NCBI RefSeq assembly: GCF_023913775.1
Contig: NZ_JAMXAX010000058.1
Span: forward strand, 1-34,553
Reading direction: 5' to 3'
Source of the DNA: Acidovorax facilis
GTDB taxonomy: Bacteria; Pseudomonadota; Gammaproteobacteria; Burkholderiales; Burkholderiaceae_C
DNA: 34,553 nucleotides
The first letter of the stretch is position 1, and every line of letters starts with the position of its first letter. The notes under the pieces are model-generated. The model was not told the DNA's origin. It worked only from the letters and a program-made list of their open reading frames with translations, and ran no database searches. Shown piece after piece: positions 1-34,553 of the stretch. Both the position numbers and the translations under genes were made by a program.

Positions 1-679
1 CGAGCTTGAGTGCCGTGGGCTCGTAGCCCTTGAACTGCAGCCAGGCCTGCGCCTGGTCGCGCGAGCGCACGGTGGCGGGCTCCATGGCCATCGCCAGGGT
101 CTCCAGCGCCCACTGGTTGGACTGCTGGTATTTGCGGCCCCACGCGTAGCTGACCATGCTGTAGGGTGGGTGCTGCAGCGTCTTGGTACGGCCCTTGTCC
201 AGCAGCACGGCCAGCAGTCGCTGCTGCACCTCGGGCGTGGGCACAGCGTAGACGGCTTCGTAGCGCCACAGGTCGTCCAGGAAGAATTCCCCCAGGCCCT
301 GGCGGTACAGGTGCCCCACGGCCGTGCCACATTCGTTGAGCTTGTGGGCCACGCGCCAGGGGCCTTCAGCCGTCTTGTAGGCCCAGCCCATGTGCGAATA
401 GCGCAGGCCGTATTTGCTCAGGTCCTGCCCCGCACGGGCCAGCGCCACCACCTGTGCGCCCGACCTGGCGTGCTCGGCATCGAGCGCGGCCGAGGTCTGC
501 TCGGCCAGCTTCATGCCCCGCTCGATCACCTGCGGCGGCACGGGCTTGCGCGATTCGCACGAGCGGCCCGCCTGGGCTGGGGTGGCGGCCAACAGCGCCG
601 CCCCGGCGAGGAACACCATGCCCACTACGGCAGGGACGCGCTGCACGGGGTCGCGACCAAGATTCAGGGCTTTCACCAT
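1..679 (-). CDS. DUF2145 family exported protein (3' end outside window)
   Basis: The minus-strand frame is open from an ATG at 679 to the window edge, so the C-terminus is missing. A GAGGAG ribosome site lies just upstream of the ATG. The first 35 or so residues form a signal peptide (basic start, hydrophobic run, cut near TPAQA). The mature part contains SHMGWAYKT and HKLNECGT, which I recognise as DUF2145 hallmarks. That family is proteobacterial, periplasmic and of unknown function. Conserved Cys, Tyr and Trp residues are consistent with a folded periplasmic protein. The upstream gene ends 11 bases away on the same strand, so the two are probably co-transcribed. The family call is from memory of the motif; no biochemical role can be assigned. 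Confidence 0.8.
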   Translation of the reverse strand, partial: MVKALNLGRDPVQRVPAVVGMVFLAGAALLAATPAQAGRSCESRKPVPPQVIERGMKLAEQTSAALDAEHARSGAQVVALARAGQDLSKYGLRYSHMGWAYKTAEGPWRVAHKLNECGTAVGHLYRQGLGEFFLDDLWRYEAVYAVPTPEVQQRLLAVLLDKGRTKTLQHPPYSMVSYAWGRKYQQSNQWALETLAMAMEPATVRSRDQAQAWLQFKGYEPTALKL

Positions 680-690
680 CGTGCAGCTCC

Positions 691-1173
691 TCAAAGACGC
701 TCGTTGTGCAAAAGCGCACGACCGATGGCGTTGGGCACAAAGGCAATCGCCTCGCCCGCTGCCGACAGGATCACGCCCGTGCCGATCACGCTGCAGGTGA
801 CCACCGTGCCCACCGCGTAGGCTGAGCCCGCAACGCCGCGCCCCACCACCTCCACACTCACCTGGGCACCGTCCGAGGCACGCTCCAGCAGGTACACCGT
901 GCCCACGGCCGAGGCCTCCACCGCCTTCACGGACAGCACCGCGCCGCCCACCGACAACGCTGCAGGCACTGCCACCACTGCGCCCGCAGCAGCGGAAGCC
1001 ACAGACGCCGTGCCCACCACCGAGGCCACCGGCAACAGCGACAGCGCGGCAGAGGCCTCGCTCTGGGCGCGTGCGGGGGTGGTGGCCATCACGGCACACA
1101 CCATACCGGCCGCGAGCAGAGCGCGAGACAGGCGGGCAGAGCCCCACGAAGAAAAAACAGCATTCATCATCAT
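691..1173 (-). CDS. small exported hydrophobic protein, function unknown
   Basis: The gene encodes about 160 residues. Three ATG codons in a row open it (1173, 1170, 1167). The GAGGAG site at 1177-1182 is only 3 bases from the first but 6 and 9 from the second and third, so translation probably starts at 1170 or 1167. A signal peptide ends near TPARAQ (about residue 37). It is followed by a long Ala/Val/Gly-rich stretch (residues 40-80) that could be membrane-spanning or strand-forming, and then by alternating beta-like segments. The next gene (DUF2145) begins 11 bases downstream, so the pair looks like a two-gene operon. I do not recognise the family. The composition is unusual (almost entirely Ala, Val, Ser and Gly), which makes homology assignment by eye unsafe. 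Confidence 0.7.
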   Translation of the reverse strand: MMMNAVFSSWGSARLSRALLAAGMVCAVMATTPARAQSEASAALSLLPVASVVGTASVASAAAGAVVAVPAALSVGGAVLSVKAVEASAVGTVYLLERASDGAQVSVEVVGRGVAGSAYAVGTVVTCSVIGTGVILSAAGEAIAFVPNAIGRALLHNERL

Positions 1174-1256
1174 TCACTCCTCAAAATGCGGCCCCACCGC
1201 GCACCTGGGGTGCCGGAGAAACCGGGTCGAAAGACCAGAAAGAAAAATCACCCGAA

Positions 1257-1277
1257 CAGGCGGCGGATTGCCGCCTG
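1257..1277 (-). terminator. stem-loop between yiaA-like gene and the exported-protein pair
   Basis: A perfect 8-bp stem (CAGGCGGC / GCCGCCTG) with a 5-base loop lies just past the stop of the yiaA-like gene. Read on the minus strand it is followed, after a few bases, by a GATTTTTC stretch. It is a plausible rho-independent terminator separating two minus-strand units, although the T-run is offset from the stem. Confidence 0.55.
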
Positions 1278-1293
1278 CGCACATTCGATGCGA

Positions 1294-1782
1294 TCAGTTC
1301 GCGCTACTGCCGTTGGCTGCCGCCTGGGCGGCTTCGCGGCGGCCTTGCAGGCGGGCGTCCATCAGATCAGCCTCGTGGCGATCGCGCAGCATCTTGGCCA
1401 GCGTGAAGGCGGTGGTGATGAGGTAAAGCCAGCTCACGCCCAGAAAGGCCTTGTAGGTCACATTGATGTCCATGCTCATCAGGCCCCAACCCGTGAGGCC
1501 CATGGCCACCGCAAAGCCGCCCCACACCACCAGCTTCCACATAGGGGTGTCGCCACCGCCACGGCGCGAAGCGCTTTCGTTGTCCCGCACAAACTTGGCC
1601 AACACAAACGCGGCCGAGAGGCAGAACACGTAGCCCATCACCATGAAGGCCTGCTCCAGTTGCTCGCCAGGCAGCCATGCCAGGCCCACGGCACACAGGA
1701 AAACCGCGATGCCGAACGAGACCCACACCTGCAACTGCCAGGCCTTGGTGTCACGCTGAACAACGATGGGAGAAGAAGACAT
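1294..1782 (-). CDS. YiaA/YiaB-type inner-membrane protein
   Basis: The gene encodes 162 residues with about four membrane segments arranged as two similar helical hairpins. The first hairpin is near residues 18-60 (WVSFGIAVFLCAVGLAWLP, then an FCLSAAFVLAKFVRD end) and the second near residues 80-130 (WGGFAVAMGLTGWGLM, then a TTAFTLAKMLRDR end). Each hairpin ends in a similar AFxLAKxxRD signature, the pattern of the YiaA/B two-helix domain duplicated in one chain. The tail is charged and Ala-rich, probably cytosolic. The function of the family is unknown. The frame stays open far upstream, but I chose the ATG at 1782 because the membrane-protein character begins there and the upstream codons are antisense to the next gene. 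The 294 bases to the divergent gene at 2077 hold no other gene that I can see. Confidence 0.85.
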   Translation of the reverse strand: MSSSPIVVQRDTKAWQLQVWVSFGIAVFLCAVGLAWLPGEQLEQAFMVMGYVFCLSAAFVLAKFVRDNESASRRGGGDTPMWKLVVWGGFAVAMGLTGWGLMSMDINVTYKAFLGVSWLYLITTAFTLAKMLRDRHEADLMDARLQGRREAAQAAANGSSAN

Positions 1783-2076
1783 TGCAGTGGTGCCCCGGGG
1801 GGCGTTGGTTGAACACGGAGCGAATGGTGCCCAGACGTAACTTGCGTGTCTGCATTGAACCGTAACAGTGGCTACCCGCAGGCTATCCGGTATCGTTTTG
1901 CGGTACTTTTTCTCGAAAAAATAGCCGAAGTCCGTTGTTCTCGCCCTACGCAGCCCCTGCAACGCACCTGCGCGACAGAGCCTGCAGGCCCCGCCAAAGA
2001 CAATGGCAGACACCCCGGCGTGGCAGCCCCTGATCGCTGCGCGTGCTTGCTTTTTTGATGGACGGAGACCCACACC

Positions 2077-3258
2077 ATGACCAAACCCTTTGACCTCGTC
2101 GTCCACGGCGCCACCGGCTTCACCGGCCGCCTGGTGGTCGAATACCTGCTCCAGCGCTACCCCGCTGGCAGCGGCCTGCGCTGGGCCATGGGGGGCCGCA
2201 ACGCCGACAAACTCGCCGCCGTGCGCGACGAAGTGGGCGCACCGGCCGACACTCCGCTGGTCGTGACCGACACCAGCAACCCCGCCAGCCTGCAAGCGCT
2301 GATGGATTCCACGCGCCTGGTGCTGACCACCGTGGGCCCCTACCAACTCTATGGCAACGAACTGGTGGCCGCCTGCGCGAAGGCTGGTGTGGACTATGTG
2401 GACCTGTGCGGCGAGCCCGCCTGGATGCGCCAGATGATCGACGCGCACGAAGCTGCGGCCAAGGCCAGCGGCGCGCGCATCGTGTTCTCGTGTGGGTTCG
2501 ACTCGATCCCGTTTGACCTGGGCGTGTTCCTGCTGCAAAAGGAATTTGCCCAGCGCTTCGGCCACCCCGCCCCGCGCGTGCGTGGCCGGGTGCGCAAGAT
2601 GAAGGGCACCTTCTCTGGGGGCACGGCCGCCAGCCTCAAGGCCACCATGGCCGCGGCTGCCACCAACCCTGCGGTGCTGGATTTGCTGAAGAACCCGTTC
2701 TCTCTCACGCCCGGGTTTGAAGGGCCGCGCCAGCCAACCGGCCACAAACCCATGGTGGACGAGGCGCTGGGCGATGGAGTCTGGGTGGCCCCGTTTGTAA
2801 TGGCCGCCATCAACACGCGCAATGTGCACCGCTCCAACTTCCTGCTGCAGCACGCCTACGGTACCGACTTTGTCTACGACGAAATGCTCATCACCGGCCC
2901 TGGCGAAAAGGGCGAGGCCATCGCCAACGCGGTGGCGGGCGACAAGTCGCTGGGCTCGGACAAAGGCCCCAAGCCCGGCGAAGGCCCTTCGCGCGAAGAA
3001 CGTGAGAACGGGTTCTACGACGTGCTGTTCCTGGGTACCGACGATGCAGGCAACACCTTGCGCGTGGGCGTGAAGGGCGACCGTGATCCGGGCTACGGCT
3101 CCACCTCCAAGATGATCACCGAAGCCGCAGTGTGCCTGCTGCAGGACGCCAAAGACACGGCTGGCGGCATCTGGACCACGGCCCCAGCCCTGGGCGACAA
3201 GCTGATTGCGCGGCTCCAGGCGAACGCAGGTTTGAGCTTTGCGGTCGAGACGGCCTGA
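2077..3258 (+). CDS. saccharopine dehydrogenase-like NAD(P)-binding oxidoreductase
   Basis: The gene encodes 393 residues. It opens with a Rossmann nucleotide-binding loop, VVHGATGFTGR, at residues 8-18, followed by the GGRN segment typical of this family. The layout matches the saccharopine-dehydrogenase / trans-acting enoyl reductase group: an N-terminal dinucleotide domain, a central CGFDSIPFDLG motif (about residues 147-157), and a C-terminal alpha/beta domain. The actinobacterial relatives act in lipid biosynthesis, and the proteobacterial members are largely uncharacterised. A true lysine-pathway role is unlikely because the CGFDS motif points to the enoyl-reductase-like branch. A GGAG-type ribosome site precedes the ATG. 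The gene stands alone, divergent from the yiaA-like gene and convergent with the chemoreceptor. Confidence 0.85.
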   Translation: MTKPFDLVVHGATGFTGRLVVEYLLQRYPAGSGLRWAMGGRNADKLAAVRDEVGAPADTPLVVTDTSNPASLQALMDSTRLVLTTVGPYQLYGNELVAACAKAGVDYVDLCGEPAWMRQMIDAHEAAAKASGARIVFSCGFDSIPFDLGVFLLQKEFAQRFGHPAPRVRGRVRKMKGTFSGGTAASLKATMAAAATNPAVLDLLKNPFSLTPGFEGPRQPTGHKPMVDEALGDGVWVAPFVMAAINTRNVHRSNFLLQHAYGTDFVYDEMLITGPGEKGEAIANAVAGDKSLGSDKGPKPGEGPSREERENGFYDVLFLGTDDAGNTLRVGVKGDRDPGYGSTSKMITEAAVCLLQDAKDTAGGIWTTAPALGDKLIARLQANAGLSFAVETA

Positions 3259-3354
3259 GCACACAGCATTTCACCGATCGCAGGCGCTCCACGCAGCACG
3301 ACGTACTGGCAACAAACGCGCGCATTTGCGAGGTCATCGACGCGCCACGGAGCG

Positions 3355-3396
3355 ATACAAAAATCTCAGCGCCGCCCACCAGACCGGCGCTGAGAT
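3355..3396 (-). terminator. rho-independent terminator of the chemoreceptor gene
   Basis: A perfect 12-bp stem (ATCTCAGCGCCG / CGGCGCTGAGAT, 3363-3396) has a 10-base loop. On the minus strand it is followed at once by TTTTTG. It lies 28 bases past the chemoreceptor stop, in the gap between two convergent genes. Weak T-runs on the other side (ATCAAAA region) suggest it may also stop plus-strand transcripts. Confidence 0.85.
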
Positions 3397-3423
3397 ATCA
3401 AAACCACCCCATGACGCGCCACC

Positions 3424-4969
3424 TCACCCCCTGAAACGCCCGAGTGTCTGATCCAGAGCCTCCGCTTGGCCACGCAGGCTCGCCGCCGATGCCGCGGCCT
3501 CTTCCACCAGCGCCGCGTTCTGGCGAATGCCTTCGTCGACATCGTGGATCACAACGTGCACCTGGCCAATGCTGGTCGCTTGCACTTCGGTCGAACGGGA
3601 AATATCGGCAACCACCCCGGCAACCTGCTCGCTCGCACTGACCATGTGCCGGATGCTGCTGTCCACCTGTGTTGCCTGCAAGGCGCCTGTTTCCACCGTT
3701 TGCAGGTTGAGATGGATCAAATCGCGAATCTCTCGGGCGGCAGTGGATGAGCGCTGCGCAAGCGTGCGAACTTCTGAGGCCACTACGGCAAAGCCCCTTC
3801 CCTGCTCGCCCGCCCGCGCTGCCTCGACGGCCGCATTGAGCGCAAGAATATTGGTTTGAAATGCAATGCCGTCGATGACCGAAACGATGTCAGACATCTG
3901 TTGCGACGAGCGCAGGATGGCCTCGATGGTCTCGGTGAATCGGCGCACTTTTTCAGCGCTGTCCGACGCCATGCCTGCGGCGTCATGGGCCTGCCGCTGC
4001 GCCTGACGAGCAAGTTCGGCATTGCTCGACACGCGTTGGGCTACATCCTCGATCGATTGGCTCACACTCTGAAGTGCCAGGGCCTGTCGCTCTGTGCGGA
4101 TAGAAAGATCCATATTGCCCGCGGCAATTTCGCCTGCGGCACACAGCGTGGAGCCAGAGGCCAGCCGCACCTCCTGGATGGCCAGGCGCATGCGCAATGC
4201 CATACGGTCAAATGCACGCATCAGGGCACCCAATTCATTGGATGCATCAGAGTCGCACTGAACACCCAGGTCACCGTCCGCTACCAAATCTGCCACGCGC
4301 ACCGCCGCCGTGAGCGGACGCGTGATACTTAAGTACAACAGCCAAGCCGCCACAACAGCAATGCTGCCCCCCCACCAAAACCAGGATGACGGTCATCACC
4401 CGATCTCGCTCGGCCTGCGCGGAGATGGAGGCAAAGGTGCTGTCCAGTATTTGCTTCTCTGCGGCAGCCAGCGCTTGCGCCACAGATTGCCTGCGCTGGG
4501 ACAATGCATCCAACTTCTCGTCAAACAAGCTGTTGGCCTGATCTGTTTGCAACGCGGTGGCCAGCGCGATCACTTCGTCTTTGACCGGAGCAGCCTGCAG
4601 GACCAACTCGCTCAATTCTTGAACCAGCGGCTGAGACCTCGCACCATTACCGGACTGCGCAAGCTGACTCAGTGCCTTGGTCACCCGCTCAGCAGCCTCC
4701 CGCGCACCCTGCGCTTCGTCGGCAATACGCCGGCCGTCCATCTGCACGGACATGCGCCGAAGGTGAAGCTCCTCGTCCTTCAGGGCGTTCTGTATGTCCA
4801 ACGAGAACGCATGGTGGGCCATGGCCTGCGCTGCCTCGCCACGGACGATCTGAAGCGTCTTTCCCGCGTTGACAAACCCCATCAGACTTTGCGCCATCAA
4901 CACCAGCAGGGCGACACCAAAGCCGACCACGAGCTGCTGCGCCACACTGAGATGCCGAAGTAGTTTCAT
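3424..4969 (-). pseudogene. methyl-accepting chemotaxis protein, frameshifted in a G7 run
   Basis: Two overlapping minus-strand frames together encode one chemoreceptor. The first (from the ATG at 4969) gives a membrane segment near residues 10-31, a helical periplasmic sensor region and the start of a second membrane segment. The second frame completes that segment and adds a HAMP domain after SITRPL. It also supplies the cytoplasmic signalling hairpin with the invariant DGIAFQTNILALNAAVEAAR region and no CheR-docking pentapeptide at the end. The switch falls at seven G (plus-strand C run 4367-4373). Removing one G gives a continuous protein of about 514 residues, the usual Tar-like length. 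It starts 41 bases after the DenD-like gene on the same strand. It could be a real pseudogene, a phase-variable gene or a sequencing error. Confidence 0.88.
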
Positions 4970-5010
4970 CCGAGTTCCATCCAGGTCAGAGCATCCATGG
5001 GGCCGTCATT

Positions 5011-6012
5011 TCACGCCGCTCGCGCGCCTGCAGCGCTATCGACCGGTGGCAAAGAAGCCAGCACACGCGCTACCAGCGCCTGAACAGACTCGTCATCCAC
5101 AAAGCCTGCCGCCTGTGCAGATGCGGCATGCACGGCCGGCTGCCGCCCAAACAGTGCTTCCGTGCGAGCGTCTGGCGCATAGCGCAGACAAGTGGTGATA
5201 TCTCGTCCGGTTCGTTGGGCGACCGCCTTCACCACAGCATCTACGGACGCCTGTAGCACCGGCAGCTGCCAGCAGCGCGAGGCGGGCATGGCACTGGCTG
5301 GCAAACTGGCACCCAGCAGCAGGTTGTCCAGGCACCGCTCCAAAGACATCCACCAGGCCGTGGCCTGCGGTGACACGGGACACACATAAGGTCGCCCCGC
5401 AGACAGTGCGTGAAAGATCTGACTCATGAAGGCGGAGCCATGCCCACTCTCGGAAACCGGTCTGGCCACAACGCCAGGCAACCGGAGGCTGCAGGCATCC
5501 AGCTCTCCACGGCGGCTGTAGTCGGCCAGCAGCAACTCGGTGGCCCACTTGTGGGTGCCATAGCTCAAAGTGGGCTGGGGAGGATGGTCCTCCGTCATGG
5601 GGTCCGGGCCGACTTCGCCATACACCGCAACCGAGCTTGCAAACACCAACCGAGGCGCGCTGGCGATCTTCTCCCGCACCGGGCCAGCCAACCCCTCCAG
5701 CAGGGCCACGGCGTCGAGCAAATTGGCCTGCACGCCCAGTGCAGGCTCGCGCTCTGCCAATGCCCCGGACACGCTCGCCAGGTGGAACACACAGTCCGGC
5801 GGATCGTTGTGCAAGGCCTGCAAAAGGGCTGGATCGGCAAAGCTGCCCACATGCCAGCGCACACCGGGCGCCTGGGCGCCGGTGGGGGCCGTGCGGTCCA
5901 CAAGTGTGAGGCGCAAAGCCTTTGCCCCCCCCAAACCCTGGGGCTGCGCGTGAAGACGCTGCACCAGGGCCGCACCCACAAAGCCCCCAGCGCCTGTGAC
6001 GACGGTGTGCAT
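5011..6012 (-). CDS. DenD-like NAD-dependent epimerase/dehydratase
   Basis: The gene encodes 333 residues of the extended short-chain dehydrogenase type. It has a Rossmann loop TGAGGFVG at residues 6-13, an active-site FASSVAVYG segment near 124-132, and the catalytic Tyr151-x3-Lys155 in SYGTHK. The following ELLLADYSRRGELDACSLRLPGVVARP closely resembles D-erythronate 2-dehydrogenase (DenD) and related sugar-acid dehydrogenases, so oxidation of a hydroxy-acid is the best guess. No other erythronate-pathway gene (DenK or OtnI type) is near. It may therefore serve the catabolic block rather than tetronate use. The start codon overlaps the stop of the FAH-family gene by one base (TGATG), implying translational coupling as the last enzyme of the block. 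Confidence 0.82.
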   Translation of the reverse strand: MHTVVTGAGGFVGAALVQRLHAQPQGLGGAKALRLTLVDRTAPTGAQAPGVRWHVGSFADPALLQALHNDPPDCVFHLASVSGALAEREPALGVQANLLDAVALLEGLAGPVREKIASAPRLVFASSVAVYGEVGPDPMTEDHPPQPTLSYGTHKWATELLLADYSRRGELDACSLRLPGVVARPVSESGHGSAFMSQIFHALSAGRPYVCPVSPQATAWWMSLERCLDNLLLGASLPASAMPASRCWQLPVLQASVDAVVKAVAQRTGRDITTCLRYAPDARTEALFGRQPAVHAASAQAAGFVDDESVQALVARVLASLPPVDSAAGARAA

Positions 6013-7007
6013 CAGCGCACCTCGGTACTAGGCGCCACCACGCGCTGATGCACCACGCCAAAAGGCCCATCACGGCCATCGGGCCAACGCGCCTGCATGC
6101 GCACGCTATCCCCGTAATGCATGAACGGCGTCTTGGCCGCACCTTTGTCCAGGATCTCGATCACGCGCCGCTCGGCCAGGCAGGCAGAGCCTGCATCGCG
6201 CGCCTGGTTGGACACCGTGCCCGAACCGATGATGGTGCCGGCCGTGAGCCGCCGTGTGCGAGCCGCGTGGGCAATGAGCTGGCCGAAACTGAAATTCATT
6301 TCTCCGCCATGGGGGTGGCCAAACCACTTGCCGTTGGAGTCCACATGCAATCGCAGATGCACCCGCCCACCCTGCCAAGCGTCGCCCAATTCATCCGGCG
6401 TCACGGCCAAAGGGGCAAAGCTGGTAGACGGCTTGGCTTGCAGGAAGCCAAAGCCCGTCTTCATTTCGTGCGGGCCCAGCGCGCGCAGGCTCCAGTCGTT
6501 GATCTGGACGACCAAGCGCACGCAGTTCAATGCCGCTTCGGCCTTCACGCCCATGGGCACGGGGCCACAGACGACGCCGAACTCGCCTTCGAAATCGATG
6601 CCGTCGGCCTCACTGGGCAAGGGCACATCGTCGCAAGGGCCCAGAAAATCGTCGCTAGCGCCCTGGTACATCACGGGGATGGTGTCAAAGTGCGGGATGG
6701 GCGGCGTGTTGAACGCCCGCTCCATCAAGCGGCCATGGTTGAGGAACGCCGATGCATCGAGCCACTGCGGGCTGCGCGGCAAGGGAGCGCTGCATGCGGC
6801 GGGATCGAACGCAAAGATGCCGGTGGCAGTGCCAGCCTCCAGCGCAGCAGCGCGCTCGCGCAGGACGGGCTCCACAGCATCCCAGTTCTGCACAGCGGCC
6901 AGCAAGCTGGCCGCTATCGGAGCGGCATCGACGGCCCGCAGGCCGTTGGAAGAAACCAGTACCAGGCGGCCGTCCAGGCTGCCGTCTTTCAAAGTTGCAA
7001 ATCGCAT
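6012..7007 (-). CDS. fumarylacetoacetate hydrolase family protein
   Basis: The gene encodes 331 residues from the ATG at 7007. An in-frame ATG at 7019 is possible, but MRFATLKDGS is the usual family start. An N-terminal small domain (residues 1-80) precedes the FAH catalytic fold. The likely metal ligands Glu140 and Glu142 (DFEGEFG) and Asp171 (INDWS) are present, as is the GSGTVSNQ glycine loop. Family members hydrolyse C-C bonds of 2,4-dioxo acids such as fumarylacetoacetate, fumarylpyruvate or acylpyruvates, or decarboxylate or hydrate ring-cleavage products. In this cluster it probably acts on a late product of ring cleavage. The two-domain length is closer to fumarylacetoacetase-like proteins than to the short acylpyruvases. 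The stop overlaps the next start by one base. Confidence 0.88.
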   Translation of the reverse strand: MRFATLKDGSLDGRLVLVSSNGLRAVDAAPIAASLLAAVQNWDAVEPVLRERAAALEAGTATGIFAFDPAACSAPLPRSPQWLDASAFLNHGRLMERAFNTPPIPHFDTIPVMYQGASDDFLGPCDDVPLPSEADGIDFEGEFGVVCGPVPMGVKAEAALNCVRLVVQINDWSLRALGPHEMKTGFGFLQAKPSTSFAPLAVTPDELGDAWQGGRVHLRLHVDSNGKWFGHPHGGEMNFSFGQLIAHAARTRRLTAGTIIGSGTVSNQARDAGSACLAERRVIEILDKGAAKTPFMHYGDSVRMQARWPDGRDGPFGVVHQRVVAPSTEVR

Positions 7008-7028
7008 CGCCAGTCCCATCAGGAAGAA

Positions 7029-8018
7029 TCAGGAAGAAGGTGTTTCAAGACGCAGCCCCGCCGCCCGGATGACGCGGGCATAACGGTCTGTCTCTGCTGC
7101 CAGAAATGCGCCAAATTCGCGCGCGCTTTGGGTGGGTGTATCAGCACTGCCCAGCAAGGCCAGTTTTTCGCGCAGCTCTGGCAGGGCCAGGATGCGAACG
7201 CATTCCGCGTTGAGCCGGCCCACAAGGTCGGCCGGCATGGCAGCAGGCGCCAACAAGCCAAACCAGCCTGTCACCTGAAAGCCCGTCAGGCCCAGCGTCT
7301 CGGCCACCGTGGGCAGATCGGCGGGCAAGGCAGGCGAGCGCTGTGCGCCGGTCTGCGCCAGCAGGCGGACGCGCCCGTCCTTGACCATCGGGGCCGCGGC
7401 CAGGGCGCTGTTGAACATCAGATTGACTTGCCCAGCCGCCAGGTCGTTGAGGGCAGGCGCAGCGCCTTTGTAAGGCACATGCAGCAGCTGCACTCCGGCC
7501 TGCTGCGCCAGCATCTCGCCCGCCAGGTGCAGCACGTTGCCGATACCGGCCGATGCGTAGCTGACCTGCCCGGGCTGCCGCCGGGCCAGTGCGATCAGGT
7601 CCGACAAGCTGCGCACCGGCAGGGCCGCAGGCACGGCAATCACCATCGGCCCGGGGCTGGCCACCAGGGCCACAGGGGCAAAGTCGCGCTGGCTGTCGTA
7701 AAGCAGCCGGGGGTAAAGGCTGGCGTTGATCGCATGGGCTGCGCTGATCCACAACAGGGAGTGCCCGTCTGTGCTTCGCGCTACAGCCTCCGAGGCAATG
7801 ATGCCGTTGGCCCCTGCACGCGACTCCACTACCACTGGGCTGCCCAGGGCCTGGCCCAGCTTGTCGGCCAGCAGGCGTGCCACCAGGTCAGAGCTGCCTC
7901 CGGCTGCGAACGGCAGGACGATGCGCAACGGCCGTGTGGGCCAGGTGGCAGCCCACGTGCTCGGCGGGAACGCCAAGGCACTCACCACCAGGGTTCTTCG
8001 GTTCAACATGCGGTGCAT
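7029..8018 (-). CDS. Bug-family (TctC) periplasmic solute-binding protein, copy 1
   Basis: The gene encodes 329 residues. A signal peptide with a twin-arginine-like NRRT start is cut near TWAATWP. The mature protein starts with the Bug signature WPTRPLRIVLPFAAGGSSD, continues with VVESRAGANG, and has the HVPYKGAAPALNDL ligand-pocket segment. Bug receptors bind carboxylated metabolites in the periplasm, usually through the two carboxylate-contacting loops seen here. No TctA/TctB membrane partners are present in the window. The ATG at 8018 has a GGAG site 8 bases upstream and lies 4 bases after the SDR stop. It is one of three Bug genes embedded in the catabolic block, and it probably captures the substrate or senses a related acid. 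Confidence 0.93.
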   Translation of the reverse strand: MHRMLNRRTLVVSALAFPPSTWAATWPTRPLRIVLPFAAGGSSDLVARLLADKLGQALGSPVVVESRAGANGIIASEAVARSTDGHSLLWISAAHAINASLYPRLLYDSQRDFAPVALVASPGPMVIAVPAALPVRSLSDLIALARRQPGQVSYASAGIGNVLHLAGEMLAQQAGVQLLHVPYKGAAPALNDLAAGQVNLMFNSALAAAPMVKDGRVRLLAQTGAQRSPALPADLPTVAETLGLTGFQVTGWFGLLAPAAMPADLVGRLNAECVRILALPELREKLALLGSADTPTQSAREFGAFLAAETDRYARVIRAAGLRLETPSS

Positions 8019-8022
8019 GGTT

Positions 8023-8769
8023 TCAACTCCCATCGCTGATGGTGGTGCCGCCATCGACCACCAGGTTGTGTCCGGTCACAAAGGCCCCGGCGGGGCTGGC
8101 CAGCATGGCGACCACGCCGGCCACTTCCTCGGGTTCTCCTGCGCGCCGCAGCGGGGTGGCCTGGATGCGCCTGACCATGAAGGCTTCATCTGCCATGAGC
8201 TGCTCGGCCAGCGGCGTGCGGATGAGGCCGGGTGACACGGCGTTGACCCGCACACCGGAAGGTCCCCACTCCACAGCCAGGTTGCGCGCCAGCTGGGCCA
8301 GGGCCGCCTTGGTCAGACCGTACAGGCCAATCGAACGGTTGCCGCGCAGGCCTGCAATGCTGGAGATGAGCACGGCACTGCCACCGCCCCGTGCCGCCAT
8401 GCCGGGCAGCACCAGCGCACACAGCCGCGCTGCGGCCCGCAGGTTGATGTCAAACACCTGATGCCAGTCGGCGTCGCTGGCATCGGCCAGCGGGCCGGCG
8501 GGCCCCTGGATACCGGCGTTGCACACGAGGATGTCCAGCGGTCCGGCGCGCTCCACCAGCGCGGCGATCGCTGTGGGCACCGCCATATCGGCCGCAACAC
8601 CGATGGCATTCGGCAACGATGCAGCCACCTGCTCGCAGGCGAGTGCATCGCGGTCGGAGACCACCACGCGGGCGCCCTCGTCGGCCAGGGTGCGCGCAAT
8701 CGCCAGGCCCAGGCCCTGGGTGGCACCGGTGACGAGCGCGGTGCGGCCATGCAGGTCAAAGAGGCTCAT
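8023..8769 (-). CDS. short-chain dehydrogenase/reductase
   Basis: The gene encodes 248 residues, the usual classical SDR length. It has the cofactor loop TGATQGLG at residues 14-21, the NAG motif (CNAGIQG, 83-89), the catalytic triad Ser137, Tyr150 and Lys154 (SSIAG, YGLTK), and the PG motif VSPGLIRTP. The acidic residue after the second strand (VSDRD) suggests a preference for NAD over NADP. The substrate is unknown; in context it may oxidise an alcohol intermediate or a side chain. The reading frame is open far upstream, but the ATG at 8769 is correct because the SDR fold begins exactly there. It also overlaps the preceding Bug stop by four bases (ATGA), indicating translational coupling. 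Confidence 0.92.
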   Translation of the reverse strand: MSLFDLHGRTALVTGATQGLGLAIARTLADEGARVVVSDRDALACEQVAASLPNAIGVAADMAVPTAIAALVERAGPLDILVCNAGIQGPAGPLADASDADWHQVFDINLRAAARLCALVLPGMAARGGGSAVLISSIAGLRGNRSIGLYGLTKAALAQLARNLAVEWGPSGVRVNAVSPGLIRTPLAEQLMADEAFMVRRIQATPLRRAGEPEEVAGVVAMLASPAGAFVTGHNLVVDGGTTISDGS

Positions 8770-9737
8770 TCGACCTTGATCCCGGCCTGGCGAATGGCCA
8801 AACCCCACCGCTGCGATTCGCCCTGGATGAATTCGCCGAACGCAGCCGGTGCGAGTGGTGCAGGCTCCAGGCCCAGCGGCCTGTAACGGCCCAGCACCTC
8901 GGGCGACTCCAGCGCGGCCACGACGGCCTTGTGAAGCATTTCGACCACCGGTGCAGGCGTGCCCGCGCGCACCATCACACCGTTCCAGCCCGGAATATCG
9001 AGGTCCGCATGCCCGGCCTCGGTCAGGGTGGGCACCTGGAGGAGCACTTGCAGGCGCTGCTCGCTGCCAACGCTGACCAGCGCGCGCAGCTTGCCTTCGC
9101 GCACCAGCGGCAGGCTCGAAGCCACCACATCGCACATGAAGTCCAGGCGCCCGGCCATCAGATCCTGCAGCGCGGGCGCTGCGCCCTGGTAGGGCACATG
9201 GGTCATGCGCGAGCGCGTCTTGATGCGCAGCTGCTCGGTCCACACATGGGGCTGGCTGCCCTGCCCGTAGGAGCCATAGTTGAGCCCATCTCCTGCAGCG
9301 GCCGCGCGCAGCAGGTCGGCCAGCGTCTGAAACGGGCTGCCCGCAGGCACGACCACGACCAGCGGCGACTTGAACAAGCGCGTCAGGGGCGCGAAGTCCT
9401 TGAGGGGGCTGAAGCTCAGTTTGGCGTACAGCGCCGGGTACATGGCCAGCGGGCCGATGTCGGCGTACAACAAGGTACGGCCATCAGCAGGCTGCTGCTT
9501 GACGTATTGGGCCGCCAGTTGCGCGGCACCGCCAGGCTTGTTCTCCACGACCACGGCTTGCTGCATGCGCTCTCCCAGCTTCTGCACCAGCAGGCGCGAC
9601 ATCGCGTCGCCAAAGCCCCCGGCCGGGTAAGGTACCACCCAGCTCAACGGGCGCGCGGGGTACGGAGCCTGCGCCCACGCCCAGGGCGTCAACGCCACAG
9701 ACGCTGCAGCGCCCAACCATTGACGGCGCGTGCTCAT
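8766..9737 (-). CDS. Bug-family (TctC) periplasmic solute-binding protein, copy 2
   Basis: The gene encodes 323 residues. A twin-arginine-like start (STRRQWLG) and a hydrophobic stretch are cut near WAWAQAP. The Bug hallmarks are present: YPARPLSWVVPYPAGGFGD, VVENKPGGA, a central LNYGSYGQGSQPH pocket loop and HVPYQGAAPALQDLM. The pocket residues differ from copy 1, so the ligand may differ too. The start overlaps the cupin stop and the end overlaps the SDR start, each by four bases (ATGA). It is therefore locked between two enzymes, which argues that its ligand belongs to the same pathway. Bug proteins normally feed a tripartite TctAB carrier, which is not encoded here. Confidence 0.93.
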   Translation of the reverse strand: MSTRRQWLGAAASVALTPWAWAQAPYPARPLSWVVPYPAGGFGDAMSRLLVQKLGERMQQAVVVENKPGGAAQLAAQYVKQQPADGRTLLYADIGPLAMYPALYAKLSFSPLKDFAPLTRLFKSPLVVVVPAGSPFQTLADLLRAAAAGDGLNYGSYGQGSQPHVWTEQLRIKTRSRMTHVPYQGAAPALQDLMAGRLDFMCDVVASSLPLVREGKLRALVSVGSEQRLQVLLQVPTLTEAGHADLDIPGWNGVMVRAGTPAPVVEMLHKAVVAALESPEVLGRYRPLGLEPAPLAPAAFGEFIQGESQRWGLAIRQAGIKVE

Positions 9738-10318
9738 GGTTGTTGCTCCTTCGCAGGCGCGGCCAGAGAGGTGTCAAACCGCCCATCGACCAGCACAAAC
9801 AGCATGCGGCACGGCGCGCCCGAACGGTTGGCCCATGCGTGGTTGGTACCCCGCTGCACCACCACGCTGCCGGGGCGCAGTGGCACTTCGCCTTCGTCCA
9901 GCACCAGCGTCAGTTCGCCTTCAATCACCACGCCGTAGTCCACCGATTCGGTACGGTGCATCAGCGGGTGGGGGGAGTCGGTTTTCACCGTGGAGGCGGC
10001 CGCATCGCCAATCTGGCTGAAGGCGTCATGCATGCGCTCGGCACCCCGTGCGAGGAACTCGGGCGTATCGGGCGGAATGTCCACGAACCGGATGCGCGTG
10101 CCACCCTGCGGGGGCGGCAGCACCAGCGGACCGAGCGTAGGGTCCGGGCCGTTGTCCACGACGGCGGGCGATTGCAATGTGCTCCAGACCTCATGGAACA
10201 CCGTACCGGGAATGGCCGCAATCTCGACCACGGTGGGCAGCGGCCCCGCGCTGGTAACCACGGCACGGCCTTCGGCGTTGTGGCCCGTGACCACGCGGTG
10301 GATGGATGGAAAACCCAT
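9734..10318 (-). CDS. cupin-domain protein
   Basis: The gene encodes 194 residues. The C-terminal half is a cupin barrel: the first motif is around HRTESVDYGVVIEGELTLVL (His121, Asp127, Gly134) and the second is PGSVVVQRGTNHAW (His160). The normal second His of the HxH pair is Thr123 and the usual Glu is Asp127, so metal binding may be weaker or altered. The N-terminal half (residues 1-110) has an extra beta-rich part with GxxxHEVW, seen in cupins found in aromatic catabolic clusters. It could be a small isomerase or dioxygenase, or a ligand-binding accessory protein; the sequence does not decide. A strong GAGGAG site precedes the ATG at 10318, and the end overlaps Bug copy 2 by four bases. 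Confidence 0.85.
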   Translation of the reverse strand: MGFPSIHRVVTGHNAEGRAVVTSAGPLPTVVEIAAIPGTVFHEVWSTLQSPAVVDNGPDPTLGPLVLPPPQGGTRIRFVDIPPDTPEFLARGAERMHDAFSQIGDAAASTVKTDSPHPLMHRTESVDYGVVIEGELTLVLDEGEVPLRPGSVVVQRGTNHAWANRSGAPCRMLFVLVDGRFDTSLAAPAKEQQP

Positions 10319-10329
10319 GAACGGACTCC

Positions 10330-11127
10330 TCAGTCTTCAAAAATGGCGACCGCGCGCGTCCAGCCTGCCGAGGCGCCGCGGATCTTGTGAGGAAAGCAGC
10401 TGATCGTGAACCCCGTGGGCGGCAGCGCCTCCAGGTTGTGCAGCTTTTCGAGGTGGCAGTAGCCGATATCGCGGCCTGCCTTGTGGCCCTCCCAGATCAG
10501 GGCCTTGTTGCCCGTCTCGGCCACGCGCTGGGCGGTGTACGAAAACGGCGCATCCCAGCTCCAGGCGTCGGTGCCTGTGAGGCGCACACCACGCTCCAGC
10601 AGGTACATGGTGGCCTCGTAGCCCATGCCACAACCAGCGCCCAGGTAGTCCTTATGCCCGTAGCGTGAACCCGAGCGGGTGTTGACCACCACGATGTCGA
10701 GCGGCTGCAGCGTGTGGCCTATGCGGGCCAGCTCAGCCTCTACATCGGCCGAAGTGGCCACATAGCCATCGGGCAGGTGGCGGAAGTCCAGCTTCACACC
10801 CGGCTGAAAGCACCACTCCAGCGGCACCTCGTCGATGGTGATGGAGGGGCGGGCACCGCCGTTCTTTGCATCCTGCGTGGAGTGGAAGTGCCACGGCGCA
10901 TCAAGGTGGGTGCCGTTGTGCGTGGTCAGCGTCACCCATTCGGCAGCCGCTGCTTCGCCGTCGGGGTAGTCCTCGGGCTGGGTGCCCGGGATCATGGCCA
11001 TGAACTCGGGCAGCGTGTCGGCGTGCTTCTGGTACGTGATCTTGGGCGCCAAGGGAGGCGGGTCGGACAGGACATCGTTTTCCAGGTAGATGGAAAGGTC
11101 CACAAAGCGGCGTTGGGGTTTGGTCAT
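10330..11127 (-). CDS. cyclase family protein (kynurenine formamidase-like metal hydrolase)
   Basis: The gene encodes 265 residues from the ATG at 11127. An upstream ATG at 11148 would overlap Bug copy 3 and lacks family character. The zinc-binding signature HNGTHLDAPWH at residues 70-80 matches the HxGTHxDxPxH motif of the cyclase/KynB superfamily. This is followed by ITIDEVPLEW and a GTDAWSWD segment. Relatives hydrolyse amides, lactones or isatin-type rings. In this setting it could open a lactone or ring after oxygenation, acting in the cytosol. No tryptophan-pathway genes are near, so true kynurenine formamidase is unlikely. The cupin gene follows after 11 bases, consistent with the single polycistronic block. 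Confidence 0.9.
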   Translation of the reverse strand: MTKPQRRFVDLSIYLENDVLSDPPPLAPKITYQKHADTLPEFMAMIPGTQPEDYPDGEAAAAEWVTLTTHNGTHLDAPWHFHSTQDAKNGGARPSITIDEVPLEWCFQPGVKLDFRHLPDGYVATSADVEAELARIGHTLQPLDIVVVNTRSGSRYGHKDYLGAGCGMGYEATMYLLERGVRLTGTDAWSWDAPFSYTAQRVAETGNKALIWEGHKAGRDIGYCHLEKLHNLEALPPTGFTISCFPHKIRGASAGWTRAVAIFED

Positions 11128-11144
11128 GGCAGTGGGTATACAGC

Positions 11145-12161
11145 TCACTCGGGCACCACACCCACGGTGCGGGCGAGGGCCTGGTGAATCTGGATTTCGG
11201 ATTGGTAGAACTTGTCGAGGGCGGCCAGCGACAGCGGCTCCTGGGGCTCGGTGCCATTGGCACGCAGAAAGCTCTGGACCTCGGTGTCGCGCAGGGCCAC
11301 ACCGAAGGCCTGGTGCAGGCGATGCACCGCCGCATCGGGGGTATGACGCGCCACCAGCAGCGCGCCCCAGGCGGTGTATTCAAAGCCTTTGAGTGCTGCA
11401 GACTGCTGGCTAAGCGGTGCGACGTGCGGCAGCAGCGAAGGCGCCTTGGCGGCGGTGCTGCCGAAGGCACGCAGCTTGCCCGTCTCCAGCATGCTCAGCG
11501 CTGCGCCCCCCAGTGGCACAAAGGACAGATCGATCTGATTGCCCATGAGGTCCTGCACGACCGGTGGCACGCCCCGGTAAGGCACATGCACCAGCGGCAC
11601 GCCACACAGGCGCCCCCACTGGGTCCCCATGAGGTGGATCATCGAGCCTTGCCCGATGTGCCCGAAGGTCAGCGGCTTGCCAGCGGCAGCCGCTTGCCGC
11701 GCCATGTCCACCAACTGCGCATGGGTGGTGGCGGGCATGTCGGCACGGCCCGCCAGCACATAGCTGGTCCGCCCCAGCGTGCCGACGGCGCGCATCTGCT
11801 CGGGCTTGTACCGGGCGCTGGCCAGTGACAAGGGGGTGAGGATGGGCTCGGTCTGCGAGACCACCACCACCGTCGCACCATCGGCAGGCGCGTTCAGCAT
11901 GCGCTGCACACCGATGGAGCCACCGGCACCCGGCAGGTTCTCGATGACGATGGTCTGGCCCAGCTCCCGTTGCATCAGCGTCTGGAGCTTGCGTGCGAAC
12001 ACATCGCTGGGGTTGCCAGCGGGCTGGGGCACGATGAAGGTGATGTGCCGGCCCGACTGTGCATAGACCCATGGCGCAGCCAAGCCCGCTGCAGCCGCCA
12101 CCAGGCAGGTGCGTCGGCTGAGCCGGGGCTGCGTCTGCACAAAGGGAACAAGGCGGCTCAT
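11145..12161 (-). CDS. Bug-family (TctC) periplasmic solute-binding protein, copy 3
   Basis: The gene encodes 338 residues. The N-terminus LSRRTCLVAAAAG is a twin-arginine-like signal, cut near WVYAQSG. The Bug features are present but somewhat divergent: HITFIVPQPAGNPSD replaces the usual VPFxAGG loop, followed by IVIENLPGAGG and HVPYRGVPPVVQDLMG. The proline and asparagine in the first ligand loop suggest a different ligand from copies 1 and 2. The start overlaps the MFS stop by four bases (ATGA). The end lies 17 bases from the cyclase gene. The pairing of an orphan Bug receptor with an MFS carrier may be functional or simply reflect shared induction; the sequence cannot tell which. Confidence 0.92.
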   Translation of the reverse strand: MSRLVPFVQTQPRLSRRTCLVAAAAGLAAPWVYAQSGRHITFIVPQPAGNPSDVFARKLQTLMQRELGQTIVIENLPGAGGSIGVQRMLNAPADGATVVVVSQTEPILTPLSLASARYKPEQMRAVGTLGRTSYVLAGRADMPATTHAQLVDMARQAAAAGKPLTFGHIGQGSMIHLMGTQWGRLCGVPLVHVPYRGVPPVVQDLMGNQIDLSFVPLGGAALSMLETGKLRAFGSTAAKAPSLLPHVAPLSQQSAALKGFEYTAWGALLVARHTPDAAVHRLHQAFGVALRDTEVQSFLRANGTEPQEPLSLAALDKFYQSEIQIHQALARTVGVVPE

Positions 12162-13318
12162 GCCATGCCTTTCACTGCAGCGGCAGTACCCGGAGCACGG
12201 TGAATGCGTGCAAATGCATAGACCGCCAATGCGTCAATCACCAGGGCCGCCCCACCCAGGCTGCCATAGCCCCAGGTCTTGACCAGGGTGCCGCCGAGGA
12301 TGGGTCCAATGGCCGCGCCGAACATGAGCATGGCGGGGGTGGCGGCCAAGGCACGGCCGCTGGGGTCCAGCCGCGCCAGCACGCCAAAGGCAAAGGTGTG
12401 CGTGAAGATCATCACGGCCGCAAACACGGCGGCGGCTGCGGCATAGGGAGCAAACACGGGCGAGTTCATGATCACCACCACCAGCAAGGCCTGGAGCGCA
12501 GGTCCCGACAGCAGAACGCTGCGGGCAGCCCAGCGCTTTTCCAGCACAGCGGCCAACGCTGCGGGAAAGAGGTTGACGACGCCCAGGGCAATCAGCACGC
12601 CGGTGACGGCCTGAAGTCCGTAGCCCCGGTCACTGCCCACGCGCTCCAGAAAGCTGAAGGTCATGGACTGCACCAGCCCGAGCGCCGCGATGCCCAGCAC
12701 GCCCCACCAGACCGCAGCGGGCAGAGGCGCAGCCGGAGCCCGCGAAGTGGCCGCGCCGCCTCCGCTGTCGGCCTCGGGAAACGCCAGAGCCGCCACCACC
12801 GCGCCAACTGCCATGACGCCGGCAAAGACCTGGAACAACACGGGTCCACCCAGCTTGGCCACCAGCACGGGGGTGCCCCCCAGGAACGCGATGGCAAATA
12901 CCCCCAGTGCCATGCCCACCAGGGCGAACATGCGGTGGGGGTTGAGGCTGCGGGCAATGGTGCCATGGGTAACGCTCAGGGCCGTGCCCGCAGCAATACC
13001 TGCCCCCGCATGCAGCAGCGCCAACAAGGCGAACTGGGTGGTGGTGGACGCCACGGCAAACGCCAAGGCCGCGCCGGCAAAGCCGCAGGTCGCCACGGCG
13101 CGCCCGCGCAACAACTGAAAGAACGGCGCCAACACCAGGCTGGCGGCCACCGCTCCAGCCAAAAACAGCGTAGCCAGCAAGCCGGCCTGCTGCGGGTCGA
13201 AGCGGTACACCGATATCAGCGTGCCCACCCAGACGGGCAAGGCCACCAGATCCACCATGCCTGCGCAGTGCCCCACCATCAGGGCCACCCGGCCCCGCAG
13301 CGATTGGGTTGTGATCAT
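12158..13318 (-). CDS. MFS transporter
   Basis: The gene encodes 386 residues with about 12 hydrophobic segments and a short polar central loop near residues 190-205 (EADSGGGAATS), the layout of a major facilitator. The segment after helix 2 is degenerate compared with the classical GxxxDRxGRR motif, which fits the YbfB/AraJ-like metabolite MFS branch better than sugar porters. It is probably the inner-membrane uptake or export route for the substrate or an intermediate of the block. The ATG at 13318 is preferred over the in-frame GTG at 13324 because GAGG/AGGTG lies just upstream of the ATG. The hydroxylase gene ends 12 bases before it, and the MFS stop overlaps the Bug copy 3 start. Confidence 0.88.
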   Translation of the reverse strand: MITTQSLRGRVALMVGHCAGMVDLVALPVWVGTLISVYRFDPQQAGLLATLFLAGAVAASLVLAPFFQLLRGRAVATCGFAGAALAFAVASTTTQFALLALLHAGAGIAAGTALSVTHGTIARSLNPHRMFALVGMALGVFAIAFLGGTPVLVAKLGGPVLFQVFAGVMAVGAVVAALAFPEADSGGGAATSRAPAAPLPAAVWWGVLGIAALGLVQSMTFSFLERVGSDRGYGLQAVTGVLIALGVVNLFPAALAAVLEKRWAARSVLLSGPALQALLVVVIMNSPVFAPYAAAAAVFAAVMIFTHTFAFGVLARLDPSGRALAATPAMLMFGAAIGPILGGTLVKTWGYGSLGGAALVIDALAVYAFARIHRAPGTAAAVKGMA

Positions 13319-13330
13319 GCTCACCTCGCC

Positions 13331-14461
13331 TCAGATGGGTTGGGACAACGCCATGAGGGACTCGCGCATGATGCGCGAATGCTCCTCCTTGTCGCCGCCT
13401 TCGATCTCGATCTCACCCAGCCGGGCGGAGTTTTCAACCACCATGCGGCAGCGCTCCCAGCGGCGGGCTTCAAAGGCTGACAATGCGGTCGGTACATCGC
13501 CCGCCTGCGCCAGTTCATCGGCCAGCACCAAGGCGTCCTCGATGCCGATACAGGCCCCGGACGCGAGATGCGGCGTGGTAGCGTGTACCGTGTCACCAAT
13601 CAGCACCACCCGGCCGCGCGACCAGGGGCGTGGCATGAGCAGACCTTCGAGCGGGCGAAAAACGATCTGTGAATCCGGTCCGATCTGGCTGCGGATGGAC
13701 TGCAGCGTGGGCGCAGAAAACGCATCGAGCAATGCGCGCAATCGGTCTGCAAAGGTGGCCGGATCGACATGGTCGTTGGTCGGGCGCGGCTCAGTGACGA
13801 AGAGGTACATCTCGGTCTTCGAGACAGGGTTCACGCCGGGTTTGATCTTCAGGCCCATCCACATCGTGGCGGTCTCGATCTCTGGCAGCCTGGGCAGGAC
13901 GGCGCGCCATACGGCCTGGCCGCTGTAGCGCGGCTGGGGGGCGTTTTCAAACACGGTCTCACGCACCTTGGAGTACAGGCCGTCGGCACCGATCACCAGG
14001 TCATAGTGCTGGCGCTGGCCATCGGTGAAAGTGACCTGCACGCCGTCGGCCTCTTGCTCGATGGCAGAAAAGGTGCAGCCGAGGCGGACGTTGGTGCCCG
14101 CCGCACGGGTGGCCTCCGCCAGGATGCGGGCCAGTACCGGGCGCATGATGGCGCCGCCGCCTGGAACATCGGCCCCCGCAATGCGGGGCGTGGGCAAGGT
14201 GGCCACCTGAGGGCCGTGGGGCAGGTGCAGGTTCACGCCGTCCGAGGCGTTGCCCTGCGCCAGAAACGCTTCGAGAATTCCCAGGCGCCGAAACGCCCGC
14301 AGCGTGGCGCCCCCCAGGCTGATGCCCGCACCGTAGCTGCGCCAGCCGGGGTCGATCTCTACGAGGTCCACCTGCGCACCCAGCTTGCGCAGTTCGATGG
14401 CGGCTGCCATGCCGGAAAAGCCCCCGCCGATGATCAAAATCCGTTGGTGAGAAAGGCTCAT
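13331..14461 (-). CDS. FAD-dependent aromatic hydroxylase (flavoprotein monooxygenase)
   Basis: The gene encodes 376 residues of the class A flavoprotein hydroxylase family (salicylate / 3-hydroxybenzoate 6-hydroxylase type). All three fingerprints are present: GGGFSG at residues 12-17 for the FAD ADP moiety, the DG motif at Asp160-Gly161 (IGADGLYSKVR), and the GD motif at Gly289-Asp290 (LIGDTVHATTPHLASGACIGIEDA). Such enzymes use NAD(P)H and O2 to add an OH to an activated phenol, making the diol needed for ring cleavage. The ATG at 14461 has GGAG upstream and overlaps the Rieske stop by four bases (ATGA). The frame is open further upstream but without family sequence. The exact substrate cannot be read from the sequence. 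Confidence 0.92.
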   Translation of the reverse strand: MSLSHQRILIIGGGFSGMAAAIELRKLGAQVDLVEIDPGWRSYGAGISLGGATLRAFRRLGILEAFLAQGNASDGVNLHLPHGPQVATLPTPRIAGADVPGGGAIMRPVLARILAEATRAAGTNVRLGCTFSAIEQEADGVQVTFTDGQRQHYDLVIGADGLYSKVRETVFENAPQPRYSGQAVWRAVLPRLPEIETATMWMGLKIKPGVNPVSKTEMYLFVTEPRPTNDHVDPATFADRLRALLDAFSAPTLQSIRSQIGPDSQIVFRPLEGLLMPRPWSRGRVVLIGDTVHATTPHLASGACIGIEDALVLADELAQAGDVPTALSAFEARRWERCRMVVENSARLGEIEIEGGDKEEHSRIMRESLMALSQPI

Positions 14462-14808
14462 GGGTTTGTCTCCTTGTGATTGGTATGGGCGATGTGGATC
14501 TCGCCGTTCGCTTGTACTGTCAATGGCACGGGCGCCAAGGCGTCGCCCAGGCACGGGCCCAAGGTACACAGCCCATTGGTGATGTCAAACAGCGCGCCGT
14601 GGGCCGCGCAGACGATGCGATCACCTGCTGCATTCAGGTACTTGTCCTTGCGCCATGCCATGGGGGTGTCCAGGTGGGGGCACAGATCGGCATAGGCGTA
14701 CAGCCGCTCGCCCTGGCGCACGATGAGCACCGTGTCCTGCCCACGGCCTGCGGGGTCAAAGCCCCGCGACTCACCGTCGGGCAGATCGTTCCAGTGGCAG
14801 AGCTTCAT
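14458..14808 (-). CDS. Rieske [2Fe-2S] ferredoxin
   Basis: The gene encodes 116 residues forming one Rieske domain. The cluster ligands are Cys43-x-His45 (LCPHLDTPM) and Cys67-x2-His70 (CAAHGALFD), with GLCTLGPC closing the fold. The proline loop is intact. It resembles the small ferredoxins (naphthalene/biphenyl dioxygenase type, or NirD-like) that pass electrons to an oxygenase. No ring-hydroxylating oxygenase alpha subunit is encoded nearby. Its partner may be the overlapping flavin hydroxylase, the extradiol enzyme (reactivation of its iron, as XylT-like plant-type ferredoxins do) or something encoded elsewhere. A GAGAG site precedes the ATG at 14808, 9 bases after the dioxygenase gene. 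Confidence 0.92.
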   Translation of the reverse strand: MKLCHWNDLPDGESRGFDPAGRGQDTVLIVRQGERLYAYADLCPHLDTPMAWRKDKYLNAAGDRIVCAAHGALFDITNGLCTLGPCLGDALAPVPLTVQANGEIHIAHTNHKETNP

Positions 14809-14817
14809 GGTCGGCTC

Positions 14818-15759
14818 TCAGTGCGGTGCACCAGCAGGCGGCGGGCCCGAAGGCGCCCACTTCTCGCGGTGTTGAAAGAGGAAGAGCTGCGAAGCATCGG
14901 CACTCATCGGCACTTCGCGCGCGGCCCAGGTGTCATCATGCTGGTCCATGTCGGCGTCGTACTCCACATGGCAACCCAGGGGCGAGTTGAAGTACCAGAA
15001 CCAGTTGCTGCCAAACTTGTGGCGCCCCGGCCCCCAGAAGCTCTGGTAGCCCTTTTCGACAAAGCGGGTGCCGGCCAGCAACACATCGGTGGGGCCACCC
15101 ATGTGGAAGGTGAAGTGCTCGCAGCCCTTCATGAACGGCGGCGTCTGGATCATGAACAGCGTGTGGTGGTCTTGCGTGCCCGCAGGGCGCAAGAACGGTC
15201 CCACACCCGTGAAGCGATCGGTGCACACAAAGCCCAGCCGGGCATAGAACGACTCGGCCTTGGCCGCGTCGGGCACGAAATACACCACATGCGACAGCGA
15301 ACGAGGCCGCGCCGCCATGTCGGGCGACAGGCCCAGGGCGTTGGGCCCACGCTGCGGGACGGCACCGGGCGCGTTCACGGCCTCGGCAGGCAATGCCAGC
15401 GGCTTGCGCACCGTGACCTGGAAAGCGAGGGCAAAGCCCAAGTCATCGGTGGTGCGCAGCACGCCGCCCTGGCGTACTACGTCGCGGTCGCGCGCCAGCT
15501 CGGCTTCGATGGCGTCGAGCGTGGCCGCATCTGCGACCCCGTAGACCGTTTCGCGAAGCATGCTGGCAGTGCCCAGCGCGGGTGGCAGGGAGGGATCGTC
15601 TTGGGAGCGGATCTCCACCCATGTGCCGTCCAGCGCCTCAAAGCGCCCGCCAGCAGCGGTGACGCCCACGGGAGTGAGGCCGTAGTCGGTGAGGTACTGG
15701 GCGCAGGCAGCGACGTCGTCCACGCCAAAAACGAGCGCGTCGGGTCCAATGATGTTCAT
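14818..15759 (-). CDS. extradiol-type ring-cleavage dioxygenase (VOC superfamily)
   Basis: The gene encodes 313 residues in two VOC modules (about 1-120 and 150-290), the size and layout of 2,3-dihydroxybiphenyl 1,2-dioxygenase. Matching landmarks in the C-terminal module give metal ligands His157 (LSHVVYFVPD), His215 (EHFTFHM) and Glu266 (HVEYD). They also give candidate catalytic His199 (DHHTLF) and His247 (GRH). With the facial triad present, it should be an Fe(II)-type meta-cleaving enzyme acting on a catechol-like diol made by the flavin hydroxylase. The ATG at 15759 has AAGGA upstream; the frame extends further up but only as antisense of the hydrolase gene. The ring substrate is unknown, and a non-dioxygenase VOC function cannot be fully excluded. 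Confidence 0.85.
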   Translation of the reverse strand: MNIIGPDALVFGVDDVAACAQYLTDYGLTPVGVTAAGGRFEALDGTWVEIRSQDDPSLPPALGTASMLRETVYGVADAATLDAIEAELARDRDVVRQGGVLRTTDDLGFALAFQVTVRKPLALPAEAVNAPGAVPQRGPNALGLSPDMAARPRSLSHVVYFVPDAAKAESFYARLGFVCTDRFTGVGPFLRPAGTQDHHTLFMIQTPPFMKGCEHFTFHMGGPTDVLLAGTRFVEKGYQSFWGPGRHKFGSNWFWYFNSPLGCHVEYDADMDQHDDTWAAREVPMSADASQLFLFQHREKWAPSGPPPAGAPH

Positions 15760-15805
15760 CTGTTGATCCTTGGTTGTGTGGGTTGTCAGGGCAGGTGCGA
15801 GGCTC

Positions 15806-16969
15806 TCAGGCGGTATGACCACCCAGGGTCTCGGCCACCCAGTCGGCGATGTAGTGGCCGGCATTGATGCTGTTGTCAAAGCTGGCGTGCTGTGATCCAC
15901 CCTCGCGGTCGGTGAACACCTTGAGTTCGCGCTGGGGGCTGTTGACCAGCTGCTCGTAGGTGCGGTGCGCCCACTTGAGCGGGATCTGCGAGTCGCGCTC
16001 GCCGTGCGTCACCAGGAACGGCACCTTGATCTTCTCGACCACACCGTCCAGGTGCACGTTTTCCGCGATGCGCATGAAGTCGTCCACATCCTTAGCGCCC
16101 CAGACCCAGCACACGTGGGCCCAGTAGTGCGGCACGGGGAAGTCGCCCTCTTTCTCCAACCGGCGCTTCTGCACATCGCGCCAGTCGTGGTTGGCGCCCC
16201 AGGCCACGCCGCAGGCAAAACGCGGCTCCATGGCCACGGCGCGCGGGCAGTAGTAGCCGCCCAGCGAAACGCCTTCGCAGCCGATGCGTTTCGGGTCCAC
16301 GGCGGGGTGCTGCTCCAGCCAGTCGACCACGCGGCTGGCCCAGTGTTCGGCGTCGAAGCGCGCGGTCAGTCCCTGCAGGCGCAGCGCCTCGCCGGTACCC
16401 GGCTGGTCCACCACCAGGGAGGACACGCCGCGCTTGGCGAGCCACACCGGCAGACCCACGAGGTGTTTCATCTCCTTGCTTGAATCCAGGCCGTTGAGCT
16501 GCACGCACAGGGGTGCTCGTTCGCCGGGCTTCAGGCCGTTGGCGGGGTAGTACAGGGCCGAGAGGTGTTTGCCTTCGTAGGGAATCTCCACGCGCTGGAC
16601 CGGGTCGCCCATGAGGCGCGAGCCCTGGAGGAACAGCGCCAGCGCGCGTTGGTAAATCGCCAGGCGACCGGGCGCGTTGTGCGCCTGCAGGCGCTCGGCG
16701 GTGATCAGGTAGCTGGACGCGCGACGGTATTTTTCGCCAGCGGACAACAAACGACCTTTGGCTTCGTCCTCTTCAGCCAGGCCGCAGAGCCGGTCGGCCA
16801 TGCTCACCCAGGTCTCTCGGAAGGCCGCCGTGCCGGCGGCATCGGGCGCCTTGGCGGCCTCTTGCAGGGGAGCGCACATTTGCTCGATCTCGCCGATGCG
16901 CGCACCCATCTCGATGGCGAGATTGACGGAGAGGTTCCAGACGTAGTTGGTGGGGAAGTACTTGAACAT
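15806..16969 (-). CDS. alpha/beta hydrolase, C-C hydrolase / FrsA-like type
   Basis: The gene encodes 387 residues. An N-terminal helical region (1-115) is followed by an alpha/beta hydrolase core with the nucleophile elbow GVSLGGY (Ser235), acid Asp326 in HGERD, and His361 in SQHASFD. The arrangement (N-terminal cap, DQPGTGEA loop, late triad) resembles 2,6-dihydroxypseudooxynicotine hydrolase and related FrsA-type esterases, which cleave C-C bonds next to a carbonyl. Placed directly before an extradiol dioxygenase gene, it is a good candidate for hydrolysing the ring-fission product, although classical meta-cleavage hydrolases (BphD, MhpC) are shorter and lack this N-terminal part. The ribosome site is weak; it starts 8 bases after the NTF2-like gene. 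Confidence 0.87.
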   Translation of the reverse strand: MFKYFPTNYVWNLSVNLAIEMGARIGEIEQMCAPLQEAAKAPDAAGTAAFRETWVSMADRLCGLAEEDEAKGRLLSAGEKYRRASSYLITAERLQAHNAPGRLAIYQRALALFLQGSRLMGDPVQRVEIPYEGKHLSALYYPANGLKPGERAPLCVQLNGLDSSKEMKHLVGLPVWLAKRGVSSLVVDQPGTGEALRLQGLTARFDAEHWASRVVDWLEQHPAVDPKRIGCEGVSLGGYYCPRAVAMEPRFACGVAWGANHDWRDVQKRRLEKEGDFPVPHYWAHVCWVWGAKDVDDFMRIAENVHLDGVVEKIKVPFLVTHGERDSQIPLKWAHRTYEQLVNSPQRELKVFTDREGGSQHASFDNSINAGHYIADWVAETLGGHTA

Positions 16970-16977
16970 GGTGTAAC

Positions 16978-17478
16978 TCAGGGTTTGACGGAAGGGCGTG
17001 CGGCGCGCGGGCCGATGCCCAGCGTGCCAAAAAAGACGGCCGTGGGCGCGTCGGAAAAGTCAGGGACAAAGCGGAAGGACTGGATCCGCCCATCGGTCAC
17101 ACGGAGCACATCGCGGCCCACGATGCGTTCCACACCGGCACGGCGATACAGCTCGCTGCGCACCTCCAGCAGCGCAGACACCCGATCCCCATCCACCTCG
17201 GTGCTCAGCACAGACAAGCGGGCCTGCGGTCGAACCACCGTGGCGTCGATGTAGTGCGCCAGGCAGGTGGGGTTGTCCATGGCCGGAGTGCAGCCGGGAA
17301 AGTCCGATCGCTCCACCTCCGGCGCGATGAGCGCGCGCACGGCGGCCATGTCACCCGCGTGCACTGCGGCGATATAGCGATCAAGCACTTCGGCCGGTTG
17401 GGGGCGTGGCTGGGCCTGTGCGCTGACGCATGCCAGCAACAGACCGGCAGCAACGCACATCGTGTGGGTCGTGGTCAT
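16978..17478 (-). CDS. exported NTF2/SnoaL-like protein
   Basis: The gene encodes 166 residues. The first 22 form a signal peptide (MTTTHTMCVAAGLLLACVSAQA). The mature part looks like a SnoaL/NTF2 alpha-beta cone: a helical start (VLDRYIAAVHAGDMAAVRALIAPEVER), a mid-section with Cys-containing SDFPGCTPAMDNPTC, and closing beta strands (VSALLEVRSELY, DVLRVTDGRIQSFRFVPDF). Two cysteines about 10 residues apart could form a disulfide in the periplasm. Folds of this kind act as small isomerases or hydrolases or bind hydrophobic ligands. Lying between the RND transporter and the cytosolic enzymes, it may handle the substrate during entry. The ATG has a GAGGA site upstream. No catalytic residue can be named. 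Confidence 0.78.
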   Translation of the reverse strand: MTTTHTMCVAAGLLLACVSAQAQPRPQPAEVLDRYIAAVHAGDMAAVRALIAPEVERSDFPGCTPAMDNPTCLAHYIDATVVRPQARLSVLSTEVDGDRVSALLEVRSELYRRAGVERIVGRDVLRVTDGRIQSFRFVPDFSDAPTAVFFGTLGIGPRAARPSVKP

Positions 17479-17497
17479 GGTTCGTCCTCGTTGTCAG

Positions 17498-19897
17498 TCA
17501 ATGAGCGCCCTGCGGCACCCCGTGCACACCGCGCCCAGTCGCGCGGACGTTGGCGATGGGCGTCGCAGGCTTCAGTAAAAAGTGGGCCAGTGCGGGCAAC
17601 AACACCAGCGCCCCCAGCATGTTCCAGAGGAACATGAACGCCAGCAGCAAGCCCATGTCGGCCTGGAACTTGATCGGGCTCGCCACCCAGGTGATCACGC
17701 CCACGGCCAGCGTGACGCCTGTCAGCATCACCACCTTGCCGGTGAACAGCAGCGCGCGGTAGTACGCCTCCGACAGGCTCTTGCCCTCGCGCAGTTGCGA
17801 CAGCGTGATGGACAGGATGTAGAGCGCGTAGTCCACGCCGATGCCCACGCCCAGCGCAATCACCGGCAGTGTGGCGACCTTCACGCCCATGCCCAGCGCC
17901 ACCATCAACGCCTCGGCCAGGAAGGACGTGACCACCAGCGGCAGCACGGCCACCACCACGGCCTTCCACGAGCGGAAGGTCACAAAACACAGCACGACCA
18001 CCGCCCCGTACACCATGAGCAGCATGGTTCGCCACGCGTCCTTGACCACGATGTTGGTGGCCGCCTCAATGCCCGCAGACCCGGCGGCCAGCAGAAACTG
18101 GGTGTCTGCCGTGTTGTTGCGCTGGGCAAAGGCCTCGATGTGGCCCACGACGCGCGCCAGGGTGTCGGCCTTGTGGTCGCGCAGATAGACGTACACCGTC
18201 AACAACCCACAGGCATCGTTGTAGAGCCCACGGGGTGCGCTGGCCGTCACGGTGTTGAGCATGTCCTGGTTGGGCAAGAACTCGTACCACCGTGGGTTGC
18301 CTTCGTTGAGGCCCGACAGCACCCGGCGGTTGAGCAGAGAGAGCGAGTTGGTGCTCTCCACGCCGTTGATCTGGCGCAGCTCCCATTCGAGCGCATCGAC
18401 CTTGTTCAGCGCATCGAAGTGGGAGCACTGGCCCTCAGGCGTCTTGACCATCACCGCCAGCACGTCACTGCCCGCGCCGTAGGCTGCGTTCATGAATCCC
18501 ACATCGCGGTTGTAGCGGCTGTCTGCGCGCAACTCGGGCGCCCCCGGGTCCAGGTCGCCAATCTTGAGCTGCGTGCTGACAAGAAAGCCCCCCGCCCCCA
18601 TGACCAGCCCGGCGGCCACGGCCACCGTGGCCCAGGGCCGCTGGGTGAAGCGGTCGAGCAGAGCCCACAGCGGGTGTTTGGCTGAGCCCGCCGCATCGGC
18701 CTGTTCGGCGCGCAGGCTGCGCTCGGCAGCCACCGCACTGACGCCGGTGTAGCTCAACAAAATGGGCAACAGGATCAGGTTGGTGAAGATCAGCACCGCC
18801 ACGCCAATCGACGCGGCAATCGCCAGTTCGCGGATGACCTGGATGTCGATGACCAGCAGCACGGCAAACCCAACTGCGTCTGCCAGCAGGGCCGTCAAGC
18901 CCGCCAGGAACAGGCGCCGGAATGTGAAGCGCGCAGCCACCAGCTTGTCCACGCCCCGTCCCACGTCCTGCATGATGCCGTTCATCTTTTGCGCACCATG
19001 GCTCATGCCGATGGCAAACACCAGAAACGGCACCAGGATGGAATACGGGTCGAGTGCATACCCCAGCAAAGGCAGCAGGCCCAGCTGCCACACCACGGCC
19101 ACCAGCGACGCCAGCACCACCAGCAGCGTGGAACGGATGCAGCGCGTGTACCAGAACACCATGGCCGTGGCGATGGCTACCGCCATGGCAAAGAACACCA
19201 GCACGGCCCGCACGCCATCAATCAGGTCGCCCACGATCTTGGCAAAGCCAGTGATGTGGATAGCCACGCCTTCGGCCTCGTACTTGCCGCGCAGCGTCTC
19301 CAGCTGCCGCGACAGCAGGGCGTAGTCGAGCGACTGGCCCTGAGCATCCTTGGCCAGCAGGGGCACAAAGATCACGGTCGATGCGGCATCGCGCGCTACC
19401 GTCTGGCCGATCTCTCCGGAGCGCGCCACGTTCGCCGCGAGTTGCTGCAGCTTGGCTGACGATCCATCAAAACCATCGGGAATGACCGGCCCACCTTCCA
19501 GGCCGTCTTCGGTGACACCCACCCAGCGCGTGGTGGGGGTCCACAGCGACTTCATCCGCGCACGGTCCACACCCGGCAGCAAGAAGACCTCATCGGACAG
19601 GCGGCGCAAGGTGTCCAGGTACTGCGCGTCATAGATGTTGCCCTGGGGGCGGGCAACGGCCACGCGCACCGCATTGCCCAGGCCACTGAGTTCCGACTGG
19701 TAGGCCAGAAAATTCTGGATGTAGGGGTGGCTCGTGGGAATAGTCTTTTCAAAGCTGGCATTGAGCTGAAGCCGCGTGGCCTGCCAACCCAGCAGGGCTG
19801 TGACCAGGGCGCACAGCAACACGACTACGGCTCGGTGGTTGAACAGCGCGCGCTCGATCAACGAGCCCGAGCGGGTATCGAAGGAGGGCGCGCTCAT
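17498..19897 (-). CDS. RND/MMPL superfamily transporter
   Basis: The gene encodes 799 residues in two halves, each with one membrane helix, a large periplasmic loop and a bundle of five helices, as in MMPL/HpnN-type RND proteins. TM1 is near residues 17-36, the first loop contains HPYIQNFLAYQSELSGLGN, the first bundle runs about 235-400, the second loop about 440-620, and the last bundle to residue 780. IALGVGIGVDYALYILS resembles the proton-relay helix of the family. Relatives move hydrophobic compounds or lipids across the periplasm. The ATG at 19897 overlaps the YCF48 stop by four bases; the frame is open further upstream but antisense. It belongs to a four-gene envelope module with YCF48, DUF1329 and DUF1302. 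Confidence 0.92.
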   Translation of the reverse strand: MSAPSFDTRSGSLIERALFNHRAVVVLLCALVTALLGWQATRLQLNASFEKTIPTSHPYIQNFLAYQSELSGLGNAVRVAVARPQGNIYDAQYLDTLRRLSDEVFLLPGVDRARMKSLWTPTTRWVGVTEDGLEGGPVIPDGFDGSSAKLQQLAANVARSGEIGQTVARDAASTVIFVPLLAKDAQGQSLDYALLSRQLETLRGKYEAEGVAIHITGFAKIVGDLIDGVRAVLVFFAMAVAIATAMVFWYTRCIRSTLLVVLASLVAVVWQLGLLPLLGYALDPYSILVPFLVFAIGMSHGAQKMNGIMQDVGRGVDKLVAARFTFRRLFLAGLTALLADAVGFAVLLVIDIQVIRELAIAASIGVAVLIFTNLILLPILLSYTGVSAVAAERSLRAEQADAAGSAKHPLWALLDRFTQRPWATVAVAAGLVMGAGGFLVSTQLKIGDLDPGAPELRADSRYNRDVGFMNAAYGAGSDVLAVMVKTPEGQCSHFDALNKVDALEWELRQINGVESTNSLSLLNRRVLSGLNEGNPRWYEFLPNQDMLNTVTASAPRGLYNDACGLLTVYVYLRDHKADTLARVVGHIEAFAQRNNTADTQFLLAAGSAGIEAATNIVVKDAWRTMLLMVYGAVVVLCFVTFRSWKAVVVAVLPLVVTSFLAEALMVALGMGVKVATLPVIALGVGIGVDYALYILSITLSQLREGKSLSEAYYRALLFTGKVVMLTGVTLAVGVITWVASPIKFQADMGLLLAFMFLWNMLGALVLLPALAHFLLKPATPIANVRATGRGVHGVPQGAH

Positions 19898-20928
19898 GGC
19901 CGTGCCTTCTGTGCCACCACGGGCACCACACCGGCCACGCCCAGTGCGAGCAAGGGGCCCTCGCGCTGCGGCAGCAGCGCGGACGGCACGGGTACGGGTG
20001 CCGCGTTCAGGGGCACCAGTGCCTCGCCCTGCTGGCGCAGCACTGCGCCCGCCTGTGTGGCAAACCACAGTCCGCCATTGCCGTCGTCGGCCACGGCGGT
20101 GATCGCGCTCTGCGTGGGCGATGCCAGCTGCGACCAGGTGTTGCCCACGTCGTCCGAGCGCCAGGCGTTGCCCCGCAGGCCCGCTAGGACCACACGCCCG
20201 TTGGCGTTCAGATCGCCCGCAAACCAGCTGCCCTTGTAAGGCGATGGCAAAGCCTCAAACGTAATGCCGCCATCGCTGGAGCGGGCGAGCAGCCCCTGCT
20301 CTCCCGCCAGCAGCAGGGTATTGCCCTGGCGCCGCGCCACATACCAGTGCAGGGCCTTGGGATTGGGCAACCTGCCCATCCAGGGCGCCCAGGTCTGTCC
20401 GCCATCGGCTGTGTAGAAGGCCAAGCCATAGGCGCCCACCGCCAGCATGCGCTGGGCGTCCCACACCACCACATCCATGAAAGGCTTGTCTGGGCCATCG
20501 GCCACCAAGCGCTCTGCGTCCTGCAGCGCCTGGGGCGTGGTAGCGGCCGCCTTGGCCAGCGCGGCCAGGCGCCGGCCGTCCAGCCGCAGCGCCCAGCTGG
20601 CGCCGGCATCGGACGTAGTCAGCACCGTGCCGCCATGGCCCACGGCCACACCGTGGCGCTCGTCCGCAAAACGTACCATCGTCAGGCTCACACTGACCGG
20701 GCAGGCCGCCTGTCGCCAGGTCGCGCCCCGGTCGTCGGACAGCGCGACCACTCCGCGCTCGCCCACCGCCACCAGCCGCTGCCCTGCAGCGGCAGCTGCC
20801 AGCAGCACGGCGCGCTGAGGCGCCTTCACGCTCAGTGCAGGGCGCTGGAGTGCTTCCCCCACCTGTGCGAAGGCACAGCCCGCCCCCGCCGCAGCGATGG
20901 CTGCAGCTACATAGATCGCAATATGCAT
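19894..20928 (-). CDS. YCF48/BNR-repeat exported protein
   Basis: The gene encodes 344 residues with an N-terminal signal peptide cut near GCAFAQ. The mature chain has at least five Asp-box-like repeats (SDDRGATW, TSDAGASW, TADGGQTW, SSDGGITF, SDDVGNTW), spaced as in a beta-propeller of the YCF48/HCF136 type. In plastids such proteins assist assembly of photosystem II. In proteobacteria they sit beside MMPL/RND transporters, DUF1329 and DUF1302 genes, so a role as periplasmic adaptor or assembly factor of that system is an inference from context. GGGACGG precedes the ATG at 20928. The DUF1329 gene ends 13 bases upstream and the RND start overlaps its stop. Confidence 0.88.
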   Translation of the reverse strand: MHIAIYVAAAIAAAGAGCAFAQVGEALQRPALSVKAPQRAVLLAAAAAGQRLVAVGERGVVALSDDRGATWRQAACPVSVSLTMVRFADERHGVAVGHGGTVLTTSDAGASWALRLDGRRLAALAKAAATTPQALQDAERLVADGPDKPFMDVVVWDAQRMLAVGAYGLAFYTADGGQTWAPWMGRLPNPKALHWYVARRQGNTLLLAGEQGLLARSSDGGITFEALPSPYKGSWFAGDLNANGRVVLAGLRGNAWRSDDVGNTWSQLASPTQSAITAVADDGNGGLWFATQAGAVLRQQGEALVPLNAAPVPVPSALLPQREGPLLALGVAGVVPVVAQKARP

Positions 20929-20941
20929 GGTTCCGTCCCGC

Positions 20942-22294
20942 TCAGCGGACACCCTCGCCCGCCATGGCATCGGGCGAGAAGAAGCTGTCCGGGCGACGCG
21001 GCACGATCTTGTAGTGCTGGTTGCGCTCGTTGACCACGCCGCTGGCATACCAGGCACCAGAGATCAGATCGTTGAAGCCCCACTGCTGCTGCGGCGTGGT
21101 GGCAGGAAGGTCAGGCATCACCACCGGGTGGGACCAGATGGTCTTCCACAGCTGGCCCTTGGCATCCCAGCGGTCGCCCAGCACGGCCACCCAGGTGTCT
21201 TCGTCCACGTAGTAGCGGCTCTTGGGTGCCTGGTGGCGCTGGCCGGGCTTGAGGGTGGCCTCCACCACCCACACGCGGTGCAGCTCCCAGCGCACGTGGT
21301 CGGGGTTCAGGTGATTGGCCAATAGCACATCGCTGTCCTTGGTGGGCGTATGCAGGCGGTTGCTGTTGTAGGGGATCAGCATCTCCTGCTTGCCCACGAC
21401 CTTCCAGTCAAAGCGGTCGTTGCGCCCGGCAAAGACGTCGATTTCGTCGAAACTTGCCACGCCTGCGGTGGCAGGCGTGGGCGTGTCGCAGCAGGCATTG
21501 GGCAGCTTGCGCACGCGGCGCTGCCCCGTCAGGTACACCCACGATGCGCTCTTGTCCTGGTCCAGGTGCGACCGGCCCGTGATGGCCTCGCCCGCACGCA
21601 CCGGTGGGCCGCTGTTGACCAGGCGGATGGTCCAGTACTCGCCCGTGAACTTGTCGTGCTGGCCTTGGGCGTAGTAGGGCATCTGGAAGTCACCACGCCC
21701 CTCCACCGACAGCACGCGCTGGCCATTGGCCGTGCCCAGGTAACCCCGGAAGTCGGCCTGCCAGGCCTCTCCACGCCAGTGAAGTTCATGGTTGGCCATG
21801 ATCTCCTCGCCGGTCTTGGGGATGGGGAACGGAATGCCACCGTAGGCACCTGTGACCTTCTCGCCATCGAGCTTGGCCTGCACGGCATTCTTGGCGGTGT
21901 AGTCATACACCCACTGCGGCGCAGCGGCGGTGCGGTGCGTTTTGTACACATCGACCCGGAAGGTCTGCGGGTATTTTTTAAGCAGGGCCTGGGTGCCTTC
22001 GGTCAGCTTGCTCGCATGTTCGGCCATGTTGGCGGCGGTGACGCTGTACAGCGGCTTTTCGCCCGCGAACGGGTCGCCCCGGCGCCCGCCATTCTGGAAC
22101 CCCGCGATGGGGGTGGTGTAGCCACCACTCCACGCGGGGATGGTGCCCTCCTTGTTGCCCGCGCGCTCGGCCCCCAGGGGAGTCAGCTCGGTTTTGAGTT
22201 TGGCGGCTTCCTCCGCGCTCACGGCGGCGTGTGCAGCGCTCAGGGCCACAGACGACAGCAGGCAGGCGCCCGCGATGTGCAGGTAGTGCTTCAT
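20942..22294 (-). CDS. DUF1329 outer-membrane/periplasmic protein
   Basis: The gene encodes 450 residues, the usual DUF1329 length. A signal peptide ends near SAAHAAVS. The mature part shows family features: LGAERAGNKEGTIPAWSGG near the N-terminus, the GIPFPIPKTGEEIMANHELHWRG segment, WVYLTGQRRVRKLPN (a LolA/LolB-like half-barrel strand pair), and the C-terminal GDRWDAKGQLWKT block. The fold is related to lipoprotein-sorting LolB proteins, which suggests binding of a lipid-like ligand between membranes. It is almost always paired with DUF1302, as here (14 bases apart). The ATG at 22294 is chosen because the signal peptide starts there; the longer open frame is antisense to DUF1302. Confidence 0.92.
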   Translation of the reverse strand: MKHYLHIAGACLLSSVALSAAHAAVSAEEAAKLKTELTPLGAERAGNKEGTIPAWSGGYTTPIAGFQNGGRRGDPFAGEKPLYSVTAANMAEHASKLTEGTQALLKKYPQTFRVDVYKTHRTAAAPQWVYDYTAKNAVQAKLDGEKVTGAYGGIPFPIPKTGEEIMANHELHWRGEAWQADFRGYLGTANGQRVLSVEGRGDFQMPYYAQGQHDKFTGEYWTIRLVNSGPPVRAGEAITGRSHLDQDKSASWVYLTGQRRVRKLPNACCDTPTPATAGVASFDEIDVFAGRNDRFDWKVVGKQEMLIPYNSNRLHTPTKDSDVLLANHLNPDHVRWELHRVWVVEATLKPGQRHQAPKSRYYVDEDTWVAVLGDRWDAKGQLWKTIWSHPVVMPDLPATTPQQQWGFNDLISGAWYASGVVNERNQHYKIVPRRPDSFFSPDAMAGEGVR

Positions 22295-22308
22295 GACAGA
22301 GTTCCAGA

Positions 22309-23973
22309 TCAGAAAGTGGTGCGGACCGAGAGCGTCAGCGAGTTGCGGTCTTTGAGCGCTTGCTTGTATTGCGCGTTGTTGGCGGCATCGAGCGTGGGCG
22401 CGGCCTTGCCCAGGTAATGCACATAGTTCAGCGACACGTTCCATGTGCCCAGGTACACCCCGGCCAGACCGAGGTTGATGTCCCCGCCCTTGTCCACCCC
22501 AAACCCCGGGCCAACGGCTGACGAGGCGCCGAACGTGTAGCCCATGCCGATGGAGGGGGTGAGATCCAGGCCCGGCAGCACCTGCCGGTAGCTGGGCGAA
22601 TACACCATGCGCACGCCAGTGGCCGATTTGTCGGCATTGGGGTTGAGCATCTGCGCATTGCGTGTGACCTTGGTGCGCTGGTTCCAGGCCACCTCGCCCA
22701 CAAAGGACGCTTCGCGCGATATCCATGAAGGGCCCAGCGATGCAATCCAGGACACCTGCGCATGCGCTGTTTCGCCGACTGCGTAGCCCGGATTACTGTT
22801 GTTGTTGAGGCCCGCATTCACGCCAATGGTGGCCAGCGTGGACTGCCCAGAGCTGGCCAGGGGCGCGTTGTGGCGCACCGAGACTTCGCCCGCCAGGCCC
22901 CAGTTATCAATCGTCTTGGAGAAGCTGGCGCCATAGGCGCGCACACCCTCGTGGTACATCCAGCGGTAGCTGCTGGCCCTCAGCGCGGGGGGCAGGCCTA
23001 CCAGCACGTTGTTGATGTTGCTGGGGGTGGTGGCGTGGTATCGGATGGCATAGAAACCCAGATCGGTGTCGATGGACTCGACCCGCCAGCGCAGCTGCAA
23101 GCCGCCCTGGCCCGAGTTCTTGGCATCCAGGTCCGCCTGCCGGATGAACGTGCCCGTTGGCCCCGCATTGATGCGCTCTGCACCCGGGCCCAGCGAATCA
23201 CTGGTCGAGAGGTAGGCCCCCACGGGCATCAGCCGGGTCTTCTCCCACTCGTAGTTCACGTACGCGCCCACCGTCACGTCGGACGACAGTTGCACCTGCC
23301 CCGAGACCTTGCCAGTCGGCCGGGCCACTTCCTTGAAGGTGGAGTTGGGTACCGACAGCAGCTTGATCAGGTCCAGCGGGGCCTGGCCGCCCGCGATGCC
23401 ATTGGCGCCAAAGAACAGGCTCTCTCCCCACAACAGGGTGTGGCGGCCCAGGCGCACCGTGGCGGGCTTGTCGGCCACATCAAAGCGCCCGTACACAAAG
23501 GCGTCCAGCAGCTCGGCCTTGCGCCCCATGAGCTTGCGGGTCTCCGCCGGAAACTCGCTCGCAGGGCTGTGGTTGGACGTGGCGCTGGTGTTGTCCGTAT
23601 GGCTGTTGTAGGCCTGGTCGTACCAGGCCGCCGCACTCAGGCGCGCACCGTAGCTGGGGCCGGTCAGATCCAACTCGCTGAGCAGGTCCACGCGGTTGGA
23701 CACCACGCCGCGCTTGAAATTGTTGTTGCCGTCGTTCTGGTTGGCCGTCACGGGCAACACGGAAGACAACTCAGGCAAGGCCGTGTTGAGGCGTCCGGTG
23801 AGGCTGTATTTGACGGTGTTGTCCCAGCGCAGCTTCCAGTCGCGGTTGCCAGTGTCCAGCTCGATGGCAGAAACACAGGGGGTGACAGCCAGAGTGGCAA
23901 GGGCCAGCGTGAGGCGGCTTCTGCGGCTTTGGGCAGCACCCCGCCGCACTGCGCCTGATGGGCAGTGTTTCAT
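22309..23973 (-). CDS. DUF1302 outer-membrane protein
   Basis: The gene encodes 554 residues from the ATG at 23973. A second ATG at 23976 is only 4 bases from GGAG, while 23973 has the better 7-base spacing. A signal peptide ends near CVSAIE. The mature chain has alternating amphipathic strands and aromatic girdles and ends in a terminal Phe (SVRTTF), typical of an outer-membrane beta-barrel. Signature pieces are RWDNTVKYSL near the start and LRLGRHTLLWGESLFF-like sequence around residue 180. DUF1302 proteins are thought to be porins for hydrophobic substrates; this is family knowledge from gene context rather than direct proof. It is the first gene of the 19-kb minus-strand block, facing the divergent LysR gene. 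Confidence 0.92.
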   Translation of the reverse strand: MKHCPSGAVRRGAAQSRRSRLTLALATLAVTPCVSAIELDTGNRDWKLRWDNTVKYSLTGRLNTALPELSSVLPVTANQNDGNNNFKRGVVSNRVDLLSELDLTGPSYGARLSAAAWYDQAYNSHTDNTSATSNHSPASEFPAETRKLMGRKAELLDAFVYGRFDVADKPATVRLGRHTLLWGESLFFGANGIAGGQAPLDLIKLLSVPNSTFKEVARPTGKVSGQVQLSSDVTVGAYVNYEWEKTRLMPVGAYLSTSDSLGPGAERINAGPTGTFIRQADLDAKNSGQGGLQLRWRVESIDTDLGFYAIRYHATTPSNINNVLVGLPPALRASSYRWMYHEGVRAYGASFSKTIDNWGLAGEVSVRHNAPLASSGQSTLATIGVNAGLNNNSNPGYAVGETAHAQVSWIASLGPSWISREASFVGEVAWNQRTKVTRNAQMLNPNADKSATGVRMVYSPSYRQVLPGLDLTPSIGMGYTFGASSAVGPGFGVDKGGDINLGLAGVYLGTWNVSLNYVHYLGKAAPTLDAANNAQYKQALKDRNSLTLSVRTTF

Positions 23974-24064
23974 CATTTGTCTCCGTTCTGTTTTTTTGAG
24001 AATCTGATGACCAAAGGGGCTGGACATCGGTTCGGTGGCTACTGTAGGGAGTAAGCTCGCATTC

Positions 24065-24080
24065 GAAAAATGGATTTTTC
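24065..24080. repeat. short inverted repeat in the divergent promoter region
   Basis: GAAAAAT and ATTTTTC flank a GG pair in a perfect 7-bp dyad. It lies between the lysR operator candidate and the DUF1302 gene. It might be a second, promoter-proximal regulator site or part of the DUF1302 promoter. I see no convincing -35/-10 pair here. Confidence 0.4.
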
Positions 24081-24091
24081 AGATTCCATCA

Positions 24092-24112
24092 ATTGATATC
24101 GCGAATATCAAT
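24092..24112. promoter_or_regulatory. probable LysR-type operator
   Basis: There is a perfect 8-bp inverted repeat, ATTGATAT and ATATCAAT, around a 5-base centre. It contains the T-N11-A core expected for LysR regulators and a GAT-N9-ATC spacing like that of NodD-type sites. It lies 15 bases before the lysR ATG, in the gap shared with the DUF1302 operon. It is therefore well placed for autorepression and for activation of the catabolic block. Confidence 0.72.
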
Positions 24113-24127
24113 GTTTACCCGTAGCTC

Positions 24128-25039
24128 ATGCGATTCAACAAACTCGACCTAAACCTGCTGGTGGCGCTGGACGCGCTGCTGACCGAACGCAATATCAGCC
24201 GCGCGGGTGAGCGCATCCACCTGAGCCAGCCCGCCACCAGCAATGCGCTGGCGCGGCTGCGTACGTATTTCGACGATGAGTTGCTGGTGCCGCAGGGCCG
24301 TCAGATGGTGTTGACGCCCCGCGCCGAGGCGCTGCTGGACCCGGTGCGTGAAGTGCTGATGCGCATCGACAGCACCATCGCTGAGAAGCCCCGCTTTGAC
24401 CCCTCTACCGACACCCGGAGCTTCACGCTGCTGGTGTCAGACTTCACCACCACCGTGTTCATGCAGCCGCTGATCGAGAGGCTGTTTCACGAAGCGCCCG
24501 GGGTGCAAGTGCATCTGCGGGCGCAAAACGCCCGCCCCGTGGAACAGCTGGAGGAGTACGGGGCCGACATGCTCATCATCCCCGAGCAATATGTGTCGGC
24601 CAAACACCCGAGCATGACGCTGTTCGAGGAGACATACATGTGCGTCACCTGGACGGGCAACCCGCACATCCAAGGCCAGCTCAGCTTTGACGACTATCTG
24701 GCGGCGGGACATGTGGTGGCCGACTACTCCGGCGCGCGGCAGATCCCCGCGTTCGATGGCTGGTTTCTGGAGCGCTTTGGCGTCAAGCGCCGCATCGAAG
24801 TCACCGCGCCCACCCTCGCATCCCTGCCTAGCCTGGTGATCGGCACAGCACGCATTGCCACCGTGCACAAGCGCCTTGCTCAACGCGCGCTGCAGTACGG
24901 GCTGCCCATCCACGTATGGGAGCCCCCCCTGGAAATCCCGGTGATGCGCCAGACCCTTCAATGGCACCGCCATCGGGACAAGGACCTGGCTCTGCAGTGG
25001 TTGCGCGAGCGCGCGATCGAGGTGGCTGCGCTTATTTAG
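24128..25039 (+). CDS. LysR-type transcriptional regulator of the catabolic block
   Basis: The gene encodes 303 residues, normal for the family. The winged helix-turn-helix covers residues 4-64 (LDLNLLVALDALLTERNISRAGERIHLSQPATSNALARLR). A linker helix follows and then a periplasmic-binding-like effector domain (about 95-300). The start DLNLLVALDALL and the central SDFTTTVFMQPLIERL are typical of the NodD/LinR/NahR subgroup, whose members respond to aromatic compounds. It is divergent from the DUF1302-led block, with an 8-bp-arm palindrome 15 bases upstream, so it most likely controls that block in response to a pathway compound. No clear Shine-Dalgarno is seen before the ATG. Its TAG stop overlaps the first bases of a repeat fragment. 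Confidence 0.92.
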   Translation: MRFNKLDLNLLVALDALLTERNISRAGERIHLSQPATSNALARLRTYFDDELLVPQGRQMVLTPRAEALLDPVREVLMRIDSTIAEKPRFDPSTDTRSFTLLVSDFTTTVFMQPLIERLFHEAPGVQVHLRAQNARPVEQLEEYGADMLIIPEQYVSAKHPSMTLFEETYMCVTWTGNPHIQGQLSFDDYLAAGHVVADYSGARQIPAFDGWFLERFGVKRRIEVTAPTLASLPSLVIGTARIATVHKRLAQRALQYGLPIHVWEPPLEIPVMRQTLQWHRHRDKDLALQWLRERAIEVAALI

Positions 25040-25104
25040 AACGTGTTCAAGATTTTTTCAGGGTCGCACAAGGCCCTTGCCGGGATGGGATGCAAGGCGC
25101 AAGG
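25038..25104 (+). repeat. partial copy of the terminal region of the 268-bp element
   Basis: Starting with AGAACGTGTT, these bases match the right end of the 31651-31918 element (read on the opposite strand) at about 54 of the first 62 positions by eye. The matched part includes the TTTTCAGGG segment and the CGGGATGGGATGCAAGGCG block. Only one end is present and no second inverted end is seen before eamA. The AG of the lysR TAG stop codon belongs to the repeat. Confidence 0.8.
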
Positions 25105-25214
25105 CGCGCGAGAAATGTCTTGTTTTGATCGATATCCGGCCCATCGGTACCGGCCACCCCCAGCATGCCCACGCACAATCTCCCCATCCAGCCAGACCCT
25201 TCTACGGCCTCACC

Positions 25215-26129
25215 ATGAATTTGCCCCTGCGCCCCCGTGACCTCGCCCTCGCCCTGCTCGTCATCGTCGTCTGGGGGCTGAACTTTGCCGTGATCAAGGT
25301 GGGCGTGGCCGACATCCCTCCCATGCTGCTGGGCGCGCTGCGCTACCTTCTGGCGGCGTTTCCGGCGCTGCTGTTCGTCAAGCCACCCAAGGTACCGCTG
25401 CGGCTGTACCTGCTGTACGGCATGGCCATGGCCGTGGGCCAGTTTGCCCTGCTGTTCACCGCCATCCACATGGGCATGCCTTCGGGCCTGGCCTCGCTGG
25501 TGCTGCAGGCGCAGTCGTTCTTCACGCTGCTGCTGGCAGCCTGGTGGCTGCGTGAGAAATGGCTGGGCAACCAGGTGGCGGGCCTGGCGCTGGCAGGCGT
25601 GGGGCTGGTGCTGATTGGCAGTGCACATGGGGCCTCCATGCCGCTGGCGGGCTTCGCGCTGACCGTGGCGGCGGCAGCGCTGTGGGGCTGCGGCAATATC
25701 GTGACCCGCGCCGTGGGGCGTTATGGGCCGATGAACCAGTTTGCCTTCATCGTCTGGTCCAGCCTGGTGGCGCCCCTGCCGTTTGTGGCCCTGGCGCTGG
25801 TGATGGACGGCCCCAGTGCTGTGCTGGCAGCGGTGCAAAACCTGTCGCTGAAATCCATGGCCGCCGTGGCCTACATCGCGTGGATCTCCACGCTGCTGGG
25901 CTTCGGGCTGTGGACCTACCTCATGTCGCGCTACCCCGTGAACCGTGTGGCGCCGTTCACGCTGCTGGTGCCCGTGGTGGGCCTGACCACGGGCTGGGTG
26001 GTATTTGGCGAGCAGTTGCTGCCTGTGCACTTTGCGGGCGCCGGGCTGCTGATGGCGGGGCTGGTGGTCAACCTGTTTGGCGGCACCGCCTGGACGGCGG
26101 TGATGGGGCGGCTGCGCGGGGCGCAATAA
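25215..26129 (+). CDS. eamA: EamA family exporter (O-acetylserine/cysteine type)
   Basis: The gene encodes 304 residues with ten predicted membrane helices in two EamA repeats. The sequence follows E. coli EamA (YdeD) closely as I remember it: ALLVIVVWGLNFAVIKVG at the start, FMxGMPSGLASLVLQAQSFFT in the third to fourth helices, and RVAPFTLLVPVVGLTTGW near the C-terminus. EamA exports cysteine-pathway metabolites such as O-acetylserine from the cytosol. The ATG at 25215 begins the first helix; the frame is open to 25077 through the repeat, but that part lacks family sequence. It is convergent with the Lrp-type gene (16 bases apart). A functional link with the nearby PLP enzyme AcdS is possible but unproven. 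Confidence 0.88.
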   Translation: MNLPLRPRDLALALLVIVVWGLNFAVIKVGVADIPPMLLGALRYLLAAFPALLFVKPPKVPLRLYLLYGMAMAVGQFALLFTAIHMGMPSGLASLVLQAQSFFTLLLAAWWLREKWLGNQVAGLALAGVGLVLIGSAHGASMPLAGFALTVAAAALWGCGNIVTRAVGRYGPMNQFAFIVWSSLVAPLPFVALALVMDGPSAVLAAVQNLSLKSMAAVAYIAWISTLLGFGLWTYLMSRYPVNRVAPFTLLVPVVGLTTGWVVFGEQLLPVHFAGAGLLMAGLVVNLFGGTAWTAVMGRLRGAQ

Positions 26130-26145
26130 AGAAATGGGGCTTGCG

Positions 26146-26661
26146 CTACACCGCCAGCGGCAGCTCTGTGGTCGAAAGCACATTGCGCAGCACCATGAAT
26201 GAGCGCACCTGCCGCACGCCCGGCAGGTAGAGCAGTTGCTCGGCGTGCAGGCGATTGAAGCTGTCGTTGTCGCGCGTGCGCACCAGCATGAAGTAGTCAA
26301 ACTCGCCAGTGACTACATGGCATTCCATGCAGCCCGACACCTTGGCCGCCGCCTTTTCAAATTCGGCAAACGACTCGGGCGTGGAGCGGTCCAGCACCAC
26401 ACCAATCATCACCAGCATGCCCGCCCCCACGGCCTGGGGGTTGAGCAGCGCGACCACCTTGTCGATGAGCCCCAGGCGCTTGAGACGCTCCACCCGGCGC
26501 AGGCAGGCGGGTGGGCTCAGGTGCACCTTTTCGGCCAAAGCCACGTTCGACAGCGACGCGTCGCGCTGCAGCTGGCGCAAGATGGCTTTGTCGGTGCGGT
26601 CCAGTTCGGCCGAGACATCGGCCTGCGGCACATTCTTGACACGAACTTTTGTTGCGCACAT
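26146..26661 (-). CDS. acdR: Lrp/AsnC-type regulator, AcdR-like
   Basis: The gene encodes 171 residues. An N-terminal AsnC-type helix-turn-helix (about 20-65: [41 protein letters not shown]) is followed by an alpha-beta RAM domain. The RAM domain contains the [12 protein letters not shown] ligand-loop region. It is divergent from acdS with 160 bases between the starts. This is the arrangement known for AcdR, the Lrp-like activator of ACC deaminase that responds to ACC and oxygen status in Pseudomonas and Burkholderiales. The symbol rests on the family plus that position. The ATG at 26661 is the only in-frame Met upstream of the HTH; no good ribosome site is visible, so a leaderless or weakly translated start is possible. 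Confidence 0.87.
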
Positions 26662-26670
26662 AGATTATTC

Positions 26671-26698
26671 AGAGAAATATTTTCCACTCATATTCTCT
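26671..26698. promoter_or_regulatory. AT-rich dyad in the acdR-acdS gap, possible Lrp-type site
   Basis: AGAGAAATAT (26671-26680) and ATATTCTCT (26690-26698) form an imperfect inverted repeat in an AT-rich stretch, 10 bases upstream of acdR and about 120 upstream of acdS. Lrp-family sites are usually AT-rich, degenerate dyads of this size. The location fits AcdR binding but the match is only suggestive. Confidence 0.45.
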
Positions 26699-26821
26699 TC
26701 CATAAACCTTAAACGCCGTAATTCGAACAAATTTTGCAACCACGTGATGCGCGCATTTTTCTACGATGAAGGCACTGCAAGCCCCCCGCTTGCGCCTTCT
26801 CTTCATCGACCGGAAACCGCC

Positions 26822-27838
26822 ATGAACCTGCAGAAATTTGCCCGCCACCCGCTAACCTTCGGCCCCTCGCCCATCACACCGCTGCCGCGCCTTTCGGCCC
26901 ACCTGGGCGGCAAGGTGCACCTGTACGCCAAGCGCGAAGACTGCAACTCGGGCCTGGCTTTCGGCGGCAACAAAACCCGTAAGCTCGAATACCTCATCCC
27001 CGAAGCGATTGCAGGCGGCTACGACACGCTGGTGTCGATTGGCGGCATCCAGTCCAACCAGACGCGCCAGGTGGCTGCCGTGGCGGCGCACCTCGGCATG
27101 AAGTGCGTGCTGGTGCAGGAAAACTGGGTCAACTACTCCGACGCGGTGTACGACCGTGTGGGCAACATCGAGATGAGCCGCATCATGGGCGCCGATGTGC
27201 GCCTGGATGCTGCGGGCTTCGACATCGGCATCCGCCCCAGCTGGGAGCAGGCCATGGACGATGTGAAAAAGGCCGGTGGCAAGCCCTTCCCCATCCCGGC
27301 CGGTTGCTCCGAGCACCCGTATGGCGGCCTGGGCTTTGTGGGCTTTGCCGAAGAGGTTCGCCAGCAAGAGAAGGAGCTGGGCTTCCAGTTCGACTACATC
27401 GTCGTGTGCTCGGTCACGGGCAGCACGCAGGCCGGCATGGTGGTGGGCTTTGCGGCCGATGGCCGGGCGCGCAAGGTGATCGGCATCGACGCCTCGGCCA
27501 AACCCGAGAAGACCCATGCGCAGATCCTGCGCATCGCCCAAAACACCGCCAAGCTCGTGGAGCTGGGCCAGGAGCTGACCGCCGAAGACGTGGTGCTGGA
27601 CACCCGCTACGGCGGCCCTGAGTACGGCCTGCCCAACGAGGGCACGCTCGAAGCCATCCGCCTGTGCGCGCGCCAGGAAGGCATGCTCACGGACCCGGTG
27701 TACGAAGGCAAGTCCATGCACGGCATGATCGACATGGTGCGCAAGGGCGAGTTCCCCGAAGGCTCCCGCGTGTTGTACGCGCACCTGGGAGGCGTGCCAG
27801 CGCTCAACGCCTACAGCTTTCTTTTTCGCAACGGCTGA
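26822..27838 (+). CDS. acdS: 1-aminocyclopropane-1-carboxylate deaminase
   Basis: The gene encodes 338 residues, exactly the length of characterised AcdS. It catalyses the PLP-dependent opening and deamination of ACC, the ethylene precursor of plants, to 2-oxobutanoate and ammonia in the cytosol. Lys51 (GGNKTRK) is the PLP Schiff-base lysine, and Ser78-Asn79 (GGIQSNQT) hold the substrate. Tyr294, Glu295 (VYEGKS) and Leu322 (HLGGVPA) are the residues that separate true ACC deaminases from D-cysteine desulfhydrases. The whole chain follows the canonical sequence closely. A GGAAA site precedes the ATG. Regulation probably runs through the divergent AcdR. This suggests a plant-associated or rhizosphere lifestyle. 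The Bug gene 110 bases downstream may be in the same transcript. Confidence 0.97.
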
Positions 27839-27948
27839 CGCGTCCAGCGAGCAGCACCAGCTGGCACCGCTGGCCGGGCTGTCGTTGATCTGAGTGGCCC
27901 TGGCCTCGATGCTGGAGGCCGACGCTTTTCCCCTCCAAGGAGTGCCCC

Positions 27949-28947
27949 ATGAAGTGCTTGCAGATCGACAGACGGCGTAGCGTGATCCACTTGGCAGCAG
28001 CCCTCGCGGGGCTGGGACTCGGCACGCCGTGGCTGGCGCACGCCGAAGGCTATCCGGCCAAGCCAATACAGCTCATCGTTCCCTTCCCGCCAGGGGGCGC
28101 CGTGGACATCGTGGGTCGAACGATCAGCAAGAAGCTGGGCGACCGCCTTGGCCAGCCCATCGTGATTGAGAACAAGGCGGGTGCAGGCACTGTGGTCGGA
28201 GCGGCCTTCGTGGCCAACGCACCCGCTGATGGCTACACGCTGTTGATCAGTTCAGGCTCCACGTTCACCGTGAATCCGGCGCTCAATGCCAAGCTGCCCT
28301 ACGACCCCGTCAAGAGCTATGAGCCCATCGGCATGGTGGCCCGCGTGCCGCTGATCCTGCTGGCAAACCGCGAGGTGCCCGTGGGCAATCTCAGGCAGCT
28401 GATCGTGGCAGTGCAGCGCGCCCCCGACAAGTTCTCCTACGGCTCCTTTGGCAACGGCACCACCGGCCACTTCGCGGCAGAGCTGACGTGGTCTGCCGCC
28501 GGCATCAAGGTGATGCACGTGCCCTACCGAGGCAGCGCGCCCGCCATGAGCGACCTGATGGGCGGGCAGATCCCGTTCACCATCGACACCGTGGCCGCAG
28601 CGCTGCCACAGCTCAAGGCGGGCAAGATCAAGGCCATTGCCGTCACGGGTGCAACGCGGGCCACGCAACTGCCCGACGTGCCTACGGTGGCGGAAAGTGG
28701 CTTCCCCGGGTTCTCGGCCGACTCCTGGCTGGCCGTGGTTGCGCCACGCGGCTTACCCGCCGAGGCCAAGGCCAAACTGCACAAGGCCCTGGCCGACACC
28801 CTGGCGGACGCGGAGGTCCGCAGCAAGCTCATCGCCGCCGGGCTGGAGCCGTCGTACGCCACGGGCGATGCCGTGCTCACGCAGATCGAAGACGAGTTGC
28901 CACGCATGCGTGCAATTGCACAGCGCGCGCAGATCCGCGCGGATTGA
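27949..28947 (+). CDS. Bug-family (TctC) periplasmic solute-binding protein, copy 4
   Basis: The gene encodes 332 residues. The N-terminus DRRRSVIHLAAALAG is a twin-arginine-like signal, cut near AHAEGYP. The Bug landmarks are canonical: YPAKPIQLIVPFPPGGAVDIVGR, IVIENKAGAGT, YGSFGNGTTGHFAAEL and HVPYRGSAPAMSDLMGGQI. It is closer to the Bug consensus than the copies in the catabolic block. A strong AAGGAG site precedes the ATG. It follows acdS on the same strand with no terminator between, so it may serve uptake of an acid used with ACC metabolism; this is an inference from position. A clear terminator directly follows its stop. Confidence 0.94.
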   Translation: MKCLQIDRRRSVIHLAAALAGLGLGTPWLAHAEGYPAKPIQLIVPFPPGGAVDIVGRTISKKLGDRLGQPIVIENKAGAGTVVGAAFVANAPADGYTLLISSGSTFTVNPALNAKLPYDPVKSYEPIGMVARVPLILLANREVPVGNLRQLIVAVQRAPDKFSYGSFGNGTTGHFAAELTWSAAGIKVMHVPYRGSAPAMSDLMGGQIPFTIDTVAAALPQLKAGKIKAIAVTGATRATQLPDVPTVAESGFPGFSADSWLAVVAPRGLPAEAKAKLHKALADTLADAEVRSKLIAAGLEPSYATGDAVLTQIEDELPRMRAIAQRAQIRAD

Positions 28948-28982
28948 ACGCCGCGCAAGGCCCCTTGCTTTTGGCGTTTTTT
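28947..28982 (+). terminator. rho-independent terminator after Bug copy 4
   Basis: There are two nested stems. The inner stem GCAAGG/CCTTGC is followed by TTTT. The outer stem AACGCC/GGCGTT is followed by a continuing run of T up to 28982. It begins at the last base of the Bug stop codon and ends 6 bases before the convergent gene, so it should end the acdS-Bug transcript. Confidence 0.88.
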
Positions 28983-28987
28983 GACTC

Positions 28988-29527
28988 TCAGCCTCGCAGC
29001 CAGGCCAGCATGTGCGGATAGGCCGGGGTTCCGCCCGGCAGGACCTGCGCGGGCAGCAGGGTGAGCCCCGCAGCGGCCAGGCCCGAGGCGCCCAGGTACA
29101 CCCCCAGCTCAAAGGTGGTGCGCAACCCGACGGAGCGCCCGTGGTAACCGCCGTCATGGAACAGCACGGCGGAATCCAGCCCCAGGTGCCGAGTGGCCGC
29201 CCAGGCCCAGGCCGTGGCTTCGATCTCACCACCGTGGGCCACCTCGGGCAGGTCCTGCAGCGCATCATCCAGGGTGGACCGCAGCGCCGTGGGTACCACC
29301 GCCAGGTGGCCAGCTTCATGCAGCAGGTCTCCAGGCCAGCGCAGCCGCGCCCGGTCCACACGCAGGCCACCCCGCTCGATGCGGACGCCGGGTAGAAAAC
29401 TGCCTTCGGGGACCTCGGCCTCGCAGACCGCAACGCCAATGCTGCGCAGGAAGGCCAGGATGCGGTCCGTCAATGCGCCGTGGTCCGCCGCTGCCGCTGC
29501 AGCGTTGGAGGATTCTTCGCGGCTCAT
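28988..29527 (-). CDS. small protein with HExxH metal-binding motif
   Basis: The gene encodes 179 residues with no signal peptide or membrane helix. The motif HEAGH at residues 70-74 (DLLHEAGHLAV), followed about 27 residues later by EIEATAWAWAA (Glu101 or Glu103), resembles the zinc site of minimal gluzincin proteases such as ImmA/IrrE, where a downstream Glu gives the third ligand. The first 65 residues contain a helical N-terminus and a beta hairpin. I do not recognise the family, and protease activity is a guess from the motif. Its ATG at 29527 overlaps the stop of the LplT-PlsC gene by four bases (ATGA), so its production is coupled to that phospholipid enzyme. It ends in a convergent gap with a terminator. 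Confidence 0.78.
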   Translation of the reverse strand: MSREESSNAAAAAADHGALTDRILAFLRSIGVAVCEAEVPEGSFLPGVRIERGGLRVDRARLRWPGDLLHEAGHLAVVPTALRSTLDDALQDLPEVAHGGEIEATAWAWAATRHLGLDSAVLFHDGGYHGRSVGLRTTFELGVYLGASGLAAAGLTLLPAQVLPGGTPAYPHMLAWLRG

Positions 29528-31464
29528 GCTTGCAGCAGGTCCGCCACCCGGGTGCGCAGCAGCGCAGGCTGCACCTGCGTCGATGCCACCGGGCGGCCCA
29601 CATTGAGCCCCACACGGCTGAAAAATCCCCGCCGGAACGGTCGCACCATGGCGCCGCCCTGCTCGATACGGCTGAAGTACGAGCCCCACAAATTGGTCAG
29701 CGCCATGGGGATCACGGGGGCCTCGATGCCCTCGGCACGTGCGCGCTCGATGATCTTCATGATGCCGCCCTTGAACTCCTGCAGCTGCCCGTCCTTGGTG
29801 ATTCCACCTTCAGGGAAGATGGCCAGCAGGTCTCCCTCGCGCAGCACCTGCGCGGCGCGGTCGAAGGCGGCTTCGTAAGTCTTGGGGTCTTCCTTGTAGG
29901 GTGCAATCGGAATCGCCTTGGCGAGGCGGAACAGCCACCCCAGCACCGGCACGCGGAAGATGCGGTGGTCCATCACGAAGTAGATGGGGCGCGGGCTGGC
30001 CGCCATGAGCAACACGGCATCGACAAAGCTCACGTGGTTGCAGGCCAGGATGGCCGCGCCCGCCGAAGGCAGGTTCTCGTCGCCCTGCACCTTGAAGCGG
30101 TACACGAAGCGCGACGACACCCAGGCCACAAACCGCAGCAGGTACTCGGGCACCAGCATGAAGATATAGAACGCCACCACCGCGTTGGCGATGCCCGTGA
30201 ACAGGAAGATCTGCGGCACCGTGAAGCCCGCGCCCAGCAAGGCACCGGCGATGAGCGAGCTGGCAATCATGAACAGTGCGTTCAGGATGTTGTTGGCCGC
30301 GATGATGCGTGCGCGGTGCGTGGGCTGGCTGCGCATCTGGATCAGTGCGTACATGGGCACGCTGTACAGGCCCGCAAACAGGCTCAGCAGCAGCAGATCC
30401 AGCATCACACGCCAGTGCGCGCCCTGGGCCATGAAGGCGGCCAGGCCCATGATCTCGGCAGGGGGCAGGCTGCGCGAGGCGAAGTACAGGTCGATGGAGA
30501 ACACGCTCATGCCGATGGCGCCCAGCGGCACCAAGCCGATCTCGACATGGCGGCGCGAGAGCACCTCGCACAGCAGCGAGCCGATGCCGATGCCGATGGA
30601 GAACACCACCAGCAGCAGCGAGGCCACCTGTTCGTTGCCGTGCAACACCTCCTTGGCCAGGCTCGGAAACTGGCTCAGGAACACGGCGCCAAAGAACCAC
30701 ATCCAGCTAATGCCGAGCAGCGAGCGGAACACTGCGACGTTCTCGTGCGCCAGTTTCAGGTTGCACCAGGTTTCCGTGAAGGGATTCCAGTTGATGGTCA
30801 GGCCCGGGTCGGTGGCGGGCAGCGAGGGAATGAACTGCGCGACCGCGCGCCCGGCCAGGGCCGCCACCACGCAGGCCACGGCCACCGTGGTGTGGCCAAT
30901 GCCCGGGATGGCCACCAGCAGGCCACCGGCCACATTGCCCAGCAGGATGGCCACAAAGGTGCCCATCTCCACCATGCCATTGCCGCCGGTCAGCTCACGT
31001 TCGTTGAGCACCTGGGGCATGTAGGCGAACTTGACGGGGCCGAACAGCGTGGAGTGCACCCCCATCAGAAAGGTGCACAGCAGCAAGACGGGCACGTTGT
31101 CCGTCATGAACCCGAAGGCCGCCACCAGCATGATGGCGATCTCCATGTTCTTCACGAAGCGGATCATCTTTGTCTTGTCGTACTTGTCGGTCAGCTGCCC
31201 CGAGGTTGCCGAGAACAGCAAAAACGGCAGGATGAACAGCGCACCAATCACCAGCCCCGCCATCGCTGGCGGTAGCCACGACACGCTGAGCTGGTAGGTC
31301 ACCATCACGGTGAACGCGAACTTGAAGAGGTTGTCGTTGGCCGCCCCAGAAAATTGCGTCCAGAAGAACGGCGCAAATCGCCGCTGGCGCAGCAGGGCGA
31401 ACTGGTTCGGGTCCTCATGCGTCGGCACTGGCGCCGCGCTGGCTGAGGGAGTCTCGGGGTGCAT
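29524..31464 (-). CDS. LplT-type MFS transporter fused to PlsC-type acyltransferase
   Basis: The gene encodes 646 residues. The first 430 or so are a 12-helix MFS domain like the lysophospholipid flippase LplT (FFWTQFSGAANDNLFKFA, FGPVKFAYMPQ, a GGNGMVEMGTF segment). The last 190 form a 1-acylglycerophosphate acyltransferase with the catalytic NHVSFVDA (His477 and Asp482 by my count) and FPEGG near 550. LplT flips lysophospholipid inward and PlsC-type domains reacylate it. The AMP-binding domain that follows in full Aas fusions is absent, so the acyl donor is probably acyl-CoA or acyl-ACP supplied elsewhere. The ATG at 31464 has an excellent GAGGAG site 6 bases upstream; the in-frame ATG at 31533 lacks family sequence. 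The stop overlaps the HExxH gene. Confidence 0.92.
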   Translation of the reverse strand: MHPETPSASAAPVPTHEDPNQFALLRQRRFAPFFWTQFSGAANDNLFKFAFTVMVTYQLSVSWLPPAMAGLVIGALFILPFLLFSATSGQLTDKYDKTKMIRFVKNMEIAIMLVAAFGFMTDNVPVLLLCTFLMGVHSTLFGPVKFAYMPQVLNERELTGGNGMVEMGTFVAILLGNVAGGLLVAIPGIGHTTVAVACVVAALAGRAVAQFIPSLPATDPGLTINWNPFTETWCNLKLAHENVAVFRSLLGISWMWFFGAVFLSQFPSLAKEVLHGNEQVASLLLVVFSIGIGIGSLLCEVLSRRHVEIGLVPLGAIGMSVFSIDLYFASRSLPPAEIMGLAAFMAQGAHWRVMLDLLLLSLFAGLYSVPMYALIQMRSQPTHRARIIAANNILNALFMIASSLIAGALLGAGFTVPQIFLFTGIANAVVAFYIFMLVPEYLLRFVAWVSSRFVYRFKVQGDENLPSAGAAILACNHVSFVDAVLLMAASPRPIYFVMDHRIFRVPVLGWLFRLAKAIPIAPYKEDPKTYEAAFDRAAQVLREGDLLAIFPEGGITKDGQLQEFKGGIMKIIERARAEGIEAPVIPMALTNLWGSYFSRIEQGGAMVRPFRRGFFSRVGLNVGRPVASTQVQPALLRTRVADLLQA

Positions 31465-31519
31465 GCGTTTCTCCTCGTTTCCGATGGGTTGGCTTGTTGG
31501 AATTTTCCGTGCCCGCACT

Positions 31520-32668
31520 TCATGCGCCTTCATGGCTCTTCATGCGCGTGATCTGCGGGCAACACCCACGGCGTGGGCGCCATTCTGCCCGGACAGCGTG
31601 ACGTGCGGCGCGCTCCGTGCAGCACTGTTGCGCAATGCCGCCAGTGCCCCAGAACGTGTTTACGATCTTTTCGGGGCCGCGTTGGGACGCAATCGGGATG
31701 AGTGGATGCATCGGCTGCTTGCATGGGCTCGAGCCCATGCAAGCAGCCGGAGCGTCCAATCGCCCGATTTCGCCCCAACCCTTCGGGCAAGCACCTTGCC
31801 GGGCGGTCTGCGGCGTTGCAGCGCTTGTGGATAGCCGAGCTATCCACTGCGCACCACGCCTTGCATCCCATCCCGACAAGGTGCTTGCGCGGCCCTGAAA
31901 AGATCGTAAACACGTTCTTAGCACGGGCCAGGCGGCGCCAGCCGCGAACACGTGCTTGAGGCTGTGGCCTGACACCCACTGGTGGGTGGCATCAAACACC
32001 GCGTGGTCCGCCGCCTCGAACAACTTGGCCACGGCATACAGGCCAATGACCGCGCCCAAGTGCACCTCCAGCGCGCCATCGCGCCGGGGCAGACAGGCCA
32101 GCGCCGATACCACCAGCATGCCGCCCAGTTGCACTACGGCCCAGGGCATCAGGTTGCCGGTGTGTGCCCACCACAGCACGGCCAACGGCCCCGCCAGCAG
32201 CACCGCCCCCGCCATGGCCCAGCCTGCCCGTTCGCTCACGCGGCTGGCCGCCGGCCCCAGCAGTCCTGCAAACGGCAGCACCATGCCCAGCCGGTCCCAC
32301 AGCAGGCCCGCATCCTGCGGTTGCCAGTGGTAAACGCTGGAGCCCACGGCCGTACACAGCAGCCCCGCAAAAAACAGGGCGGCCAGCGCGCGCGAGGCGG
32401 GATCCAGCGCTCCTGGCGCCAACCGGCGCAGCGCCCACAGGCCCCACACCCCTGCGATGGCAAACGGCAGATTGCTGAGTACATCCACCGCGCAAGGAAT
32501 GCCCCACAGCGCCCGCTGGTCGGCAAAGGCATGCTGGTGTGCGCTTGCGGGCAGCACCGGGCCGAACAACGCCAGCGCCAGCAACGCGGCCGCGCCCAGC
32601 ACGAGAGCCATTTCAGCGCGGGTCGCGGGCTTGTGGCGCCGGGGGGGGAGAGAAATCAGAGAGATCAT
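31520..32668 (-). CDS. CREST-type (alkaline ceramidase-like) membrane protein, 3' end altered by an inserted element
   Basis: The first 250 or so residues form a seven-helix protein with the CREST metal-hydrolase pattern: DVLSNLPFAIAG, SSVYHWQP (Ser and His), LWDRLGM (Asp), and WVSGHSLKHVFAAGAAWPVL (two His). Such proteins hydrolyse amide bonds in the membrane, ceramides for example, but bacterial substrates are unknown. From codon 250 the frame enters the 268-bp element at 31918 and leaves it shifted. The present product therefore has an unrelated tail of about 130 residues and stops at 31520. Removing 31651-31918 restores a frame ending LGALAALRNSAAR and so on, with a stop at 31540. The ATG at 32668 is preferred to the GTG at 32677. 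All catalytic residues precede the insertion, so activity may survive. Confidence 0.82.
   Translation of the reverse strand: MISLISLPPRRHKPATRAEMALVLGAAALLALALFGPVLPASAHQHAFADQRALWGIPCAVDVLSNLPFAIAGVWGLWALRRLAPGALDPASRALAALFFAGLLCTAVGSSVYHWQPQDAGLLWDRLGMVLPFAGLLGPAASRVSERAGWAMAGAVLLAGPLAVLWWAHTGNLMPWAVVQLGGMLVVSALACLPRRDGALEVHLGAVIGLYAVAKLFEAADHAVFDATHQWVSGHSLKHVFAAGAAWPVLRTCLRSFQGRASTLSGWDARRGAQWIARLSTSAATPQTARQGACPKGWGEIGRLDAPAACMGSSPCKQPMHPLIPIASQRGPEKIVNTFWGTGGIAQQCCTERAARHAVRAEWRPRRGCCPQITRMKSHEGA
31712..31749. repeat. 38-bp perfect palindrome at the core of the first hairpin
   Basis: There are 19 bases on each side with no loop, centred on CTCGAG at 31728-31733. Imperfect pairing continues outwards (GTTGGG at 31681 with CCCAAC at 31774), so the whole 99-base segment can fold as one hairpin or cruciform. 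Confidence 0.95.
31787..31888. repeat. second long hairpin of the element
   Basis: The outer arms, starting GCAAGCACCTTG at 31787-31803, pair with 31872-31888 (16 of 17). The inner arms GTGGATAGC and GCTATCCAC (31827-31835 and 31839-31847) enclose a 3-base loop, with GCGC and GGCG/CGCC pairing between. It is nested like bacterial palindromic repeats but much longer than ordinary REP units. Confidence 0.88.
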
Positions 32669-32770
32669 GGTCGTCACATCCGTGGATGAGTGGGGATTGC
32701 CGCGCAGTGTGTTCAGCCGCAGTCACCCGGACACCAGAAAGTCGCTCAGAGGGCTACCAAAGCCACCTCA

Positions 32771-32789
32771 GGTATTGATAATTGATACC
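32771..32789. promoter_or_regulatory. dyad and direct repeat just upstream of the HTH gene
   Basis: GGTAT and ATACC flank nine bases in a perfect short dyad, and TTGATA occurs twice, 7 bases apart, inside it. It ends right before the AAGGAG ribosome site of the HTH gene. A regulator bound here would block translation or late promoter clearance. It is a candidate autoregulatory operator, weakly supported. Confidence 0.4.
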
Positions 32790-32804
32790 AAGGAGCTAAA
32801 GCCC

Positions 32805-33536
32805 ATGAGCACGACCGCCGACCTCGTCACCGCCCTGAAGAAGGAACTCAAGACCGCGCAGATGACCTACGCCGACCTGGCGTTGGCATTGGGCATGGCC
32901 GAGTCCAGCGTCAAGCGCATGCTGGCCAAGGGCGACATGCCGCTGTCGCGCATCGACGCCATCTGCCGCGCACTGGCGCTGGACTTTGCCGATCTGGCGC
33001 GGCGTGTGGCCGACGAACAGCCGCTGTTGAAAGAGCTGACGCAAGAGCAGGAAAAAGCCGTGGTGGGCGACAAGAAACTGCTGCTGATGGCGATTTGCGT
33101 GCTCAGCCAATGGACGCTGGAGCAGGTGACCACCGCCTACCGCCTCACCGAGGCCGAGGGCATCAAGTACCTCGCACAGCTCGACCGCATCGGCATCATC
33201 GAGCTGCGGCCACTGAACCGCTACCGCCTCAAGCTGGCCAAGACCTTTCGCTGGCGCCCGCATGGCCCGGTGATGAACTACTTTCGCGACCACGCGTTGT
33301 TGGACTACTTCGCGGGCGGCTTTGACGGCGCGGGCGAAGGCGTGCTGCTGGTGCACGGCAACATCAGCCGCAGCCTGGCCCCTGCGTTCATGGAGCGCAT
33401 GCAGCGCGTGGCCCAGGACTTTGCCCAGCAGCACCTGGCCGACCAGAAGCTGCCCGACCGCGAGCGCGAGGGCTACACCTTGCTGCTGGCGATGCGCAGC
33501 TGGGAGTTTGAGGCGTTTGCGTCCATGCGGCGCTGA
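32805..33536 (+). CDS. XRE-like helix-turn-helix regulator with unknown C-terminal domain
   Basis: The gene encodes 243 residues. Residues 5-62 form an XRE/Cro-type helix-turn-helix (LKTAQMTYADLALALGMAESSVKRMLAKGDMPLSRIDAICRALAL). A second region near 95-140 (LSQWTLEQVTTAYRLTEAEGIKYLAQLDRIGIIELRPLNRYRLKL) looks like a winged-helix unit. The C-terminus (150-243) is alpha/beta and contains LVHGNISRSLAPAFMERM. I recognise this as a common beta-proteobacterial transcription-factor layout but not a named family with a known signal. The ATG at 32805 follows AAGGAG; the frame is open further up but antisense to the ceramidase-like gene. It is divergent from that gene and stands alone before tetR. 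Confidence 0.85.
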   Translation: MSTTADLVTALKKELKTAQMTYADLALALGMAESSVKRMLAKGDMPLSRIDAICRALALDFADLARRVADEQPLLKELTQEQEKAVVGDKKLLLMAICVLSQWTLEQVTTAYRLTEAEGIKYLAQLDRIGIIELRPLNRYRLKLAKTFRWRPHGPVMNYFRDHALLDYFAGGFDGAGEGVLLVHGNISRSLAPAFMERMQRVAQDFAQQHLADQKLPDREREGYTLLLAMRSWEFEAFASMRR

Positions 33537-33560
33537 TTTACTCTTTTTTTGATAGCTATC

Positions 33561-33581
33561 AGCGCTTTACCCAAAAGCGCT
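33561..33581. repeat. intergenic hairpin of the AGCGCTT type
   Basis: AGCGCTTT and AAAGCGCT make a perfect 8-bp stem with a 5-base loop, preceded by TGATAGCTATCA and a T-run. I recall very similar intergenic sequence in many Comamonadaceae genomes, so it is probably one copy of a dispersed family repeat. It lies 25 bases after the HTH stop and may help end transcription. Confidence 0.6.
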
Positions 33582-33648
33582 AGATGCCAAAACACCCTGA
33601 ATTCATGAGTTGAGCACAGCGCCAGCAGCTGTGCTGTGCCACCCCTAC

Positions 33649-33677
33649 TTGACGCAATAAACAGAAAATACTATTCT
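33649..33677 (+). promoter_or_regulatory. sigma-70 promoter of the tetR gene
   Basis: TTGACG (33649-33654) and TATTCT (33672-33677) are separated by exactly 17 bases, in an AT-rich island within otherwise GC-rich DNA and 36 bases before the ATG. This is the clearest promoter in the window. Confidence 0.8.
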
Positions 33678-33705
33678 TTAAATAACAAATTTTGTTTATT
33701 TAAAG
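33676..33705. promoter_or_regulatory. palindromic operator, probably bound by the TetR protein
   Basis: CTTTAAATAA and TTATTTAAAG form 10-bp perfect arms with a 10-base centre that is itself nearly symmetric (CAAA/TTTG offset by one). It overlaps the end of the -10 box and the start of the transcript, 8 bases before the ATG, as expected for an autorepressor site. Confidence 0.75.
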
Positions 33706-33713
33706 ATAGTCAA

Positions 33714-34553
33714 ATGAAAACCACCCGCCAGCAACAAGACGCCACGCGCCGCCAGATCGTGGCCAGCGCGGTGGACCTCATGACCCGCCAGGGCTTTGAC
33801 GGCACGACGATGAAAGACATCGCGCGTGCAGCAGGCATTGGCGACGCCACGATCTACAAGTACTTCCCCACCAAGGACCGCATCGTGCTCGGCTACCTGG
33901 ACGATGTGGTCCACCAGGCGCTGGCCGAAACCCTGCAGACGCCAGGCTTCGCGGGCTATCAGCTGCAGGAAAAGCTGCAGCGCCTGACCGACGCCGTGCT
34001 GGAGCGCCTGCTGGCCGACCGCGAATTTGTGGCCCAGGTGCGCAGCCTGGCGCGGCGCTCGCCGCTGTCGATGCTGGCCGAGCCCCTGGCCGCGCGCCAC
34101 AGCCTGCGCGAGGCCGTCGCCAGCTTTCTCGAAGCGGCAGAGGCCAGTGGCGAAATCGAGCCCTGCGACTTCAAAGGCATGGCGGGTGGGCTCTACACCG
34201 ACTACTTGGCCGGTGTGGTGACCTACTGGCTGGCCGACACCTCCGACGAATTTGCCGACACCACGCAGCTGGTGGACCTTTCGCTGGGTGTGCTGGTGCA
34301 GGCGCTGCGTGGCGGGCTCGTCAACCGCGCGCTGCAACTGGGGGGCTTTGTGCTGCGCAGCCAGATGGCCCGCATGGTGCAGCACAGCAACGGCCTCATG
34401 GGGATGCTGCAGCTGGCCAAGCAGGCCATGGCCAGCGCGCCCTACAGCACTCCCCAGGCACACCAGGCCCACACGGCAAACGCTGGTTCGCCCGCAGCGC
34501 CAGAGCCTTCCAAGCCGCCCCGTACGCCGCGCAAACCACGCGCAGCCAGCCCA
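33714..34553 (+). CDS. TetR-family transcriptional regulator (3' end outside window)
   Basis: The frame is open from the ATG at 33714 to the window edge (280 codons, no stop). Residues 10-58 are a TetR helix-turn-helix (RRQIVASAVDLMTRQGFDGTTMKDIARAAGIGDATIYKYFPTKDRIV). The helical ligand domain follows to about residue 245. The chain already exceeds the usual 190-230 residues and ends in a Pro/Lys/Arg-rich tail (PEPSKPPRTPRKPRAAS), probably flexible and basic. No typical ribosome site is seen (AAAGATAGTCAAATG). The signal is unknown; the target is probably itself, through the palindrome upstream, plus whatever lies beyond the window. Confidence 0.92.
   Translation, partial: MKTTRQQQDATRRQIVASAVDLMTRQGFDGTTMKDIARAAGIGDATIYKYFPTKDRIVLGYLDDVVHQALAETLQTPGFAGYQLQEKLQRLTDAVLERLLADREFVAQVRSLARRSPLSMLAEPLAARHSLREAVASFLEAAEASGEIEPCDFKGMAGGLYTDYLAGVVTYWLADTSDEFADTTQLVDLSLGVLVQALRGGLVNRALQLGGFVLRSQMARMVQHSNGLMGMLQLAKQAMASAPYSTPQAHQAHTANAGSPAAPEPSKPPRTPRKPRAASP

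Follow-up and report, generated by a model that had tools for sequence, protein, structure and literature searches.

What is the 268-bp palindromic sequence at 31651..31918 of the window (the whole analyzed stretch of 34,553 nucleotides from Acidovorax facilis), by what means could it have moved, and what keeps its long hairpins paired?

Structure of the element

The features of the locus are as follows:

31520..32677 (- strand), host ORF, whose 3' end is entered by the element; a membrane protein, judging by its sequence
31649..31651, left target copy, CCA, which differs from its partner TTA at 31918-31920
31651..31918, whole element, 268 bp; 31-bp inverted ends with one mismatch enclosing two long hairpins
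31651..31681 (+ strand), left terminal inverted repeat; the transposon proper starts at 31652 with GAACGTGTTTACGATCTTTTC...
31652-31917, transposon proper, GAACG...CGTTC; the 3-bp target copies sit outside it
31682..31778 (+ strand), arm A, the first long hairpin, which folds and whose paired columns carry two-sided changes
31712..31749 (+ strand), 38-nt perfect loopless palindrome forming the tip of arm A, found in the window copy only
31779..31787 (+ strand), CCCTTCGGG mini-hairpin between arms A and B, seen in the fold
31788..31887 (+ strand), arm B, the second long hairpin, paired and with two-sided changes
31804..31875 (+ strand), 72-bp conserved core of arm B, also present in MITEs with IS5-like ends
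31888..31918 (- strand), right terminal inverted repeat; the transposon proper stops at 31917
31918..31920, right target copy TTA, adjoining the right terminal inverted repeat

Alignment of 31651-31681 with 31888-31918 showed that the two ends are complementary with one mismatch, just as the first-pass annotation had described them, and the two consecutive long palindromic units that it had reported were recovered as arm A (31682-31778) and then arm B (31788-31887). The folding energy that it had proposed to calculate proved to be far beyond chance: as DNA, the element folds at -119.5 kcal/mol versus -52.3 +/- 4.1 kcal/mol for 200 dinucleotide shuffles (z = -16.6; 0 of 200 shuffles as good).

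Copies and distribution of the family

The window element is one copy of a widespread gene-less mobile family of Acidovorax and relatives. In its own genome, 45 matches were reduced to at least 23 distinct places including that of the window, a lower bound given that 40 of 69 candidates were scored; 19 long alignments showed 80-100% identity. Among the copies found, the one nearest to the window element is 93% identical to it. Matches were detected in 24 of 40 genomes (its own included) and in 23 of 24 Acidovorax genomes, one of them weakly; the copy counts per genome elsewhere are likewise lower bounds, only part of the candidates having been scored. A survey at the family level gave matches in 45 of 200 genomes and 37 of 141 genera (counting the own genome and partial matches), and essentially full-length copies were present in 16 (own included) of these 45 genomes. 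Merging of exact duplicates (five lines) left 112 copies for analysis, in which copies that share a location in two species (e.g., L010 and L035) were counted separately.

The copies are dispersed and polymorphic in placement. A phage search returned nothing matching the whole element or arm B, and an exact-pattern scan of IMG/VR found one viral contig, possibly a prophage, with a full family copy at about 1440-1712 (L300). In plasmids, one record with a match, a Comamonas plasmid, was found. Among the top-ranked results of a literature search, no description of the family was found, which does not prove its absence.

The sequence had initially been called MITE-like, which is supported by the multiplicity of copies, their common ends, the duplicated targets, the empty sites and a candidate transposase partner. 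The search for further copies, suggested at the same time, yielded many with the same ends and hairpins, rather than none or hairpin-less ones. The members of the family have terminal inverted repeats, are short, occur in multiple copies and contain no transposase gene, all of which are criteria of type II MITEs. The nested two-hairpin layout, at first regarded as a departure from simple MITEs or REP/BIME units, is ordinary for the family, whose members are about 269 bp long, and is no peculiarity of the window copy.

In addition, the window contains at 25038-25099 the decayed remnant of another end of this family (87% identity with that of the element), and the ORF 24128-25039 terminates inside it. 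A very short derivative, comprising one end and an inverted end within about 40 bp with the interior absent, was noted at G000:C188:16620 (L064 2621).

Target sites and empty sites

The 3-bp sequences immediately outside GAAC...GTTC were compared for 108 of the 112 copies. TNA was present at 165 of 216 ends, and the flanking 3-mers were identical in 52 of 108 copies (shuffled mean 21.4, maximum 31). Flanks of 2, 4, 5 and 6 bp were identical in 5, 1, 0 and 0 of 108 copies, respectively, and 3-mers shifted outward in 1 to 3 of 108. The family thereby shows the target-site duplication expected of type II MITEs, and the window copy has the non-identical pair CCA/TTA. Given TNA as the family target, CCA at 31649..31651 would be a decayed TNA. 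The recent mobility put forward in the first-pass annotation is not supported for the window copy, since its CCA and TTA targets differ and its identity with the nearest copy is 93%; this copy, an ordinary member of its family, looks old.

As for the empty sites, 27 relatives' loci were examined at the window site, seven of which, without one or both flanks, were left out. The element was missing from all 20 loci holding both flanks, at some of which the upstream flank ends early, with sequence other than that of the element in between. By eye, the pre-insertion site deduced for the window copy is one base shorter than that of the nearest relatives. Also by eye, the length of the Acidovorax radicis locus L263, compared with the site of L023, fits one 3-bp copy without the element; this empty site reads CGA where L023 has TAA, the target having changed on one side. 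The CCA/TTA mismatch, the site shorter by one base and the CGA of L263 are counted against mobilization in trans, the model preferred below.

The predicted tail of the host ORF, from the insertion onward, is unlike the tails of its relatives, and its protein gave no match to a Pfam or NCBIfam family. Elsewhere in the window, Rfam RF02835 (Bcj11, Burkholderia RNA 11) was matched at 30643-30764 on the minus strand with 70.6 bits versus a gathering score of 49 bits; the match falls inside the ORF 29524-31533, which encodes a fused MFS/acyltransferase protein.

Candidate partner insertion sequence

The trail to an Acidovorax insertion sequence led from a weak end match (E about 3) beside a Lactiplantibacillus IS5 transposase with in-frame stops. 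The Acidovorax genome G022 contains three copies of an apparently intact 876-bp IS5-family insertion sequence with the ends GAACCTGTTCAARATCTTTT (written pairwise, GAACCTGTTCAAGATCTTTT / GAACCTGTTCAAAATCTTTT) and two overlapping ORFs. Its target 3-mers are TTA/TTA in L084 and L074 and TAA/TTA in L089; a TNA target with a 3-bp repeat is a trait of the IS1031 group, as far as the available descriptions go. The ORFs were matched to the models NF033580 (IS5 transposase; below the cut-off for the first ORF, above it for the second), PF13340 and PF01609. In L074, a family MITE copy directly adjoins the insertion sequence. One end of an insertion sequence in genome G019 is of the window's type, GAACGTGTTTACGATCTT, and the opposite end has diverged; other genomes contain insertion sequences, or remnants of them, with ends of other types. 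Similarity between the MITE and the insertion sequence is confined to the ends (about 20 bp, by eye), and the 72-bp core motif was absent from all seven insertion sequence copies scanned. Judging by its ends, target duplication, ORF layout and family models, the putative partner probably belongs to the IS1031 group.

A similar element is ISLrh, which, in the available part of its description, is assigned by its authors to the IS1031 subgroup and has a length of 857 bp, 17-bp GAACCTG ends, two overlapping ORFs and 3-bp TNA repeats (PMC12016507). As described there, its ends, size class, ORF layout and TNA repeats match those of the Acidovorax partner. ISLrh is an autonomous insertion sequence of a Lacticaseibacillus, whereas the window element contains no transposase gene and shares with it only the kind of ends (PMC12016507).

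The first transposase query gave matches in 11 of 30 genomes of the genus and none in the window's own genome. With the second ORF as the query, 12 of 40 genus genomes (own included) matched at E 1e-20 or better; in the own genome, the match was only a 79-residue transposase remnant, and present mobility there is therefore doubtful, though the assembly consists of 415 contigs.

The window element is very probably a non-autonomous type II MITE with a modular interior, moved in trans by a DDE transposase of the IS1031 group (IS5 family) with TNA duplication. The shared ends, TNA duplications, presence and absence at sites, covariation, and independent change of ends and interior were observed directly; mobilization by an IS1031-group transposase is the mechanism to which they probably point. 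Acting in trans, such a transposase would bind the ~20-bp ends (GARCSTGTTYA...TCTTTT) and move the element into CTNAG-like sites with a 3-bp TNA duplication, and pairing of the long palindromes would be maintained through template-switch repair of the hairpins, selection acting on the folded structure, or both. Counted against this model are the transposase matches in just 12 of 40 genus genomes and the rarity of ends exactly of the window's type next to a TNA target, which were found in only 9 of 299 genomes of the family (7 of 141 genera), the reversed control pattern having no match among the 299.

REP/REPIN sequences with RAYT are defined, among other things, by a Y1 transposase and the absence of target duplication. 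Spread of the window's family as REP/BIME- or REPIN-type palindromes by a Y1 (TnpA-REP/RAYT) transposase would agree with the many dispersed palindromic copies, but the ends resemble in kind those of a DDE IS5-family insertion sequence, the copies carry 3-bp TNA duplications and their length is about 269 bp; this origin seems highly improbable to us. The Y1/TnpA-REP gene family considered in the first-pass annotation thus finds no support in the end type or the duplications. REP/REPIN membership was also rejected by definition, the TNA duplications being at odds with the absence of duplication in that group.

Maintenance of hairpin pairing

Covariation was analyzed in 101 of the 112 copies after removal of three reverse self-matches, of lengths outside 266-273 and of copies with identity under 70%. 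In this set, 94.1% of cells were paired and 67 of 114 pairs showed two-sided changes (1060 cells). When the partners were slid by 1-3 columns, the controls gave 33-43% of cells paired, a comparison that favors the true pairing on this measure since the window copy supplied the structure, as well as 30-40 pairs and 144-184 cells with two-sided changes. In the ends, 27 of 31 pairs showed two-sided changes, which could stem merely from one transposase reading both ends. Arm A had 90.8% of cells paired and two-sided changes in 21 of 41 pairs (slid controls, 9-13 pairs). For arm B, with 96.2% of cells paired, the 19 of 39 pairs with two-sided changes hardly exceeded the best control (11-18 pairs), while the number of cells clearly did (335 versus 118 in the best of the controls, which gave 31-118). 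As 39 of the 101 copies came from an exact core-pattern scan, core conservation is quoted from the other 62; these gave 94.0% of cells paired and 64 pairs with 591 cells, versus 24-32 pairs and 71-100 cells in the slid controls. Maintenance of the hairpin pairing is supported by this covariation.

The 38-bp perfect loopless palindrome reported at the tip of arm A is indeed present at 31712-31749, but it is not a trait of the family: among the 101 aligned copies, the whole palindrome occurs in the window copy only. The commonest left half of the tip is CGGATGCGCCGCATGGGCTC (31 of 101 copies), relative to which the left half of the window copy (31712-31730) has several substitutions and one base fewer, being exactly complementary to its own right half. 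It was found in two copies, both from the window's own genome, the second of which does not contain the whole palindrome. Template switching in the hairpin would leave such a left half at the tip of arm A.

The near-perfect pairing had been thought to imply selection on structure. Maintenance follows from the covariation, but selection is not distinguished by it from palindrome correction. Pairing might be kept by quasipalindrome correction only, in which template switching within the hairpin at replication rewrites one half and function is unneeded, and we give this somewhat less than an even chance. The exactly complementary left half in 2 of 101 copies, both from one genome, is consistent with such correction, as is the correlation of 0.94 between left-end and right-end mismatches of different copies. 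The left core strand argues against it: in the 62 unselected copies, this strand (positions 150-169) is 98.1% conserved, compared with 81% for the outer ends and 90% for arm A, despite containing mismatched positions of the sort that correction should remove. Conservation of the right core strand in these copies is lower (93.2%, minimum 0.61). Alternatively, the folded element could function as an RNA or a regulator, such as a terminator, an RNase III site or a processed RNA, whose structure is selected for the host. The stable RNA folds predicted for arm A and for both strands of arm B, the compensatory changes and the conserved core would fit such a role, which nevertheless appears unlikely in view of the dispersed and polymorphic placement, the location of the window copy inside the 3' end of a gene, and the Rfam analysis, where no family reached the gathering score within the element and only weak microRNA matches below the cut-off appeared. 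A one-hairpin relative of the element gave nothing in Rfam up to E 1. For the MITE preferred here, pairing is probably kept by template switching and possibly by selection.

Ends and interior as separate modules

Among the copies, 1019 pairs have interiors at least 90% identical, and in 398 of these each of the two ends differs at no fewer than 4 of 20 positions; in one pair with 96.6% interior identity, the ends differ at 11 and 12 of 20 positions. Differences of the left and right ends vary together (the above correlation of 0.94), the correlation of interior identity with end differences being only -0.31.

When named genomes were scanned for the 72-bp core, at least 119 stretches were obtained, by name mostly of Burkholderiales or other Betaproteobacteria. 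Among the matches listed, the core was also present in a Mariprofundaceae MAG and in four contigs of one Desulfovibrionaceae MAG, where binning errors are possible. The matches are not independent, many originating from a small number of genomes (a Paucibacter MAG, a Comamonas MAG and Paracidovorax wautersii). Of 124 core matches listed, 53 fall within elements whose ends are of the window's type and 35 within elements bearing ends such as GGATGCTCTGCATAAC, which we take to be IS5-like; 23 are too near the end of a stretch, and 13 were assigned to neither class, although many of the latter resemble decayed copies of the two classes by eye.

In the second class, 28 of 35 elements (among the matches listed) are 162-172 bp long and hence one-hairpin. 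Their 4-bp flanks are duplicated in 17 of 32 elements (shuffled mean 4.4, maximum 11), namely, CTAG in 7, TTAG in 6, CTTG in 2, and CTGA and CTAA in 1 each; this count omits three of the 35 rows (two without the scripted end motif and one without a right flank) and scores L246, whose boundary was mis-set, as a miss. These duplications, together with the presumed likeness of the ends, make a link of the second class to the IS5 group plausible. As for an insertion sequence serving this class, one Comamonas genome had none of the listed end pairs at insertion sequence distance, and plasmids with such an end gave nothing convincing. The Comamonas MAG of L215 (G351) contains 48 IS5-like ends: 17 pairs 149-161 bp apart, 6 single ends, and 4 further pairs 68-91 bp apart, too short for the core.

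Contigs of Thiobacillus and Gallionellaceae (L161 and L216) contain a two-arm element with IS5-like ends in which, by eye, arm A is an inverted copy of the core; this suggests that the two-arm forms arose through core duplication. The interior behaves as a separate module, of which the arms and above all the 72-bp core persist while the ends shift toward different IS5-family types. The presence of the core in both end classes could reflect old shared ancestry, the ends having drifted apart. It is also possible, though on balance doubtful, that the core hairpin is a functional cis-module (e.g., a transposition enhancer or a host-protein site) passed between MITEs of different IS5-family transposases. 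If this is true, the body would outlive each transposase by changing its ends, and the one-hairpin YTAR and two-hairpin TNA elements would form one lineage of end-swapping parasites. MITE families are usually recognized by their ends, with the interior as filler; here, a structured interior is conserved and both ends vary together, looking like the ends of different lineages of insertion sequences. With many natural variants within one genus, end exchange and palindrome maintenance are directly testable.

Comparison with known systems

The window's family is new, belongs to a known kind of element and is unusual in its modular history. According to the available part of their description, type II MITEs are defined by similarity to the autonomous partner restricted to the ends (PMC10969869). 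The window's family resembles the bacterial type II MITEs presented there in end-only similarity, direct repeats and a strong fold, and differs in its two consecutive long covarying arms and in a core common to two end types (PMC10969869). The Correia/NEMIS, RPE and YAPL/RU-2 repeats, compared by their description in the accessible text, are likewise small palindromic mobile repeats, the Correia elements having an optional internal module, but they differ in sizes and reported ends (PMC2229807). For IS5, the portions of the reports at hand give YTAR duplications, mostly CTAG (PMC5493358, PMC10359306). This rule, as stated there, fits 14 of the 17 duplications of the relatives with IS5-like ends, whereas the window's family duplicates TNA (PMC5493358, PMC10359306).

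Other palindromic elements with related ends or hairpins were also observed. L061, L062 and L063 have the window's exact 22-bp ends and different interiors, which are likewise palindromic. In the minus-strand reading of L014, past the right end of the element, another palindromic element has the ends CTAGGAGGCTGTCGGACTT and, inside, a hairpin similar to the core.
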